A stretch of 64,000 bases of DNA from Algoriphagus hitonicola. Lineage in GTDB: Bacteria; Bacteroidota; Bacteroidia; Cytophagales; Cyclobacteriaceae. Shown one piece after another: positions 1 through 64,000 of this stretch (the stretch's first letter is position 1; each line of letters opens with the position of its first letter). The notes beneath the pieces were generated by a model. The model did no database searches and was not told where the DNA came from. It worked only from the letters and a program-made list of their open reading frames with translations. Where the stretch lies: contig NZ_FOPC01000004.1 in the NCBI RefSeq assembly GCF_900113375.1, forward strand, positions 248,001 through 312,000, written 5' to 3'. The position numbers and the translations under genes were made by a program.

Positions 1-713
1 AATGAACCCGAAGCAAACTCAGAAGTAGCAGTTCCTACGCTGGGATTAGCCGCATTTTTAAGATTGATTACGCCTCCGTTTCCAGCACCATAGATACTTC
101 CTGATGGACCTTTGATGACTTCAGCAGTCCGGATATTGCTTAAGTCCAACAGGTTTAAAGCCGTCGTGCCATCCGGGGCGGTAATGGGCACCTCATTCCA
201 ATACACTTTGACATTTCTAACCCCAAAAGGAGCCCGAAGTGAACTCCCCCTGATAGAAACCCGATAACTTGCCGGTGCTCGTTCTTCAATGCGAATGCCC
301 GGTTTGGTATTGAAAGAGCTGACGATGGAAGTTTCATTAAATCGATTAAAATCCTGTTCTCCAATCAAACTGATGGAGGCAGATTGCTGAAGTAGAGGAC
401 GATCTGTTTCAAAGGCATTGACAGTAACGCCGGAGAGCGAAACACTTAGCGGAAAAAGATAAATCTCAGCGCTTTTGCTTTGGATTTCTTGTTCTACAGA
501 AGCATATCCTTCCTTAAAAAAAACCGCATCAAAATTGCCATCAATAGGAATGGTAGCCAGCCCATTTTGGTCAGAAAAATACTCCTGATCACCGACTCGG
601 ACCACTACTTCCGAAAGGGGTTTCAAGCTGATTCCATCCTGAATGAGAATTTTACGTTGAGAGAAGACTTCTAGACTGGACAATAAGGTCAAAAGCAGCA
701 ATAATTTTTTCAT
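1..713 (-). CDS. TonB-dependent outer-membrane receptor, N-terminal part (runs off the window)
   Basis: The minus strand is open from the ATG at 713 to the window edge, about 237 codons with no stop. It starts with a signal peptide (MKKLLLLLTLLSSLEVFSQ). A carboxypeptidase-regulatory-like beta-sandwich follows at about residues 20-95, then the TonB plug domain, with RVSIRGSSLRAPFG, ITAPDGTTALNLLDL and EVIKGPSGSIYGAGNGGVI typical of plug regions. The beta-barrel lies outside the window. Such receptors import ligands across the outer membrane using TonB energy; the plug style is closer to siderophore or cofactor receptors than to SusC, but the substrate cannot be read here. It is divergent from the fucosidase gene, with 134 bases between the starts. 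Confidence 0.9.
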   Translation of the reverse strand, partial: MKKLLLLLTLLSSLEVFSQRKILIQDGISLKPLSEVVVRVGDQEYFSDQNGLATIPIDGNFDAVFFKEGYASVEQEIQSKSAEIYLFPLSVSLSGVTVNAFETDRPLLQQSASISLIGEQDFNRFNETSIVSSFNTKPGIRIEERAPASYRVSIRGSSLRAPFGVRNVKVYWNEVPITAPDGTTALNLLDLSNIRTAEVIKGPSGSIYGAGNGGVINLKNAANPSVGTATSEFASGS

Positions 714-847
714 ACCCCGAAAATACATGCTTTCTGCTGTTTTGTTTTGAACTCTTTGATTGATGGGAAATATTATCCCTGAGCGCTGTCATTTTTTCCT
801 TTTCAAAATCAGTCATTTTTCATAGAATGCAGCTTCAAAACCCAGCT

Positions 848-2878
848 ATGAAAAATCTCTTCCCCCTTTCTTTTTTGCTTTTGTTTTCCTTTTGCCAAGA
901 AAAACCCGCCCCGCCCGAGCCGGTTTTTCCTATTCCGCATGAGCGGCAGATTGCCTGGCAGGAGCTCGAGTTTTACGGCTTTGTCCATTTCAATATGAAC
1001 ACCTTTTCGGACAGGGAATGGGGTTTTGGGGATGAAAAGCCTGAGCAATTTAATCCAACCGAATTGGATGCCCGGCAATGGGCACGCATTGCTAAAGAAG
1101 CTGGGATGAAGGGGCTTATTATCACTGCCAAGCATCATGACGGCTTTGTGCTTTGGCCCTCAGAATACACCGAACACTCGGTCAAGAACAGTCCTTGGCG
1201 GGATGGAAAAGGGGATTTGATTCAGGAATTTGTGGATGCCTGCCGAGAATATGGATTGAAAGTTGGGATTTATTACTCCCCATGGGACAGGAATCATCCG
1301 GACTATGGAAAGCCCGAATACATCACCTACATGCGGAATCAGTTGACCGAATTACTGAGCAATTATGGGGAAATATTCGAAGTTTGGTTTGATGGTGCCA
1401 ATGGAGGAGACGGCTGGTACGGCGGTGCCAATGAAGAACGAAAAGTGGACAAACTGACCTACTACGATTGGGAAAATACCCATGATTTGGTCAGAGAGCT
1501 TCAACCCAATGCTATGCTATTTTCGGATGCAGGCCCGGATGTGCGCTGGGTGGGCAATGAACATGGCTTTGCTTACGAAACCACTTGGTCTAATCTGATG
1601 CGGGATTCGGTTTATGCCGGTATGCCGGAGTTTTCTGAAAAATGGGCCACCGGTCAGGAAAATGGAACGCACTGGGTGCCGGCAGAATCCGATGTAAGTA
1701 TTCGTCCGGGCTGGTATTATCATCGCTATGAGGATCACAAGGTGAAAAGCCTTCCCGAACTGATGGAAATCTACTACAAAAGCATCGGGAGAAATTCTTC
1801 GTTGTTGATCAATTTTCCAGTGGATACCCGAGGACTAATCCATGAAAATGACGAAAAAGCCATCTTGAAAATGGCCGAAAAGATCCGGGAAGATTTTGCT
1901 GATAATTTTGTCAAAAGTGCTAAGATTTCTGCAAATACCGAACGAGGAACCGGATATGAAGCGGAGCTGGCGGCAGATGGGGATTATGAAACTTATTGGA
2001 CTGTTCCGGATGGAGAAAAGGAGGCATTTTTGGTGATCGATTTTGGGAAAGAAGTCAGCTTCAACCGACTGCTATTGCAGGAATATACGCCTTTGGGTCA
2101 GCGGGTGAAGGCATTTACTTTGGAGAAGCAAGTAAATGGAAGTTGGGAAAAAATAGCTGCGGGAACTACCATAGGCTATAAGCGAATTCTGCGTTTTGCG
2201 GATCAGACAGCACAAAAAATCAGGATTATGTTTGAAGACGTAAAAGCGATTCCGGTAATTTCTGAAATTGGGGTTTTCAATGCTCCAAAATTGCTTTTGG
2301 CTCCAGAGATTTCCCGAGATAAATCGGGTAGGGTAACCCTAACTGCTCCGGATGATGGACTTGAAATCTGGTACGGCTTGGACGAAGCTAAGCCCTCAAA
2401 GCGCTATTCAGAGCCCTTTCTAGTCGAAAAAGCGAGTACACTGGTAGTTATTTCCAAAGATCCCAAAACCGGAAATCAAAGTAATGTGTTGCGAAAGGAG
2501 TTAGTGCTGGCAAAAGAGAAGTGGAGAAGTGAAGCAGAGCGGGCCATCGATGAAAATCCGGGCACTTTTTTTACGGCCCAAAACAATGAACTAGTGGTGG
2601 ATTTGGGCGAAAAAATTCAGCTGACAGGATTTACTTATTTTCCGATGCAGGCCCGATATCCAAGTGGGCATATCACTCGATATTCATTTGCAATCAGTCA
2701 AGACGGCAAGAATTGGGAGCCCATTTCTGAGGGTGAATTTTCCAATGTGGTTAATAGCCCGATCGAACAGTTTGTTCGCCTTGAAGCTGTGGAAGCGCGA
2801 TGGATCAAATTAAAAGCCCTACAAACCGCAGATGGAAATGCTGCCACTGTCGGAGAGTTGGGAGTTCTGACCAAATAA
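848..2878 (+). CDS. Alpha-L-fucosidase, GH29, secreted lipoprotein with C-terminal discoidin-like domains
   Basis: Hydrolyses alpha-L-fucosides from glycans by a retaining mechanism. The start at 848 (not the ATG at 827) gives a lipoprotein signal ending LLLFSFC, so the enzyme is probably anchored facing the periplasm or cell surface. The GH29 barrel covers about residues 30-330, with HFNMNTF, ITAKHHDGF, KVGIYYSPWD and the nucleophile aspartate in EVWFDGANGG (about residue 182). After it come an F5/8 type C (discoidin) carbohydrate-binding-like domain (about 360-480), a short chitobiase C-terminal-like segment (EIWYGLDEAKPSKRY), and a second F5/8 C-like domain at the end. The next gene in the same direction starts 130 bases downstream, so a shared transcript is possible but not shown. 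Confidence 0.93.
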   Translation: MKNLFPLSFLLLFSFCQEKPAPPEPVFPIPHERQIAWQELEFYGFVHFNMNTFSDREWGFGDEKPEQFNPTELDARQWARIAKEAGMKGLIITAKHHDGFVLWPSEYTEHSVKNSPWRDGKGDLIQEFVDACREYGLKVGIYYSPWDRNHPDYGKPEYITYMRNQLTELLSNYGEIFEVWFDGANGGDGWYGGANEERKVDKLTYYDWENTHDLVRELQPNAMLFSDAGPDVRWVGNEHGFAYETTWSNLMRDSVYAGMPEFSEKWATGQENGTHWVPAESDVSIRPGWYYHRYEDHKVKSLPELMEIYYKSIGRNSSLLINFPVDTRGLIHENDEKAILKMAEKIREDFADNFVKSAKISANTERGTGYEAELAADGDYETYWTVPDGEKEAFLVIDFGKEVSFNRLLLQEYTPLGQRVKAFTLEKQVNGSWEKIAAGTTIGYKRILRFADQTAQKIRIMFEDVKAIPVISEIGVFNAPKLLLAPEISRDKSGRVTLTAPDDGLEIWYGLDEAKPSKRYSEPFLVEKASTLVVISKDPKTGNQSNVLRKELVLAKEKWRSEAERAIDENPGTFFTAQNNELVVDLGEKIQLTGFTYFPMQARYPSGHITRYSFAISQDGKNWEPISEGEFSNVVNSPIEQFVRLEAVEARWIKLKALQTADGNAATVGELGVLTK

Positions 2879-3008
2879 TCCTTGGTTTGAATCAACGCCT
2901 CAATCCTACGCCGATTAAAATGGATTCTTTCCGATCGGCTTGTTGAGCTGGGATTTTGAATAAAAAATCCCTACTTTTTGAATCAATTGCTTTAAAACCC
3001 AATAAGCC

Positions 3009-3569
3009 ATGAATAGAAGACACGCACTTAGGCATATCGCCCTGATTTCAGGGGGACTTGCTTTGATTCCCTCCTGCGATTTCAGTTCGGATGATATCCT
3101 CGCCGCTTACAAAAAATTGAAGGTAACGACCTCAGAAAAGGACCTTTTGGGAGTAGTCTCTGATACCATTATTCCTTCGGGAGAGATTAAAGGAGCGTTG
3201 GATATTGCTGTCCCTGATTTCATTCTCGTAATGGTCAATGACTGCATGGAAGAGTCCACTCAAGCTAGATTTATGGATGGATTGCGGGCATTTCCGGATT
3301 TTGCCGGAAAGAACTTCTCCAAGCTTTCCACCAAGGAAAGAGAAGAAAAAGTACTGGGGGGATTACGCTTGGAAGGTGAAAATGCTCCGGAAGATCAAAA
3401 ACTGAAGGATGTGAATTTTTTCCTCGCCACAACCAAACGACTCACGATCCAAGGCTATATGGCATCGGAATACATCCAAACCGAAGTGATTCCTTATTCC
3501 CTGATCCCCGGTGCCTACCAAGGCAAAGTATTAATCGCAGACATTCAAAAACCACGTATCAATGGCTAA
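3009..3569 (+). CDS. Gluconate 2-dehydrogenase subunit 3 family protein (small subunit of a periplasmic GMC dehydrogenase)
   Basis: This 186-residue protein starts with a twin-arginine type signal (MNRRHALRHIALISGG) that also carries a lipobox-like LIPSC. The body (SDTIIPSGEIKGALDIAVPDF) fits the small-subunit family of membrane-bound gluconate/sorbitol/glucoside dehydrogenases. In such enzymes the small subunit carries the Tat signal and takes the signal-less FAD subunit along as a hitch-hiker. Its stop overlaps the next gene by 8 bases (3562-3569), which fits a two-subunit enzyme. Known relatives include small subunits of fructose, gluconate and glucoside 3-dehydrogenases; the substrate here is not determined. 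Confidence 0.85.
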   Translation: MNRRHALRHIALISGGLALIPSCDFSSDDILAAYKKLKVTTSEKDLLGVVSDTIIPSGEIKGALDIAVPDFILVMVNDCMEESTQARFMDGLRAFPDFAGKNFSKLSTKEREEKVLGGLRLEGENAPEDQKLKDVNFFLATTKRLTIQGYMASEYIQTEVIPYSLIPGAYQGKVLIADIQKPRING

Positions 3570-5271
3570 TCTGAATCTCAAAAGTAAAGAAGAACGAACC
3601 TATCAAGCCATTGTCATCGGTTCAGGTATCAGTGGGGCTTGGGCCGCCAAGGAATTTTGTGACCTAGGCGTCAAAACCCTGATGCTGGAGCGCGGTCGAA
3701 ACGTGGAGCATATCAAAGATTACCCAACGACCAATATGCTTCCCCATGAATTTGAGCATCGAGGGCAGGTACCACATGAAATCCAAAAGGAAAATCCAGT
3801 GATCAGCCGCTGTTATGCGTTTCGGGAGGATGCCATGCATTTTTTTGTAAAAGACACGGAGCATCCTTATGTGCAGGAAAAGCCATTTGACTGGATTCGA
3901 GGCTATCAGGTGGGAGGAAAATCACTGCTTTGGGCCAGACAGGTGCAGCGCTGGTCGGACTTTGACTTTGAAGGGCCCGCTCGCGATGGCTTTGCAGTAG
4001 ACTGGCCGATTCGCTACAAGGATCTGGAAAAATGGTATAGCCATGTAGAAAAATTTGCCGGGGTCTCTGGAAATAGAGATGGTTTGGCTACGCTTCCAGA
4101 TGGGGAATTTTTACCCGGATATGAATTGAATGTGGTCGAAAAGTACTTTGCCGAGCAACTCAAAAAGAATTACGGTGGGGAGCGGCACATGATTTCAGCC
4201 CGTTGCGCTCATATCAACGGAAATTTGGATTTTTTTGCACAGCAAGGCCGGGCTCAATGTCAAAATCGAAACCTCTGTCAGCGGGGCTGTCCTTTTGGAG
4301 GATATTTTTCTTCCAATTCATCAACTATTCCCTGGGCCTTGAAGACAGGAAACCTCACCCTCAGACCGGATGCGGTCGTGCATTCCATCATTTATGATGA
4401 GGAAAAGGGCAAAGCTACCGGCGTGAGAATCATCGATCGCTTGACTAAAGAAATGGAGGAATTTTATGCCGATGTGATCTTTGTGAATGCTGCAGCTTTG
4501 AATACCAATGCGATTTTGCTGAATTCTACTTCCAGCCGATTCCCGAATGGACTTGGCAATGACAGCGGCCTACTTGGAAAATATGTAGCCTTTCATAATT
4601 ACCGAGCACGTGTTTCTGGAGAATACGAGGGTTTTGAAGAATACACTACCGCCGGAGGGCGCCCGACGAGCGGTTATTTCCCCAGATTCCGAAACGTGTA
4701 CAAGCAAGAGACGGACTTTCTTCGGGGCTATGCCGCCGGCTTCTCGGCTGGAAGAGGTGTTCGCACCAACACAGAAGGAGTCGGAATGGAACTAAAAAAC
4801 AATTTGCTTAACCCAGACCAATACGGCCCATGGTATGTGGGTTCGCATATGATGGGAGAGACGATTCCAAAAGAAAGCAACTACGTCGCCCTTGATCCCA
4901 ATCTCAAAGATGAGTGGGGCATGCCGCAGCTTAAAATATCCATAGATTACGATGATAATGATGAAAAAATGGTCAAGGATTACATCGAGCAAATGACGGA
5001 GATGTTTACCAAAGCCGGCTTTACCAATATCCGATCCAGTGACAGCAAGCAGGCTCCAGGTTTGGATATTCATGAGATGGGCGGGGTACGAATGGGCAAT
5101 GACCCCAAAACTTCGCTCCTCAATGCCCATCATCAGCTCCATGCCGTGCCCAATGTCTATGTGACCGACGGCGCATCAATGACTTCCACTTCCACTCAAA
5201 ATCCCTCGCTAACCTACATGGCTTTTGCAGCTAGAGCTGCGCATCATGCGGTGGCGGAGAGTAAGAAATAA
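3562..5271 (+). CDS. GMC-family FAD-dependent sugar/alcohol dehydrogenase, catalytic subunit
   Basis: Flavoprotein of 569 residues that oxidises an alcohol group, probably of a sugar. The dinucleotide-binding motif VIGSGISGAWAA sits at about residues 18-29. The GMC active-site pair is visible as His504 (DIHEMGGVRMG) and Asn547 (TSTQNPSLTYMAF). A cysteine-rich stretch QCQNRNLCQRGCPFGGY at about 235-250 is typical of the bacterial dehydrogenase branch. The protein has no signal peptide, as expected if the overlapping upstream subunit carries it through Tat. No cytochrome subunit gene follows directly, so the electron acceptor is unknown. The family includes glucoside 3-dehydrogenases, which make 3-keto-glycosides; that function here is inference. 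Confidence 0.88.
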   Translation: MANLNLKSKEERTYQAIVIGSGISGAWAAKEFCDLGVKTLMLERGRNVEHIKDYPTTNMLPHEFEHRGQVPHEIQKENPVISRCYAFREDAMHFFVKDTEHPYVQEKPFDWIRGYQVGGKSLLWARQVQRWSDFDFEGPARDGFAVDWPIRYKDLEKWYSHVEKFAGVSGNRDGLATLPDGEFLPGYELNVVEKYFAEQLKKNYGGERHMISARCAHINGNLDFFAQQGRAQCQNRNLCQRGCPFGGYFSSNSSTIPWALKTGNLTLRPDAVVHSIIYDEEKGKATGVRIIDRLTKEMEEFYADVIFVNAAALNTNAILLNSTSSRFPNGLGNDSGLLGKYVAFHNYRARVSGEYEGFEEYTTAGGRPTSGYFPRFRNVYKQETDFLRGYAAGFSAGRGVRTNTEGVGMELKNNLLNPDQYGPWYVGSHMMGETIPKESNYVALDPNLKDEWGMPQLKISIDYDDNDEKMVKDYIEQMTEMFTKAGFTNIRSSDSKQAPGLDIHEMGGVRMGNDPKTSLLNAHHQLHAVPNVYVTDGASMTSTSTQNPSLTYMAFAARAAHHAVAESKK

Positions 5272-5300
5272 AGGAAGAAGTCTAAAATCAGAAGTCTGAA

Positions 5301-5450
5301 AAAAAGGCTTGTCTCATAAATTGCTTTAATGTCAGGCTGAGCGGAGTCGAAGGCCATTTCTATCGTTTTGGTAAACATTTCGACTTCCTGCCTTTGCCGG
5401 CGAGGCAGGCGCTCAATGTGACAAACTTGACTTTAGAGACAACCTCTTTT
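5301..5450. mobile_element. MITE-like palindromic element with nested inverted repeats
   Basis: A non-coding segment of about 150 bases between convergent genes, bounded by imperfect inverted ends sharing TTGTCTC (5309-5315 and, inverted, 5436-5442). Inside, the arm GTCAGGCTGAGCGGAGTCGA (5331-5350) is answered by an inverted arm 5380-5422. That second arm is interrupted by another palindrome, CCTGCC (5387-5392) against GGCAGG (5404-5409) around GCCGGC. The ends resemble the gaggctgtctc-type termini seen in Bacteroidota transposons, and the inner arm resembles REP-like units common in this phylum. It has no transposase, so it would be non-autonomous. Confidence 0.55.
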
Positions 5451-5461
5451 ATTTTTTCCTC

Positions 5462-5905
5462 CTATTCATTAGGATGATTTTTCATCCATTGGTCCACGGA
5501 CCATTTTCCTGATCCTAAAATCAAGAAAACAACTAACAAGATCAATACGATCAATGATAGCCAAAATTCCAGATTATTGGCTACCGAAAGAAAGCCCTGC
5601 TGGACATTGACAAAGAAGACGGCAATGAAGAGAATGGGAAGCTGAAAAATAATTGCAAAGCGGGTAACCAACCCAATGGCGATTAAAAACCCTCCTACCA
5701 AATGAGCAAAGGCTACATAATGAGCAATGCCCAAATTGAAAAATTGAAGCTCTGAATCCTGCATGAGGCGGAGTAGCGCGTCCGTGTTTGAGATAAATAA
5801 TATTCCTTTGTATAAAATAACAAGACCTAATGCAATCCGGAGAATATCAATCCACTTTGGGTGGTGAGTATCTCCCCAATGTTCGATTTTTGTGATAATA
5901 TTCAT
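5462..5905 (-). CDS. DoxX family integral membrane protein
   Basis: A 147-residue protein with four hydrophobic segments (around residues 20-40, 60-80, 85-105 and 112-132) and the DoxX-type first helix with an arginine (IDILRIALGLVILYKGILF). The family is found in respiratory quinone oxidases and in many uncharacterised inner-membrane proteins linked to redox or stress. It stands alone, convergent with the GMC gene and divergent from glycyl-tRNA synthetase. Its physiological role cannot be told from the sequence. Confidence 0.85.
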   Translation of the reverse strand: MNIITKIEHWGDTHHPKWIDILRIALGLVILYKGILFISNTDALLRLMQDSELQFFNLGIAHYVAFAHLVGGFLIAIGLVTRFAIIFQLPILFIAVFFVNVQQGFLSVANNLEFWLSLIVLILLVVFLILGSGKWSVDQWMKNHPNE

Positions 5906-6124
5906 GGCATATGGGTTTATTTACCAATAAGTTACGAATTTTTATAGAAAAATGGTGAATAAAACAACAGTATATCGAACTGGGAAAAGTTCAGAGAAAA
6001 AAATCTAAACCAACCTCACAAAAAAGGGATTAGAATAATTTTTTGGGAAATCCGGTCATTTCCGTTGTAATCAAATCTTTTCCTATTTCCTCCAAATCAA
6101 TTTGTTTCCTTAATTTTACGACCT

Positions 6125-7591
6125 ATGGCAAAGACAGCAACACCGGCGGAAAACGCCCAATTAAAAGATATAATCGGCCATGCCAAAGAGTATGGCTTTG
6201 TGTACCCGAGTTCGGAAATCTACGACGGCCTGCAGGCAGTTTATGACTATGGCGCCTACGGAGTCGAATTGAAAAATAACCTCAAGCGACTTTGGTGGGA
6301 AACGATGACCCGCGTTCATGAGAATATTGTGGGAATCGATGCATCCATTTTTATGCACCCGACGACTTGGAAAGCTTCCGGTCACGTGGATTCCTTCAAT
6401 GACCCCATGATTGATAACAAGGACAGCAAAAAACGCTATCGTGCCGACGTGCTGGTCGAGGAACATGCCGCCAAATTGGAAAAGGAGGGAAAAGCAGAAG
6501 AAGCCAAGCAACTCACTGCAGCGTTGGCGCGATTGCTGGAAGCGGAAGACTTGGCTGGCGTTCGTGATTTGATCGTGAATACTGGTATCTCTTGTCCCAT
6601 CAGCGGCACAACCAACTGGACCGATGTACGTCAGTTCAACTTGATGTTTTCTACTCAAGTAGGGTCTGTTGCGGAAGATTCTTCTACGATTTATTTGAGA
6701 CCTGAAACTGCTCAGGGGATTTTTGTGAACTTTCTCAATGTGCAGAAAACTGCCCGGATGAAGGTTCCTTTTGGCATCGCCCAAATCGGGAAAGCTTTCC
6801 GAAATGAAATCGTAGCCCGTCAGTTTATTTTTCGTATGCGGGAATTTGAACAGATGGAGATGCAGTTTTTCGTGCGTCCTGGTACGGAGTTGGATTGGTA
6901 CAAGCAATGGTCAGAAACCCGAATGAACTGGCATTTGGCCTTGGGTACGCCTGCGGAAAAACTAAGAAAGCATGACCATGAGAAATTGGCGCACTATGCG
7001 AATGCCGCGATGGATATTGAATATGAATTCCCCTTTGGATTTAAGGAAGTGGAAGGAATTCACTCTAGAACAGACTTTGACCTGAAGTCCCATCAGGAAT
7101 TTTCTAAAAAGAAGCAGCAATACTTCGATCCTGAGGTCAATCAAAATTACATTCCTTATGTCATCGAGACTTCGATCGGAGCGGATCGCTTATTTTTGTT
7201 GACGCTTTGCAATGCCTACACGGAAGAAAAATCAGAGGAGAAAAGCAGAACCTATTTGAAATTCCACCCAGCCATTGCTCCGGTTAAGGCTGCGATTTTG
7301 CCTTTGACCAAAAAGGATGGTTTACCTGAAAAGGCCAAGGAAATCGTGGATTTGCTCAAATACGATTTCAACATTATTTATGAGGATGCAGCCTCTATCG
7401 GAAAGCGCTATGCGAGACAAGATTTGATCGGAACGCCATTCTGTATCGCTGTGGATCATCAGACTTTGGAAGACAATACTGTCACCATTCGTCATCGGGA
7501 TACCACGGAGCAGGAGCGTGTGGCGATTGCCGATTTGCATGGCAGAATCGCGGAGGCGACGAGCTTTAGACGAATTTTTGAGAAGATTTGA
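6125..7591 (+). CDS. glyS: Glycyl-tRNA synthetase (alpha2, class II)
   Basis: Charges tRNA-Gly with glycine using ATP in the cytoplasm. The 488-residue length fits the single-chain bacterial/eukaryotic-type enzyme of Bacteroidota, not the split alpha/beta form. Visible class II features include the N-terminal YGFVYPSSEIYDGL and YDYGAYGVELKNNLKRLWW, motif 2 (FGIAQIGKAFRNEI followed by RMREFEQMEMQFF) and motif 3 (IETSIGADRLFLLTL). The C-terminal anticodon-binding domain covers about residues 385-488. The ATG at 6125 follows an AT-rich leader with no evident Shine-Dalgarno sequence. Confidence 0.97.
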   Translation: MAKTATPAENAQLKDIIGHAKEYGFVYPSSEIYDGLQAVYDYGAYGVELKNNLKRLWWETMTRVHENIVGIDASIFMHPTTWKASGHVDSFNDPMIDNKDSKKRYRADVLVEEHAAKLEKEGKAEEAKQLTAALARLLEAEDLAGVRDLIVNTGISCPISGTTNWTDVRQFNLMFSTQVGSVAEDSSTIYLRPETAQGIFVNFLNVQKTARMKVPFGIAQIGKAFRNEIVARQFIFRMREFEQMEMQFFVRPGTELDWYKQWSETRMNWHLALGTPAEKLRKHDHEKLAHYANAAMDIEYEFPFGFKEVEGIHSRTDFDLKSHQEFSKKKQQYFDPEVNQNYIPYVIETSIGADRLFLLTLCNAYTEEKSEEKSRTYLKFHPAIAPVKAAILPLTKKDGLPEKAKEIVDLLKYDFNIIYEDAASIGKRYARQDLIGTPFCIAVDHQTLEDNTVTIRHRDTTEQERVAIADLHGRIAEATSFRRIFEKI

Positions 7592-7897
7592 TAGCTGCGT
7601 TAGCTGTTAGTGAAGATAGCGGCAGTGGGTCTTTTAAAAGGTTTGATTTTTTGTGAGTGTGGACACTCACAAAGGCAGGGAGCGGCGGAGATGACCGATG
7701 AAAAAAGCCTTGAGATTTAATTTCTCAGGGCTTTTTGGTTTTTTATGCCTCCGTGAGTGTCTCACCCACGGAAACGTACTCTGAAGGCTTGAGTTATTTT
7801 TCGGATTGCTCCCGATGGCTATCGAGGATCCAACGAAAGGACCTCGGAATTGCAAATTCCGAGGAGCTGGAGGAACTGGAATTTTATAATTCTGAAT
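7592..7897. repeat. Intergenic cluster of palindromic repeats around a terminator
   Basis: This 306-base gap has no gene. Two related palindromes, 7651-7672 (TTGTGAGTGT paired with ACACTCACAA) and 7746-7772 (related TCCGTGAGTG arm), are inverted copies of each other and flank a terminator hairpin at 7701-7736. Further on, CCTCGGAATT (7842-7851) pairs with AATTCCGAGG (7855-7864) around a GCA loop. The segment 7850-7867 matches 17 of 18 bases at 9029-9046, on the other side of the broken GH43 gene. A degenerate CCCGATGGCTATCG palindrome sits at about 7811-7824. These look like REP-type extragenic elements. Confidence 0.6.
7701..7736. terminator. Bidirectional rho-independent terminator between glyS and the GH43 remnant
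   Basis: A-tract, then a stem AAGCC-TTGAGA against TCTCAGGGCTT with a short AT loop, then a T-tract. Both flanking genes point towards it. Confidence 0.6.
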
Positions 7898-8917
7898 TTA
7901 TTCGATCGGATTAGCAGCGACACCCTCAAAAGTCATTTGAATAGGCTTGATCGTTCCATTTTCGTTGAACTCCATCACATCTATGCAAGTCACCCGATGA
8001 TCCCGGTCTTCATTGGGAATGGGTCGGCGATGATAGACCATGTACCAATCATCCGAACCGGGCTTCTGAATGGCGGAATTGTGCCCCGCCCCTGTTGCGA
8101 TGCTGTCTTTTTCTAAGATCGTTCCGATCCGCTCAAAGGGCCCAGTCGGTTTATCAGCCATTGCGTAGGCCACTTTGTAGCTCTCATTGGTCCAGCCACC
8201 TTCGGACCACATCAGGTAGTAAATCCCCTTTCTTAAAAACATAAAAGGACCTTCCACATAGCCTTCGGGGGTGATTTCGTGAAACAGCTACCCATCTTCC
8301 CAAGGCTCAAACCCGGTAAAATCCGCATTGAGTTTTCCCAGATTACAGTGTCCCCAACCTCCGTAGAAGAAATAATGGGTGCCATCCACATCTTTGAATA
8401 CAAACTGATCTATTGGCTGCGCTCCATGATAAAAGTCCGATAACAGCGGTTCGCCCAAGTAATCCTGGAATGGACCGCCGGGATTGTCCGCTACAGCAAT
8501 TCCGATTCCTCCAAAGTGATTGATGTCATTATTGGGATCGTAGCCAGGCCGCTCGGGGGTTTGGATATCATTTGCGGAGAAAAAAAGAAAGTATTTTCCA
8601 TCCTTTTCGATAGCCGCCGGTGCCCACATCGCTTGTCGGGCCCATTTGATAGCAGCGGTATCAAGAATTCGTTCGTGCTTTTCCCATGTCACTAAGTCTT
8701 TGGAGGAGAAAGCATCAAAATGGAGCTGATCTTCATATCGGGCTGAAAAAGTGGGGTAAATCCAGTACTCATCCCCAAAAACCACTCCCTCCGGATCAGC
8801 ATACCAACCTTCGAAAATCGGGTTTCCGGAGAGTTGGGGAGGAGAATTCTGAGTTTCCGATTTGGGGGAGCAAGCCAGCGTGAGAATTAAGAAAAAGGCG
8901 AACAGATTTGATTTCAT
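7898..8917 (-). pseudogene. GH43 family glycoside hydrolase lipoprotein, interrupted by an in-frame TAG
   Basis: The reading frame from the ATG at 8917 (lipoprotein signal MKSNLFAFFLILTLACSPK) to the stop at 7898 is one GH43-type five-bladed propeller, broken by TAG at 8290-8288. Both halves are in the same frame with no missing bases: EPWEDG, stop, LFHEITPEGY, EGPFMFLRKG. The first half holds the general base aspartate (EGWYADPEG) and the pKa-modulating aspartate (AQPIDQF). The general acid glutamate (VEGPF) lies after the stop, so the truncated product should be inactive. Intact relatives are beta-xylosidases or arabinofuranosidases. One base change from a lysine, glutamine or glutamate codon explains it; a sequencing error or readthrough cannot be excluded. 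Confidence 0.85.
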
Positions 8918-9028
8918 AGCAGAATAGGTTGGATGCCTAAAAATAAGAGAAATCAATGGAGAAAAGTAATTCTTTGCTGTTGGAGATTTGATCATTCTTC
9001 AAATTCAAAAGCTATAGTTTTTTTCGGG

Positions 9029-9046
9029 TTGCAAATTCCAAGGAGC
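9029..9046. repeat. Second copy of an 18-base repeat flanking the GH43 remnant
   Basis: TTGCAAATTCCAAGGAGC here and TTGCAAATTCCGAGGAGC at 7850-7867 differ at one position, in the same orientation. Confidence 0.5.
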
Positions 9047-9052
9047 CTAGGC

Positions 9053-9086
9053 AAAAAAATCCCCCTTCGGTGAGGAAGAGGGATTT
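9053..9086 (-). terminator. Terminator after the orphan lipoprotein gene
   Basis: Read on the minus strand, a stem AAATCCCTCTT against AAGGGGGATTT with a short loop is followed by a run of T. It lies 20 bases past the stop of the gene ending at 9105. Confidence 0.7.
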
Positions 9087-9104
9087 GAATATAATTAGGT
9101 GAGA

Positions 9105-10037
9105 TTATTCTTCGCTAGAACAGGCCCAAACGATATTTGGAGTATCATCATTTTTCTTTGACATGTCATTTACCTTGAAATCAGTCAAAACATTGACATC
9201 AGACTGGCCATCACCTGTACATCTTAAACCTATTATTTTAGTTTCAAAGACGTAAGTTACACAAGCTTCCAAGTCCATGGTAGCCTGCATAGTAGCTCCT
9301 GAAGGACTAAACTCATCAATCAAAACTTCTTCAGCCTGAGCAAAAGTGAAAACCAATTCCGCATCTTCCATAGACTCCTCAGGGGTATAAAAGAACGTGA
9401 TGGTTCCATCTACTTCATTAGCTTCATACGTGAATGATTCTTCGCAGTCTGAGCAAACAGGAACTAAGTCATAAGATGTTTCGAATGTTTGTTGGATTCC
9501 TGCACCATTACCATTAGGATTCGCACTTCTCCGAACAGAAATAATAGCGGATTCATTTTCACATCCAAACCAATCATTGTCAAACTCACCAATTTCTACA
9601 GGATAAACAAAAGGCTGAACAGCTGGATCCCCAGCGTTTTGTCCAGTGCCTGTTTCGTCGTAAAGTGTCTCGCCTTTAAACTCAATTTTATAAATATCCT
9701 CCGTACTACTAATGGAATAATAAATCATAGTTGGAGAATTATAAATGTCAATTGTTACAGACTTACCATCTTCCTCATCATAAAATTGGGTGTAACTTTT
9801 CACATACCAAGTATCCTCATCATCTGTAATACAACTTGAGTTGCAAATATCATCAACATATTCCCTAAAATTCTCTCCACCACCCAAAGGCGTCAATACA
9901 AACCCGCCGTCATTATCGACTTTGGCTTGTTCCAATTGCAAATCTTCATTTTCATAGCTAGCCATTTGGCTACATGCGCTGAGTAAAAGCCCTGAGATCA
10001 CTAACCCCAAAAAGCTTCTGGTAAAAATAGTTTTCAT
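9105..10037 (-). CDS. Uncharacterised cysteine-containing lipoprotein
   Basis: No family recognised. The 310-residue protein has a clear lipoprotein signal (FLGLVISGLLLSACSQ) and an acidic mature part with paired cysteines (DICNSSCITDD, VPVCSDCEESF) and beta-rich sequence, suggesting an exported, disulphide-stabilised beta-sandwich fold. It has its own terminator and stands between the GH43 remnant and the divergent carotenoid desaturase. The coding sequence is more AT-rich than its neighbours, which may indicate a species-specific or acquired gene. Confidence 0.8.
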   Translation of the reverse strand: MKTIFTRSFLGLVISGLLLSACSQMASYENEDLQLEQAKVDNDGGFVLTPLGGGENFREYVDDICNSSCITDDEDTWYVKSYTQFYDEEDGKSVTIDIYNSPTMIYYSISSTEDIYKIEFKGETLYDETGTGQNAGDPAVQPFVYPVEIGEFDNDWFGCENESAIISVRRSANPNGNGAGIQQTFETSYDLVPVCSDCEESFTYEANEVDGTITFFYTPEESMEDAELVFTFAQAEEVLIDEFSPSGATMQATMDLEACVTYVFETKIIGLRCTGDGQSDVNVLTDFKVNDMSKKNDDTPNIVWACSSEE

Positions 10038-10168
10038 GTTATTTGATTTGGTTTACACAATTATAAAAGATTTTTATATATAAAAAAATGTATTTCACGG
10101 AATTTTTGGGTAAAATTACTTAATTGGTATCCGAAACCTTCAAATACGGATTTCTGTTACTTTTACCT

Positions 10169-11638
10169 ATGCCAAAAAAAGCACTTGTTATCGGCTCGGG
10201 AATCGCAGGAATAGCCTCCTCTATCCGCTTAGCCCATGCGGGGTTTTCCGTCGAAGTCTTCGAAGCCAATTCCTATCCGGGTGGAAAACTTTCTGAAATT
10301 CAAATTAAGGGCTACCGATTTGACGCCGGACCTTCACTTTTCACGCTTCCCGAGCAAATGGAGGAACTTTTTCAACTAGCCGGAAAAGACCCCAAAGCCC
10401 ACTTTGACTATGAAAAACTGGAAGTGGCATGCCACTATTTTTGGGAAGATGGCAAGCAGGTCAAAGCTTGGGCGGATATCAATCGCTTTGCCGAGGAGGT
10501 GGAAACTAAACTGGGCGAATCGGCTCAACATGTCAGAGAAGCCTTAAAGAGCTCCGCATACATCTATGATCATCTAGCGCCGCTTTTTATGCATCGCTCA
10601 CTTCATCAAATCAGCACCTGGACCAACGCACAAGCGCTAAAATCCTACCTGAAGATGGGGAAATTGGGCATTTTCTCCACGATGCATGAAGCGAATGCAC
10701 AGCGTTTTTCCAACCCAAAATTGGTGCAGCTATTCAACCGATATGCCACGTACAATGGGTCGGATCCTTATCAGACACCAGCCACACTGAATATCATTCC
10801 GCATCTGGAGTTTAATATCGGTGCCTATTTTCCCAAAAAAGGTATGCACGATATCACGCAGAGCCTTTACAAGTTGGCAAAAGACCTTGGCGTAAAATTT
10901 CATTTTAATGCAAAAGTGGATGAAATCCTGGTGGAAAGAGGCAAGGCGATTGGCATCAAAGTAAAGGGAGAAACCAGGTTAGCAGGTGTCCTCGTCAATA
11001 ACATGGACATGGTCAATGCCTACAAAACCATTTTGCGCAAGCAAAAGCAACCCACAAAACTCTTAAATCAACCTAAATCGAGTTCGGCACTGATTTTTTA
11101 CTGGGGGATTAAAAAGAATTTTTCAGAATTGGGGCTTCACAACATTCTCTTTTCGGAAGATTATAAAAGGGAATTTGAGCATATTTTTAAGAAAGGAAGC
11201 ATTTACGAAGACCCTACCGTTTACATCAACATCACCTCCACGCATAAACCCGATGATGCGCCAGCGGGCGGTATGAATTGGTTTACGATGATCAATGTGC
11301 CAAACAATCAGGGGCAAGATTGGGATCAGCTAATCGCGGAAGCAAGAAAAAATATCATCGAAAAGGTCAATCGGGTCTTGAAAACCGATCTGGAACCTTT
11401 GATCGAGGTGGAGGAAATTCTCGAACCCCGGACCATCGAATCCAAGACCTCCAGTTCAAATGGCGCCCTGTATGGCAATAGCTCCAACAATCGCTTTGCG
11501 GCTTTTCTCCGTCATGCCAATTACTCCTCCGATATCAAAAACCTCTACTTCTGCGGCGGCTCCGTTCATCCGGGTGGAGGCATTCCGCTATCCTTGCTCT
11601 CTGCAAAGATTATGATGGGGTTTGTTTTAGGAAAGTAA
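10169..11638 (+). CDS. crtD: CrtI-family carotenoid desaturase, probably 1-hydroxycarotenoid 3,4-desaturase
   Basis: FAD-dependent desaturase of the phytoene desaturase superfamily. The start at 10169 puts the dinucleotide-binding fold at the extreme N-terminus (VIGSGIAGIASSIRLAHAG), as in relatives; the ORF-opening ATG at 10124 would add 15 residues with no counterpart. EVFEANSYPGGKLSE and YRFDAGPSLFTLPEQ follow, and the C-terminal FAD-contact motif is YFCGGSVHPGGGIPLSLLSAK. EANSYPGGKL matches my recollection of the Bacteroidota CrtD type (3,4-desaturation of hydroxylated carotenoids for flexixanthin/saproxanthin-like pigments) rather than CrtI. No other carotenoid genes are in the window, so the precise step is inferred. 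Confidence 0.85.
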   Translation: MPKKALVIGSGIAGIASSIRLAHAGFSVEVFEANSYPGGKLSEIQIKGYRFDAGPSLFTLPEQMEELFQLAGKDPKAHFDYEKLEVACHYFWEDGKQVKAWADINRFAEEVETKLGESAQHVREALKSSAYIYDHLAPLFMHRSLHQISTWTNAQALKSYLKMGKLGIFSTMHEANAQRFSNPKLVQLFNRYATYNGSDPYQTPATLNIIPHLEFNIGAYFPKKGMHDITQSLYKLAKDLGVKFHFNAKVDEILVERGKAIGIKVKGETRLAGVLVNNMDMVNAYKTILRKQKQPTKLLNQPKSSSALIFYWGIKKNFSELGLHNILFSEDYKREFEHIFKKGSIYEDPTVYINITSTHKPDDAPAGGMNWFTMINVPNNQGQDWDQLIAEARKNIIEKVNRVLKTDLEPLIEVEEILEPRTIESKTSSSNGALYGNSSNNRFAAFLRHANYSSDIKNLYFCGGSVHPGGGIPLSLLSAKIMMGFVLGK

Positions 11639-11695
11639 AGCAAAAAAGGATCGCATTTCTTCGATCTTATCTGAAAGTTTTTCGTATTTTCATTT

Positions 11696-11917
11696 ATGGA
11701 CTTTAAAAAATATTTAGAAATTCGACCTGACAAACGATTTGGAAAGCCTTGTCTGAAAGGCACTAGAATTTCGGTATATGATGTTTTGAATTGGATGGCA
11801 AATGGAATGAGTCGTGAAGAAATCAAGTCTGATTTTGAAGAGTTGACCGATGAAATGATTGATGCTTGCCTTGCTTTTGCTGCCGATAAAGAGCGGAGGT
11901 TGATTTCAGCGATATGA
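11696..11917 (+). CDS. DUF433 protein, antitoxin-like
   Basis: A 73-residue protein matching the DUF433 pattern (RFGKPCLKGTRISVYDVL, then NGMSREEIKSDFEELTDEMI), a short winged-helix-like DNA-binding family of VapB-type antitoxins. Its stop overlaps the start of the next gene in an ATGA junction (11914-11917), the usual arrangement with a DUF5615 PIN-like partner. The likely role is to bind and neutralise that partner and repress the pair's own promoter; this is inferred from family and context. Confidence 0.85.
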   Translation: MDFKKYLEIRPDKRFGKPCLKGTRISVYDVLNWMANGMSREEIKSDFEELTDEMIDACLAFAADKERRLISAI

Positions 11918-12255
11918 GCTTACTTTTTGATCAGAACATTTCACCGAAAATTTTAAAAATCCTTCCTCTGCAATTTTCTGGAAGTTCGCAAGTAAGATTT
12001 GAAGGCCTCGAAAACTCTTCAGACTTGGAGATTTTTCACTATGCAAAGAAAAAACACTTTACCATTGTTTCTTTTGACTCTGATTTTATTGATCTAAATG
12101 GGATTTACGGGACTCCTCCCAAAATTATTTATCTCAATACTGGAAATTTGATCACAAAAAACATTTCTGATTTATTGATTAAAAACAGTTTGAGAATATC
12201 ACATTATATCGATTCAGATTCAGATGAGATTTTAGAGTTAATTCAAGCTCGGTAA
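11914..12255 (+). CDS. DUF5615 PIN-like protein, toxin-like
   Basis: A 113-residue protein of the DUF5615/Mut7-C-like PIN fold. The N-terminal MSLLFDQNISPKIL carries the first acidic residue, and FTIVSFDSDFIDL has the clustered aspartates expected at a PIN nuclease-type metal site. Translation is coupled to the DUF433 gene by a 4-base overlap. PIN toxins usually cleave RNA; activity of this subgroup is poorly known, so toxin function is inference. The pair is AT-rich relative to its neighbours, consistent with horizontal mobility. Confidence 0.82.
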   Translation: MSLLFDQNISPKILKILPLQFSGSSQVRFEGLENSSDLEIFHYAKKKHFTIVSFDSDFIDLNGIYGTPPKIIYLNTGNLITKNISDLLIKNSLRISHYIDSDSDEILELIQAR

Positions 12256-12277
12256 TACTAAAATCAGTTTTTAAAAT

Positions 12278-12781
12278 CTAATTATTTAAACTTTCTAGAG
12301 CCTCTTGCACCAAATCCTGCTCAAATCCCCGCTGCATCATGTATCCTGTGACTTTAAAGCGTTTCTTGTACAAATCTGCTTCTGAAGTTTTCTGCCATTT
12401 CTTTTCAGTCTCCGTCAGCAAGGTGTCATAGTATTCCTCCGGATCGATCTCATTCAGTGCTTTGCGGATTAGGGGTTCCGAAATTTGCCGCATTTTCAAT
12501 TCTTGCCGAATCCGGTTTCTCCCCCACTTTTTCAACCGAAATTTACCTCTTGCAAAAGCAGGTGCAAAACGCTCCTCATCCAAGAATTTTTCGGAAATCA
12601 AAAAATCGATCAATTCGTCTTTATCTCCTTCTTTGACTCCTTTCTCATACATTTTCCGCCTGACTTCCCAGATACAGCGCTCTTGATAGGCGCAGAAAGC
12701 CTGAAGTTTTTCCTTGGCCTCCTCAAAGGACCAAGGCTTTTTTTGTTGCTCATGTGGGTATTTTTTTCCCCAACCAGACAT
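12278..12781 (-). CDS. recX: RecX family regulatory protein
   Basis: RecX proteins bind RecA filaments and limit recombination and SOS activity. The 167-residue protein shows the three-helix repeats: YQERCIWEVRRKMYEKG, LISEKFLDEERFAPAFARGKF with KWGRNRIRQELKMRQI, and a third KKRFKVTGYMMQRGFEQDLV. recA is not nearby, which is common in Bacteroidota. It is divergent from tpiA. Confidence 0.92.
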   Translation of the reverse strand: MSGWGKKYPHEQQKKPWSFEEAKEKLQAFCAYQERCIWEVRRKMYEKGVKEGDKDELIDFLISEKFLDEERFAPAFARGKFRLKKWGRNRIRQELKMRQISEPLIRKALNEIDPEEYYDTLLTETEKKWQKTSEADLYKKRFKVTGYMMQRGFEQDLVQEALESLNN

Positions 12782-12847
12782 TTTGCGTAATTTTATTGAA
12801 AATTATACCTTTTAGTTTTCTCAAACCTAACAAAATTTTAAAAGCAA

Positions 12848-13609
12848 ATGCGCAAGAAAATCATAGCCGGCAACTGGAAAATGAACATGACTTTTGATGA
12901 AGGACAAAAGCTGACCTCCGAAATCGTCAACATGTTTAAAGACGAGAATATTTCTGACGTACAACTTGTCCTCAATCCACCTTTTCCTCACCTCCATCCG
13001 GTTAAAAAATTAATAGGCGACACGCCAAACGTATTTTTGGGTTCGCAAAACTGCTCCAATATGGAGTCAGGAGCATTTACCGGTGAGGTTTCAGCAAAAA
13101 TTTTGGCTTCATTTGGGGTGACTCATGTGATTTTAGGTCATTCAGAGCGACGGGAGTATTTCAAAGAGGATAATGCGCTGCTTACCGAAAAGGTAAAACA
13201 AGCCTTGGTAAATGGATTAACACCAATTTTTTGCTGCGGTGAATCTTTGGAAATCAGAGAAGCAGGTACTCACGAATCCAATGTCAAATTTCAGTTGACC
13301 GATAGTCTTTTTGGTCTGTCAGCTGAGGAAATGTCCAAAGTCGTGATTGCCTACGAACCGATTTGGGCGATCGGGACCGGAAAAACCGCAAGCTCAGACG
13401 AAGCTCAGCAGATGCATGAAACCCTACGGAAGCACATCGCCTCCAAATATGGTCAGGATCTGGCAGATTCGATTTCTATCCTCTATGGTGGCAGCATGAA
13501 TGCCGGGAATGCCGCAGATCTACTTTCCAAGCCTGATGTGGACGGTGGCCTGATCGGTGGAGCCTCTTTGAAATCCAGAGACTTCATCACCATCGCCAAA
13601 TCATACTAA
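12848..13609 (+). CDS. tpiA: Triosephosphate isomerase
   Basis: Interconverts dihydroxyacetone phosphate and glyceraldehyde 3-phosphate in glycolysis and gluconeogenesis. The 253-residue protein has all the hallmarks: NWKMN with Lys11, His98 in LGHSERREYF, the catalytic Glu170 in AYEPIWAIGTGKTAS (with the mobile loop), and the phosphate-binding YGGSMN and GGLIGGASL. prmA starts 9 bases after its stop, so the two are probably cotranscribed. Confidence 0.98.
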   Translation: MRKKIIAGNWKMNMTFDEGQKLTSEIVNMFKDENISDVQLVLNPPFPHLHPVKKLIGDTPNVFLGSQNCSNMESGAFTGEVSAKILASFGVTHVILGHSERREYFKEDNALLTEKVKQALVNGLTPIFCCGESLEIREAGTHESNVKFQLTDSLFGLSAEEMSKVVIAYEPIWAIGTGKTASSDEAQQMHETLRKHIASKYGQDLADSISILYGGSMNAGNAADLLSKPDVDGGLIGGASLKSRDFITIAKSY

Positions 13610-13618
13610 TTGAATTCA

Positions 13619-14446
13619 ATGGATTACCTGGAATTTAAAATCACCTGCCGGGAGGAATTCCGGGAGATCCTTATAGCCGAGCTTTCTGAGGTCGGCTATG
13701 ATTCTTTTTTGGAGACAGAAGAAGGCTTTGATACCTACACCGAAATTGATCAATTTGATCGGGAAGCATTTGACGAAATCATCGATCGCTATCAGGAAGC
13801 CGCTCAAATTCGGGTAACTGAAATGACCGTAAAAAAGACTAACTGGAATGAGGAGTGGGAAAAAAACTACGACCCCATCGCCGTGGATGATTTGGTGTAT
13901 GTCAGAGCTTCCTTTCATCCAGCTCAAAATGGATTTCGCCATGAGATTGTAATCAATCCCAAAATGTCCTTTGGCACAGGGCATCATGCGACGACTTTTC
14001 AAATGCTCCGACTTCAGGGCCGAGTCGACCATCAAGGCAAGCGCGTACTGGATGTCGGATCGGGAACGGGTATTTTGGCAATTATGGCCCACTTGCTGGG
14101 AGCGGAAGAAGTTCAGGCTTTCGATATTGACGATTGGTGCGTAGACAATGGGAATGAAAACTTTGCCCTGAATGGATTGCAAATCGAAATGGGTCTTGGG
14201 ACTATCCGTTCGGTAAATCCGAAAGGACCTTTCGATATTATTTTGGCCAATATCAATAAAAATGTTTTGCTCGATGAATTGGAGGTTTATACAAGTTTGC
14301 TCAAGCAAAATGGTTTTTTACTTCTGAGCGGGTTTTACACCGAGGATGTTCAGGATTTGATCACACACTGTAAACCGCTAGGCTTGGACCTTCTTTCTCA
14401 GGAAAGTAAGGATAACTGGGCGGCTTTGGTGATGAAAAAAAGCTAA
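13619..14446 (+). CDS. prmA: Ribosomal protein L11 methyltransferase
   Basis: SAM-dependent enzyme that methylates ribosomal protein L11. The N-terminal substrate-binding domain (about residues 1-100) is followed by NPKMSFGTGHHATT, the SAM motif VLDVGSGTGILAI, AFDIDDWCVDN and the NPPF-equivalent ILANINKNVLL. The ATG at 13619 is preferred over the in-frame TTG at 13610. It follows tpiA closely and precedes a small membrane protein gene by two bases. Confidence 0.95.
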   Translation: MDYLEFKITCREEFREILIAELSEVGYDSFLETEEGFDTYTEIDQFDREAFDEIIDRYQEAAQIRVTEMTVKKTNWNEEWEKNYDPIAVDDLVYVRASFHPAQNGFRHEIVINPKMSFGTGHHATTFQMLRLQGRVDHQGKRVLDVGSGTGILAIMAHLLGAEEVQAFDIDDWCVDNGNENFALNGLQIEMGLGTIRSVNPKGPFDIILANINKNVLLDELEVYTSLLKQNGFLLLSGFYTEDVQDLITHCKPLGLDLLSQESKDNWAALVMKKS

Positions 14447-14448
14447 TC

Positions 14449-14637
14449 ATGCAGGAACTTCTTATTTATGCAATCCTATTTTTACTTTTAATCGGGCATA
14501 CGCTTCTGGCAGGAAAAATGTACCGTAAAGTCCATGAGGATGAGCGACTTTCTTTCCATGAAAAAAATGACTGGAAACTAAAGGCGCTGATTTTCCCTGC
14601 ATTTTTCTGGTTTCAATACAAAAAGCTAAATCGGTGA
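14449..14637 (+). CDS. Small membrane protein of unknown function
   Basis: Sixty-two residues with one strong transmembrane helix at the N-terminus (YAILFLLLIGHTLLAG), then a charged stretch, then a hydrophobic aromatic C-terminal segment (LIFPAFFWFQYKK). The start lies 2 bases after the prmA stop, which supports translation as the last gene of tpiA-prmA. No family recognised. Confidence 0.65.
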   Translation: MQELLIYAILFLLLIGHTLLAGKMYRKVHEDERLSFHEKNDWKLKALIFPAFFWFQYKKLNR

Positions 14638-14740
14638 GCACAAAGCTTTCACCGAAATAGGTTTTTAAAGTTTATTAATTCTTTCTTTTGGGAAATATCT
14701 GGCCAAGACTTCATCTCAAATACTTTCGTAATTTAGCCAA

Positions 14741-16465
14741 ATGGAGTACGTCTGGAAACAAAAGCCCAAAGCCCCTCAACCCATCGTCGAAAAACTGGGA
14801 AAAGAAATCAATGTCAATCCCACTTTGGCGAATATGTTGATCAATCGTGGGGTTGAGAATTTTGAGCAGGCCAAGGATTACTTTCGCCCTAGTTTGAGTC
14901 AGCTTCATGATCCATTTTTGATGAAGGATATGCGTGCCGCCGTAGATCGAATCGAAGAGGCGATTACTCAAAATCAAAAAATCCTCATTTATGGGGATTA
15001 TGATGTAGATGGCACCACCGCAGTTGCTTTGGTCTATAGTTTTTTGATCGGCTTTTATCCCCATATCGAATTTTATATTCCTGATCGGTACAAGGAAGGC
15101 TATGGGATATCGGAGCGGGGAGTTCGCTATGCTGCAGAGCAGGATTTTTCCTTGGTGATCGCATTGGATTGCGGCATCAAAGCGATAGACAAGGTAGACT
15201 TGGCTCAAAAACTAGGGGTGGATTTTATCATCTGTGACCACCATACTCCGGGAGAGCAATTACCAGCCGCAGTCGCCGTACTCGATTCCAAAAGAAGCGA
15301 CTGTGAGTATCCATACAAAGAACTCAGTGGCTGTGGAGTTGGTTTTAAGCTGATTCAGGCCTTTGCCAAGCATCGAAACATGGACGAATCCGTGCTGTAC
15401 AGCTATTTGGATTTGTTGGTGGTAAGTATTGCTGCGGATATCGTCCCGATCACAGGAGAAAATAGAATTTTGGCCTATTATGGGCTAGATCGGATCAATA
15501 ATACCCCTAGACCAGGATTCAAGGCCTTGATTTTTCGAAGCAAAATTGAAAAGGATATCGGGATCTCAGACATCGTTTTCAAAATCGGTCCCCGAATCAA
15601 TGCTTCCGGAAGACTCGAGCATGCCAAAGCCTCCGTAGAGCTGTTGATCTCCTCAGATCTGGAATCGGCCATGGAGCGCGCCAAAGTAGTGGATGAGGTC
15701 AATGCCACGCGACGCAATTTTGACGAAAATATTACCAAAGAGGCCTTTGAAATGATCGCCTCACGGGAGACTGAAAGGGAGTGGAGTTCGACCGTGCTTT
15801 TCAAAGAAGACTGGCACAAAGGCGTCATCGGGATTGTAGCTAGCCGATGTATCGAAAAATATTATCGCCCAACGATCATCCTGACAGAATCCAATTCCAA
15901 AGCTACTGGAAGCGCCCGTTCTGTTGTTGATTTCAACATTTATGAAGCCATAGCAGAATGTAGTGACCTTTTGGATCAGTTTGGCGGACATAAATACGCG
16001 GCGGGTCTGACGCTTTCGGTGGATAATGTCCCGGCTTTTCAGGCTAAATTTGAATCTGTCGTCAAAAGTCGAATCGAAGAAATTCATCGCAAACCGGTAA
16101 TCGAAATCGATGACGAATTGCTGCTGGATCAGATCAACTATAAATTTTATAATATTTTAAAGCAAATGGCCCCCTTTGGTCCGGGAAATCCCGAGCCGGT
16201 TTTTAGGATTTCCAATGTTTACGCTGAGGATGTCGCTGTACTGAAAGAAAAACATCTGCGCTTTAAAATCGTACAGGACGGTCAGGTTACGACTCCGGTT
16301 TGTTTGGCTTTTGGCATGGCTGACCGGACCAAAGACCCAGATCTGACCACCGTAAATATGCTAAGAGGAAGAATGCGATTTGATATTGTAGCTGAGATGA
16401 GGGAAAATTTTTTTAGAGATAAAAGTAGTTTGCAATTGTATGTAAAAGACATCAAATTTGATTGA
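14741..16465 (+). CDS. recJ: Single-stranded-DNA-specific exonuclease RecJ
   Basis: Degrades single-stranded DNA 5' to 3' in recombination and mismatch repair. The 574-residue protein has the DHH phosphoesterase motifs: IYGDYDVDGTTA (motif I), ALDCGIKA, DFIICDHHTPGE (the DHH motif itself) and LSGCGVGFKL. The DHHA1 domain follows, with FGGHKYAAGLTL, then the OB-fold with MAPFGPGNPEPVF. The end is followed within 3 bases by a possible 35-codon ORF leading to lptB. Confidence 0.97.
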   Translation: MEYVWKQKPKAPQPIVEKLGKEINVNPTLANMLINRGVENFEQAKDYFRPSLSQLHDPFLMKDMRAAVDRIEEAITQNQKILIYGDYDVDGTTAVALVYSFLIGFYPHIEFYIPDRYKEGYGISERGVRYAAEQDFSLVIALDCGIKAIDKVDLAQKLGVDFIICDHHTPGEQLPAAVAVLDSKRSDCEYPYKELSGCGVGFKLIQAFAKHRNMDESVLYSYLDLLVVSIAADIVPITGENRILAYYGLDRINNTPRPGFKALIFRSKIEKDIGISDIVFKIGPRINASGRLEHAKASVELLISSDLESAMERAKVVDEVNATRRNFDENITKEAFEMIASRETEREWSSTVLFKEDWHKGVIGIVASRCIEKYYRPTIILTESNSKATGSARSVVDFNIYEAIAECSDLLDQFGGHKYAAGLTLSVDNVPAFQAKFESVVKSRIEEIHRKPVIEIDDELLLDQINYKFYNILKQMAPFGPGNPEPVFRISNVYAEDVAVLKEKHLRFKIVQDGQVTTPVCLAFGMADRTKDPDLTTVNMLRGRMRFDIVAEMRENFFRDKSSLQLYVKDIKFD

Positions 16466-16467
16466 AG

Positions 16468-16575
16468 ATGGCATGTTCACCAAAAAAGCTTTTTAAACCG
16501 AATTTTTCCAATCACTTGACCGAGCAAATTGTAGCGTCAGGTAATACCACCATTAAAATAAATGTACTCCTATGA
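16468..16575 (+). CDS. Possible 35-residue small protein between recJ and lptB
   Basis: An ATG two bases after the recJ stop opens 35 codons, and the frame ends in TGA at 16573-16575, overlapping the lptB start as ATGA. It begins [13 protein letters not shown] and ends TIKINVLL. No family recognised. The tight spacing on both sides suggests a real translated leader that couples recJ to lptB, or a remnant of a longer gene. With only 35 codons, chance is a serious alternative. Confidence 0.4.
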
Positions 16576-17309
16576 AACTTCGCGCTGAGCATTTAGTCAA
16601 AATTTATAAAAGCCGACGGGTCGTCAATGATATTTCTGTCGAGGTCGAGCAGGGCGAAATCGTGGGATTGTTGGGACCGAATGGAGCTGGAAAAACCACC
16701 TCGTTTTATATGATCGTGGGTTTGGTAAAGCCCAACGAAGGAGATATTTTCTTGGAGGAGGAGAATATTACCGGTCTTCCGATGTACAAACGTGCCAAGC
16801 TGGGAATCGGATATCTGGCACAAGAGGCCTCTGTTTTCAGAAAACTCAGTGTAGAAGAAAACCTGATGGCGGTTTTGGAAATGACCAAGCTTTCGAAACA
16901 AGATCAAAAAGAAAAAGTAGAAAGTCTCCTGGAGGAATTTAGTCTGACTCACGTCCGCAAAAATCTCGGAATGGTGCTTTCGGGAGGAGAGCGACGACGG
17001 ACGGAAATTGCACGCGCACTTGCTGTAGATCCTAAATTTGTACTGTTAGATGAGCCATTTGCCGGGGTGGATCCCATCGCTGTCGAAGAAATCCAAACCA
17101 TCGTAGCCAAGCTAAAAACCAAAAATATTGGCATTTTGATTACCGATCACAATGTCAACGAAACGCTCTCGATTACTGACAGGGCTTATTTGATGTTTGA
17201 GGGAAAACTATTGAAGGCCGGTACTGCCGAAGAACTCGCCGCGGACGAACAGGTCAGAAAAGTATATCTGGGAAGTCAATTTGAGCTTAAGCGCAAAATT
17301 TTTAACTAA
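16572..17309 (+). CDS. lptB: LPS export ABC transporter ATPase LptB
   Basis: Cytoplasmic ATPase that powers extraction of lipopolysaccharide from the inner membrane with LptF/LptG. Walker A is GPNGAGKTT (residues 35-43). The Q-loop region [18 protein letters not shown] is characteristic of LptB, and the signature LSGGERRR, Walker [14 protein letters not shown] and H-loop ITDHNV all follow. Its last base is the first base of the next gene's ATG. Confidence 0.96.
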
Positions 17310-18838
17310 TGGAAGTACTAAACAGTTTCATGACCTGGGTTTTCAAAACCCGGCTGGGACAAATCGAAAACTTTAAGAAAAACCCCATCCAAACTCAAAG
17401 GACGGTTCTTTTTGAATTAATAGACGCTGGGCGAAAAACTGAGTTTGGTCGAAAATACAATTTCTCTGAAATTAAAAATTACCGGGATTTTGCAGATCAG
17501 CTTCCACTTTTTGATTATGATAGTTTTAAACCCTACATCGACCGGACGATGGAAGGCAAACAAGGAGTGATTTGGAATTCGAAAATCGAGTGGTTTTCCA
17601 AATCTTCCGGGACGACTTCAAGCCGAAGCAAATACATTCCCGTCACCGAAGAAAGCCTCGAAGAATGTCACTACAAAGGGGGCAAGGATATGCTTTCGCT
17701 TTATTTGTCCAATTATCCCAATTCCAAACTATTCTCTGGAAAGAACCTGACGATCGGTGGGACGCTTGAAAAAAACCCGCTAAATCCTCAAGGAACCGCC
17801 AAAGCGGGAGATATCTCTGCGGTAATCATGAAAAACCTGCCCATTTGGGCACAGATTGTCCGCACACCCAATCTCGAAACCGCCTTGATGGGTGAGTGGG
17901 AGGCCAAAATCGAAAAAATGGCCAGAGAAACCATGAATGAAAACGTCGTGAGTATAGCCGGTGTGCCTACATGGACAGTGGTCTTACTCCGAAGGATTTT
18001 GGAGCTAAAAGGAGCTAAACATATTTTGGAGGTTTGGCCAAATCTTGAAGTTTTCTTTCACGGAGCAGTGGCTTTTGGGCCCTATCGCAGTCTGTTTAAG
18101 GAATTGATTCCTTCCGAAAAAATGCGCTATATGGAGACCTATAATGCCTCCGAAGGCTTTTTTGGGATACAAGATCAGCCTGATTCGGACGAACTGTTGC
18201 TTTTGCTGGATTATGGAATTTTTTATGAGTTTATCCCAATGGAAGAATGGGATAGCGAAAATCCCAAAGCGATCCCGCTGCAGGAGGTTGAAATCGGGAA
18301 AAATTATGCGGTGGTCATATCTACCAATGGAGGACTGTGGCGATATAAAATTGGCGATACCATCCGGTTTACCTCGACAGCACCTTATCGATTTAAAATT
18401 TCTGGACGAACCAAACACTTCATCAATGCCTTTGGCGAAGAAGTGATCGTAGAAAATGCAGAAAGTGCAATCTCCTTCGCAGCTGAAAAAACCAGCTCGA
18501 CTATCTTAAATTTTACAGCAGCTCCAGTGTATTTTAGTTCCGATGAAAATCAAGGTGCACATGAATGGATCATCGAATTCAAAAATCCTCCTGAAAACAA
18601 GGATCAGTTTATTCACTTACTGGATAATCATCTTCGGGAGATCAACTCGGATTATGACGCCAAGCGATATAAAGATCTGGCGTTGAAGGCCCCACTCGTT
18701 CACTTTGCTTCGCCGGGACTTTTTGAAAAATGGCTGGGCAAAAAAGGAAAATTAGGCGGACAACATAAAGTGCCAAGACTGTCCAATGATCGGGGATATC
18801 TGGAGGAACTTTTGGAACTGCTAAAGGAGGAAATTTAG
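17309..18838 (+). CDS. GH3 auxin-responsive-promoter family acyl-adenylating enzyme
   Basis: Member of the GH3 branch of the ANL (adenylate-forming) superfamily, which in plants conjugates amino acids to hormones; the bacterial substrate is unknown. The 509-residue protein has the nucleotide-binding motif FSKSSGTTSSRSKYIPVT at about residues 95-112, YNASEGFFGIQ for the adenine contact, and RYKIGDTIRF with RTKHFINAFGEE at the C-terminal hinge. It overlaps lptB by one base (TAATG), so translation is probably coupled. Confidence 0.92.
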   Translation: MEVLNSFMTWVFKTRLGQIENFKKNPIQTQRTVLFELIDAGRKTEFGRKYNFSEIKNYRDFADQLPLFDYDSFKPYIDRTMEGKQGVIWNSKIEWFSKSSGTTSSRSKYIPVTEESLEECHYKGGKDMLSLYLSNYPNSKLFSGKNLTIGGTLEKNPLNPQGTAKAGDISAVIMKNLPIWAQIVRTPNLETALMGEWEAKIEKMARETMNENVVSIAGVPTWTVVLLRRILELKGAKHILEVWPNLEVFFHGAVAFGPYRSLFKELIPSEKMRYMETYNASEGFFGIQDQPDSDELLLLLDYGIFYEFIPMEEWDSENPKAIPLQEVEIGKNYAVVISTNGGLWRYKIGDTIRFTSTAPYRFKISGRTKHFINAFGEEVIVENAESAISFAAEKTSSTILNFTAAPVYFSSDENQGAHEWIIEFKNPPENKDQFIHLLDNHLREINSDYDAKRYKDLALKAPLVHFASPGLFEKWLGKKGKLGGQHKVPRLSNDRGYLEELLELLKEEI

Positions 18839-18859
18839 CGGCAACCTTAAAAGTTGGAT

Positions 18860-19198
18860 TTAATGAAGTTTTGCCCCGTTGGGAACCTGTCGTTCGGTAC
18901 TGCTGAGCACGATATTTCCATCTGGATCCGAAAATCCCGTAATCAATACTTCCGACATAAAATCCGCGATTTGTCGGGGTTTGAAATTAACCACACAGAT
19001 GACTTGCCGACCCATCAGCTCTTCTTTTGAGTACAAAGCGGTCACTTGTGCCGAGGATTTTTTAATCCCAAAATCAGACCCAAAGTCCACCCAAATTTTA
19101 TAAGCGGGTTTTCGGGCTTTTTCAAAATTTTCGACCTGTACAATCGTACCCACTCTTAAATCAATTTTGTCGAAATCTTCGAAGTCAATCGTTTGCAT
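18860..19198 (-). CDS. csaA: CsaA-like tRNA-binding (OB-fold) protein
   Basis: A 112-residue single OB-fold of the EMAPII/tRNA-binding domain family, starting DFDKIDLRVGTIVQVE and containing GRQVICVVNFKPRQI and SEVLITG. CsaA has been described as a secretion chaperone, and the fold binds tRNA. It is convergent with the GH3-family gene, with only 21 bases between the stops. Confidence 0.92.
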   Translation of the reverse strand: MQTIDFEDFDKIDLRVGTIVQVENFEKARKPAYKIWVDFGSDFGIKKSSAQVTALYSKEELMGRQVICVVNFKPRQIADFMSEVLITGFSDPDGNIVLSSTERQVPNGAKLH

Positions 19199-19272
19199 AG
19201 AAGAAATTTTTCTTATTTTTAGAAACCTTTTGCAAATCCTGCAAGTTAACCATTGGTAAGCTTATACTAACT

Positions 19273-19626
19273 ATGTTCAATTCTACAATATTTCCTTTCA
19301 AAAAAGTGAGTTTGCTCGCAACAATTTTGTTGGGAATTTGTGTGTTTGCCGAAGAGGCTTCTGCTCAAAATGAACAAGAAAAGGTAGAAATAGAGCCTTT
19401 AAAGCAGCTCGATAGGCCGATTACCGAGGATCATACTACTTCTCAGGAAGTTGTCATTCCCAAGGTGATGGTTACACCTAAGACAAAGAACCTACCCACT
19501 CAAAATACCCCGATCCGTCGGGAAGTAATTTTAGGCGAAGAAGGTAAAAAGACTCCAGAACCCGTTTCATCCACTTTATCATTCAATATATTTTTATACG
19601 TGGTGGATAAATTCAAAGCAGACTAA
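19273..19626 (+). CDS. Small exported protein of unknown function
   Basis: A 117-residue protein with a classical signal peptide (VSLLATILLGICVFAEEASAQ). The short mature region is rich in charged residues, proline and threonine (VVIPKVMVTPKTKN), followed by a hydrophobic C-terminal stretch (LSFNIFLYVVDKF). No domain recognised. It is a single-gene unit with a terminator just downstream. Confidence 0.65.
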   Translation: MFNSTIFPFKKVSLLATILLGICVFAEEASAQNEQEKVEIEPLKQLDRPITEDHTTSQEVVIPKVMVTPKTKNLPTQNTPIRREVILGEEGKKTPEPVSSTLSFNIFLYVVDKFKAD

Positions 19627-19645
19627 TTTGTGTTTTCTTAATAAC

Positions 19646-19677
19646 TAAAAAGAGACCCGTTTGAGTCTCTTTTTTTT
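19646..19677. terminator. Terminator between convergent genes
   Basis: AAAAGAGAC pairs with GTCTCTTTT across a short loop and ends in a T-run. It touches the stop of the minus-strand HisA-like gene and can serve both directions. Confidence 0.7.
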
Positions 19678-20410
19678 ATGATTCAGATATAAATTTTTCG
19701 AGATCCTTTAGGGTGATTTTCCCTTCGAAATACGCTCTTCCAAAAACTGAGGACTTTACTCCGATATCCCTGAGTGCTTTAAAATCATCGATTCCACGCA
19801 CACCACCACTTGCAGCTAAATGAATATTGGGAAATCGATCGATGACATTTTTATACAGCTCCAAATTTGGCCCCTCCATCACGCCATCCCGGCTGACGTC
19901 TGAGCATTTGAGGTATTTCAGACCACGATCATAAAAGAACTCAATGTGGTCGTAAAGATCTATACTGGTTTTTTTTAACCAACCCCGGATTTTTATTTTG
20001 TTATCCACAGGATTACAGTCGGCTGCTAGGTTGATTTTTTCCCTACCATAGGATAGAATAAACTGTCCGAAGCGCTCTGGGTGATTGGCAGCTGCAGAGG
20101 ATATGGTCACGGTTTTGGCACCAAATTCAAAACATTTAATTACATCTCCATCTGTGGTGATACCTCCGGTGAAATCAATTAATAAATCGGTGTAGCCCGC
20201 AATCGCCTCAAGAATATGATAGTTTTTGGGTTCCCCTCTTCGAGCCCCATCTAAATCAACCAAGTGAAGTCGTTTTAGGCCGATAGACTCAAACTCCTGA
20301 GCGATTCCCAGGGGATTGGAGGAAATCACTTCTTCGGTCGTGAAATCTCCTCGTTTGAGGCGAACGCACTTCCCATTAATGAGCCAAATAGATGGAATTA
20401 TTTCAAACAT
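19676..20410 (-). CDS. HisA-like TIM-barrel protein with altered catalytic residues
   Basis: A 244-residue (beta-alpha)8 barrel clearly homologous to HisA, the ProFAR isomerase of histidine synthesis (LHLVDLDGARRGEP, KCSDVSRDGVMEGPN, AASGGVRGIDDF, VFGRAYFEGK). The first strand reads IIPSIWLINGKCVRL where HisA has PAxDLxxG, so the general-base aspartate (Asp8 in Thermotoga HisA) is Trp9. GGGIR of the phosphate site is TGGIT. The second catalytic aspartate appears kept (NLAADCNP). No other his genes are nearby. It is better viewed as a HisA paralogue of unknown activity than as histidine-pathway HisA. Confidence 0.8.
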   Translation of the reverse strand: MFEIIPSIWLINGKCVRLKRGDFTTEEVISSNPLGIAQEFESIGLKRLHLVDLDGARRGEPKNYHILEAIAGYTDLLIDFTGGITTDGDVIKCFEFGAKTVTISSAAANHPERFGQFILSYGREKINLAADCNPVDNKIKIRGWLKKTSIDLYDHIEFFYDRGLKYLKCSDVSRDGVMEGPNLELYKNVIDRFPNIHLAASGGVRGIDDFKALRDIGVKSSVFGRAYFEGKITLKDLEKFISES

Positions 20411-20573
20411 GTTAGTAAATTATTCGAAAGATTGAACTGGGCGGTTTTAAAAACTTTACCCTAAATATAATACTTAAGGGGTTTTGGCACAGTGAATAGA
20501 TAGATTTCTTTACAAATAGTCAAATTTTAGCTGGTTTTGAAAGGCTCAATGCAAAAAACCCCCAGATTTATTT

Positions 20574-21611
20574 TCAATACTTTAATCGCCCTATTTTGCC
20601 ATCAGCTCCGGAAGCCCAAATGGCTCCTCCCGAATGTGCCCGGCTCACCGCATGATATCCTTCTGAGCTAAACAATGTCCAGTTTTTTCCTCCATCTGTT
20701 GAAAAATCACTTCCGGAAGGTCCTGTCGCAATCACCCAATGGTAATGGGAAAAATAAGCAACTGCAGATCGGTATCCGGCAGGTGGACTGGTAGGCTGTA
20801 ACCACTCTTGGTCGGGAATAAGAAACAACCCGGCATTGCCGGTGATTTCTTTCTCTTGGGTATAATCTCCTCCTACTGCAATGATTTCTCCATTTCCGAC
20901 ATGAGTAATGGAAAAAATCCCCCGTGAGGGATTGCCCTGTGCCAAATTGCTTTTCCATTTTTCCCAGGTTTTGCCTCGGTTTGGAGAATAATAAAGATTG
21001 GACACCGTTCCCCCGCTTCCCAGCCAGAGTTCATCGTCCAGTGCTAAAAGTGATGATGCGCTAGCTGCAAATCCCGCTTCCCCCGATTCGGCCAAAGGAA
21101 GTGAATCAATTAGACTCCAGTTTTCCCCCTGATCTTTGGTCTCCAAAATCGTCCACCTACCCTCAACCGGATCACCAAAGACATAGCCTCGATCTTCATC
21201 AGCAAAACTGATACCGTCCAAAAATGCATCCGCTGGTTCTTGGTGTTTTTTGGTCCATGTTTGACCTCCATCTTCGGTTTTGTATATGACTGCGGGTTGA
21301 CCAGCAGATACCACGATGGCTTGCTCTGCGTCAAAGGCATAGATCGATCTAAAATCCACGCTGTCCAAGGAGTCCACGATCCCATGAGTCCAAGTTTGTC
21401 CTCCATCCAGCGACTTGAGCCAGGTTCCTCCACTTCCACTTGACCATATAATGTCTTCGGTCACCGGAGAAAGTCCCCTCAAGGATGCTTTTACCGGGGT
21501 ATTCATCATCTCCCAACCAACTGGTTCCTTTACTGTCCCTTCTCCTGAATTCTTTTGGCAGGAAAAAAGCGCTGTTGAAATCAACAGCGCTCCGATACTT
21601 TTTTTCAACAT
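20574..21611 (-). CDS. YCF48-like/Asp-box beta-propeller lipoprotein
   Basis: A 345-residue lipoprotein (signal LLISTALFSCQK) with repeated Asp-box turns: SLDGGQTWTH, TEDGGQTWTKK, SPNRGKTWEKW and STDGGKNWTLF. These mark a propeller related to YCF48 assembly factors and sialidase-type folds. No sialidase catalytic residues can be identified with confidence, so a binding or scaffold role is more likely. It is the last gene of the susC-susD operon, 9 bases after the preceding gene. Confidence 0.85.
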   Translation of the reverse strand: MLKKSIGALLISTALFSCQKNSGEGTVKEPVGWEMMNTPVKASLRGLSPVTEDIIWSSGSGGTWLKSLDGGQTWTHGIVDSLDSVDFRSIYAFDAEQAIVVSAGQPAVIYKTEDGGQTWTKKHQEPADAFLDGISFADEDRGYVFGDPVEGRWTILETKDQGENWSLIDSLPLAESGEAGFAASASSLLALDDELWLGSGGTVSNLYYSPNRGKTWEKWKSNLAQGNPSRGIFSITHVGNGEIIAVGGDYTQEKEITGNAGLFLIPDQEWLQPTSPPAGYRSAVAYFSHYHWVIATGPSGSDFSTDGGKNWTLFSSEGYHAVSRAHSGGAIWASGADGKIGRLKY

Positions 21612-21620
21612 TTTTGCTTG

Positions 21621-22532
21621 CTATGAAATATCCACTTTTCGATACGCTTCAATCAGGGCCAACTCCCCTTCTTTACCCGGAGAGGCATTGCCATGCTCCA
21701 TTCCAAGGATTCCATTGAATCCTTTTTCATGAATGAATTTGAAGACATTTCCATAATGGATTTCTCCGGTTCCTGGTTCCTTTCTGCCTGGATTATCTCC
21801 GATTTGAATGTAAGCAATCTCATCCCAAGTTTTTTCCATGGTAGCAATGATATTTCCTTCGTTTCGCTGCATGTGATAGACATCATACAGGATTTTGCAG
21901 GCAGGACTATCTACTGCCTTGCATATCATGAAGGTTTGATCGGCATGGCGAAGAAATAGATCCGGATTATCACTCAAGGGCTCCAAAACCATCGTCAATC
22001 CATGAGGTTCTAGGATTTCTGCACCTCTTTTAAGTGCTTCGATGACATTGGCGGTTTGGATTCCCATGGGGAGATTTCGCTCAAAATACCCCGGAACTAC
22101 CGTCATCCATGTGGCATTGACTCGCTTGGCTGCTTCGACGGATTTTCGACAGGTTGCTAAAAATGTATCCAAAAATTCCTGTTTCCCGGTAGCTAGTGAC
22201 ACTTTCCAATTGTCTCCGCCATCGATGACAAACACCCCCATCCTCATATTTAGATCTGAGAGCAGTTTTCCCATCAATTCCTGATCTGCTACCGACCTTC
22301 CAAGAAGACCATTGTCCTCAAGTGAACGAAAGCCCTGATCCGCCATGAATCTTAATTCATCCTCAATACCTCCTGGGGCAGAATTTCGAAACATTCCAAA
22401 ATGTGGGGCAAAGTCCATATTGAATGTAGGAGCCCTCTGATCTTCAGCAAAAGCCCCCAAACTCAATCCTCCTGAAAGGCTCAAAGCAGTACTCCCCAGG
22501 CCCATTTTTTTGATAAATCCTCGTCTTTCCAT
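21621..22532 (-). CDS. Tat-exported sugar isomerase/epimerase-like TIM barrel (hydroxypyruvate isomerase family)
   Basis: A 303-residue protein with a twin-arginine-type signal (MERRGFIKKMGLGSTALSL) ending near GAFAED. The rest is a xylose-isomerase-like TIM barrel with metal-binding glutamates visible in TMVLEPLSDNPDLF and ILGMEHGNASPGKEGE, and CKILYDVYHMQRNEGN typical of the hydroxypyruvate isomerase branch. Export folded through Tat would fit a metal-bound periplasmic enzyme. It lies 3 bases after the Gfo/Idh gene, implying a joint pathway. The substrate is unknown; isomerisation or epimerisation of an oxidised sugar is inferred. Confidence 0.87.
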   Translation of the reverse strand: MERRGFIKKMGLGSTALSLSGGLSLGAFAEDQRAPTFNMDFAPHFGMFRNSAPGGIEDELRFMADQGFRSLEDNGLLGRSVADQELMGKLLSDLNMRMGVFVIDGGDNWKVSLATGKQEFLDTFLATCRKSVEAAKRVNATWMTVVPGYFERNLPMGIQTANVIEALKRGAEILEPHGLTMVLEPLSDNPDLFLRHADQTFMICKAVDSPACKILYDVYHMQRNEGNIIATMEKTWDEIAYIQIGDNPGRKEPGTGEIHYGNVFKFIHEKGFNGILGMEHGNASPGKEGELALIEAYRKVDIS

Positions 22533-22535
22533 GGC

Positions 22536-23849
22536 TTATATCACTTTGGTTTTACCTGGTACAGCATGAGGATAGAAGCCGTCATCGCCAGGGAGAATTT
22601 TTGGCATGGCGTCCCATGAAAGTTCCTCAGGGAATAAATCCACCGTTCCATTCAATGCCTCATCCCAGGTCAATACCTTACCGGAATAGGTTGCATACCT
22701 TCCCATGATGGAGGTCATCGTACTTTTAGCGGCATTTTCTGCATCTTCAAATTTATATTCACCCTTTACAATTGCAGCCCAAAGCTCATCATGCTCCTGC
22801 TGATAGGGGTTTGGATTATTTTCTCGATCGTGTGTATAAATCGAATTTCCTTTCCAGTCGGTCAATACTCCGTGATTTCCCGCACTGAGATATACTTTTC
22901 CTTTTGTTCCTTGGAAAGATTCATCCACGCGGTTGGCGGCTCCGGGAAAATGTCGACATTCACTGTGAATCACTGATCCATCTTCATAAGTAAAGGTAAG
23001 CACGTGGTGGTCAAATATTTCACCATGGTCTTTTCCCGTCCTAACGGCCCGGCCTCCGGTGCCTTCCGCTTTGACAGGGTAAGACTGCTTGACCCAGTTG
23101 GCAATATCAATATTGTGGACATGCTGCTCGGTAATATGATCTCCGCAGAGCCAGTTGAAATAATACCAATTTCGCATTTGATATTCCATTTCGGTCTGTC
23201 CGGGTTGACGCTCACGTACCCAGACGCCACCGTCGTTCCAATACACCTGACCTCCTACAATATCTCCCACGGCACCATCATGGATTCGCTTGATGGTTTC
23301 ACGGTAGTTGTTTTGGTAGTGTCGCTGTAGGCCGACGACTACATTGAGTTTTTTAGCTTTGGCTTCTTCAGCCGCAGCCAATACTTTTCGAATGCCTGCC
23401 GCATCGGTAGCCACAGGTTTTTCCATAAAGATCTGTTTGCCCTGCTTGACCGCCTCTTCAAAATGGGAAGGTCTAAATCCCGGAGGAGAGGCTAAAATCA
23501 CTACATCCGCCTCTGCGATTGCATGTTTGTAGGCATCGAAACCCACAAATTTTCTTTCCTCGGGGACATCAATTTTTTCTGTCCCGTACTTGTCAAGCAT
23601 GGGCTTTAGACTATTGTCCAGTCGATCGCGAAAAGCATCCGCCATCGCGACAAGTTTGATGGGATGACCAGTTTCTAAGGCTTGGAATACCGCCCCAGTT
23701 CCTCTGCCACCACAACCAATGACCGCAAGTTTGAGATGGTTTTCGGTAGCGGCATAGGCGCCGGGAAGGACAAAGGGGGAAGTAAGCATTCCGCCTGTGA
23801 CCAATGCGGAGGTTTTGATGAAATCTCTCCTGGAGTTTTGATTTTTCAT
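22536..23849 (-). CDS. Tat-exported Gfo/Idh/MocA family oxidoreductase
   Basis: A 437-residue NAD(P)-dependent sugar oxidoreductase with a Tat signal (NSRRDFIKTSALVTGG). The Rossmann motif is LAVIGCGGRGTGA (about residues 41-53), the EKP motif is in IFMEKPVAT, and the active-site histidine region is GDHITEQHVHNIDIANWV. Tat-exported members carry tightly bound NAD and can act in the periplasm. Members oxidise or reduce ring hydroxyls of sugars, some via 3-keto intermediates. It sits between an FGE-like gene and a TIM-barrel isomerase-like gene in the susCD operon. Confidence 0.92.
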   Translation of the reverse strand: MKNQNSRRDFIKTSALVTGGMLTSPFVLPGAYAATENHLKLAVIGCGGRGTGAVFQALETGHPIKLVAMADAFRDRLDNSLKPMLDKYGTEKIDVPEERKFVGFDAYKHAIAEADVVILASPPGFRPSHFEEAVKQGKQIFMEKPVATDAAGIRKVLAAAEEAKAKKLNVVVGLQRHYQNNYRETIKRIHDGAVGDIVGGQVYWNDGGVWVRERQPGQTEMEYQMRNWYYFNWLCGDHITEQHVHNIDIANWVKQSYPVKAEGTGGRAVRTGKDHGEIFDHHVLTFTYEDGSVIHSECRHFPGAANRVDESFQGTKGKVYLSAGNHGVLTDWKGNSIYTHDRENNPNPYQQEHDELWAAIVKGEYKFEDAENAAKSTMTSIMGRYATYSGKVLTWDEALNGTVDLFPEELSWDAMPKILPGDDGFYPHAVPGKTKVI

Positions 23850-23867
23850 GGCTTGGTTAATTTAGGG

Positions 23868-24824
23868 TTAATAATCGGCAATAGGAGCCTGAGTGTAATA
23901 GGCTTTAATTTCTTCGGGACTCGGAGGCATCAGCGGTCTTACTACGCGCAATCCCAAAAAGGGTGCCTCCGGAAACCACCACTGACTTTTTGGAATCTGC
24001 GGATCAATCTGTTTCCATTTTGGATCACTAATATATCTTTTGGTGGAACTGATCTCCTCAGCACTATGCTTAAAACTTCCTCCACGTATGACTCTAGGAT
24101 AAAGCTCCAAGGCTGGATTTTTTGGGTTTTCATTTGATGATTTTTGATAAAAATCCGGGTCATATTGATCTGAGGTCCACTCCATAACATTGCCGTAGAT
24201 GTCATAAAGCCCCCAGGGGTTGGGTTTTTTCTGACCAATCTTTTGAGTGGACTCTTCCGAATTTTCCGCTGTCCAAGCATATTCTGCAAGTAACTCGGGG
24301 TCATCACCAAAAAAATAAGTGGATTGGGTGCCTGCTTTTGCTGCATATTCCCATTCTGCCTCAGTTGGGAGCCGGTAAAAAATCCCTGTTTTCAAATACA
24401 ACCAATGACAAAACTGGATCGCTCCATATTGGGTCATTCCTATGGCAGGTTTTCCTTCCTTTCCCATCCCAAAAGTCATATCCAAATAGGGTATGCTCGG
24501 TCGAGTCAAACCATCCACCAATTCAGTAATCGGTTCCTCGGTCATGGCTAGCTCGTAATTCTTGTCGAGGAAAAGCTCAAAAATATCCCATGTGATCTCA
24601 TGCGTCCCCATCCAAAAAGCATCGATTTGTACGGTATGGGCCGGTTTTTCATCCGGAAAAGGACTTGTCTCCGAACCCATTCGATAACTTCCTTCAGGGA
24701 TAGGAACCAAGTCAAATTGAGCTTCGGTACCGGGAATTTTTTGGGTATAGGGCTCAAAATTGGAATAGTCCGAAAACATCCCATAGAACGTAAAAACTAA
24801 AAGAAATAGCGCTTTTTTAATCAT
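23868..24824 (-). CDS. Formylglycine-generating-enzyme-like (SUMF1 domain) exported protein lacking the catalytic cysteines
   Basis: A 318-residue protein with a signal-like N-terminus (MIKKALFLLVFTFYGMF) and one FGE-sulfatase/SUMF1 domain: FDLVPIPEGSYRMGSE, GTHEITWDIFELF, YRLPTEAEWEYAAKAG, YDIYGNVMEWTSDQYD and RVIRGGSFKHSAEE. True FGEs have two active-site cysteines after GGSF/W; here that stretch has none, so copper-dependent formylglycine formation is unlikely. The fold is also used for lectin-like and other binding roles. It begins 9 bases after the VCBS gene, in the operon. Confidence 0.88.
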   Translation of the reverse strand: MIKKALFLLVFTFYGMFSDYSNFEPYTQKIPGTEAQFDLVPIPEGSYRMGSETSPFPDEKPAHTVQIDAFWMGTHEITWDIFELFLDKNYELAMTEEPITELVDGLTRPSIPYLDMTFGMGKEGKPAIGMTQYGAIQFCHWLYLKTGIFYRLPTEAEWEYAAKAGTQSTYFFGDDPELLAEYAWTAENSEESTQKIGQKKPNPWGLYDIYGNVMEWTSDQYDPDFYQKSSNENPKNPALELYPRVIRGGSFKHSAEEISSTKRYISDPKWKQIDPQIPKSQWWFPEAPFLGLRVVRPLMPPSPEEIKAYYTQAPIADY

Positions 24825-24833
24825 TTCAATTTA

Positions 24834-27800
24834 TCAATTGGGTGCTTGGTTTTTATTGTAAATATGGACCGCTTTGCTTTTTTCGATCCATATCAGGTAA
24901 TCTTCGACAGTCGTGATCCCCCTGGTATCTCCAAGGATTGAAACTCCCGATTCGTCCGGACTGAGTGGCTGAAATTCTCCGGCGCCATCACCGAGTAAAA
25001 TCAATCCCCTAGAAGCATCATATTTTCCGATGCTTATTTTACCAAAATCCATATTTCCTCCGAGAATCAGGTCAAGTTTTCCATCATCATTAATATCAGT
25101 AGCATGGGAGGCAAAGACCGGACTGTATTGGACTTCCTGTGGCAGCGGCTTTTGCTCAAATTTCCCTAAACTGTTGATTTTCAAATACACCGTTTCCAGT
25201 TCATTGATTTGGATTAATTCTGCATCTGAGCGTTCAGATGGAGAAAAAAGGTCTTCAAATTTTAAAGAGGCGTAGCTTTTAAAATCCAAGTAGCGCTTTT
25301 TAAGCAAGGGCATTTGCGCAAGCAACTCTCCCCGACTGACAAGAGGGTAAACTTCGCCCTGAATAGGATATCCATATATCGCATCCATAGATCCATTTCC
25401 ATCAAAATCCCTGAAAAGAAGCTCCATTGGCTTTTCTAAGGATGCTCGGAGTTGGGTGTTTTTCCCAATATTTCCGACGATCAATTCCACGTTTCCGTTT
25501 TGGTCCCAGTCTGCCGATTGGATGTGATTCCAAAAACCAATCAGTGGAGTTTCAAAATATCGCTCAGTAGCTTTTTCCCACTGTTTTCCGTTGATTTCAA
25601 AAATAGAAATGGGCATTGCCTCCCCGACAAGAATCAATTCATCTGAACCATCCTGGTCCAAATCCACAAAAACCCCATCGGTGATCATCCCCAATTCAAA
25701 AAGTTCTGGGGCGTATTTTTGGGTTTCTTCGGTAAATTTTCCCTTTCCGTCGCTGATCCAGATCTGTGCTCCCGGAGATAAAGGATATTGATCAGGAGTG
25801 AGTCGGGAAGCCAACAGGACATCTTCAGCACCATCACCGTTAAAATCATGGACTAAAATTTTGCTTACTGGGCTAGAAAAACCATCGAATGCATTTTCCG
25901 ATCGAGTAAATCGTTTATTTCCTTGATTGAGGTAAAGTCGTGGTTCCCACTCTTTATCTCCAGACTGAAACTGATGAAGGCCTCCACCCGCTACCAAAAG
26001 ATCTGTTTTTCCATCTCCATTGGCATCAAATGCCACCGCATCGCTGTCCTCCGCAGGGGAGTCTCCTTTGAATGAAGAAGTGTCCGGGGTTTTGGGTTGG
26101 GGACTGGTCAAGTGATATAAAATCCCACCCGAAACGCCTCGCTCTCCTCCTACAAATAAATCGGGATGCCCGTCTTGGTCAAAATCGGCGACAGTCCAAG
26201 CTTGTTGCTGATTGGAAATGGGATGCAAAAGCATCGGCTGTCTTTTGAAATCATTGGACTGGACTCCCTTTTTCAAACCGACTTCAAAAGTCTTGGATAA
26301 AATCGGGGTATTTTCCTTTGCTTTCCCTTGATAATCATCTCCCGTATTTGAATCGATTTCCAAGGTCTGATTGGCAGAAACTGATCGAAGGATTTTTTCG
26401 CTACCATCAGGCCAAGAAATCACCAACGAATCTATGGACCTCCCTTCTCCCAGACCCAGATGTAAAACGGGGCTTACCGAAGACTGAAATCCCCGATAAG
26501 GATTTTGCTCCAGGTATTGGATAGCGTTTCCAGAATATGCGCTGACTTGAGTACCTATGGCAAACGGATTTTTCTTTTCTCCTGTAAGTTTGATTTTGAG
26601 GTAGTTTTGGGCTTGGAGCTCGTTGCTTTTATTTTCAAAAATAGACGCTGGAGAATTGATGTTATTTACAATCAAGTCCAAGTCACCGTCATTGTCCAAG
26701 TCCGCATACGCCGAGCCATTGCTGGTGAGCGGAATATCGAGCCCCCAATCCTGCGTTTTATTTTCAAATTGAAGATTTTGATTGTTTCGAAAGACATAAT
26801 TGGAAATTCCGGTCGAGGGCATCGTTTTTACCAAGTCCAATAAATCCTCGCGCTTGAGATTTCCTCCGGATGTCTGCACGTAATTTTCCATGTACATCAA
26901 AAAATCCTGATTATTATAATCTCTCAGATATCCGTTGCTGACAAAGAGATCCTTCCAACCATCATTGTCGAAATCAGCAAATAAGGCCGACCAACTCCAA
27001 TCGGTATTGGATATTCCAGAAAACTGACCGACCTCTTGAAATTTCCCCGTACCATCATTGACATGCAGCATGTTTCTCATGTACTGATGATGCCAGCCTT
27101 TGTCCAGATTCAGCTGAAAGACCTCATAATTGTCCGGTGCCATGAGGAGCTTTTGACGGTAATTGTCCTCTGGAAGCATATCTAAGGTAAAAATATCCGG
27201 CAACCCGTCATTATTGACATCGGCGATGTCATTTCCCATAGAAAAATTGGAAATATGCCCCAGGCGCTGGCCAATCTCATCCTTGAAAGTCCCGTCTTTT
27301 TGATTGATGTAGAGGTAATCCGGCATGGCGTAATCATTTCCGATATAGATATCAGGCCATCCATCCATATTGACGTCCACGGTCGAAATGCCGAGTCCAT
27401 AGGAAAAAACGGAGCTTGAAATACCTGCCTCTGAGGTTACTTCTACAAAAACTCCATTTCTGTTCTCAAAAAGCTGCGAACCAGCTTCATTCTTTTCTTT
27501 TAAGAGCTTTATCGTTCGGGAAACATCCTGATTTTGGATGGAGCGCGTGTTATGATTAAGTAAAAAAAGATCCAAATCTCCGTCCCGATCAAAATCAAAA
27601 AAGCTTGCCGAAGTGCTGGGAGAGCTGGAGTCTATTCCAAATTCAGCCCCTTTTTCTTCGAAAATCGGAATGCCGCTTTCATCCGGTCCTTGATTTATAA
27701 AAAGTAGATTTTTTCGTTTTTCAGGTGGCAACGCACCGGAGCGACATTGATAAATATCCAAGAGCCCATCTCCATTGACATCTGCAAAAACTACCCCGGT

Positions 27801-28172
27801 ATTCCATGGTCCAGGAATTCCTTGAACATTTGCGGTCTCGGTGATGTCCTTAAATTTTAAATTCCCTTGATTAAGATAAAGCTTCGGACCACTGACATTG
27901 GCCGAAAAATAAAGATCGTCCAACCCGTCCCCATTAAGATCTCCCACAGCCACTCCTGCCCCATTATAGAGGTATTCATACATCAGGACATTGAGGTTTA
28001 AGGATTCCTCGATACGATTGATAAACGTCACTCCGGAAACTTTAGGCTCGACGAGTTGAAAAAGCGCATTTGAGCTAGTTTCTGGTCTGCTTTTTTTTTC
28101 AGGAGCACTTTTTTGGCAGGAGATTAAAAGCACAATCAGGACGCAATAAAAAGATGTGGTAATTCTACGCAT
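24834..28172 (-). CDS. VCBS/FG-GAP repeat lipoprotein with ASPIC/UnbV domain (CRTAC1-like)
   Basis: Large lipoprotein of about 1112 residues. The start at 28172 puts the lipobox in FYCVLIVLLISCQK; an upstream in-frame start at 28196 adds only 8 residues. Many calcium-loop repeats of the D-x-[ND]-x-DG type (GDLNGDGLDDLYFS, ADVNGDGLLDIYQ, YADLDNDGDLDL) form one or two seven-bladed propellers. An ASPIC/UnbV module lies at about residues 525-605 (AIGTQVSAYSGN, SLVISWPDGSEKIL). Such proteins often follow susD in Cytophagales and are thought to bind surface ligands; the exact role is unknown. Confidence 0.92.
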   Translation of the reverse strand: MRRITTSFYCVLIVLLISCQKSAPEKKSRPETSSNALFQLVEPKVSGVTFINRIEESLNLNVLMYEYLYNGAGVAVGDLNGDGLDDLYFSANVSGPKLYLNQGNLKFKDITETANVQGIPGPWNTGVVFADVNGDGLLDIYQCRSGALPPEKRKNLLFINQGPDESGIPIFEEKGAEFGIDSSSPSTSASFFDFDRDGDLDLFLLNHNTRSIQNQDVSRTIKLLKEKNEAGSQLFENRNGVFVEVTSEAGISSSVFSYGLGISTVDVNMDGWPDIYIGNDYAMPDYLYINQKDGTFKDEIGQRLGHISNFSMGNDIADVNNDGLPDIFTLDMLPEDNYRQKLLMAPDNYEVFQLNLDKGWHHQYMRNMLHVNDGTGKFQEVGQFSGISNTDWSWSALFADFDNDGWKDLFVSNGYLRDYNNQDFLMYMENYVQTSGGNLKREDLLDLVKTMPSTGISNYVFRNNQNLQFENKTQDWGLDIPLTSNGSAYADLDNDGDLDLIVNNINSPASIFENKSNELQAQNYLKIKLTGEKKNPFAIGTQVSAYSGNAIQYLEQNPYRGFQSSVSPVLHLGLGEGRSIDSLVISWPDGSEKILRSVSANQTLEIDSNTGDDYQGKAKENTPILSKTFEVGLKKGVQSNDFKRQPMLLHPISNQQQAWTVADFDQDGHPDLFVGGERGVSGGILYHLTSPQPKTPDTSSFKGDSPAEDSDAVAFDANGDGKTDLLVAGGGLHQFQSGDKEWEPRLYLNQGNKRFTRSENAFDGFSSPVSKILVHDFNGDGAEDVLLASRLTPDQYPLSPGAQIWISDGKGKFTEETQKYAPELFELGMITDGVFVDLDQDGSDELILVGEAMPISIFEINGKQWEKATERYFETPLIGFWNHIQSADWDQNGNVELIVGNIGKNTQLRASLEKPMELLFRDFDGNGSMDAIYGYPIQGEVYPLVSRGELLAQMPLLKKRYLDFKSYASLKFEDLFSPSERSDAELIQINELETVYLKINSLGKFEQKPLPQEVQYSPVFASHATDINDDGKLDLILGGNMDFGKISIGKYDASRGLILLGDGAGEFQPLSPDESGVSILGDTRGITTVEDYLIWIEKSKAVHIYNKNQAPN

Positions 28173-28186
28173 TTGGAAATTAAGAA

Positions 28187-28217
28187 ACTCAGCCACTTCA
28201 CAGTGAAATGGCTGAGT
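28187..28217 (-). promoter_or_regulatory. Intercistronic hairpin between susD and the VCBS gene
   Basis: ACTCAGCCACTTCAC and AGTGAAATGGCTGAGT form a 15-base stem with one mismatch in the 69-base gap after susD. There is no long T-run after it on the minus strand, so it may be a weak terminator or an mRNA-stabilising element that sets the susCD to downstream ratio. Confidence 0.5.
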
Positions 28218-28241
28218 CTAATTTAAACAGAATTTATTCGA

Positions 28242-30095
28242 TTAGTAACCCGGGTTTTGGATCAGGTTTTCATTTCTGTTGATTTCATCCCGATGAATGG
28301 GTAAGTAATACATCTTATCCAACCAGGTTCGGTTTTCTTTTCCGGGATCCATATCGATGACCTCATAAACATAGTCATAGGACTCAGGGTCATAGCGGTA
28401 GACCGAAACGGTTTTTCCAGGTTTCAGTGTCCCTGTGATGTTAATTCCATCAGCCTGTCTTCCGAGTGTCTCGGGAGCTATCATCCATCGTCTTACGTCG
28501 TGAAAACGCTGTTCTTCATAGGCCATTTCCACTCTTCTTTCGTTTCGATATCGATCTCTAAGCGCATCTCCCGAATCCGTGATTGCTGGCATGCCTATTC
28601 TGAATCGGATTTGGTTTAGCCAGTTTCTGGCTTCTTCTTCTTGTCCCAGTTCGATGGAAGCCTCCACATAATTCAATACCGCTTCGGTATATCTCAAGAT
28701 CGGCCAAGGGATCTCCTGCCAGGTGTTTTGATCGACAATCGCTGGATCCGGATCGATAAACTTACGGATGTAATATCCGGTATAACTACCATTCCAGTCT
28801 TCGATCGGAGAGTTTCTCGTATCCAATCCAAAGTGGGTTGCAACCTCTCCAGAGGAATTTGTCACTTCGTATGTTCCTGTCTGAATCTGACCAAGTGGGT
28901 CTCTAGGCTGATTGGCAGAGGAACGTGGTTTCCACTGTGCCCCATCGTATAAGATGGAAGCGTAAAATCTCGGATCACGATTGTCGTATGGATTGCTAGC
29001 TTGCTCTTCATCTTCCCAGGAAAACTCCGTACCATCCATCATTTCATAGTCATCCACCAACAGCTGAACCGGCGTATTTCCCGCCCAGTTATTATAGCCA
29101 TTTGGACCGTTAAAAAGCCCCTGACGCCCACCGTTTTCTTGTTTGGCATTGATAAAATACCGACCCAGGATGATTTCATTTTCTCCGCCATTTCGAGCCA
29201 AGGAATTATTCATATAATTTTGAATTCCTTCCTCATGAGACACCGGCTCGGTTAATCCCATCATGTTCCCAGTCGTCAAGTCCAAGACCGCTTTTGCAGC
29301 AGCTTGAGCTCGCTGCCAGCGCTCCGCTCGACTTCCAGAGGTATAGGCCAATAATTCAATATTACCGTATGCTGCCATATCAGAAGATTTTGCTTTTGCA
29401 GTAGGTGCATCATGTAAATCACTCGCTGCATAGAGTAATACTCGCGACTTCAACGCCAAAGCGGCTACTTGAGAAGCCCGACCATTCGCCATAGATCTTC
29501 CTGCAAGCAAAGTAGCCGAATCGTTTAAATCTGAGACAATGAAATCCACCACTTCCTCAAAGGTATTTCGAGGAGCAGAATAAGTTTCTTCACCCAATTC
29601 ATAGGGACGATCCACAATCGGCACACCTCCATAATAGCGCATCAGCTGATGGTAATAATAGGCACGAAGGAATTTAGCTTCGCCCATTAATCGATCTGCA
29701 GCGTCTTGATCGGTAAATTCCGGTTCGCTCAATTTGGCGATAGCAATATTGGCTGCCCTGATTCGGCTGTACATATTTCCCCACCAAATCGTGTTGTTTA
29801 CCCAGCCGATATCGGCAGGATTGGACCGGGATTCGGTGATGGTGTTGATTCCCCGACCAGGATGGGTGAAGATCGCTTCATCCGTGAGTGAAGCCAGCAT
29901 TTGCTCGTCAAAGCCTCCATTTCCAAATCCCTGGTAAATGCCCGTTACAAAAGCATCCGCTAGCGCAGGATCAGCCCAGACTGAAGATTCGGACACCTCT
30001 CCGAGAGGCCGCGTATCCAGAAAGTCATGATTACAAGAAACCGAAATCAGTCCTGCAATAAATATAAATAAGAACGTTTTATTAATTAGTTTCAT
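28242..30095 (-). CDS. susD: SusD/RagB-type nutrient-binding outer-membrane lipoprotein
   Basis: Surface lipoprotein that caps the SusC transporter and binds the glycan or other ligand. It has 617 residues, lipobox in FIAGLISVSCNHDFLDT, the conserved N-terminal DTRPLGEVSESSVW, TPR-like helices including GEAKFLRAYYYHQLMRYYGG, and the C-terminal RNERRVEMAYEEQRFHDVRRW typical of the family. It follows susC by 12 bases. The symbol is by analogy; the ligand is not deduced. Confidence 0.96.
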   Translation of the reverse strand: MKLINKTFLFIFIAGLISVSCNHDFLDTRPLGEVSESSVWADPALADAFVTGIYQGFGNGGFDEQMLASLTDEAIFTHPGRGINTITESRSNPADIGWVNNTIWWGNMYSRIRAANIAIAKLSEPEFTDQDAADRLMGEAKFLRAYYYHQLMRYYGGVPIVDRPYELGEETYSAPRNTFEEVVDFIVSDLNDSATLLAGRSMANGRASQVAALALKSRVLLYAASDLHDAPTAKAKSSDMAAYGNIELLAYTSGSRAERWQRAQAAAKAVLDLTTGNMMGLTEPVSHEEGIQNYMNNSLARNGGENEIILGRYFINAKQENGGRQGLFNGPNGYNNWAGNTPVQLLVDDYEMMDGTEFSWEDEEQASNPYDNRDPRFYASILYDGAQWKPRSSANQPRDPLGQIQTGTYEVTNSSGEVATHFGLDTRNSPIEDWNGSYTGYYIRKFIDPDPAIVDQNTWQEIPWPILRYTEAVLNYVEASIELGQEEEARNWLNQIRFRIGMPAITDSGDALRDRYRNERRVEMAYEEQRFHDVRRWMIAPETLGRQADGINITGTLKPGKTVSVYRYDPESYDYVYEVIDMDPGKENRTWLDKMYYLPIHRDEINRNENLIQNPGY

Positions 30096-30107
30096 GATTC
30101 GCTTAGA

Positions 30108-33100
30108 TTAGAAAGTGACAGAAAGACCGGTGCTAATAATTCTAGCTTGTGGATAGTACTGACCGGTGGAATTGTTGGATTCCGGATCATACACTTTTAG
30201 CTTGTCCCAAGTAAATAGATTGAGACCATTTAGATAGACCCTCAGATTGCCTACTCCGATACGATCTGCCATTGCTTGAGGCAGATTGTAGCCGATTTCG
30301 ACATTTTTCAGTCTCAGGTAATCTGTGCTTCTAAACCAGTAGGTGTTACCACCGGAGTAATACTGATCACTTCGGTTGGCGATTCTTGGATGCTCGCTGC
30401 TTGGATTATCAATGGTCCAACGGTTTTCATAGAGATCCAAAAGGAAGTTTCCGATATTTCCGGATTCACCTGCACTCACATACTGTCTAGCTCCGAATGC
30501 TCCCTGAAAGAGAATAGCGATATCCAAATTCTTCCAACTGGCGTTGATATTGGCTCCACCTTGGAAAAGTGGAATATCATTATTGTCCATCCGAACACGA
30601 TCATCCGGCGTAATTTTGCCATCTCCATCGTAATCGACATATCTCATGTCACCAGGTCGTAGATTATTGGTCAGCGCCGAGTAATCCAAGGTTTCGGAGT
30701 CGATTTCTTCCTGGTTTCTGAAGACGCCATCAAATTGGTAAACCAAAAAGGTATTCATCGGCTTTCCGGTAGATTGTTGCCACTCTGGAGCTCCAGGGGC
30801 CTCATCCCAAAACAGAATTTTGTTTTTGGCATAGCCACCATTGATACTGAATGAGTATTGGAATTCTCCGATATTTCCGCGAGTTCCCATGTTCAGGTCA
30901 AATCCTTTGTTCTCCACTTCACCGATATTTTCCTGAGGCAAATTGATCCCGGTACTTTGCGGAATCGAAGCATTTTTTTGCCAAAGGATATTAGTTCGCT
31001 TGTTGTAAAAAAGGTCAAATTCAAAGAAAACTTTTCCCTGAAGCAACTGCCCTTCAAATCCTAAATTGGAGTTGTTGGCGATTTCCCAAGTAATGCCACG
31101 GTTTGGCACTCGAGTTTCAAATAGGGTTTTGGTTTCGACACCTCCTATAATGTATGAATTGAATCCATAGGTGGACAGAAACTGATAAGCTCCAACTTGG
31201 TCATTCCCCATTTGTCCCCAAGAACCCCGGATTTTGAAGAAGTCAAACTTCTCTCCTACGGCAGTTTTCCAGAAATTCTCTTCTGAAACTACCCAGCCCA
31301 GCATGATGCCTGGGAAAAAGCCAAATCGCGTGTCTTTCGGGAAAATAAAAGACCCGTCATATCTCCAAAGGAATTCGGCTAGGTATTTTTCATCGTAATT
31401 ATATGCCGCACGACCGAAATAGTTCATCCGCGCCTGCTCAAATGCTCCGCCGCCGTTGTTTTTCTCCAAGTCACCACCGGCAAACATCTGATCAATCGCA
31501 GTGGAAATAAAGTACCTTCTAAAGGCATTGAAGTTATTTCCCTCGACAGTTTCTTTATTGAATCCTGCCAAAACATTGATCGAATGCTTGTCCGCTATCA
31601 CCTTATCATACGTAGCGGTAGTACCGACGAGGATGTTTAACTGATTGATGTTTTCCTGACGAAGTCTAGGCTCTGCCGGTCCGCGCTGACTGGGCACCAA
31701 GACTGGCGTGACGCCATCGTCCTCAAATCCACTTCCCATTTCATAAAGAGTCCACGGAATCTCCCATCTCTTCAGGTTTCGCATGGTCTTATCCACAGAC
31801 GCCGTTCCGGTGATTTTTAGGCCTTCGACTCCTGGAATTTTAAACACAATCGAACCGTTGGACTGGAAGTAATCTCGTGTATCGTGATCGTATCCGGTTT
31901 GGTTGGTCGTGATAACCACTGGGTTTTCACCATTTTCGATATCCGGGCCAGGTAGGCCATTTGGCCAATAGGCGGGCTGATTGGGTTTTCCCCGCATTTG
32001 CATTCGGAAGATTGATCCAGCTCCGCGAGTAGGGAAAAATCTAAATTCTTCTCTTCCTAGCACGCCTAGGGTTACATTGATATATTCGTTGATTTTCGCA
32101 TCCAGATTCACTCGGAAGTCATATTGCTTATATCCGGTTGCGGAGTTTTTATAGTAAGCATCCTGATTTTGATAGCCCAATGAAGTCAGGTATTTTACAT
32201 TTTCACTCCCACCGACGAGTTGGAGATTGTAGCGAGATTGAGGTGACCAGGTTTTGAGCGTTTCTCCATACCAATCCGTGTCAGGATGACCCCAAGGATC
32301 AGTTCCATTTCTATAGAGCTCCAAGTCCTCCGGAGTATAGGGAGCATTTCTCACTTGACCATTTGGCCGGGTATATTCTCCAGAAGTTTGATAGGCTTGA
32401 TTGGCCGCATCCCACTCGCTTACCGGCAATCCGTAAATGTCCAAATCATTGAGCATCTCTGCGTATTGGGCCGCATTTGCCAATTCGGGGATTACCGTAG
32501 GCTGAGCAAATCCTTGATTAACCTGAAAGGTCAATTCTGGTTTGCCATCAAGACCTCTTTTTGTTGTCACCAAGATTACTCCATTAGCCGCACGTGCTCC
32601 GTAAATAGCTGCCGAAGCATCTTTCAGAACTGAAATACTCTCAATGTCATTTGGATTGATTCGGTCAAGCCCTCCCGATCGTGCGGGAATCCCATCGATC
32701 ACGATCAGTGCATTATTATTTCCTAGCGTATTGGAACCTCGGATTCGGATTCCAGATCCATCGTATCCCGGCTCACCACTTCTATTGACGGCGACTACAC
32801 CGGCCATTCGCCCTGCTAGGGAGTTGGTCAGATTGAGCGTAGGAGATTTGGCCAGTTCACCCCCTTTGACACTGGCGACAGAACCGGTGATGGTCTCCTT
32901 TTTTTGCTCCCCATAACCTACGATGATGACTTCCTCTAGTGACTGAGTGTCGGGATTGAGAGTGATTTCAATGTTATTTTGATTTCCTACCGGTATTTCT
33001 ACTGTCGTAAATCCAATAAATGAAAATACCAAAACCGCATCATCACTGCTGACTGGCACGGTATATTTACCGTCTATGTCCGTGACCGTACCAGACGAAG

Positions 33101-33260
33101 TACCTTTTACCAGAACAGAAACTCCCGGCAAAGGGAGATTATCCTCTCCTGACAAAACTGTTCCAGACACCTCCCGGGTCTGTGCTATGGCCGAGGTGGT
33201 TAAACCTAGAACCATCAATAAGCTTAAATAAAAAAGCTTAACAGAGTTAAATTTCTTCAT
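30108..33260 (-). CDS. susC: SusC/RagA-type TonB-linked outer-membrane transporter
   Basis: First gene of the operon; 1050 residues. A signal peptide (LGLTTSAIAQT) is followed by a carboxypeptidase-like domain (about residues 28-110: SGEDNLPLPGVSVLVKGT), the SusC signature EEVIIVGYGEQKKETITGSV, the TonB plug (NALIVIDGIPA, VLKDASAAIYGARAANG) and the 22-strand barrel ending ISTGLSVTF with a terminal aromatic. It imports oligosaccharides or other large ligands together with SusD. No sigma/anti-sigma or hybrid sensor gene adjoins it. Confidence 0.97.
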   Translation of the reverse strand: MKKFNSVKLFYLSLLMVLGLTTSAIAQTREVSGTVLSGEDNLPLPGVSVLVKGTSSGTVTDIDGKYTVPVSSDDAVLVFSFIGFTTVEIPVGNQNNIEITLNPDTQSLEEVIIVGYGEQKKETITGSVASVKGGELAKSPTLNLTNSLAGRMAGVVAVNRSGEPGYDGSGIRIRGSNTLGNNNALIVIDGIPARSGGLDRINPNDIESISVLKDASAAIYGARAANGVILVTTKRGLDGKPELTFQVNQGFAQPTVIPELANAAQYAEMLNDLDIYGLPVSEWDAANQAYQTSGEYTRPNGQVRNAPYTPEDLELYRNGTDPWGHPDTDWYGETLKTWSPQSRYNLQLVGGSENVKYLTSLGYQNQDAYYKNSATGYKQYDFRVNLDAKINEYINVTLGVLGREEFRFFPTRGAGSIFRMQMRGKPNQPAYWPNGLPGPDIENGENPVVITTNQTGYDHDTRDYFQSNGSIVFKIPGVEGLKITGTASVDKTMRNLKRWEIPWTLYEMGSGFEDDGVTPVLVPSQRGPAEPRLRQENINQLNILVGTTATYDKVIADKHSINVLAGFNKETVEGNNFNAFRRYFISTAIDQMFAGGDLEKNNGGGAFEQARMNYFGRAAYNYDEKYLAEFLWRYDGSFIFPKDTRFGFFPGIMLGWVVSEENFWKTAVGEKFDFFKIRGSWGQMGNDQVGAYQFLSTYGFNSYIIGGVETKTLFETRVPNRGITWEIANNSNLGFEGQLLQGKVFFEFDLFYNKRTNILWQKNASIPQSTGINLPQENIGEVENKGFDLNMGTRGNIGEFQYSFSINGGYAKNKILFWDEAPGAPEWQQSTGKPMNTFLVYQFDGVFRNQEEIDSETLDYSALTNNLRPGDMRYVDYDGDGKITPDDRVRMDNNDIPLFQGGANINASWKNLDIAILFQGAFGARQYVSAGESGNIGNFLLDLYENRWTIDNPSSEHPRIANRSDQYYSGGNTYWFRSTDYLRLKNVEIGYNLPQAMADRIGVGNLRVYLNGLNLFTWDKLKVYDPESNNSTGQYYPQARIISTGLSVTF

Positions 33261-33454
33261 ATAATGAAATTTTGGGTTAATGAAAATTGTAAAATAAAGT
33301 TCAACTATAACCCAATCATTTTCTTACTGAATTCATTTAAATCCTGACTGTTTTATGACATATATAAAGAATTTTTAACTTAAAAAATTAGAATACCCGG
33401 AATAAAAGGGTATTGTTTTTACAGCAAAAACAAATTTTTCACTTTTTTATAGGA
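33261..33454 (-). promoter_or_regulatory. AT-rich susC upstream region with inverted repeat
   Basis: The leader of the susC operon must lie here. AATACCC (33392-33398) and GGGTATT (33408-33414) form an inverted repeat with a 9-base gap, about 130 bases before the susC start; it could be an operator or a small hairpin. A weak -7-like TATAGTTG occurs on the minus strand nearer the gene. No confident promoter is assigned. Confidence 0.3.
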
Positions 33455-33484
33455 CAAAAAAAACCGATGAAATCAATCATCGGT
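33455..33484 (-). terminator. Terminator after the haem-binding lipoprotein gene
   Basis: On the minus strand ACCGATGA (33484-33477) pairs with TCATCGGT (33470-33463) around a 6-base loop and is followed by eight T. It lies about 30 bases past the stop at 33517. Confidence 0.85.
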
Positions 33485-33516
33485 CACCTTTTCCAGATTA
33501 ATTTACTTTCCTATAA

Positions 33517-34170
33517 TCACATGCGTTTGACTACCTCACTTTTTTGAATTTTAACAGACCACATTCCCCTTAAATCCCCAATTTTATGCCCTGTGGCTTT
33601 GTCTTGAGGATAAAGCGAATTGATCTTTTCGAGTGTCTCTTCACTGATGTCTTTTTGGGGATCGCCATGGCAATTCAAACAAAGCCCACCGGGAATCACA
33701 ATCGCCTTGGAATATAAATACGCCTCCCCATCATCAATTTTCTGCAGATTGGGAGTGGATTCCAATTCATTTTCAACATTATATTCATAGGTTTCCAAAA
33801 TCCGCTGCTCCATTTCTGAAGGTTGATCGACAGGATTTCTATATCGGTTAGAAACCCGCCTGACTTCTACTTCATATTTTTGACTGACCTCTTCCAAAAT
33901 GGGCAAAGCTTGAACATTGCAAAACTCAATCGCTCCCGGCACTCCTTTTTCGGCAATGGCATTTTGTAGCTGACCGATCAGTTGCTTCTGCGCCTCGGTG
34001 CTGATCGAATCTCCCCAAATCATTGCCGCTTCATAAATCTCGGCCTCATTCAATTTTTTGACCTCCATGGCTTCATTGACATCATCAAAAACATCCTTGG
34101 AAACCCGCTCTCCAGAGCCACAGGAGGACATCAGGAATAAAATTAAAACAGGAAGAATTACGTATTTCAT
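33517..34170 (-). CDS. Tll0287-like (DUF3365) haem-c lipoprotein
   Basis: A 217-residue exported protein with lipobox ILFLMSSCGSG. The start at 34170 is chosen because the upstream extension to 34386 is charged, has no signal and overlaps the divergent gene. The domain resembles the Tll0287/DUF3365 haem-binding sensor-like family, and the single CxxCH site is in PGGLCLNCHGDPQ near the C-terminus, where haem c would attach. Possible roles are electron transfer or redox sensing in the periplasm. It is divergent from the large T9SS-exported protein. Confidence 0.88.
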   Translation of the reverse strand: MKYVILPVLILFLMSSCGSGERVSKDVFDDVNEAMEVKKLNEAEIYEAAMIWGDSISTEAQKQLIGQLQNAIAEKGVPGAIEFCNVQALPILEEVSQKYEVEVRRVSNRYRNPVDQPSEMEQRILETYEYNVENELESTPNLQKIDDGEAYLYSKAIVIPGGLCLNCHGDPQKDISEETLEKINSLYPQDKATGHKIGDLRGMWSVKIQKSEVVKRM

Positions 34171-34320
34171 ATTGATTAACTTTTGGATACTTAAATCTAA
34201 AAACTTCAATCCATTATAGGATTGTTTTGACAAATTTATTAGCCTTATTCGATTCAATTGTGCCGATAGCTTTGAGAAGCGAGTAAATAACTTATTTTTG
34301 TTTTGATCTTGAGGTTTTCG

Positions 34321-37137
34321 ATGAAAAAACTTTTCTTTCTTATCCCTTTTGTTTGCCTCATCTCCGTGGCAGAAAACCAAGCACAAACCTGGACCAGGCT
34401 TCAGGGTTGGGGCTTGGACTTGGAGTCCATTTTTTGGGTCAATGATTCTGTCGCCTTTTCTGGAGGTGAAAATCTACTGATCCGCACTCAAAACCGCGCA
34501 CAATCCTGGCAGGAATTACCCTATACATTCGAAGGGAAAGTTTTGTCGATTGCCTTTGCAAATGAGGAGATCGGATTGGCCGTCGGAGAAAATGGACTGC
34601 TCCTAAAAACCGAAGATTCTGGTCAGACCTGGAATGAAATCTCACTGGGAGAAGAGGCCGACTTGAACCAAATCATCCAAATTTCTGAATTGAATTGGCT
34701 AATTGTGGCCGAATCAGGGAGAATATTCAAAAGTGAAGACCAAGGGGAATCCTGGAGTTTGATTTCGTCAGGACAAACTGAGTCACTTAACGATATATTC
34801 CAATTAAATTCAGACACCCTATATGTGGCTGGAGATGCAGGTACGCTTCTTCGCTCCGAAAATGGAGGAAACACCTGGAAAAAATTGGACCTTGGCCAAA
34901 CAACCAATTTCACCGGACTGGCATTTTCCTCCTCCTTGATCGGATATTTGGTTGGGGACTCAGGAACGATACTTAAAACCGAAGATGCCGGCGCCAGCTG
35001 GTCAGCGCTTAATTCTGGCGTAACTTCCAATTTGAGCAAAATTGCCATCAGCTCGCTCGATAGCAGAATAATCAGCATCGTGGGAGAAAATGCCACGGCG
35101 CTGCGATCCTCTGATTCAGGGGCAAGTTTTGCCAAAGCCAATCTCGGGGAGACAAATACCCGAGCTTTTCATGACCTGCATTTCGTCCCCGGTACCAATA
35201 CATTATATGCTGTCGGGCAGGATGGTTATCTGATTTCATCTACCAATGCCGGATCCAGCTACACACAGCGGATGGCAGGAGTTCGGAATGATTTTAAAGC
35301 TGTAGATTTTAAAACTGATCGATACGGGTTTATAGGAGGAGAAAATGGCGCATTCTTCGTCACTTCAAATGCAGGCCAAAGTATCATCAGCCGACCTTTA
35401 CCGGAAAATTCGGATGTGGTCGGAATGAACTTTTGGAATAACAGTTATGGCTTTTTGACCACGGCAAGCGGAAAACTCCTACGCACCTCAAATGCCGGTT
35501 CGGCTTGGATAGACCTGACGCCGACTTTCCCAGAATCAATCAACGGGTTTTATCTTTTCGCCACTTCAGTGATTTATGCCTCTGGGAATGAAGGAAGAGT
35601 GACCTCTTCCTTTAATTCAGGCGGAGCTTGGAATACTGAAATTCAATCGGATACCCAGAATGATCTAAAAGAAATCATGTTTTTTGACTTTCAGTTTGGA
35701 ATAGCGGTTGGCGAAAATGGACAGATTTCCTATTCTGACGGAGGGGCGACTTGGACTACGCTTCCTTCTCTGACCGAAAAAAACTTTAATGGTCTCGCCA
35801 AGCTGGACGAAATGACGGCTATCGTGGTCGGAGACGATGGGTCCATTTTCAAAACTACAGACAAAGCCCTTACCTGGCGACAAATTGAAATTCAAACTGA
35901 TGAAGACCTTTTGGATGTAGATTTTTTTGGTAGTGAAGTAGGATTTATCTCTGGAAAAAATGGATTGACCATGCAAACTGGCGATGGCGGGGAAACTTGG
36001 GTAATCATTCCCTCGGGTACCAGTCGGGATTTGACAGGAATCAGTGCCGGAAATCCACTCATTGCCTTCGCCGTCGGAGATGACGGAACTTTCCTCAGCT
36101 ATTCTTGCGTACCTCCTACAGGAGGCTTGAGCGAAATCACAGGAGTGGGAACCTCCTGTCTGAATGTAGAGCGATATTCCATTACAGATCCAGTTCTCGA
36201 AGGATCCGAAATCCTTTGGAGAGTGGATGGGGGTAAAATACTTTCCGGCCAAGGCACCAATGAAGTGGAAATAGAATGGACCGATGCCGGAAGAAACGGG
36301 GTTTTTGTCAGCCGACAAAATTTCTGTGGTACTGGCGAAACTTCTTATTTGGAGGTAATTGTCAATGATATTCCCGGAGTTTCAGAGCAAATAGGCGGAG
36401 AGGGATCCGTTTGTATTGAGGAGGAATACACCTACACCGTCAGCAATCAATCCGGCGTGGATTACGATTGGACAGTTAGTGGCGGAGAGATTGTCAATGG
36501 TCAAGGCACGGCTTCAGTTTTGGTGATTTGGGGTGAAACAGGAGACCATTCGATTTCAGTGGTCCCGAGCAATTCCTGTGGGGAAGGATCAAATCTATCC
36601 AAACCAATCCTCGTCAAGCCTCAAGCCGAAACACCAGGAGAAATCAGCGGTGAAGGAATAACCGCGCCCGGCGAGCAGATTTATGAGGTAATTCCCGTCG
36701 GAGAAAACAGTTATCAGTGGACGATCGATGGGGAAGGAGCTTCTATTGTAGAGGGACAGGGAACCGCATCCGTTCGGGTGATTTGGGAACGAGAGGGAGA
36801 ATATACACTTAGTGTCCGTGCGCAGAATTCCTGTGGATTTAGCGAGGCCAGTAGATTGCCGGTGACAGTAAGCTTTATTACTTCCCTGGAACCTGAAGGA
36901 GATTTTCCTCTTTTAGTATATCCCAATCCTAGTTCAGGACAGCTCTTTTTGGAATCAGAAAGCCTGTCTAAATGGAATTCCGTAGAAATAGTCAACCAAC
37001 TAGGCCAGTCTATTGTGAGCGCACCGATATCATCAGGACAGACCCTGGCTGTTTTTCAAGATTTGCCAAAAGGAATTCTTCTAGTTCGTTTAAAAGGCCG
37101 GACTGGAGTTTTGATCAAAAAGATTGTGGTAGAATAG
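34321..37137 (+). CDS. T9SS-secreted YCF48-like propeller protein with PKD-like repeats
   Basis: About 938 residues. The start at 34321 gives a signal peptide (MKKLFFLIPFVCLISVAENQ). The first ~600 residues are YCF48/Asp-box propeller repeats (SEDQGESWSL, SENGGNTWKK, TEDAGASWSA, TGDGGETWVI), probably two propellers. Three tandem immunoglobulin/PKD-like repeats of roughly 85 residues follow, each with a cysteine pattern and a GQGT motif (ILSGQGTNEVEIEW, IVNGQGTASVLVIW, IVEGQGTASVRVIW). The C-terminus is a type A T9SS sorting domain (LLVYPNPSSGQLFLES to LLVRLKGRTGVLIKKIVVE), so it should be displayed or released at the cell surface. Ligand unknown. Confidence 0.92.
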   Translation: MKKLFFLIPFVCLISVAENQAQTWTRLQGWGLDLESIFWVNDSVAFSGGENLLIRTQNRAQSWQELPYTFEGKVLSIAFANEEIGLAVGENGLLLKTEDSGQTWNEISLGEEADLNQIIQISELNWLIVAESGRIFKSEDQGESWSLISSGQTESLNDIFQLNSDTLYVAGDAGTLLRSENGGNTWKKLDLGQTTNFTGLAFSSSLIGYLVGDSGTILKTEDAGASWSALNSGVTSNLSKIAISSLDSRIISIVGENATALRSSDSGASFAKANLGETNTRAFHDLHFVPGTNTLYAVGQDGYLISSTNAGSSYTQRMAGVRNDFKAVDFKTDRYGFIGGENGAFFVTSNAGQSIISRPLPENSDVVGMNFWNNSYGFLTTASGKLLRTSNAGSAWIDLTPTFPESINGFYLFATSVIYASGNEGRVTSSFNSGGAWNTEIQSDTQNDLKEIMFFDFQFGIAVGENGQISYSDGGATWTTLPSLTEKNFNGLAKLDEMTAIVVGDDGSIFKTTDKALTWRQIEIQTDEDLLDVDFFGSEVGFISGKNGLTMQTGDGGETWVIIPSGTSRDLTGISAGNPLIAFAVGDDGTFLSYSCVPPTGGLSEITGVGTSCLNVERYSITDPVLEGSEILWRVDGGKILSGQGTNEVEIEWTDAGRNGVFVSRQNFCGTGETSYLEVIVNDIPGVSEQIGGEGSVCIEEEYTYTVSNQSGVDYDWTVSGGEIVNGQGTASVLVIWGETGDHSISVVPSNSCGEGSNLSKPILVKPQAETPGEISGEGITAPGEQIYEVIPVGENSYQWTIDGEGASIVEGQGTASVRVIWEREGEYTLSVRAQNSCGFSEASRLPVTVSFITSLEPEGDFPLLVYPNPSSGQLFLESESLSKWNSVEIVNQLGQSIVSAPISSGQTLAVFQDLPKGILLVRLKGRTGVLIKKIVVE

Positions 37138-37144
37138 GAGTGTA

Positions 37145-37669
37145 TTACTCTTCGTCTCGGATTTTCACATACTGAAAAAGGTCACCGATTACTCCTCTCT
37201 TAATAAAAGCCTTTTTCAAAATAGCTTCTGGAACATACCCTGCTTTTTCCAAAACATTCATCGATTCGACATTGAAGTCATAGATCTGGGCAAAAACCCG
37301 CTGCACGTCAAATTTTTCGAAAAGATAGGCTGTAAAAAGTTTAACCGCCTCGGTAGCGATGCCTTTTCCCCAATAGGATTCCCCTACCCAAAACCCAATT
37401 TCCATATTGGTTCGGAGTTCGTCTTTTCCCCGCTCTGAACCAATGGCCCCGGCTAGCTTCCCTTCAAACTCGATGGCAAAGTTTTGAGGAGGATTAAACT
37501 TTTGATTGTGCTCTATCCAATGCCTGGCATCGTGGATGGTGTAGGGTTGGGGATAACTATCCCTCAGATTCATTGCGATTTTGGGATTATTGGCAAGGGG
37601 ATAAAGCTGATGGAAGTGGGCTTCATTCCAAGTGACAAGGCTAATGGATCGTTCTCCGGCAATGATCAT
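37145..37669 (-). CDS. GNAT N-acetyltransferase (RimJ/RimL type)
   Basis: A 174-residue acetyltransferase using acetyl-CoA. The fold is shown by AIEFEGKLAGAIG, the strand EIGFWVGESYWGKGIATEA containing the acetyl-CoA P-loop, and VLEKAGYVPEAIL near the C-terminus. The RimJ/L group modifies N-termini of proteins or small amines; the substrate is unknown. It is convergent with the T9SS protein gene, with 7 bases between stops. Confidence 0.9.
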   Translation of the reverse strand: MIIAGERSISLVTWNEAHFHQLYPLANNPKIAMNLRDSYPQPYTIHDARHWIEHNQKFNPPQNFAIEFEGKLAGAIGSERGKDELRTNMEIGFWVGESYWGKGIATEAVKLFTAYLFEKFDVQRVFAQIYDFNVESMNVLEKAGYVPEAILKKAFIKRGVIGDLFQYVKIRDEE

Positions 37670-37753
37670 AAAGGGTTGATGGTTAATTATTCAAGATAAT
37701 AGGCTTCATCTACAAACACCAATGATGCCGAAAAATTTATTCTAAAGGTTTTT

Positions 37754-38830
37754 TTATTCCTCCAATCCAGAAGTATTCATTTTCTCGAGATTTTCGGCAA
37801 ATCGAAGTGCAGAAATGAATTCCTCGATGTTGCCTTCCATCACATCCGGCAAGTTATAAACTGTTTTATTGATTCGATGATCGGTGACCCGGGATTGGGG
37901 ATAATTGTACGTTCGGATTTTATCAGACCGATCACCACTTCCTACCATTGATTTTCGTTGGGCTCCCACGGTTTCATTATGCTTGGCCAGCTCGATTTCG
38001 TAGAGGCGGGAACGAAGCACCTTAAGCGCCTTTTCAAAGTTTTTGATCTGGGATTTTTCATCTTGACAAGTCACGACCAGTCCCGTAGGATTGTGGGTTA
38101 ATCGCACAGCGGAATAGGTCGTGTTAACAGACTGTCCTCCTGGCCCAGAGGAGCAATAGGTATCCTTTCGAATATCATTCATATCGAGATGCACCTCCAC
38201 TTCGTCCATTTCGGGCAAAACCGCCACGGAAGCCGCAGAGGTGTGCACACGGCCCTGGGATTCTGTAGCGGGCACGCGTTGTACCCGATGAACTCCTGAT
38301 TCGTACTTGAGCATTCCATATACATCCGCTCCCGATACCGTCGCAATGATTTCTTTATAGCCTCCTGCAGATCCAAAAGTCAAATCCAACACGGTCAACT
38401 TCCAGCCTTTCATTTCACAAAATCGCTCGTACATCCGGAACAGGTCTCCGGCAAATATCGCGGCTTCATCGCCTCCTGTACCTCCTCTGATTTCCAAGAT
38501 ACAATCCTTCGAATCATTTGGGTCTTTGGGAATGAGAAGCTGCTTGAGCTCTTCTTCCAGTTGGATTTTTCGCTCCTTCAAATCATCGAGCTCAGCCTTG
38601 GCCATTTCCCGAAAATCAGGATCTTTCTCTTTGTCCAATATTTGCTTTGAGCTATCGATATTTTCCAAAATGAGCTTATACTCATCATAGGCTTCGACCA
38701 CTTTTTCCAGATCCTTGTATTCCTTGGACAGTTTGGCATATTTGCTCATGTCTGACATGGACTCCGGTAGAATAATCAACTGCCCTACTTCTTCAAATCG
38801 ATCTTTAAGTGCTTGTAATTTGTCCAGCAT
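37754..38830 (-). CDS. prfA: Peptide chain release factor 1
   Basis: Reads UAA and UAG stop codons and releases the finished protein. From the ATG at 38830 it has 358 residues, close to the usual 360. The catalytic GGQ is at residues 231-233 (SSGPGGQSVNTTY), and the codon-recognition PAT in VQRVPATESQGRVHT marks RF1 rather than RF2. The upstream in-frame start at 38851 is rejected because a probable promoter -7 box covers it. Its presence means UAG is a normal stop here, which matters for the interrupted GH43 gene. Confidence 0.97.
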   Translation of the reverse strand: MLDKLQALKDRFEEVGQLIILPESMSDMSKYAKLSKEYKDLEKVVEAYDEYKLILENIDSSKQILDKEKDPDFREMAKAELDDLKERKIQLEEELKQLLIPKDPNDSKDCILEIRGGTGGDEAAIFAGDLFRMYERFCEMKGWKLTVLDLTFGSAGGYKEIIATVSGADVYGMLKYESGVHRVQRVPATESQGRVHTSAASVAVLPEMDEVEVHLDMNDIRKDTYCSSGPGGQSVNTTYSAVRLTHNPTGLVVTCQDEKSQIKNFEKALKVLRSRLYEIELAKHNETVGAQRKSMVGSGDRSDKIRTYNYPQSRVTDHRINKTVYNLPDVMEGNIEEFISALRFAENLEKMNTSGLEE

Positions 38831-38848
38831 GGTTTTTCTTTCGCCTTG

Positions 38849-38856
38849 CAAAAGTA
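38849..38856 (-). promoter_or_regulatory. Probable -7 box for prfA
   Basis: TACTTTTG on the minus strand matches the Bacteroidota consensus TAnnTTTG, 18 bases before the prfA ATG. No good -33 TTG was found upstream. Confidence 0.35.
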
Positions 38857-38980
38857 AGGATTAATTTGCAGTGATAATACCGGTCTTCTAAGGCCGGGAA
38901 ATTAAATTCAAAATCTGAAAACAGTCCTGATTTGTAGCGTATTGGGTTTATTTATCGTTTAAAGGTTAAAAGCGGAAAAA

Positions 38981-39217
38981 ATGAAGGCATTCAAAATCAC
39001 CTTTCTTAGTTTAGCTTCATTGCTTTGGATCCAGTGTGCGGAAGAGCAAAAGCTTCATGACTGCATCGATGAATCCAAAATCAATGAAACTGCAGCCTGC
39101 TATGAAATCTACGCTCCGGTATGTGGCTGTGACGGCAAGACTTATTCCAATGATTGCTATGCTCAAAATGCAGGAGTAACCTCTTATACGGTTGGCGCTT
39201 GCAGCGAAAAAAATTAA
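38981..39217 (+). CDS. Kazal-type protease-inhibitor-domain lipoprotein
   Basis: A 78-residue lipoprotein (lipobox LLWIQCAEE) whose mature part is almost entirely one Kazal domain. The pattern YEIYAPVCGCDGKTYSNDCY with six cysteines in total fits three disulphides. Kazal domains inhibit serine proteases by a canonical loop that follows the second cysteine (residues near YEIYAP). A membrane-tethered inhibitor could protect the envelope from the cell's own or foreign proteases; this is inference. Confidence 0.88.
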   Translation: MKAFKITFLSLASLLWIQCAEEQKLHDCIDESKINETAACYEIYAPVCGCDGKTYSNDCYAQNAGVTSYTVGACSEKN

Positions 39218-39241
39218 GGCCCCGATCTGAGGCCTTAATTA
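39211..39241. terminator. Bidirectional terminator between the Kazal gene and glmS
   Basis: AATTAAGGCC (39212-39221) and GGCCTTAATT (39231-39240) form a perfect stem. The two genes converge on it. Confidence 0.75.
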
Positions 39242-39245
39242 ATGA

Positions 39246-41087
39246 TTATTCAACGGTTACTGATTTTGCCAAATTCCTAGGTTGGTCCACGTTACATCCC
39301 CGCATTACGGCAATATGATAGGAGAGCAACTGCAAAGGTACTACCGCCACTAATGGAGCAAAAGCTTCATGGGTTTCGGGAATTTCAATGACGTGATCGG
39401 CCATTCGTCTAACCTGAGTATCTCCTTCGGTCACTACTGCAATTACTTTTCCTTTTCTTGCTTTTACTTCTTGAATATTGCTGACTACTTTTTCATAAGA
39501 ACTGTCCTGAGTCGCGATAAATATCACCGGCATTTCTTCGTCGATTAGCGCGATTGGTCCATGTTTCATTTCTGCAGCAGGATATCCTTCGGCATGGATA
39601 TAGGAAATTTCTTTCAATTTTAATGCTCCTTCCAGCGCTACCGGGAAATTATATCCTCTTCCTAAGTAAAGTGCGTTTCTGACATCTTTGTATTCCCCAG
39701 CAATGTATTTAATCACCTCATTGCTTTTGAGCGCTTTTTCCACCTTTGATGGAATCGCCTCTAGCTCATGAAGAAGCTGAATGTATCTGCTTTCAGGCAG
39801 GGTACCCCGCTGATAGCCGAGTTTCAATGCCATCATGGCCAAAACGGAAATTTGAGCAGTAAATGCTTTGGTCGAGGCGACGCCGATCTCAGGTCCGGCA
39901 TGGGTATAGGAACCTGCATGGGTCATCCTAGGAATCGAGGATCCTACGACGTTACAAACGCCAAAGATCGTAGCCCCTTTGGATTTTGCGAGTTCGATGG
40001 CGGCTAGCGTATCGGCCGTTTCTCCGGATTGTGATATTGCTATGACGAAATCCTTGTCGCTGATCACCGGATTTCGGTATCGAAATTCGGATGCATATTC
40101 TACTTCTACAGGGACTCTGGCAAACTCCTCAAACAGGTATTCGGCGACCAAACCTGCATGCCAGGAAGTTCCGCAAGCAGTGATGATAATTCGCTCGGCA
40201 TTTTGGAATTTATTCATGTAATCCCGAAGTCCACCCAAAACTAATCGGCCCGATTTGGCATCCAGCCTACCTCTTAGGCAGTCTGCGATTGACTTAGGCT
40301 GTTCGTAAATCTCTTTTAACATGAAATGCTCAAAACCTCCTTTTTCGATCGCTTCCAACTCCATTTCAAGCTGATTGATATAGGGATTGGTTTCGACGTT
40401 TTCGATGGTTTTGACCTGGAGACGATTGTTACGAATTACAGCAATTTCATAATCATCGAGATAGACGACCTTATTGGTATATTCGATGATCGGAGTGGCA
40501 TCGGAAGCTAAAAAGTATTCATCTTCACCCACACCTATGACAAGTGGAGAACCTTTTCTCGCCGCAATAAGGGTGTCAGGTTCTTCCTTGTTGATCAATA
40601 CGATGGCGTAAGCTCCAACCACTTTATGAAGAGCAAGCCGGAGAGCTTCTTCCAACGAGCATTGATTATGCAGCTGAATATCCTCGATAAACTTGATAAA
40701 AACTTCCGTATCGGTATCCGATTGAAATTTGTATCCTTTCTGGAGCAGGTCCTTTTTTAAAACCTCATAATTTTCAATAATCCCGTTATGGATCATTGCG
40801 AGCTTTTCGGAGGATGAGTAATGCGGGTGAGCATTCGTATCGTTCGGTTCGCCGTGGGTGGCCCATCGGGTATGACCGATTCCTATTTTTGAGCGGATTT
40901 CGCCATTGGATTGTAGGTGTTTTTCCAATTCGGAAACTTTCCCTTTTTTCTTGTAAATACTCAATCCTTTGGCATCCAAGAGGGCGACACCCGCTGAGTC
41001 ATATCCTCTGTACTCTAATCTGCGAAGGCCTTTGATAATAATGGGCAGCGCTTCTTGCTGTCCGACGTATGCTACAATTCCACACAT
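39246..41087 (-). CDS. glmS: Glutamine--fructose-6-phosphate aminotransferase (isomerising)
   Basis: Makes glucosamine 6-phosphate from fructose 6-phosphate and glutamine, the first step to UDP-GlcNAc, peptidoglycan and LPS. The start at 41087 places the catalytic cysteine directly after Met (MCGIVAYVG), as the N-terminal nucleophile requires; the longer frame to 41144 is therefore wrong. The glutaminase half shows RRLEYRGYDSAG and HTRWATHGEPND. The two SIS domains show TACGTSWHAG, SQSGETADT and the C-terminal end QPRNLAKSVTVE. Length 613 is normal. Confidence 0.98.
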   Translation of the reverse strand: MCGIVAYVGQQEALPIIIKGLRRLEYRGYDSAGVALLDAKGLSIYKKKGKVSELEKHLQSNGEIRSKIGIGHTRWATHGEPNDTNAHPHYSSSEKLAMIHNGIIENYEVLKKDLLQKGYKFQSDTDTEVFIKFIEDIQLHNQCSLEEALRLALHKVVGAYAIVLINKEEPDTLIAARKGSPLVIGVGEDEYFLASDATPIIEYTNKVVYLDDYEIAVIRNNRLQVKTIENVETNPYINQLEMELEAIEKGGFEHFMLKEIYEQPKSIADCLRGRLDAKSGRLVLGGLRDYMNKFQNAERIIITACGTSWHAGLVAEYLFEEFARVPVEVEYASEFRYRNPVISDKDFVIAISQSGETADTLAAIELAKSKGATIFGVCNVVGSSIPRMTHAGSYTHAGPEIGVASTKAFTAQISVLAMMALKLGYQRGTLPESRYIQLLHELEAIPSKVEKALKSNEVIKYIAGEYKDVRNALYLGRGYNFPVALEGALKLKEISYIHAEGYPAAEMKHGPIALIDEEMPVIFIATQDSSYEKVVSNIQEVKARKGKVIAVVTEGDTQVRRMADHVIEIPETHEAFAPLVAVVPLQLLSYHIAVMRGCNVDQPRNLAKSVTVE

Positions 41088-41143
41088 ATTGAAAAATTCT
41101 TTTAGGTAGTTAGAACTTCCACAAAGAAACAGCTTTCGTGCCA

Positions 41144-41183
41144 AAAAGAAGAATCCACTTTCTTAAAATTTGAAAGTGGATTC
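41144..41183 (-). terminator. Terminator after the DUF4270 gene
   Basis: A perfect 12-base stem, GAATCCACTTTC (41151-41162) with GAAAGTGGATTC (41172-41183), followed on the minus strand by TTCTTTTT. It separates the DUF4270 gene from glmS, so glmS must be read through or have its own promoter. Confidence 0.8.
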
Positions 41184-41207
41184 TGAAAGATTTTTAAAAT
41201 GGTGATT

Positions 41208-42569
41208 CTACCGGGTCTTGGAGTATATCGCCTTAACTTTAATATTATTCTGATTGACTTTAAACTGTCTAAAAGAACGTTTAAAGTCGTCTCCTTGGGT
41301 GTCTGGAGAATTTGCGTAAAGTAACCAATCTTTTCTTTCCAACTGACCTCTGAAAAGTGCATTAGTATAAGATGTGACGGATACAATATACTTTTCATCT
41401 TCTGAAGAGTATGTAGCAATTGCAGGCGCCTGATAGGCAGGTTCTTCGTCACCATTTTCATCTAGAGTAACTTGTGGTTGACCATCTCTTTGAACCGTAA
41501 GAGGTTGCCGATCACTTGGTCTATTCAGAATCTCATTGGAACTATCAGTGAAATAAGAAACCAAAAAAGATGGGGGGTTTTGACCATCTGGGACTTCATT
41601 GATTTCTCCAATTTCAAAAGTCACCTGATTAAAGGTAACACCCGACAATGTGTCTAAAAACTCATCAAACGGCGATGTGTCCAATTTAATCGTTAATCCT
41701 AGATTAGATTTCAAACCAACAGTTTGACCTACATCGTAATTTTCTCCCCGTTCAGAAATTTGTTCAATGGGCGTTCCACTTCGGTCATTTTTAACCCCGT
41801 TGAAACTCCTGGAAGAAAGCGTGCTAATTCGGTAACTTTCAGCAATTGTATCTCCCGGATAATGGAAATAAGCCACGATTGCTGTATTGGAGCCCAAATT
41901 GATACCGGAAGTCGTATTATCTCCTTCTCGTGCTTTTACGGCCACGCCAGGAAAATAATCCCGGAAAGAAAATAGGTTTTCAAACTCAGGACCCCGCTTC
42001 ATCTTCCCAAAAATCTCCTCTGCAAACTCTTCCTCTACTTGTAGGTTTACGACGGTGTCTTTGGTTTCCCCATAAATGAATTCTTCAAATGCGATGGGAT
42101 TTTCCTCGAAAGCCAAAGAATTAAAATTATAGTATAGAGTGTCCAAAATAGGCTCCGTCAATCGATGAACGCTGTAATATTTGGGTTCATCCAGATTTTG
42201 CCCATTGACACTGACTACGTCTAGGGTAAAAAAGATAGAATCCAAAATCGCTTCCGTCTCGGGTCTGTCCTCCGTAGAATTGATGTACATCCGCGTAAAT
42301 CCTGTGCCGGATGTTTTACCAAAAAAATCATCCTCTTCTTCTCCTACCACCAAAACACTCTGATTGGTGGTGTTAAATGAATCCAAAAGAACCATCTCAG
42401 CAGGGAGTTCGAATTCGGCGAAATAAACCCCGACTTGATTATTGCCGGGGGCCAATTCAATTCCTACCGTAGCAGGATCAGAACAAGATGTGAATAAAAT
42501 TAATGATATAAGGGCCGAAAGGGCCCACTTAACCGGCGAGATTAGTGTAAATGCCGTAAAGCTCTTCAT
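41208..42569 (-). CDS. DUF4270 lipoprotein
   Basis: Bacteroidota-specific exported lipoprotein of 453 residues. The start at 42569 gives the signal KWALSALISLILFTSCSDP; the frame extends to 42629 but without a signal. The family (SDPATVGIELAPGNNQVGVYF at the N-terminus of the mature part) has no established function. The 5' end overlaps the upstream GT5-like gene by 41 bases, which fits translational coupling. Conserved neighbourhood with glmS and panC is known to me from related genomes but cannot be checked here. Confidence 0.88.
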   Translation of the reverse strand: MKSFTAFTLISPVKWALSALISLILFTSCSDPATVGIELAPGNNQVGVYFAEFELPAEMVLLDSFNTTNQSVLVVGEEEDDFFGKTSGTGFTRMYINSTEDRPETEAILDSIFFTLDVVSVNGQNLDEPKYYSVHRLTEPILDTLYYNFNSLAFEENPIAFEEFIYGETKDTVVNLQVEEEFAEEIFGKMKRGPEFENLFSFRDYFPGVAVKAREGDNTTSGINLGSNTAIVAYFHYPGDTIAESYRISTLSSRSFNGVKNDRSGTPIEQISERGENYDVGQTVGLKSNLGLTIKLDTSPFDEFLDTLSGVTFNQVTFEIGEINEVPDGQNPPSFLVSYFTDSSNEILNRPSDRQPLTVQRDGQPQVTLDENGDEEPAYQAPAIATYSSEDEKYIVSVTSYTNALFRGQLERKDWLLYANSPDTQGDDFKRSFRQFKVNQNNIKVKAIYSKTR

Positions 42570-43341
42570 GAGCCTGCTCCTCTTCTTCAATGCTGATGTC
42601 AAACTTCTTGTCTTTAGAGAAATCCTCAATTAGTTGGTTTAATTCGGCAGAAACTTCGCTGCCTTTCACGACCAAATCGGCATATTCCATGCCCATTCGG
42701 ATAAAGCCCGTGAAGTCTTTGCTTTTCAAAGGTGCTAAAATAGCGTCATCAATGTCCACCATCTTAACCTTGTTTAACAAATCATCCCCAAATGTATGGG
42801 AAAATCCATTGTTATAGATCGCAAAAACTGATTTCGTATCTTTAAAAAGAGGCTCGTTTTTGTAGGTAGTCTTCAAATACATCGGGATCAGGGAAGTCAT
42901 CCAGTCATTGCAATGCACAATATCAGGGGCCCAGCCGAGTTTTTTTACCGTCTCGATGACGCCTTTGCAGAAAAAGATCGCTCGCTCGTCATTGTCTTCG
43001 TAAAACTTCTGTTGCTTATCATGAAATACGCTCTTCCGCTGAAAATAGTCTTCATTATCAATGAAGTACACCTGCAGCTTGGCGTTGGGAATAGACGCTA
43101 CTTTAATTACCAATGGCTTTTCTTCTTCACCTACGGCAATGTTGATTCCAGACAGTCGCACCACTTCATGCAGTCGGTTCTTTCGCTCGTTGATCAATCC
43201 AAACCGAGGTACCAAAATACGGATCTCCATACCACGCTCTTGCATAGCTTGCGGAAGGGATCTTAGGAAATTGGCGACTTCAGAAGTTTGGAGAAAAGGG
43301 TTGATTTCACTGGCAACGTAGAGGATACGTAATTTAGACAT
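42529..43341 (-). CDS. Glycogen-synthase-like protein: N-terminal GT5 domain only
   Basis: A 270-residue protein resembling the N-terminal Rossmann domain of GT5 glycogen/starch synthases (RILYVASEINPFLQTSEVAN, VHCNDWMTSLIPMYLK). It stops where the nucleotide-sugar-binding C-terminal domain would begin. The ADP-glucose contact KTGGL is replaced by QTSEV. It therefore cannot be an ordinary glycogen synthase and may be a regulatory or repurposed homologue. The reading frame is clean and coupled to the DUF4270 gene, so it is not simply a decayed fragment. Confidence 0.82.
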   Translation of the reverse strand: MSKLRILYVASEINPFLQTSEVANFLRSLPQAMQERGMEIRILVPRFGLINERKNRLHEVVRLSGINIAVGEEEKPLVIKVASIPNAKLQVYFIDNEDYFQRKSVFHDKQQKFYEDNDERAIFFCKGVIETVKKLGWAPDIVHCNDWMTSLIPMYLKTTYKNEPLFKDTKSVFAIYNNGFSHTFGDDLLNKVKMVDIDDAILAPLKSKDFTGFIRMGMEYADLVVKGSEVSAELNQLIEDFSKDKKFDISIEEEEQAHEELYGIYTNLAG

Positions 43342-43378
43342 GCTATTAAATTTTAATGTAAAGTGATAAACAACGGCA

Positions 43379-43386
43379 CAAAGATA
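43379..43386 (-). promoter_or_regulatory. Probable -7 box for the GT5-like gene
   Basis: TATCTTTG on the minus strand fits TAnnTTTG, 38 bases before the gene start at 43341. Confidence 0.4.
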
Positions 43387-43407
43387 ATAAAAAAACCCTG
43401 AAATGCG

Positions 43408-43436
43408 TTGTTTTTCTGGATATTAATCTAGTTTTG
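43408..43436 (+). promoter_or_regulatory. Probable panC promoter
   Basis: TTG (43408-43410), 18 bases, then TAGTTTTG (43429-43436) matches the Bacteroidota TTG-N17-23-TAnnTTTG arrangement. The predicted transcript start is about 25 bases before the GTG at 43468. Confidence 0.55.
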
Positions 43437-43467
43437 CCTCTATTTACCCAAAAGTACCCCCAAATCT

Positions 43468-44316
43468 GTGCTAGTAATCCATACGCCCGCCCAGTGGCAA
43501 ACTATCCGCCTCCAGTTAATTCATTCCCATAAAACCCTCGGTTTGGTACCTACGATGGGAGCTTTGCATCAGGGCCACTTGGACCTGGTTAGCAGGTCAT
43601 TGGAAAAATGCGATTATACCATCGTCTCCATATTTGTTAATCCGACCCAATTCAACAATCCGGAGGACTTTGACAAATACCCGCAAAGCTTGGAGCAGGA
43701 TTTAGAATTGTTGGAGCAGGCTGGTGTGGATGCGGTATTTGTGCCGACAGTCGAGACCATGTATCCCAAAAAACCTGAAATTACCCTGGATTTTGGTTCT
43801 TTGGAGCGGGTTTTAGAGGGCGCTTTTCGTCCCGGTCATTTCAATGGGGTGGGGCTCGTGGTTTCCAAGCTTTTTCATATGATCCAACCGGATATTGCTT
43901 TTTTTGGACAAAAGGATTTGCAGCAAGTAGCAATCATCCATCGATTGGTCAGCGAGTTTTGCTTTCCTGTAAAATTGGATGTGGTACCCACCAAAAGGGA
44001 AGCTGATGGTCTAGCCATGTCTTCAAGAAATAGAAGGCTCGGCGATTCTCAACGAAAACTCGCCCTAATCTTATTTCAAAGTCTCTCGGATGCCAAAAAA
44101 CTCCTGCTGAAAGGCCATGCCTGGGATGCGATCAAAAAATCCGTAGAAACCCTTTTTGAAAAAGAGGAGGGTGTAAAACTGGACTATTTTTCCTTAGTCG
44201 AGCGGGAAAAATTTGAACTTTTGGATAGCTATGATCCCGCTGTAAAATCTTCGATCTGTGTGGCAGCTTTTGTTGGAGAAATCCGTTTGATCGATAACAT
44301 GCCAATAAATGCTTAA
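43468..44316 (+). CDS. panC: Pantothenate synthetase
   Basis: Joins pantoate and beta-alanine with ATP to make pantothenate, the coenzyme A precursor. The 282-residue protein has VPTMGALHQGHLDLV (ATP-binding HxGH), SIFVNPTQFNNPEDF, FRPGHFNGVGLVVSKLF, FFGQKDLQQ and AMSSRNRRL. The start is GTG at 43468. panD follows 25 bases later, so substrate supply and use are linked in one unit. Confidence 0.97.
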   Translation: MLVIHTPAQWQTIRLQLIHSHKTLGLVPTMGALHQGHLDLVSRSLEKCDYTIVSIFVNPTQFNNPEDFDKYPQSLEQDLELLEQAGVDAVFVPTVETMYPKKPEITLDFGSLERVLEGAFRPGHFNGVGLVVSKLFHMIQPDIAFFGQKDLQQVAIIHRLVSEFCFPVKLDVVPTKREADGLAMSSRNRRLGDSQRKLALILFQSLSDAKKLLLKGHAWDAIKKSVETLFEKEEGVKLDYFSLVEREKFELLDSYDPAVKSSICVAAFVGEIRLIDNMPINA

Positions 44317-44341
44317 TTTTGCGGCCTGAAAAACTAAGCCA

Positions 44342-44689
44342 ATGCAAATTCAACTCATGAAGTCGAAAATCCACCGGGTGAAAGTCACTCAGGCGGAGCT
44401 TCACTATGTCGGATCCATCACGATCGATGAGGACTTGATGGATGCGGCTCATTTGATCGAAAATGAGAAAGTCCAGATCGTTAACGTAAATAATGGCGAA
44501 CGCCTCGAAACCTACGTAATCAAAGGGGAGCGGGGAAGTGGACAGATCTGCCTCAATGGCCCTGCTGCCAGAAAAGTGGCGGTGGGTGATATCGTGATTA
44601 TCATTTCTTACGCAGGAATGGAGCTCGAAGAGGCAAAAGAATTTAAACCGGTAGTCATTTTTCCGGATGATCAGAATAAATTGATTTGA
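44342..44689 (+). CDS. panD: Aspartate 1-decarboxylase proenzyme
   Basis: Makes beta-alanine from aspartate for panC. The 115-residue proenzyme self-cleaves between Gly24 and Ser25 (HYVGSITID) to form its pyruvoyl group. Other family marks are [24 protein letters not shown] and [12 protein letters not shown]. Numbering from 44342 matches the usual cleavage position, supporting this start over Met6. A TAATTTTG -7-like box at 44314-44321 may give it extra transcription. Confidence 0.97.
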
Positions 44690-44691
44690 TC

Positions 44692-45693
44692 ATGAACAAA
44701 AGGCTAAAGCAAATCATACAAGTGAGTGTTTCCTTAGCTTTAGCAGGCTGGATATTCTGGTTTTTATATAAAGACATCGCGCTCGAAGAACTCCTTGTCC
44801 AGATTCGAAGCAGTAATTGGTTTTGGATCGGGTTTTCGCTGGCAATTTCATTGTTGGGCTTCTGGATACGGGGCTGGAGATGGACGCTGTTGATTCGGGA
44901 AGACGAAGGAAAAAAAGTCAGTTCTGGAGATGCCTATCATGCGGTGATGGCTGGATACTTGGCCAATCTGGTCGTCCCGAGAGCAGGTGAGGTGGCCCGA
45001 TGTGGTGTTTTGGTAAGGACCAACGGCGTATCCATGGGTCACTTGATCGGTACTGTTATTTTGGAGCGTTCCATAGATTTACTTTTTTTGGTAGGCACGA
45101 TATTCCTGGCTTTTGTGGTGGAGCGAGAACTTTTTCTTAATCTAGCCGGACAGTTGGTGGACTTGGATTCCTTGGGAGCAAAGTTGATCGATAACTTACC
45201 GCTTTTCCTAACTATTGCCCTAATCCTAGTTGTGTTTTTTTGGATTGTTTTTAGACGATTTAGACAACATAGCTTAATCCAAAAAATTCAGCAATTCACC
45301 CGGGAGCTTATCGGAGGAATCAAACGAATCGGAGAGCTAGATAATCCTGCCGGGTTTTGGTTGAGCTCGGTGTTCATCTGGATTATTTATTTTCTCACCA
45401 TGTATACTGTATCCTTGGGAATCCAAAGTACTGCCAATTTGTCTCTAGGCGAAGTACTATTGGTCATGGTTATGGGAAGTATTGGCATGGTAGCACCCGT
45501 TCAAGGTGGCATTGGGACCTTTCATGCTTTAGTGGCCTTTATTTTGATACAGTTTGGAGTAGCGGAAGAGGACGGGAAAATATTCGCAGCGATAATTCAT
45601 GGCACCCAAGTCTTACTGATTCTAGTAGGCGGATTAGTGAGTTGGGCAATCGTCATGAAAAAAGCAGCTTGGATAAAACCCGCCAAACCCTAA
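44692..45693 (+). CDS. Lysylphosphatidylglycerol synthase-like/UPF0104 integral membrane protein
   Basis: About 333 residues with eight or so transmembrane helices and family motifs (ISLLGFWIRGWRWTLLIR, VVPRAGEVARCGVL, ILERSIDLLFL, PVQGGIGTFHALV). This corresponds to the flippase-like transmembrane part of MprF without the synthase domain. The function of stand-alone members is not settled; lipid translocation is the usual suggestion. The ATG at 44692 follows the panD stop by two bases. Confidence 0.88.
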   Translation: MNKRLKQIIQVSVSLALAGWIFWFLYKDIALEELLVQIRSSNWFWIGFSLAISLLGFWIRGWRWTLLIREDEGKKVSSGDAYHAVMAGYLANLVVPRAGEVARCGVLVRTNGVSMGHLIGTVILERSIDLLFLVGTIFLAFVVERELFLNLAGQLVDLDSLGAKLIDNLPLFLTIALILVVFFWIVFRRFRQHSLIQKIQQFTRELIGGIKRIGELDNPAGFWLSSVFIWIIYFLTMYTVSLGIQSTANLSLGEVLLVMVMGSIGMVAPVQGGIGTFHALVAFILIQFGVAEEDGKIFAAIIHGTQVLLILVGGLVSWAIVMKKAAWIKPAKP

Positions 45694-45724
45694 CTTCGTA
45701 TTCAATCCTGCAAACAATTAAACA

Positions 45725-46411
45725 ATGATCATATTAATAGTAGTCGTATTTGCAATTCTCGGTTTTGTAGTCAGCAGCCGCTTGAAAAGTAAATTCAAAA
45801 AATACTCGCAAACTGCCCTGGAAGCCAACCTTTCCGGTGCGGAGATTGCCAAACTGATGCTGGCTGACCATAATATCCACGATGTGCAGGTTCTCTCTGT
45901 AGAGGGGCAACTGACGGATCACTACAATCCCATGAACAAAACTGTGAACCTCAGTCCGGATGTGTATTATGGACGAAATGCCGCTGCGGCTGCAGTTTCT
46001 GCACACGAGTGCGGCCACGCCGTTCAGCACGCCAAAAATTACGCTTGGTTAAACCTTCGGTCGACCTTGGTACCCATTCAGAATGTTTCCGGGAAAATAC
46101 TAAACGTCGTGTTAATCGCTTCCCTATTTGGAGGATTTGCGCTCGGTTTACCTGTGCCGATTATCGGGTATATCGTCGTCGGTTCTTATTCTGTGATGAC
46201 CTTGTTTACTTTGGTCACTTTGCCTGTCGAATTTGACGCATCCAACCGTGCACTCGCCTGGGTGAAAACCAGAAATATTGTGACGACATCAGAATATGCG
46301 ATGTCAAAAGACGCCCTAAAATGGGCTGCCATGACCTATGTAGTTGCTGCGCTTGCATCACTTGCTACTTTAGCATATTACATATTTGTTTTCTTTGGGA
46401 ATCGAGATTGA
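45725..46411 (+). CDS. Zinc metallopeptidase of the YugP family
   Basis: A 228-residue membrane protease: an N-terminal helix (IILIVVVFAILGFVV), then the zinc motif HECGHAVQHA at about residues 97-106, then two or three further transmembrane helices. It is in the same orientation as panC-panD and closes that cluster. The family resembles HtpX-like membrane proteases; the substrate is unknown. Confidence 0.92.
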   Translation: MIILIVVVFAILGFVVSSRLKSKFKKYSQTALEANLSGAEIAKLMLADHNIHDVQVLSVEGQLTDHYNPMNKTVNLSPDVYYGRNAAAAAVSAHECGHAVQHAKNYAWLNLRSTLVPIQNVSGKILNVVLIASLFGGFALGLPVPIIGYIVVGSYSVMTLFTLVTLPVEFDASNRALAWVKTRNIVTTSEYAMSKDALKWAAMTYVVAALASLATLAYYIFVFFGNRD

Positions 46412-46432
46412 TTCAAATCAAAATAAAATTCG

Positions 46433-46468
46433 GAAAGGGGCAACATTTTGCCCCTTTTCTTTTTTTAC
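46433..46468 (+). terminator. Terminator after the YugP-like gene
   Basis: AAAGGGGCAA pairs with TTGCCCCTTT around CATT and ends in a T-run. Confidence 0.8.
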
Positions 46469-46506
46469 TATAAATTCCCAACGTTTAAATAAACCCGAAC
46501 TGAGAA

Positions 46507-47646
46507 ATGAATTTTCAATTGACAGAAGAGCATTTGGCTGTACAGGAAGCCGCTAGAGAATTTGCGCAGAAAGAGTTGTTGCCAGAAGTGATTGATCGGG
46601 ATATCGAAGCGAGATTTCCAGCAGAACAGGTACAAAAAATGGCCGAGTTGGGATTTCTCGGCATGATGGTCGATCCAAAGTACCATGGCGGTGGAATGGA
46701 CACACTTTCCTACGTGATTGCCATGGAGGAATTGTCCAAAATCGATGCCTCTGCTTCTGTCGCTATGTCGGTCAACAATTCTTTGGTTTGTTGGGGTTTG
46801 GAGAAATACGGAACGGAAGAACAAAAAGAAAAATACCTGAAACCGCTTGCCTCGGGAGAAATCCTGGGGGCATTTTGTCTCTCTGAACCGGAGGCAGGCT
46901 CAGACGCCACCTCTCAGCGGACAGAAGCTGTACGAGAAGGAGATTTCTATATCCTAAACGGGACCAAAAACTGGATTACCAACGGTTCTTCGGCCTCAGT
47001 TTATTTGGTCATCGCACAGACTGACCATAGTAAAGGTCATAAGGGAATCTCGGCCCTAATTGTGGAAAAGGATTGGGATGGATTTGTAATTGGAAAAAAA
47101 GAAGATAAAATGGGTATTCGAGGCTCGGATACGCATTCCTTGATGTTCACCGATGTCAAAGTACCCGTAGAAAACCGAATTGGTGAGGAAGGGTTTGGCT
47201 TTAATTTTGCCATGGAAACCCTCAATGGGGGTAGAATTGGTATCGCAGCCCAAGCATTGGGAATTGCTGCCGGAGCCTACGAATTTTCGCTGGCTTATTC
47301 CAAAGAGCGAAAGGCTTTTGGAAAACCCATCAGCCAACATCAGGCGATACAGTTTAAACTCGCCGATATGGCGACCCAGATTGAAGCGGCGCGCATGTTA
47401 GTATATAAAGCTGCCGTGCTGAAAGATCAAGGAGAAGATTACGCCTACGCATCGGCCATGGCTAAGCTGTATGCCTCAGAAGTCGCTATGAATGTGACCA
47501 CCGAAGCGGTCCAAATCCATGGGGGCTATGGCTATGTCAGAGAATATCACGTCGAGCGACTTATGCGAGATGCCAAAATCACTCAGATCTATGAGGGGAC
47601 CTCGGAAATTCAAAAAATAGTCATATCAAGAAGCCTTTTGAGATAG
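46507..47646 (+). CDS. Acyl-CoA dehydrogenase (short/medium-chain type)
   Basis: FAD enzyme that introduces the alpha-beta double bond in acyl-CoA during beta-oxidation, passing electrons to electron-transferring flavoprotein. The 379-residue protein shows FCLSEPEAGSDATSQRT, NGTKNWITNGSSASVY, KMGIRGSDTHSL, RKAFGKPISQHQAIQF and the catalytic base Glu363 in QIYEGTSEIQ, the position used by short- and medium-chain enzymes. Single-gene unit with terminators on both sides. Confidence 0.95.
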   Translation: MNFQLTEEHLAVQEAAREFAQKELLPEVIDRDIEARFPAEQVQKMAELGFLGMMVDPKYHGGGMDTLSYVIAMEELSKIDASASVAMSVNNSLVCWGLEKYGTEEQKEKYLKPLASGEILGAFCLSEPEAGSDATSQRTEAVREGDFYILNGTKNWITNGSSASVYLVIAQTDHSKGHKGISALIVEKDWDGFVIGKKEDKMGIRGSDTHSLMFTDVKVPVENRIGEEGFGFNFAMETLNGGRIGIAAQALGIAAGAYEFSLAYSKERKAFGKPISQHQAIQFKLADMATQIEAARMLVYKAAVLKDQGEDYAYASAMAKLYASEVAMNVTTEAVQIHGGYGYVREYHVERLMRDAKITQIYEGTSEIQKIVISRSLLR

Positions 47647-47660
47647 AAAAATCATGAATT

Positions 47661-47700
47661 TGAAGGGCCTAATTACAAAAAATTATGCCCTTCTTAACTT
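47661..47700 (+). terminator. Probable terminator after the acyl-CoA dehydrogenase gene
   Basis: GAAGGGC (47662-47668) pairs with GCCCTTC (47687-47693), with further AT pairing inside, followed by a T-rich stretch. Confidence 0.55.
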
Positions 47701-47783
47701 TTATTAATTTTTTATTCCCTTTTTTACTGTTCTGAAATTGGAAAAGTTATATTTTTGAACATTCAGATTTATCCAAAAATTTA

Positions 47784-48710
47784 ATGGAATATTACAACAA
47801 GGTAATTGAATCGGTAAATATCCGATTTTTACGCGGTTTTAATTATCAAATTGAAAAGCCGGTGACCGTCACGGATCACAAGGAATTTGATAATATGTTG
47901 ATCTTGCTCCATCATGGTAGCCTGAAATTCGGAGATGATCAGGAGATACTCAATGAAGGTGAAATTTTGTTTTTGCCCGGTGAGAAAAAGACGTCTTTGA
48001 CTTTCGGAAGCAGTTCCAAACTCTCTGAACTCGAAATGGAGTCATTTCGCGACAATAAGCGTAAATATCTGCAGACTATAAGTTTTCGGGATATTAAAAA
48101 CTCCGAAGATGACTGTATCTCTGTCATAAGTTTTGAATCAAAAGTTTTTGATGTAGTCAATTTCTTCAATTCCCTGGACATTCCTCCTTTTATCATTCGA
48201 TTCAATGATCGCCTTGCGATGCTCGTCGAGGATCTGATGAAAGAACAAGAGGTGAGTTCTGTCGGAAAAGAGCGCTCACTTCGTGCGCTAACCGAACTTC
48301 TGGTTATTGAATTGTTGCGGCATATTTTGAAAAATCGCCTATTCGTAGAGGAGATTTCTACCAATGTCACCTACTTCAAAGATCCGAGATTGATCGAGCT
48401 ATTTAAATTTATCAAGACCAATCTCAACGGTGATCTTTCTAACAAAGTCTTGGCAAAAATCGCCAATGTGTCAGAAGACTATGTAGGACAGTATTTCAAG
48501 ATGCTGACTGGAATCAATCCTCAAGATTATATCGAATATCAACGCATGGAAGCAGCGGTGGAGCTTTTGAGAACAACCAAAAAATCCATTCGGGATATCG
48601 GCAAAGAAGTCGGATATAAAGATACTGCTTACTTCTGCAGAAGATTTAAGATGATGTACGGCGTTCCTGCCGGAAAAATGCGCAGAAGAGAATCGCTCAT
48701 TAATCCTTAA
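47784..48710 (+). CDS. AraC family transcriptional regulator
   Basis: A 308-residue DNA-binding regulator. The N-terminal half resembles a cupin-type sensing domain (ILNEGEILFLPGEKK). The C-terminal AraC domain at about residues 195-300 has two helix-turn-helix units (LAKIANVSEDYVGQYFKMLTG; IRDIGKEVGYKDTAYFCRRFK). A TAnnTTTG-type box, TATTTTTG, lies at 47750-47757. Targets are unknown; it stands alone, and its stop overlaps that of the convergent PcrB-like gene by three bases. Confidence 0.92.
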   Translation: MEYYNKVIESVNIRFLRGFNYQIEKPVTVTDHKEFDNMLILLHHGSLKFGDDQEILNEGEILFLPGEKKTSLTFGSSSKLSELEMESFRDNKRKYLQTISFRDIKNSEDDCISVISFESKVFDVVNFFNSLDIPPFIIRFNDRLAMLVEDLMKEQEVSSVGKERSLRALTELLVIELLRHILKNRLFVEEISTNVTYFKDPRLIELFKFIKTNLNGDLSNKVLAKIANVSEDYVGQYFKMLTGINPQDYIEYQRMEAAVELLRTTKKSIRDIGKEVGYKDTAYFCRRFKMMYGVPAGKMRRRESLINP

Positions 48711-49489
48711 TTGATTATTAGGCTGTGATTAAGCCAATTGCGATAGCTTAAAACCTCGGTGAGAAAACCGGGGTTTTTTTCTACGCCATTACCAATCACT
48801 ACCAAATCCGCACCTGCAGAAAACGACTGATGCACTTTTTGAAGACTATCGATTCCTCCACCGATCATCAGTGGGGTAGCTCCGATTTGCTTCTTGACCA
48901 ATTCGATAATATCAGGTGCCACTGATCCCAAGGCTCCACTTCCCGCATCCAAGAAAATATATTTCATTCCCAAAAGTTTCCCTGCTAACGCGGTTTGAAG
49001 GATTTTTTGCTTTTCGGTATTTAAGAGTGGAAGGGTTTGACTTCTTTGGTGCACACTCAAAACCTCCCCATTGTTGACCAAAATATAACCGGTAGGCAGT
49101 ACTTCCAGTCCGGACTGAGAGATCGAAAGTGCCGCTTGGACTTGCTGATCGATCAAAAACTCCGGATTGCGGCCTGAGATCAGGGATAAGAATAAAATGG
49201 CGTCGGCTTCCTCGGAAAACTGAAACCGGGAACCCGGAAATAGAACTAGGGGAACAGCCTGACATCGATTCTTGATTTCTGTAACCAAATCATTCAATCC
49301 GCTTCCGCTATAGGTACTTCCTCCCAAAAAAATCAAATCTGGGACTGAGCGCTCATTATCAAATCCTGAAAAATGAGTCCACGTCTCCGAGGTAACTTTC
49401 TCGGGGTCGATCAACCAAGCCACTCCTTTTTTCTGATTTTTGGCGAATTGCTTTAGCGTCTTAGCGACCTTCTTTGGGTTTCTGCTCAT
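48707..49489 (-). CDS. Geranylgeranylglyceryl/heptaprenylglyceryl phosphate synthase (PcrB-like)
   Basis: TIM-barrel prenyltransferase that joins a long polyprenyl chain to glycerol 1-phosphate, a step known from archaeal lipids but also found in Bacteroidota. About 260 residues from the ATG at 49489, with GVAWLIDPEKV, DLIFLGGSTYSG, LVLFPGSRFQF, GYILVNNGEVLSVHQ, YIFLDAGSGA and PLMIGGGI. The longer frame to 49537 is not needed. It overlaps the upstream membrane-protein gene, suggesting a shared transcript. The glycerol-phosphate lipid it makes in these bacteria is not established. Confidence 0.9.
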   Translation of the reverse strand: MSRNPKKVAKTLKQFAKNQKKGVAWLIDPEKVTSETWTHFSGFDNERSVPDLIFLGGSTYSGSGLNDLVTEIKNRCQAVPLVLFPGSRFQFSEEADAILFLSLISGRNPEFLIDQQVQAALSISQSGLEVLPTGYILVNNGEVLSVHQRSQTLPLLNTEKQKILQTALAGKLLGMKYIFLDAGSGALGSVAPDIIELVKKQIGATPLMIGGGIDSLQKVHQSFSAGADLVVIGNGVEKNPGFLTEVLSYRNWLNHSLIIN

Positions 49490-49844
49490 GATCGCTATCG
49501 GGGTTGAATAAATCTTTAAAAAATTTTTCTTTGGCAAGTGCCAAGCCCAATATCAAGAGTCGCTGACTCATGCTCGGCCAAAAAGTAGATTTTTTTGGTT
49601 TGGTGATTTTATTGCGAAGATCGTCGTCGAGCAAGCCTTCTCGCTCCAATACGTCAATGGCGCGTTGGGTTTTATTGCTTTTTTTTCGTTTGCTGGCTTT
49701 TACGATAGTATAGGCTAAAAGCCCTCCGACGAGGACTGCTCCACCGACTTTGAGCCAATCTTCAGAATCTTTTTTTAGTAAGTCCAGCTGTTTTTGAAGG
49801 GTTTGCTCCAGTTCTTCAGCCTTATTTTCAAGTTCATTTTTCAT
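49461..49844 (-). CDS. Small single-pass membrane protein, coiled coil then helix
   Basis: About 127 residues from the ATG at 49844. The acidic N-terminal helix (NELENKAEELEQTLQKQLD) is likely coiled coil, followed by one transmembrane segment (VGGAVLVGGLLAYTIV) and a basic tail (KASKRKKSNK). The arrangement resembles the YqjD/DUF883 and YqjK-type partners of holin-X proteins, such as the gene just upstream, which it overlaps by 11 bases. No firm family assignment. Confidence 0.72.
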   Translation of the reverse strand: MKNELENKAEELEQTLQKQLDLLKKDSEDWLKVGGAVLVGGLLAYTIVKASKRKKSNKTQRAIDVLEREGLLDDDLRNKITKPKKSTFWPSMSQRLLILGLALAKEKFFKDLFNPDSDHEQKPKEGR

Positions 49845-50196
49845 CAGAATCCTCTTCCTTGAGTTTGTCAAAAATAAAACTCTTTATTCCATCTTGTACT
49901 TTTTTCTGAATTCCTTGATTGTACCGACTGAGGTATAAAATCAATAAAATCAGCATATACAACAAACTAACCAGCAAAAACCCCATAAAAGGGGATTCGA
50001 CGAGACTACTGAGATAAAAAGCCAAAGAAAGACTCAGAAATAAAAAGACCAAAAGTACCAATATCACCATCGCCATCAGGAGAATAACCCGGCTTACCAT
50101 CGCCATGATTTCATCCTGAATCTCGGATTTGACGAGGTTCACACGGGTCTCTATGAGACTCTTGACAGTTTGTATAATTTCGCTGACATTAAGCAT
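49834..50196 (-). CDS. Holin-X/DUF1469 family membrane protein (YqjE-like)
   Basis: A 120-residue protein with an N-terminal amphipathic helix (IIQTVKSLIETRVNLVKSE) and two long transmembrane helices (LLMAMVILVLLVFLFLSL; MGFLLVSLLYMLILLILY). It fits the putative holin-X superfamily, which are cellular membrane proteins, often stress-linked, rather than phage lysis proteins; no phage genes are nearby. It forms a unit with the following small membrane protein and the PcrB-like gene. Confidence 0.82.
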   Translation of the reverse strand: MLNVSEIIQTVKSLIETRVNLVKSEIQDEIMAMVSRVILLMAMVILVLLVFLFLSLSLAFYLSSLVESPFMGFLLVSLLYMLILLILYLSRYNQGIQKKVQDGIKSFIFDKLKEEDSDEK

Positions 50197-50262
50197 ACTT
50201 CAAAAAACAGGTGAAAGATGAATAGAGTTCGTAATATACTTTAAATGGCTTGAGCAAAAAAA

Positions 50263-50862
50263 TTATACACTGGAGGCATCCTCTTCCTGCCGATAATATT
50301 GAAATCGCATTACCGCCTCTATTGCTTTACGAATAGCGACATTGATCGGATAGGATTCAGAAAGATACTGATCCAGATCATTGAGCTGACTGTAATACTC
50401 GGTAGCCATAGGAATGGACTTTCCTTGATTGATTTGTACACTTAGCTCTTCAAAGGCTTCTTTTTTACTTTCTTTTAGAATTTTGCAGGTGATCAGTTCC
50501 TTGACTCCATTTTTATTTCGCCGGGCAGCACTCCCAAAAATCCTACAGATCATCCCTCGATTGGCATAATTGGAGCAAAAACCAAAACTCCCGTCCTCAG
50601 AAGTCTTTCGATAAATCATGCACTGACCGGATTCGGGTAAATTTTCTAAGCTCTCCAAGGCCTGATTAGCCGTGCCTTTTTCATAAAAATCAAAAGCCAA
50701 GGGCAAAAACTCCAATGGCGAGGCAGTGACCTTGGGGCTGGAGCAGCAGCGCCCACAACCTGAAATACACGCTAGGCCTCCTTGATCAGCCAGTTCCTTG
50801 GTCTCTAGATCCAGCTGACCAAATAATTCCAGTACAGCTTGAGATTTCTCGAATAGATTCAT
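50263..50862 (-). CDS. YkgJ-type cysteine-cluster protein
   Basis: A 199-residue protein with CISGCGRCCSSP near residues 32-43 and further cysteines (SGQCMIYR, FGFCSNYANRGMICRIFG, ITCKIL). This pattern belongs to the YkgJ/CxxCxxCC family, proposed to bind zinc or an iron-sulphur cluster. The function is unknown. It is divergent from the LOG-family gene. Confidence 0.88.
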   Translation of the reverse strand: MNLFEKSQAVLELFGQLDLETKELADQGGLACISGCGRCCSSPKVTASPLEFLPLAFDFYEKGTANQALESLENLPESGQCMIYRKTSEDGSFGFCSNYANRGMICRIFGSAARRNKNGVKELITCKILKESKKEAFEELSVQINQGKSIPMATEYYSQLNDLDQYLSESYPINVAIRKAIEAVMRFQYYRQEEDASSV

Positions 50863-51034
50863 TAATTATGTCAAATGCAGTACAAAAGTACATGAAGTAA
50901 GAGTGAATGGTTCAGTATTGCCAAATAATTTTTTAATTGAAAATCAACTAGTTAATAAGCCTTCTTTTTGGAATTAGTCAGAAGTGTGGACGATTTGGCT
51001 AGGGAATCGTTTTCTTAGAGATAAATGAAAAATT

Positions 51035-51757
51035 ATGAGTAATTCAGACGAAAAAAAACAAGAAGAAAAAATCCGTAGAGCGTTTAAAGAACGCGACTGG
51101 AGCGAGATCAAGAGTGCTGATTCCTGGGCTATTTTTAAAGTCATGTCCGAATTTGTAGAGGGATTTGAAAAACTTGCCAAAATCGGTCCTTGCGTTTCTA
51201 TTTTTGGCTCTGCCAGGACACCTAGAGATCATGCGCATTATAAAACCGCCGAAGAAATCGCCGCCAAGCTGGTTCGTCATGGCTATGGAGTGATCACCGG
51301 CGGTGGTCCGGGTATCATGGAAGCCGGTAATAAAGGGGCTCATTCTGAAGGAGGAAAATCTGTTGGACTAAACATAGTATTGCCTTTTGAGCAGTTTAAT
51401 AATATTTACATCGATCGAGACAAGCTGATAACGTTTGACTACTTTTTTGTTCGCAAAGTCATGTTTGTCCGATATTCTCAGGGTTTTGTGGTTTTGCCCG
51501 GAGGGTTTGGGACGATGGACGAACTCTTTGAAGCGCTTACCTTGATTCAGACCAATAAGATTGGAAGATTCCCCATTGTTTTGGTGGGGAAGGATTATTG
51601 GTCGGGTCTCGTGGACTGGATCAAAAAAACCATTCTTTTGCACAAAAACATCAATGAAGAGGATTTGGAGCTCTTTTCTGTTGTGGAAGATGCTACCGAA
51701 GCCGTACAAGTCATCGATGATTTCTACAGCAAATATTTACTCAGTCCCAATTTCTAA
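51035..51757 (+). CDS. LOG family protein (TIGR00730, nucleotide 5'-monophosphate phosphoribohydrolase-like)
   Basis: A 240-residue Rossmann-fold protein. The family motif PGGFGTMDELFE is at about residues 157-168, and the arginine plus TGGGPGIMEAGNKGA are also present. Relatives release bases from nucleoside 5'-monophosphates (cytokinin activation, or PpnN-type nucleotide housekeeping). It overlaps the next gene by one base. Confidence 0.93.
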   Translation: MSNSDEKKQEEKIRRAFKERDWSEIKSADSWAIFKVMSEFVEGFEKLAKIGPCVSIFGSARTPRDHAHYKTAEEIAAKLVRHGYGVITGGGPGIMEAGNKGAHSEGGKSVGLNIVLPFEQFNNIYIDRDKLITFDYFFVRKVMFVRYSQGFVVLPGGFGTMDELFEALTLIQTNKIGRFPIVLVGKDYWSGLVDWIKKTILLHKNINEEDLELFSVVEDATEAVQVIDDFYSKYLLSPNF

Positions 51758-52692
51758 TGAACCGAATCCACCTTTTACCCTTATATGTGCTGAGCCTTTT
51801 GGCCTTGATTTTAAGCTTGGTTCTTTGGAAATCTATCTCAGAGAAACAAACTTCTAATGTATTGCCTAGTCCTGAAAATGGTGCGGAATTGGATATGGGG
51901 GTGGATTCGATCCGGATTTTTCCTGTTCCAGAGCAACTGGATTTTGCGGGGGAAAAAGTGCCATTGGACGATCGAGAGATTTTTGAGCGATTGGAGCGGG
52001 AGATTTACGTCAATGCCTATTGGCAGTCCAATATGATTTTGTTGATGAAGCGTTCGGGGAAATATTTGGAAGAAATGTCGGAAATTTTGAAAGCCAATGG
52101 AATCCCGGATGATTTTAAATACGTGGCCATCGCAGAATCGGCTTTGATGAATGTCACTTCCCCTGCCGGAGCCAAAGGTTTTTGGCAGTTTATGCCTGCC
52201 ACCGCCAAAGAATATGGACTTGAAGTAAGTCGGGATGTGGATGAACGCTATCATTGGCAAAAAGCTACACAGGCTGCCACAGCTTATCTGAACAAATCCT
52301 TTCAGCGTTTTGGATCCTGGACTGCCGTGGCAGCGAGTTATAATATGGGACAAAGTGGATTTTCCAGAAGGCAGCGTGAGCAGCTTCAGGAAGATTATTA
52401 TGACCTATTGCTAAACGATGAAACCAGCCGTTATCTTTTTCGGGTATTGGCCTTCAAGGTGATTTTTGAAAATCCAGAAAAATACGGATTTAACTTAGCT
52501 GCCGGTGATTTTTACGAAAATCCCCCACTAAAATCCGTCATGATCAGCGAAAATATCAAAGATTTGGCTCGCTGGGCAAAGGATCACGGGTATTCATACA
52601 AAGAACTGAAAATCTATAATCCTTGGCTTCGTCAGCGAAACATCAGAATTCCCCGGGGAAAAAGTTACGAGGTACTCCTTCCAGAAAGGTAA
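51757..52692 (+). CDS. Lytic transglycosylase (SLT domain), membrane anchored
   Basis: Cleaves peptidoglycan glycan strands with 1,6-anhydro product formation. The 311-residue protein starts with a signal anchor (LYVLSLLALILSLVLW). The lysozyme-like SLT domain covers about residues 105-240 with the catalytic Glu127 in VAIAESALMN, then GAKGFWQFMPATAKEYGL and AASYNMGQSGF. A LysM-like C-terminus (YKELKIYNPWLRQRNIRIP) probably binds the wall. Resembles MltD-type enzymes. Confidence 0.93.
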   Translation: MNRIHLLPLYVLSLLALILSLVLWKSISEKQTSNVLPSPENGAELDMGVDSIRIFPVPEQLDFAGEKVPLDDREIFERLEREIYVNAYWQSNMILLMKRSGKYLEEMSEILKANGIPDDFKYVAIAESALMNVTSPAGAKGFWQFMPATAKEYGLEVSRDVDERYHWQKATQAATAYLNKSFQRFGSWTAVAASYNMGQSGFSRRQREQLQEDYYDLLLNDETSRYLFRVLAFKVIFENPEKYGFNLAAGDFYENPPLKSVMISENIKDLARWAKDHGYSYKELKIYNPWLRQRNIRIPRGKSYEVLLPER

Positions 52693-52841
52693 ACGCGATC
52701 TCTATCCGAATCGCTTTGGAGGCCAAATCATTTATTCAAAAAACAGCGGTAAATGAGAATCTTATTCTAAAGAGGAAAAGATTCTATGGGCAATTCAATA
52801 GATTTTTTTACAAGTTGTGGTTTTGCATTAGTTTTTGTTTG

Positions 52842-52849
52842 TAACTTTG
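52842..52849 (+). promoter_or_regulatory. Probable -7 box for guaB
   Basis: TAACTTTG matches TAnnTTTG, 36 bases before the guaB ATG. Candidate TTG boxes upstream are at gaps of 16 and 24 bases, so the -33 element is uncertain. Confidence 0.45.
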
Positions 52850-52853
52850 ACGG

Positions 52854-52884
52854 GCAAATAGGGTTACCTATAACCAATATTTGC
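52854..52884 (+). promoter_or_regulatory. Leader hairpin directly before guaB
   Basis: GCAAATA (52854-52860) pairs with TATTTGC (52878-52884), and inside it GGTTA pairs with TAACC around a CCTA loop. The structure ends one base before the ATG and would cover the ribosome entry region, so it may control translation. Confidence 0.5.
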
Positions 52885-52885
52885 T

Positions 52886-54364
52886 ATGAATCGAAACTCA
52901 GATAAGTTCCTCTTTGAAGCACTCACCTACGACGATGTGCTTCTTGTTCCGGGTTATTCCGAAGTGCTCCCACGCGAGACTAATACTTCAACCCAACTCA
53001 CCAAAAAAATCAGACTGAATATTCCCTTGGTTTCTGCTGCAATGGATACTGTGACAGAGGCCGAATTGGCTATTGCTATTGCATTGGAAGGTGGTCTTGG
53101 ATTTATTCACAAAAACATGTCCATCGAAAAGCAAGCTGCCCAAGTACGGAAAGTAAAGCGCTCGCAAGCTGGGATGATTTTGGATCCGATTACCCTGCAT
53201 ATCGATGCCAAGGTAAAAGATGCTGAGAATATCATGCGCGATTTTCATATTGGTGGTATCCCCGTGGTAGACGAGAACCGAGTCCTCAAAGGAATCATCA
53301 CCAATCGTGATCTTCGGTTTATCAAAGAGCCTAGTCGTCCGATCAAAGAAATCATGACGATTGAAAATCTAATCACTGCCAAAGCAGGGGTTTCTTTGGA
53401 GCAGGCAGAGGAAATCCTCCAAGAGTATAAAATCGAAAAGCTGCCGATAGTCGACGATGAAAACAAGCTAACTGGACTAATTACCTACAAAGATATCCTG
53501 AAGCGAAAAGACAAGCCTCACGCTTGTAAAGATGAATATGGACGGCTTCGTGTCGGAGCCGCGGTAGGAGTCACGGCAGACATTGTAGAGCGTGTCGAAG
53601 CGCTCAAAAATGCAGGTGTAGATGTAGTATCCATTGATACTGCACACGGTCACTCTAAGGGGGTAATCGAAACCTGTAAAAAAATCAAAGCGGCTTTTCC
53701 TGATTTGGAAGTAATCGTGGGAAATATTGCTACTCCTGAAGCAGCTATCGCTCTAGCCGAAGCAGGGGCGGATGCAGTCAAGGTAGGAGTAGGGCCTGGA
53801 TCAATTTGTACTACTCGAATCATCGCCGGTGTCGGAGTTCCTCAGCTTTCAGCCGTATTTGAATGTGCTGAAGCACTCAAAGGAAAGGATGTTCCTGTTA
53901 TTGCTGACGGAGGAATCAGATATTCCGGAGATCTAGTCAAAGCCGTGGCAGCAGGTGCCAGTTCGATTATGATTGGATCCTTATTAGCCGGTACCGAGGA
54001 AGCACCCGGGGAAATGATTATTTTCGAAGGAAGAAAATTCAAATCCTATCGAGGAATGGGTTCTCTCGAAGCCATGGAATCCGGATCAAAAGACCGGTAT
54101 TTCCAAGACGCAGAGGATAACATCAAAAAATTGGTTCCTGAGGGAATCGTCGGTAGAGTTCCTTATAAAGGATTGGTTGCCGAAGTCCTATATCAGTTAG
54201 TCGGAGGACTTCAAGCGGGTATGGGTTATTGCGGAACGAAAACAATCGATGATTTACAAACCAACGGAAAGTTTGTAAAAATCACAGCGGCAGGCGTGAA
54301 AGAATCCCATCCACATGACGTCAGCGTGACGAGGGAAGCGCCAAACTATAGCCTCAAATCATAA
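52886..54364 (+). CDS. guaB: IMP dehydrogenase
   Basis: Oxidises IMP to XMP with NAD, the committed step to GMP. The 492-residue TIM barrel contains two inserted CBS domains (about residues 95-210: [37 protein letters not shown]). The catalytic Cys308 is in [12 protein letters not shown], with [14 protein letters not shown], the flap EKSKDRYF-like segment [10 protein letters not shown] and [12 protein letters not shown] strong terminator follows at once. Confidence 0.98.
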
Positions 54365-54400
54365 AAAAAGGCTAGTCGAAAATTTTCGACTAGCCTTTTT
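54365..54400. terminator. Strong bidirectional terminator between guaB and the nitroreductase gene
   Basis: AGGCTAGTCGAAAA followed by its exact complement, flanked by A- and T-runs, fills the 36 bases between the two stops. Confidence 0.9.
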
Positions 54401-55009
54401 TTATTCTCTTATCCAGCCGACTTTCTCGGCCATAGGTTCTCTTTTTCCGGCTGGCCATCGATCACTTGCAGGCTTTGCCACATAGAAAAATCCCATCAAC
54501 ATATCCTCACCTTCCAATCCGAAATCCTCTCTGGCCTCCGGCCAAAAAGTAGGCCCGCCAGTACCCCAATAAGCGGCTAATCCGTGTGCTGATGCGGTCA
54601 AATACATATTTTGAACAGCCATAGAAACAGCCGCAATTTCCTCCATCACAGGAATTCCCGAGCCTTCTGTCCGCTTCATCAAAATCGCAATGACATGAGA
54701 GGCCTTCAGCGGGTTTTCTTTGAATTTCTGATAAGTCGCCTCTAGAAATTGTGTTCCGTTTTTTTCGGCCCGTGTTTTATATAACTCAGCTTGATAGTCC
54801 GCAAATTTCTTTAGGCCATCACCCGTGTACACGATAAACCGCCATGGTTGGGTCAACTTATGAGTCGGGGCCCAATTGGCATTTTCGAGCATTTCTTCGA
54901 TGATAGAATCATCCACGGGGTCATTTTCCTTAAACTGCGCCACAAACATCGATCGGCGTCCACGGATTATTTTATTGACTTCTGCAATATTGAAATCAGG
55001 TTTTTCCAT
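54401..55009 (-). CDS. Nitroreductase family protein
   Basis: FMN-dependent oxidoreductase fold of 202 residues with IIRGRRSMFVAQF (FMN phosphate contact), NANWAPTHKLTQPWRFIVY, ALAAYWGTGG-type segment HGLAAYWGTGGPTF and a C-terminal W/R motif. It resembles the small YdjA-type nitroreductases. It is 14 bases downstream of the kynurenine monooxygenase gene and probably cotranscribed, but no defined role in the pathway is known. Confidence 0.9.
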   Translation of the reverse strand: MEKPDFNIAEVNKIIRGRRSMFVAQFKENDPVDDSIIEEMLENANWAPTHKLTQPWRFIVYTGDGLKKFADYQAELYKTRAEKNGTQFLEATYQKFKENPLKASHVIAILMKRTEGSGIPVMEEIAAVSMAVQNMYLTASAHGLAAYWGTGGPTFWPEAREDFGLEGEDMLMGFFYVAKPASDRWPAGKREPMAEKVGWIRE

Positions 55010-55023
55010 TAAATTTATTGTTT

Positions 55024-56376
55024 TTAAACAGCCTTGGCTGTTTCCAATTTGTCTATGATGTCTAAATAATCCAGCTTATCCCAGTTTTCGGTTATTAATG
55101 GATCAGCCATAACTTTATTCATGATGGCTTCTTGTAATTTCCCCTGAGCGTAAGCCTCCGCATAGCCCATATCTGTAAAAGTAACCATGGAATACAGCGG
55201 AATCCATTCCTTGGGATAAAGCTCATGAAGTTTTGCTTCGATTTTTTTCCTGATAATAAATTTCGGATCAGCTACAGAATCTCTCATTTCGATAAAATTC
55301 TCCATCGCTAGCTGACAGATCGCATCGGTATCGGGCTTTCTCTTTTTTTGAAATTTTTCGAAAACCAAATCCCAAGAATTGACCCCATATTTTTCGATCA
55401 ATTGATTGAGAATATAACAGTCCTCAAACCCACAATTCATCCCCTGTCCATAAAAAGGAACCATGGCGTGCGAAGCATCTCCGAGGAGTACACTGTGTCC
55501 TTTGACCCAAGGATAGCACTCGACATTAATCAAGGCTGAGGTTGGATTTCGAAAATATTCCGTCTTCAAATCCGGCATGAGGTGATAGGCATCATCAAAA
55601 TAGGATCGAAAAACCTGATCCAAATCCGCTTCATCGTTGATTTTTTCAAAGCAAACTTTCGCTCCTTCAAAAGGAAGAAATAAGGTACAAGTAAATGATT
55701 TATCCGGATTAGGTAAAGCAATCAACATAAATTTCCCTCTCGGCCAGATGTGCAGCGCATTAGGATCCATGGCAAATTCCCCTTCAGCTGTGGGAGGAAT
55801 AGTCAATTCCTTATATCCGTGGGAAATGTATTCTTGTCGGTAATTAAAGCGGATTTGCTTTTGCATAGCCGTTCTGAGAGCAGAATAAGCTCCGTCAGCC
55901 CCGATGATCACCGGAGCAATCTGTTTTTGTTTTCCTTCCTTCGTTTCAAAGGTGATTTCTTGATTCTCGAAATTCACATCCAAAAATTTGTGCTCAAAAC
56001 GAATCTCAGCCCCTAAACGCTCAGCTTCTTCGGCCAGCAGTTGATTGAATTTTCCTCTGGAAATAGAATAGATCGCCTGATCTTCTTTTCCGTAGGAAAT
56101 AAAAGTAGTCCCGCCATGCTCGTCATGGACTTTTCGTCCATACATCGGAATAGCCAAGGGTAGGACCTTGTCTTTGAGGCCTACCTGCCCGAGGCTTTTC
56201 CATCCACGGTGACTGAGCGCCATGTTTATGGATCTACCACCTTCGTCATAAGGGGTTTTACGTTTATCGGGCCGCTTGTCGTAAACGGTCACGTCAAGGC
56301 CTTGTTTTCTAAGATATATTGCCATTAGAGTGCCGATCAAGCCAGCCCCTAATACAGTAATTTCGTTTTTTTCCAT
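55024..56376 (-). CDS. kmo: Kynurenine 3-monooxygenase
   Basis: FAD and NADPH-dependent hydroxylase turning kynurenine into 3-hydroxykynurenine. About 450 residues with VLGAGLIGTLMAIYLRKQG (FAD Rossmann), DEGGRSINMALSHRGW, VIIGADGAYSALR, LGDASHAMVPFYGQGMNCGFED, and a hydrophobic C-terminal region. The ATG at 56376 is preferred to a GTG at 56394. It is the third gene of the kynurenine operon. Confidence 0.95.
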   Translation of the reverse strand: MEKNEITVLGAGLIGTLMAIYLRKQGLDVTVYDKRPDKRKTPYDEGGRSINMALSHRGWKSLGQVGLKDKVLPLAIPMYGRKVHDEHGGTTFISYGKEDQAIYSISRGKFNQLLAEEAERLGAEIRFEHKFLDVNFENQEITFETKEGKQKQIAPVIIGADGAYSALRTAMQKQIRFNYRQEYISHGYKELTIPPTAEGEFAMDPNALHIWPRGKFMLIALPNPDKSFTCTLFLPFEGAKVCFEKINDEADLDQVFRSYFDDAYHLMPDLKTEYFRNPTSALINVECYPWVKGHSVLLGDASHAMVPFYGQGMNCGFEDCYILNQLIEKYGVNSWDLVFEKFQKKRKPDTDAICQLAMENFIEMRDSVADPKFIIRKKIEAKLHELYPKEWIPLYSMVTFTDMGYAEAYAQGKLQEAIMNKVMADPLITENWDKLDYLDIIDKLETAKAV

Positions 56377-56401
56377 GAGGAGGTTTTTTCCCACGCTTTA
56401 A

Positions 56402-57688
56402 TTAAGCGAATTTTTTAAGGGATTGTTCCAGAATCTTGCCAAAGCGAAACACATCCATGAAACTGTTGTAAAGTGGTGTAGGTGCTAAGCGAATGACATT
56501 GGGATTTCTCCAGTCGCCTAGGACTCCCTGCTGATACCATTCATCGAAAACGGCCTTTCCGCCACGATGAATGAGCAAAGATAACTGACAGCCTCTTTCG
56601 CTTTGATTTTCAGGGGTAATTATTTCCAAAATCCCAGACTCACCACTGATTTTTTTTATTAAAAACTCCAAATACCCAGTTAATTGTTCACTTTTTTGAC
56701 GCAAATTTTGAATTCCTGCTTCCTGAAAAATATCCAAGGAAGCCTGATGCGCGGCTAGGGCCAAAACGTTTGAATTGGCGAGCTGCCAACCATCCGCTCC
56801 ATACATGGGCAAAAACCCCTTTTCCATCTGAAACCGCTGTCCCTCATCATGTCCCCACCATCCTGCAAACCGCGGCAAATCCGGCCGCTCCGCAAATCGC
56901 TCATGTACATACACTCCGGAAATATTTCCCGGGCCGGAATTCAAATATTTATAACTGCACCAGGTTGCAAAATCCACATTCCAATCATGCAAGTACAAAG
57001 GGACGTTGCCCGCCGCATGTGCCAAATCAAATCCAGCCAAAGCTCCGACCTCATGTGCCGCCGCGGTGATGGCTTTCATATCAAAAACCTGTCCCGTATA
57101 ATATTGCAGTCCTGCCATATTGACCAAAGTAAGCTGATCACCTTGATTCCGGATTTCAGCTAAAATGTCTTCCGTTCGCAGAGTATATTCTCCAGTTCTC
57201 GGACTCAACTCGACGATTACATCATCGGGATTCAAGCCATGAAATTTGACCTGACTTTCCAGCATGTATTGGTCAGAGGGAAAAGCGCCTTTCTCGATGA
57301 TGATTTTATATCGCTCAGGAGTTGGCCGATAAAAAGAAACCATCAGCAGGTGTAAATTGACGCTGAGATTATTCATCGCGACCAACTCATGCTCATGAGC
57401 CCCAAAAATCTCTGAAAGTGCAGGCTTTGATTTTTTCCGAACGTGATACCAAGCATCTTCTCCGTGGAAATGTCCGTCAACAGCCAGATCGGCCCAGTTT
57501 TTAAGCTCCCGATCGAGATAGGATTTGACACTTTTAGGTTGGAGACCGAGGGAGTTTCCACAAAAATAAATCGCTGGATTTCCATTGACCTTTGGAAAAT
57601 GAAACCGATCTCTAAAAGTAGAAAGTGGATCCTCTCGGTCCATTTTTAAAGCAAATTCCTCCGAAAAGTCAAATTCTAGTGCGCTCAT
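56402..57688 (-). CDS. kynU: Kynureninase
   Basis: PLP enzyme that splits 3-hydroxykynurenine (or kynurenine) into 3-hydroxyanthranilate and alanine. The 428-residue protein has YFCGNSLGLQPK, NNLSVNLHLLMVSFY, GFDLAHAAGNVPL and the PLP lysine in FATWCSYKYLNSGPG. Positioned between the dioxygenase and monooxygenase genes on the same strand. Confidence 0.97.
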   Translation of the reverse strand: MSALEFDFSEEFALKMDREDPLSTFRDRFHFPKVNGNPAIYFCGNSLGLQPKSVKSYLDRELKNWADLAVDGHFHGEDAWYHVRKKSKPALSEIFGAHEHELVAMNNLSVNLHLLMVSFYRPTPERYKIIIEKGAFPSDQYMLESQVKFHGLNPDDVIVELSPRTGEYTLRTEDILAEIRNQGDQLTLVNMAGLQYYTGQVFDMKAITAAAHEVGALAGFDLAHAAGNVPLYLHDWNVDFATWCSYKYLNSGPGNISGVYVHERFAERPDLPRFAGWWGHDEGQRFQMEKGFLPMYGADGWQLANSNVLALAAHQASLDIFQEAGIQNLRQKSEQLTGYLEFLIKKISGESGILEIITPENQSERGCQLSLLIHRGGKAVFDEWYQQGVLGDWRNPNVIRLAPTPLYNSFMDVFRFGKILEQSLKKFA

Positions 57689-57716
57689 AAGCTGATATCT
57701 AAGGTGCTAAACCGGA

Positions 57717-58229
57717 TTATTTTTCCATGGCCGTCCCGCAGTTTTTGCAGGTTCGGTGCTCAATATTATTCCAAAAGCGCTCCATGATCGGAGGGAGCTG
57801 ATTGACAATGTCGGTGAGCTCTACATATTCTTCATACAGCAGATTGCCGCAGTTTTCACAATGCCAAATAAAGCCATCCTTTTCACCGGCCCTTCGGTAC
57901 CGCTCGACCACCAAACCTACTGTGTTTTCCGGTCTCCGGGGAGAGTGGGGAACTTTTGGAGGTAAGAGAAATATTTCCCCTTCTTTAATTTCAATGTCTT
58001 TTGGCTTGCCATCTTCGATGACTTTCAGCACGATATCGCCTTCGAGTTGATAGAAAAATTCTTCTCCCTCATCGTAGTGATAATCTTTCCGTGAATTTGG
58101 TCCACCGACCACCATGATAATAAAATCATCATTTCCTTTAAATACTTGCTGATTTCCAACAGGAGGCTTCAGGAGATGTCTGTTTTCATCGATCCATTTT
58201 TTGAAATTAAAAGGTGGTGATAAGGGCAT
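57717..58229 (-). CDS. nbaC: 3-Hydroxyanthranilate 3,4-dioxygenase
   Basis: Ring-opening dioxygenase giving aminocarboxymuconate semialdehyde, the precursor of quinolinate and NAD. About 170 residues; cupin iron ligands in the region DYHYDEGEEFFYQLEGD (His, Glu) and the later His in LLPPKVPHSPRRPENT. A rubredoxin-like CxxC pair typical of bacterial forms is in CENCGN and CKNCGT at the C-terminus. The ATG at 58229 is preferred to the TTG at 58250. First gene of the kynurenine operon. Confidence 0.96.
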   Translation of the reverse strand: MPLSPPFNFKKWIDENRHLLKPPVGNQQVFKGNDDFIIMVVGGPNSRKDYHYDEGEEFFYQLEGDIVLKVIEDGKPKDIEIKEGEIFLLPPKVPHSPRRPENTVGLVVERYRRAGEKDGFIWHCENCGNLLYEEYVELTDIVNQLPPIMERFWNNIEHRTCKNCGTAMEK

Positions 58230-58338
58230 GCTGATTAATTTTGGTGACAAAACGCTTTATGGACTAAACCAAATTTCGACCTAAAAGTATTAAAAAACAC
58301 CCGTTTTTTTGGTTTACTTTGTCTAAAAGCCCTCATCC

Positions 58339-59319
58339 ATGACTTTTCCTGTTTTTGATCTCCACTGCGATTTGCTTTCCTATCTGATCAAGTATCCAAA
58401 AGCTGATCCGTTTAATACCGAAAAAATCGCCTGTGCTGTTCCCTTTCTCCAGCAAGGAAATGTAAAAGTACAAGTCTGTGCCATCTATACGGATGTGCGA
58501 TCTGAATCCATGCAGCTCGGTCTGGGTCAAGCTGAATTATTTAGTGACTTGGTCCGGAAATATCCAGAAACGTTCTATTCTTATCAGCCTGATTCTGATT
58601 TAAAAGAGCCGAAAATTGGGATTTTTGCGGCGATCGAAAATGCAGCCGGAATCGGAAATGAAGAAGCAAAATGGTCTGAAATCTACCGCCAATTTGATTT
58701 GATCTTGGAAAAAGTCGGTCAACTCGCTTACATCAGCCTGACGCATCATACAGAGAATCGATTCGGAGGAGGAAATTACACGGAAGGGATTGGATTGAAA
58801 GACGACGGGAAAAAACTTTTGGAATATATGTCCGGGAAAAAAATTCCCATTGACCTTTCTCATACTTCGGACCTCTTGGCTGAGGGAATTTTTAATCATA
58901 TCAGCTCCCAAAATTTAAAAATCCCGGTAATTGCCAGTCATTCAAACTACCGAGCCATTTGGAATCATAAGCGAAACCTAAGTGATGAATTTGCCCAAGA
59001 AATCGTCAGGCAGGAAGGAATTATCGGAGTGAATTTCTTACGGGCATTTTTGGATAATGATGTTCCAGAAAGGCTATTTGAACATATTCTTCACGGTTTT
59101 GAAATCGGAGGGGAAAAAGCGCAGTGTTTTGGTGCGGATTTCTTTTTTACCAAGGACTTTCCAGACAAAAACAGGCATCCCTTTTATTTTCCTTTGACAG
59201 AAAACGCCAGCAAGTACCCTTCAATTTTGGAAGAATTGAATAAAAATCTTACAGAATATCAACTTCAGAACTTAGCATCAGAAAATGCTTTTCATTTTTA
59301 CCATAAACTACACCGCTAA
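58339..59319 (+). CDS. Membrane dipeptidase (peptidase M19)
   Basis: Zinc TIM-barrel dipeptidase of 326 residues: FDLHCDLLSYL supplies the N-terminal histidine/aspartate zinc ligands, with FAAIENAAGI, HTENRFGGGNYTEGIGL, PIDLSHTSD and IASHSNYRAIW (further histidines). No signal peptide is visible, so a cytoplasmic location is likely. It is divergent from the kynurenine operon and overlaps the next gene by one base. Confidence 0.92.
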   Translation: MTFPVFDLHCDLLSYLIKYPKADPFNTEKIACAVPFLQQGNVKVQVCAIYTDVRSESMQLGLGQAELFSDLVRKYPETFYSYQPDSDLKEPKIGIFAAIENAAGIGNEEAKWSEIYRQFDLILEKVGQLAYISLTHHTENRFGGGNYTEGIGLKDDGKKLLEYMSGKKIPIDLSHTSDLLAEGIFNHISSQNLKIPVIASHSNYRAIWNHKRNLSDEFAQEIVRQEGIIGVNFLRAFLDNDVPERLFEHILHGFEIGGEKAQCFGADFFFTKDFPDKNRHPFYFPLTENASKYPSILEELNKNLTEYQLQNLASENAFHFYHKLHR

Positions 59320-59927
59320 TGTCATCGCATCACTTTGTCAAAGAGCAACAAGAGCCTGCGGTTTTTTTATTGAATACTCAGCAGGTAAAGTATGATCAGG
59401 TAGCTTCCCTATTGGAGTGGGTTCCGACGGTTTTGGTATGGGAGGAGTGCTTGGAAGAGGTGATGAGTTGGGGGGTGAAAATTGATGTTATTCTAGCTAC
59501 GGAAGAGTTTCAATTAAAAAACATGCATCTTTTGGAAGAACAGTATCCGGTGCGATTTCTGAGATCCAGCGATACCTCTGTTTTGGAAAACGGGCTTCAT
59601 TACTTGCATGCTTCACAGCATTCTGGAGCCTATCTTGTGGGGTTTTCTCACACTAAAGTTTCTGAGCTTGATCCGTTTATGCAATGGATGGATTTGACGG
59701 TCTTCGAAGATCGTTGGCGCTTTTATCCTATAAAATCCATGCATTTCAAAAAATGGCTTCCCAAAAATACCATTGAAATCTATGGAGAAGAAGGCATGCC
59801 TGTGGAAATCTCCAATTCAAATGGTCTGATTATTCTCCCCCTTCATCATGCTACCCAAGTTGATGTACCTGAAGGAATTACAGAGATCAAAGCATCGAAG
59901 ATTTTTTGGATCGGGGAGCGGGTTTAA
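59319..59927 (+). CDS. Uncharacterised protein, possibly thiamine pyrophosphokinase-like
   Basis: A 202-residue cytoplasmic protein coupled to the dipeptidase by a TAATG overlap. Its N-terminal half (WVPTVLVWEECLEEVMSWGVKIDVILATEEF) resembles the sugar/pyrophosphate-binding half of thiamine pyrophosphokinases, where an aspartate-rich D-G-D motif is expected, but only WGVKIDVI remains. The C-terminal half is beta-rich (GLIILPLHHATQVDV). Annotation as a kinase is therefore weak. Confidence 0.6.
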   Translation: MSSHHFVKEQQEPAVFLLNTQQVKYDQVASLLEWVPTVLVWEECLEEVMSWGVKIDVILATEEFQLKNMHLLEEQYPVRFLRSSDTSVLENGLHYLHASQHSGAYLVGFSHTKVSELDPFMQWMDLTVFEDRWRFYPIKSMHFKKWLPKNTIEIYGEEGMPVEISNSNGLIILPLHHATQVDVPEGITEIKASKIFWIGERV

Positions 59928-60406
59928 ATTTTATGGGCTAAAACTCCCATAAGCCTCTCCAAGTAGGTTTGATCAGTTTCATCAAAATCATTCAGCTGAT
60001 CACTGTCCACATCAAGCACCATGACGACCTGACCTTCTTTCACCACTGGTACCACGATTTCCGATTTGCTTGCTGCACTACAGGCAATATGGCCGGGAAA
60101 GGCGTCCACATCAGGCACAAGCTGGGTTTTGGCTTCTGACCAAGCTGTCCCGCAAACGCCTTTTCCCATAGAGATCCGGGTGCAGGCAATCGGTCCCTGA
60201 AATGGTCCCAAAACCAATTGATTTTCTTTAACCAGATAAAATCCCACCCAGAAAAAATCAAATGCCTGCTTCAAGGCCGCAGAGATATTGGATAGGTTGG
60301 CATACAGATCGGGCTCCCCACTAATCAATGCCTCAATCTGAGGAATCAATGCTTCGTATTTTTTGGATTTAGTGGCGGATTCTGGAATATATAAATTTTC
60401 AGACAT
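59924..60406 (-). CDS. msrC: Free methionine-(R)-sulfoxide reductase (GAF domain, fRMsr)
   Basis: Reduces free methionine-R-sulfoxide using thioredoxin. The 160-residue GAF protein has the three fRMsr cysteines in GPIACTRI, GKGVCGTAW and GHIACSAASKSEIVVPV, and VMVLDVDSDQLNDF for the active-site acidic residues. Its start overlaps ribD by 8 bases, and its stop overlaps the preceding convergent gene by 4 bases. Confidence 0.93.
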   Translation of the reverse strand: MSENLYIPESATKSKKYEALIPQIEALISGEPDLYANLSNISAALKQAFDFFWVGFYLVKENQLVLGPFQGPIACTRISMGKGVCGTAWSEAKTQLVPDVDAFPGHIACSAASKSEIVVPVVKEGQVVMVLDVDSDQLNDFDETDQTYLERLMGVLAHKI

Positions 60407-61427
60407 AGTAATAAATGGCTAACTGATCGCTTTCAATGGTAAACTGTTCATCGGGAGAGTCGTTTAGAGATGGCGCTTTGATTCCCTCGACAAACTTATT
60501 TTGGCTAATAAACACACGAGCCTCGTCCCAAAGTTCGGCATCCAAAAACTGATTCAAAACAAAAGGGCCTCCTTCTACGATCAAACTTTGAATTTTTCTA
60601 TCCTGGAGATCTGCTAAAATTTCTGGGACAATCGACTGAAAAGGGAGCTTTTTATATTCCAAATTGGCTTTTATCTCGTTCAGTTTTTGATTGAAGCAAA
60701 TGGTTGGTACCGCCTGATCAAATAATTTCAACTCTTTTGGCAAAATCAACTGTCGATCTATGACCAAACGAAGAGGATTTTTTCCAACCCAATCTCTCAC
60801 ATTCAAGGTTGGATTATCATAAAAGGCCGTGTTCTTACCGACAAGAATCGCGTCTTCCTCTGCTCGCCACTTGTGAACGAGTTGGCGGCTTTGGGAATTA
60901 GAAATCCATTTAGAAGAAAAATCATTCCGGGCCACAAATCCATCTTGGGTTTGAGCCCATTTGAGGATGATGTAGGGGCGTTTCTTTTCGATTTGAGTGA
61001 AAAACCGGCGATTCTGCCACCGAGCCGCTTTTTCCAAAACTCCTGTTTGTACTTCTATGCCGGCATTTCTCAGAATTTCTATGCCTTTTCCTCCCACCAA
61101 AGGATTGGAATCTGTCGCAGCGATCACCACTCTTCTTACCTTTTTTTCCACTAATAAATTGGCACAAGGTGGAGTTTTCCCGTGATGCGCACATGGTTCC
61201 AAAGTGACATAAACGGTAGCTTCTGTGAGTAATTCCTGATTTTCAACAGAAGCAATCGCGTTGACTTCGGCATGGGATTCTCCATATCTCTGATGATGCC
61301 CTTCTCCGATGATTTTATCCTGATGAACTATGACACAGCCCACCAGAGGATTGGGACTGACGCAGCCTCTTCCCCATTCGGCAAGCTCCAAGGCGCGCTG
61401 CATATACTGCTCATCTTTATTCATCAT
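60399..61427 (-). CDS. ribD: Bifunctional riboflavin biosynthesis protein RibD
   Basis: Catalyses the deaminase and reductase steps of riboflavin synthesis. The N-terminal deaminase domain (about residues 1-145) has SHAEVNAI and LEPCAHHGKTPPC for zinc and catalysis. The C-terminal reductase domain (about 150-342) has YIILKWAQTQDGFVA, WISNSQSRQLVHKWRAEEDAILVGKNT-type sequence, and VEGGPFVLNQFLDAELWDE. It overlaps the upstream DUF4382 gene by 11 bases. No FMN riboswitch is possible directly upstream because that region is coding. Confidence 0.97.
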   Translation of the reverse strand: MMNKDEQYMQRALELAEWGRGCVSPNPLVGCVIVHQDKIIGEGHHQRYGESHAEVNAIASVENQELLTEATVYVTLEPCAHHGKTPPCANLLVEKKVRRVVIAATDSNPLVGGKGIEILRNAGIEVQTGVLEKAARWQNRRFFTQIEKKRPYIILKWAQTQDGFVARNDFSSKWISNSQSRQLVHKWRAEEDAILVGKNTAFYDNPTLNVRDWVGKNPLRLVIDRQLILPKELKLFDQAVPTICFNQKLNEIKANLEYKKLPFQSIVPEILADLQDRKIQSLIVEGGPFVLNQFLDAELWDEARVFISQNKFVEGIKAPSLNDSPDEQFTIESDQLAIYYYV

Positions 61428-62229
61428 CGATGGGAATTGGGCTTAGCGTGATTCGGTCCAAGGAAAGGGATTCACCGAGTGTCACCTCCACATTTTGGAG
61501 GGTATCGGGCAAAAAACCCCCGTCTTTGGGGTCAAAAAAGATGTCGTATCGGCCGGGAGGAAGCCTCAAAAGAAAGCTTCCCGTATTATTGGTGTGGGTG
61601 CTAACTGTATCGGAATCACTCGCAGCGATAATGGCTGGACGCAGGGTACTGGGAGCGAGACTGCCGGAAATTTCGCCAAATGTGCCTGGGATCAATGCGG
61701 TCAACCTAGGCGTAAGAACCAAATCGAGCGGATCGGACTGGATTGTTTGAATGGATTTTTCTAAATCAAAATCCAAAATCACATCATAAGAAAGTCCAGC
61801 CTCCAGATCTAAATTAATTGGAATGGGTATATCATCAGAAAAACCCTCAAATAGCGAAATTTCAAAGCGATCCTCATCTTGCCACAAAAAATATCTGTCT
61901 CCTAAAATTAAATTCATTCCAACCAATCGGCCTGGAGGCAAGGCCATTCTTCCCAAAAGCAATACTTCTCCTGCCACCAAATCCGAAACTTTGATTTCCT
62001 TATCTCCCAAATCGTATGGGATAAATATAGTTTGCGAATCGGTATCTCTTCCGGCTACATTCACCGTCACATCGACTCCGAGGATTTCGACAAAAACCGA
62101 GTCGTAGGCAGGTGGCGCATCCACCAAAACTATATTGAGTAAGGATTGAGGACCGGATTCGGTAGGTGAACAAGCTCCCAAAAAAGTGAGCGAAAAAACC
62201 GAAAGAAGCAAGATTTGGAGAAATTTCAC
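61417..62229 (-). CDS. DUF4382 lipoprotein
   Basis: A 270-residue lipoprotein (lipobox SLTFLGACSPT) with a DUF4382 beta-sandwich (LLNIVLVDAPPAYDSVFVEILGV) and a C-terminal carboxypeptidase-regulatory-like domain (NTGSFLLRLPPGRYDIFF). Function unknown; such proteins are found in the envelope of Bacteroidota. It is a tandem paralogue of the next gene and reads into ribD. Confidence 0.88.
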   Translation of the reverse strand: MKFLQILLLSVFSLTFLGACSPTESGPQSLLNIVLVDAPPAYDSVFVEILGVDVTVNVAGRDTDSQTIFIPYDLGDKEIKVSDLVAGEVLLLGRMALPPGRLVGMNLILGDRYFLWQDEDRFEISLFEGFSDDIPIPINLDLEAGLSYDVILDFDLEKSIQTIQSDPLDLVLTPRLTALIPGTFGEISGSLAPSTLRPAIIAASDSDTVSTHTNNTGSFLLRLPPGRYDIFFDPKDGGFLPDTLQNVEVTLGESLSLDRITLSPIPIDDE

Positions 62230-62276
62230 GATGTAAATTTAGTCCAATTTTGAGAAAGGATTAATCCATTGGGCAT

Positions 62277-62300
62277 AAAAAAAGCCGGCGAACCGGCTTT
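62277..62300 (-). terminator. Terminator between the two DUF4382 genes
   Basis: AAAGCCGG and CCGGCTTT around a CGAA tetraloop, with a T-run on the minus strand. It follows the gene ending at 62311. Confidence 0.85.
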
Positions 62301-62310
62301 TAAAGTTTCA

Positions 62311-63138
62311 TTATTGCTGTTCCTCAAGGGTGACAGCATCCACTTGGGTGATTTCTCCCTCTTCGACTACGACTCCGTCAATGGTCACCGGGACATATCC
62401 TTCTTCTGGCGTAATGAGTAGTGAATACGTTCCTGGCTCTAGTCCTTGGATTTTGAAGTTTCCGTCCGTATCCGTAAAAGTGGTAACTACTTCTCCATCA
62501 ACTGTGGTAGAAACTGAAATAGGTTGCGCTTCTAAAGGCAAAACTTGCCCCATGATTCCGGCTGTCTCTTGCATGTATGCTCTAAGAACGGGTTTCAAAA
62601 TAACATTTCCAGAATTTCCGGCAACTACAATGGACTTAGCGACATCAAAATCAATCACCAAATCATAGGAATTACCTGCTTCAATTTCTTCATATAGTTT
62701 AATTTTTAGACCGCTTTGCTGGGCGCTTGGCGTTTTCAGAGGGAATTCCTCACCATCTTTGACCACATAATTGTTTTCTCCGAGGATCAATCTCAATTGC
62801 TGAATAGAACCTGCTTCCAGGTTCGCATCCCCGAGCAATTGAGAATTGTTTCCCGTCAGATCCAGCAGGTTGATCATCTGACTTCCATTTTCATAAGGAA
62901 TTTCTTCCCAAGCGGACTCATCATCCCCGTCTTCCTCATCGGCTAGGTCAATTTCTCCGGCTTTGACTCGTAGGGCGAGAACCTCGACCCAAACTTCATC
63001 AAAATCGCCCGGAGCATCGACTAGGTAAAAATTCACACGGGCTTGACCTTCCTCCAGGCTGGGCGAATCATTGAAATCACAGGAAAAAGAAACGGCCGCA
63101 ATCAGGGCAGTCATCAAATAAGAAATGTACTTCTTCAT
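62311..63138 (-). CDS. DUF4382 lipoprotein, paralogue of the downstream gene
   Basis: A 275-residue lipoprotein (signal ending AAVSFSCDFND) with DUF4382 (ARVNFYLVDAPGDFDEVWVE), an acidic insert (DLADEEDGDDESAWEE) and a C-terminal carboxypeptidase-regulatory-like domain (GNFKIQGLEPGTYSLLITP). Same domain order as the neighbour at 61417-62229, indicating a tandem duplication, but it has its own terminator so the two are separable units. Ligand and role unknown. Confidence 0.88.
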   Translation of the reverse strand: MKKYISYLMTALIAAVSFSCDFNDSPSLEEGQARVNFYLVDAPGDFDEVWVEVLALRVKAGEIDLADEEDGDDESAWEEIPYENGSQMINLLDLTGNNSQLLGDANLEAGSIQQLRLILGENNYVVKDGEEFPLKTPSAQQSGLKIKLYEEIEAGNSYDLVIDFDVAKSIVVAGNSGNVILKPVLRAYMQETAGIMGQVLPLEAQPISVSTTVDGEVVTTFTDTDGNFKIQGLEPGTYSLLITPEEGYVPVTIDGVVVEEGEITQVDAVTLEEQQ

Positions 63139-63238
63139 AACAGTTTTGGTTTAGTGCGGAGATTACATTTTCAAGCACCGTGCCAGAATCTTATTCGCAC
63201 ATTCAAGGCTTTGTATAAATCCCTTCTTATTTTTGGGC

Positions 63239-64000
63239 ATGATGAAATGGGACAGACTCCTCGCCAGAGGAAGATTTGGAGATACTCCGGGATTTATAGC
63301 CACGCAAGCGGCACGCAGTGAATTTGAAGTCGATTACGATCGAATCATCTTTTCGGCTCCATTTCGTAACCTTCAAGATAAGACACAAGTATTTCCTCTC
63401 CCGGAGCAGGCTTTTGTTCACACTCGTTTGACGCATAGTCTGGAGGTTTCTTCAGTGGGTCGCTCGCTCGGAAAAGCTGCGGGTACTTTCTTATTGGAAA
63501 AATATCCCAATCTGGAAAAAACCGGAATTTCTTCTTCTGAAATCGGAAGTATTGTAGCCGCAGCTGCTTTGACTCACGACATCGGAAATCCTCCCTTTGG
63601 ACATGCCGGAGAAGAGGCGATCTCAGATTTTTTTAAATTCCACCCTTCGGGAAAAGTCTGGGAATCTCATGTACGGCCCGAGCAATGGATCGACCTTTGC
63701 AACTTTGAAGGAAATGCTCAGGGTTTCCGAATGTTGGTTTCCAAGCAATTTGGGCTCAAATTGACTTATGCTACGCTTGCGGCTTTCACCAAATATCCAC
63801 GACCCAGCATGATCAGTCATCGGGATGTCGCTCGGAGAAGTCAGAAAAAGTTTGGTTTTTTTATCAATCAACTTGCGGATTTTGAGCAACTCTGTTCTTT
63901 TTTGGGAATCGACCAATCCAGTGAGGAATGCTGGTACCGTCATCCGCTGGCTTTTTTAGTCGAGGCTGCTGATGACATCTGCTACAGCATTATTGATTTG
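63239..64000 (+). CDS. dgt: Deoxyguanosinetriphosphate triphosphohydrolase (dGTPase), N-terminal part
   Basis: HD-domain phosphohydrolase that releases tripolyphosphate from dGTP or related dNTPs. The ATG at 63239 (a second ATG follows at once) opens 254 codons to the window edge. It shows SAPFRNLQDKTQVFPL, FVHTRLTHSLEVSSVG (first metal histidine), ALTHDIGNPPFGHAGEE (HD pair) and ICYSIIDL. The C-terminus lies outside the window. It is divergent from the DUF4382 gene, with 100 bases between starts. Confidence 0.93.
   Translation, partial: MMKWDRLLARGRFGDTPGFIATQAARSEFEVDYDRIIFSAPFRNLQDKTQVFPLPEQAFVHTRLTHSLEVSSVGRSLGKAAGTFLLEKYPNLEKTGISSSEIGSIVAAAALTHDIGNPPFGHAGEEAISDFFKFHPSGKVWESHVRPEQWIDLCNFEGNAQGFRMLVSKQFGLKLTYATLAAFTKYPRPSMISHRDVARRSQKKFGFFINQLADFEQLCSFLGIDQSSEECWYRHPLAFLVEAADDICYSIIDL

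Follow-up and report, generated by a model that had tools for sequence, protein, structure and literature searches.

Does a gene that resembles hisA, and whose product lacks the catalytic aspartate of strand 1, still encode an enzyme of histidine biosynthesis? The question arises in Algoriphagus hitonicola, where one gene in the 64,000-nucleotide stretch of DNA that we analysed (the window; contig NZ_FOPC01000004.1, positions 248,001 to 312,000) encodes a HisA-fold protein, P0001, with a tryptophan at that position. HisA is a standard model for the origin of new enzyme activities by duplication and divergence. Genes of this kind, which carry the HisA domain, are also easily misread as HisA, and in genomes that have no hisD such a reading would wrongly imply a step of the pathway.

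The window gene and its canonical counterpart

P0001 is read on the minus strand (Table 1), in a genome of 4.33 Mb; the plus strand of the same span is rich in stops. Its N-terminus is MFEIIPSIWLINGKCVRL, its nearest named matches come mostly from Algoriphagus (79 to 95% identity), and in a Pfam search PF00977 matches it across residues 3-233 (E 6.5e-57). The initial annotation, made from the letters of the DNA, had described a HisA paralogue in which tryptophan stands in place of the general-base aspartate and TGGIT in place of GGGIR, the rest of the fold and the second aspartate being kept. All of these features are present: W9 lies in PSIWLINGK on strand 1, TGGIT occupies residues 81-85 in loop 3, and both D131 and D175 are retained. 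An AlphaFold2 model built from 32 sequences (pLDDT 92.2, pTM 0.90) agrees with S. enterica HisA 5a5w at a TM score of 0.93 and an rmsd of 1.8 Å, and with 5abt at a Z score of 35.5 and an rmsd of 1.7 over 242 residues. The 50 VIA-align entries listed include HisA, PriA, HisF, and designed HisF-type barrels; DeoC has no row among them, which excludes nothing.

The same annotation had proposed a search for a second, canonical hisA and had placed P0001 away from any histidine operon. Such a gene exists at G000:C10:169152-169856, in the order hisH-hisA-hisF-hisIE; its product is 43% identical to P0001 and carries the motif PAIDLIGGK(C). Because this canonical gene occupies the his operon of the same genome, P0001 is a paralogue outside the operon, as the annotation had it. 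Against the TIGR00007 equivalog profile (cut-off 228.95 bits) P0001 scores 188.8 bits and eight other paralogues score 183.9-209.6 bits, all below the cut-off; five of five canonical HisA proteins lie above it, at 233.0-258.2 bits. The acid-base cysteine of TrpF is likewise located on strand 1. P0001 has tryptophan there, and neither Cys nor Asp occurs at position 9 in any of 146 paralogues; Asp and Cys are the acid-base residues of HisA/TrpF-type enzymes according to the available text of PMC9088769. P0001 is a member of the HisA superfamily by fold, with the PF00977 barrel and the loop-6 Asp175, and is not HisA by score, by catalytic residue (the strand-1 Asp is absent), or by co-occurrence with other histidine genes, hisD being absent from eight of nine paralogue-only genomes.

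Table 1. Features of the window gene and its surroundings, with loci of two recurrent neighbours elsewhere
Feature	Position in window, or loci	Strand	Basis and remarks
HisA-like paralogue P0001, 244 aa, span including stop	19676..20410	-	ORF and PF00977
Trp9 codon, catalytic-Asp position (S. enterica D7, M. tuberculosis PriA D11)	20384..20386	-	Alignment to S. enterica HisA; PriA Asp11 from the available text of PMC13055916
TGGIT codons (81-85), altered distal phosphate (phosphate-2) site	20156..20170	-	Alignment; site as given in the available text of PMC7591586
Asp131 codon (S. enterica D129)	20018..20020	-	Alignment; in 145/146 paralogues
Trp144 codon (S. enterica W145, stacks on ProFAR in HisA)	19979..19981	-	Alignment; in 143/146 paralogues; available text of PMC9088769
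Lys168 codon, strand beta-6 (S. enterica L169)	19907..19909	-	Alignment and model; invariant among paralogues
Asp175 codon, loop 6 (S. enterica D176, PriA D175)	19886..19888	-	Alignment; in 131/146 paralogues
YCF48/BNR-repeat protein, directly upstream	20574..21611	-	Same neighbour in 58/61 Algoriphagus-type loci; no functional link implied
tRNA-binding-domain protein, downstream	18860..19198	-	Such a gene within four genes downstream in 66/119 loci
Kinase-regulator pair upstream of the paralogue	L144-L148, L150, L158-L163, L167, L175-L178, L181-L183		Deeper Cyclobacteriaceae
lysA (diaminopimelate decarboxylase), adjacent and divergent	L165, L169, L173, L351, L354, L358		Families f1, f5, f9, f15

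Residue 9, Lys168, and the phosphate sites

We aligned 182 distinct HisA-type sequences, all from Cytophagales as far as the records tell, and divided them by residue 9 into 36 Asp-type and 146 non-Asp proteins. Since the groups are defined by that residue, the test of their reality is the association with other positions, above all position 168, together with the tree. Every one of the 146 non-Asp sequences has Lys168 and none of the 36 Asp-type proteins does, the latter carrying I (31), F (3), or T (2). The association recurred in sequences fetched after the pattern had been noted (25/25 non-Asp vs 0/14 Asp; n=39) and in a set partly overlapping the first (20/20 vs 0/25). HisA proteins from 19 genomes of the phylum, mostly of other classes (n=20, of which 19 from outside the class), all have Asp9 and never Lys168 (0/20). 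Residue 9 itself varies: W in 90 of the 146, S in 15, Y and A in 12 each, T in 7, L in 4, V in 3, and also N, Q, and F. Tryptophan is common in Algoriphagus and its near relatives and occurs in only 2 of the 47 most divergent sequences. As read from the alignment, the signature of the clade is a non-Asp residue at 9 together with Lys168. The absence of aspartate claimed by the initial annotation stands; tryptophan as the defining change does not, being one of many fillers of a freed position.

Other residues are typical of the 146 and rare in the Asp group: R123 (144), S7 (143), G88 (142), F159 (139), H155 (138), R205 (137), S120 (136), and R162 (136). The distal phosphate site is, by the same alignment, also changed. 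At position 81 all 36 canonical proteins have G, and the paralogues have T (121), S (15), or A (8). At position 85 canonical HisA carries Q, K, or R, and the paralogues carry mainly S (76), T (32), or H (18). Position 104, again G in 36/36 canonical proteins, is occupied among the paralogues by A (90), S (43), or G (12). The equivalent S. enterica sites, 79, 83, and 102, recur in HisA-to-TrpF evolution in the available text of PMC7591586. The exchange of GGG for TGG noted at first is real, but taken alone it is no proof of lost HisA activity, because subHisA has Thr81 and PriA Ser81 as described in the accessible part of PMC4462073, a match to the TGG of the paralogue that is taken from numbering and motif and not from an alignment.

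Much of what HisA uses is retained in the 146 paralogues. Besides Asp131 and Trp144 (Table 1), His49 is kept in 139, R/K17 in 144, and S/T170 in 143, and the reactive-side phosphate loops (SGG, G[RK]A) are kept in most, with S201 in 132, G224 in 137, and R/K225 in 139. The retention of W144, R/K17, S/T170, and H49 means that the substrate may still be ProFAR-like. Asp175, for which the portions of PMC9088769 and PMC13055916 available to us give a catalytic role in HisA and PriA, is replaced by E, N, Y, V, or Q in the 15 sequences that have lost it.

Position 168 aligns with residue 169 of S. enterica HisA in a phmmer alignment, and the best-scoring structure chain by sequence for P0001 is 5g2h, the S. 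enterica HisA L169R mutant. On the model, residue 168 falls on strand beta-6 (residues 166-171); the lysine would be expected to lie next to Asp131. In S. enterica the single change L169R is enough to remove HisA activity and to give rise to TrpF activity (available text of PMC7591586), and in simulation R169 contacts D129, the equivalent of Asp131, and the carboxylate of PRA (available text of PMC9088769).

Distribution, ancestry, and neighbourhood

Two HisA-type genes are found in 23 of 24 genomes of the genus, our own included, the one miss being an assembly that is 76% complete. At the level of the family, 103 of 118 genomes have two such genes, 14 have one, and one has none; among the 14, the five that were read hold either the paralogue only (G058, G110, G153) or the canonical gene only (G050, G067). 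Two matches at E <= 1e-55 occur in 49 of 146 genomes of the order (families f1, f4, f5, f9, f15, f85, and f88), and two at E <= 1e-60 in 9 of 296 genomes of the class, all from family f1. The 21 single matches read from the class, 20 of them from other orders, are all Asp-type. In the phylum, 148 genomes match at E <= 1e-40; outside the class, five f96 genomes have two matches, and since both copies keep Asp9 in the two genomes read, these second copies are another duplication. A separate, divergent HisA group that keeps the strand-1 Asp (PSIDI), and in which the loop-6 catalytic Asp has become Asn (TDVxxNG), was also seen in other Bacteroidota classes (L298, L301, L303; a second copy in G621 and G653).

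The initial annotation had proposed a phylogeny of the W- and S-type paralogues, and in the trees the whole non-Asp group is one clade. In a first tree, 63 paralogues (the window gene, two later loci, the divergent sequences, and eight close ones chosen at random) are split from 57 canonical HisA proteins by one branch with 100/100 support. A second tree, of 24, 27, and 20 sequences with 12 HisA from other classes as the outgroup, again recovers the paralogues as one clade (100/100), inside canonical Bacteroidia HisA. The node joining the paralogues to all Bacteroidia-type HisA has 100/97; because the nodes that nest the clade within it have 87/44 and 98/75, the nesting is likely rather than certain. 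Long branches lead to L215 (from G030) and L173. Given this topology, the loss of Asp9 and the gain of Lys168 look like one event that followed the duplication of an ordinary HisA. Across 21 pairs from seven members of the genus, the paralogues are on average 81% identical with dN 0.14, and canonical HisA 85.5% with dN 0.10, the synonymous distance being saturated in 20/21 paralogue pairs and 10/21 canonical pairs. These distances point to clear purifying selection on the paralogue, somewhat weaker than that on hisA.

In some genomes the paralogue stands alone. Nine were tested in which the paralogue is present and canonical HisA was not detected. A search for hisD found none in eight of them (G028, G030, G032, G058, G110, G153, G514, and G556; 93 to 98% complete); the ninth, G496 (690 contigs, 7% contamination), does carry hisD, and so do 7/7 genomes with both the paralogue and canonical HisA. 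In five of the eight (G030, G032, G058, G514, G556) trpD was not found either. The paralogues of all eight retain Lys168 and Asp131. A further strong PF00977 match accompanies the paralogue in G028 and G514, and G475 and G498, which lie outside the hisD set, also yielded only the paralogue. A gene that is retained in eight genomes without hisD, five of them also without trpD, very probably works outside histidine biosynthesis, and probably outside tryptophan biosynthesis as well. Several families of one order maintain it, including genomes that seem to have no histidine pathway. Together with the TIGR00007 scores, this persistence lends support to the original suggestion of a changed reaction or a non-catalytic role.

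Several neighbours return in one part of the clade or another: the YCF48 protein, the tRNA-binding protein (in the window presumably of the CsaA type), lysA, a GNAT acetyltransferase, a fusion of MurF with alanine racemase, and a histidine kinase together with a response regulator. The counts leave out L122 (no cluster match) and L180. Gene-neighbourhood comparison found no neighbour common to all families and none that points to a pathway. The lysA gene lies within five genes in 10/40 loci (families f1, f5, f9, and f15) and is adjacent and divergent in six; half of these 40 loci were hand-picked, lysA cases among them, and lysA is near in 3 of the 20 new ones. This adjacency is perhaps an old gene order. 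Replacement of DapA, an idea prompted by the nearby lysA and by the lysine on beta-6, was considered and rejected, since dapA passes its cut-off in 18 of the 20 genomes searched (the window's own among them) and is missing only from G028 and G030.

Two other observations concern the window. Near the paralogue, at 17309-18838 on the plus strand, is a GH3-family protein with all three GH3 domains (the plant-type acyl-acid-amido synthetase family). Three adjacent genes at 55024-58250 on the minus strand look, judged from their sequences, like kynurenine monooxygenase, kynureninase, and 3-hydroxyanthranilate dioxygenase, which we take to lead from tryptophan to quinolinate.

Possible functions and relation to known systems

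We think it fairly probable that the paralogue is a neofunctionalised HisA, the representative of a Cytophagales enzyme family that arose from ordinary HisA and uses Lys168 and Asp131 on a sugar-derived phosphate ligand. The HisA barrel would have kept its reactive-side phosphate loop and aromatic lid, while the strand-1 aspartate would have been exchanged for a lysine beside Asp131, and Lys168 would have taken over from the lost Asp/Asp acid-base system. The product should be an active enzyme on a sugar-derived phosphate and not a ProFAR isomerase. The gain and fixation of new residues makes a changed reaction a better fit than a loss of activity (K168 in 146, R123 in 144, S7 in 143, H155 in 138, and R205 in 137 of 146).

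Within this proposal two parts may be imagined for the lysine. In an imine mechanism of the isomerase or aldolase kind, Lys168 could serve either as nucleophile or as base; hardly less probable is that it holds a carboxylate of the substrate electrostatically, by analogy with R169 and PRA. In DERA the Schiff-base lysine is Lys167, on beta-6 (available text of PMC5975929). We looked for a trace of such a relationship with profiles, using 13 DeoC loci after L285 was dropped for a missing motif. Weak DeoC profile matches occur in 6/6 paralogues, five of them over beta-6/7, vs 0/5 canonical HisA; hhalign gives probabilities of 6.3 and 5.1% for paralogues against DeoC and 3.8 and 2.8% for canonical HisA, and Lys168 meets the DeoC lysine in the second, low-probability alignment only, the best alignment leaving out beta-6. 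Covalent imine chemistry of the class-I-aldolase type is possible, though weakly supported. DeoC homology as the identity of the paralogue was rejected: P0001 scores 18.6 bits and five other paralogues 14.0-20.0 bits against TIGR00126, where the cut-off is 117.3, which is no significant homology, and the window's own genome has a separate deoC. More speculatively, the clade could be a natural lysine-dependent, imine-forming, class-I-like family of general metabolism that has given up the Asp/Asp pair, with a reaction new to the HisA superfamily, and so the wild counterpart of L169R.

Three other explanations deserve comment. The first, which we consider improbable, is that the protein is non-catalytic and that its binding of a sugar phosphate would serve to sense this ligand or to act on a partner, for example an upstream two-component pair. 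The loss of the catalytic Asp9, and of the loop-6 Asp175 in 15/146, would suit such a role. Such a pair, a histidine kinase with a response regulator, immediately precedes the gene on its own strand, at a distance of 63 to 336 bases, in 20 of the 40 deeper loci; L174 and L180, among these 40, contain the canonical gene. However, the pair is absent at the window gene and stands directly upstream in only 1 of 20 later loci, mostly of other families, and the new residues that have become fixed within the barrel hint at chemistry or at binding of a specific ligand. The second, very unlikely in our judgement, is that the paralogue is a TrpF-type enzyme, a PRA isomerase like S. enterica HisA L169R. 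It has a basic residue at the L169 position and differs from HisA at the sites of G79, R83, and G102, and a search for PF00697 found no TrpF in four of the eight hisD-less genomes (G030, G032, G058, G514) and a marginal one in a fifth (G556); yet these five genomes also have no trpD and so need no TrpF, the window's own genome already has TrpF and trpD, and no paralogue has the Asp or Cys at 9 that such an enzyme would use. The third, a second, slow or regulated ProFAR isomerase, can hardly be credited: the fold, Trp144, His49, Asp131, and in 131/146 Asp175 are those of HisA, but the catalytic Asp is replaced, 9/9 paralogues score below the HisA cut-off, eight genomes keep the gene without hisD, and the S. 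enterica enzyme loses its HisA activity when residue 169 becomes basic (available text of PMC7591586).

We regard the clade as a new subfamily of the HisA superfamily, probably with a different reaction. In the open-licence literature we found no report of a Cytophagales HisA paralogue, and the accessible text of PMC8305728 names as his-gene paralogues hisA/hisF, hisN/gmhB, and additional copies of hisF and hisH, but no second copy of hisA. Compared with HisA itself (TIGR00007, PF00977), the clade shares the fold, the reactive-side phosphate loops, Trp144, His49, and Asp131, and differs in the missing strand-1 Asp, in Lys168, in the altered distal phosphate site, in its sub-cut-off score, and in having no tie to the his pathway. 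With the class I aldolase DeoC it shares a barrel with a lysine on beta-6, at scores far below the DeoC cut-off. PriA, subHisA, SubTrpF2, and AdeK of Actinomycetota are, like the clade, natural duplicates or shifts of the HisA family with new roles; AdeK, for instance, serves a nucleoside antibiotic cluster. Unlike AdeK and SubTrpF2, for which Asp11 and Asp175 are described as conserved catalytic residues (both statements from the available text of PMC13055916), the Cytophagales clade has no first catalytic Asp and has Lys168. At that site the paralogue resembles the laboratory variant of S. enterica HisA, L169R (5g2h), in which the corresponding place on beta-6 is also taken by a basic residue; the paralogue differs in having Lys and not Arg and in having lost the strand-1 Asp, whereas L169R is a single change in wild-type HisA. 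Nature has fixed a basic residue at the very site that laboratory evolution uses for the switch from HisA to TrpF, alongside the loss of the catalytic aspartate.
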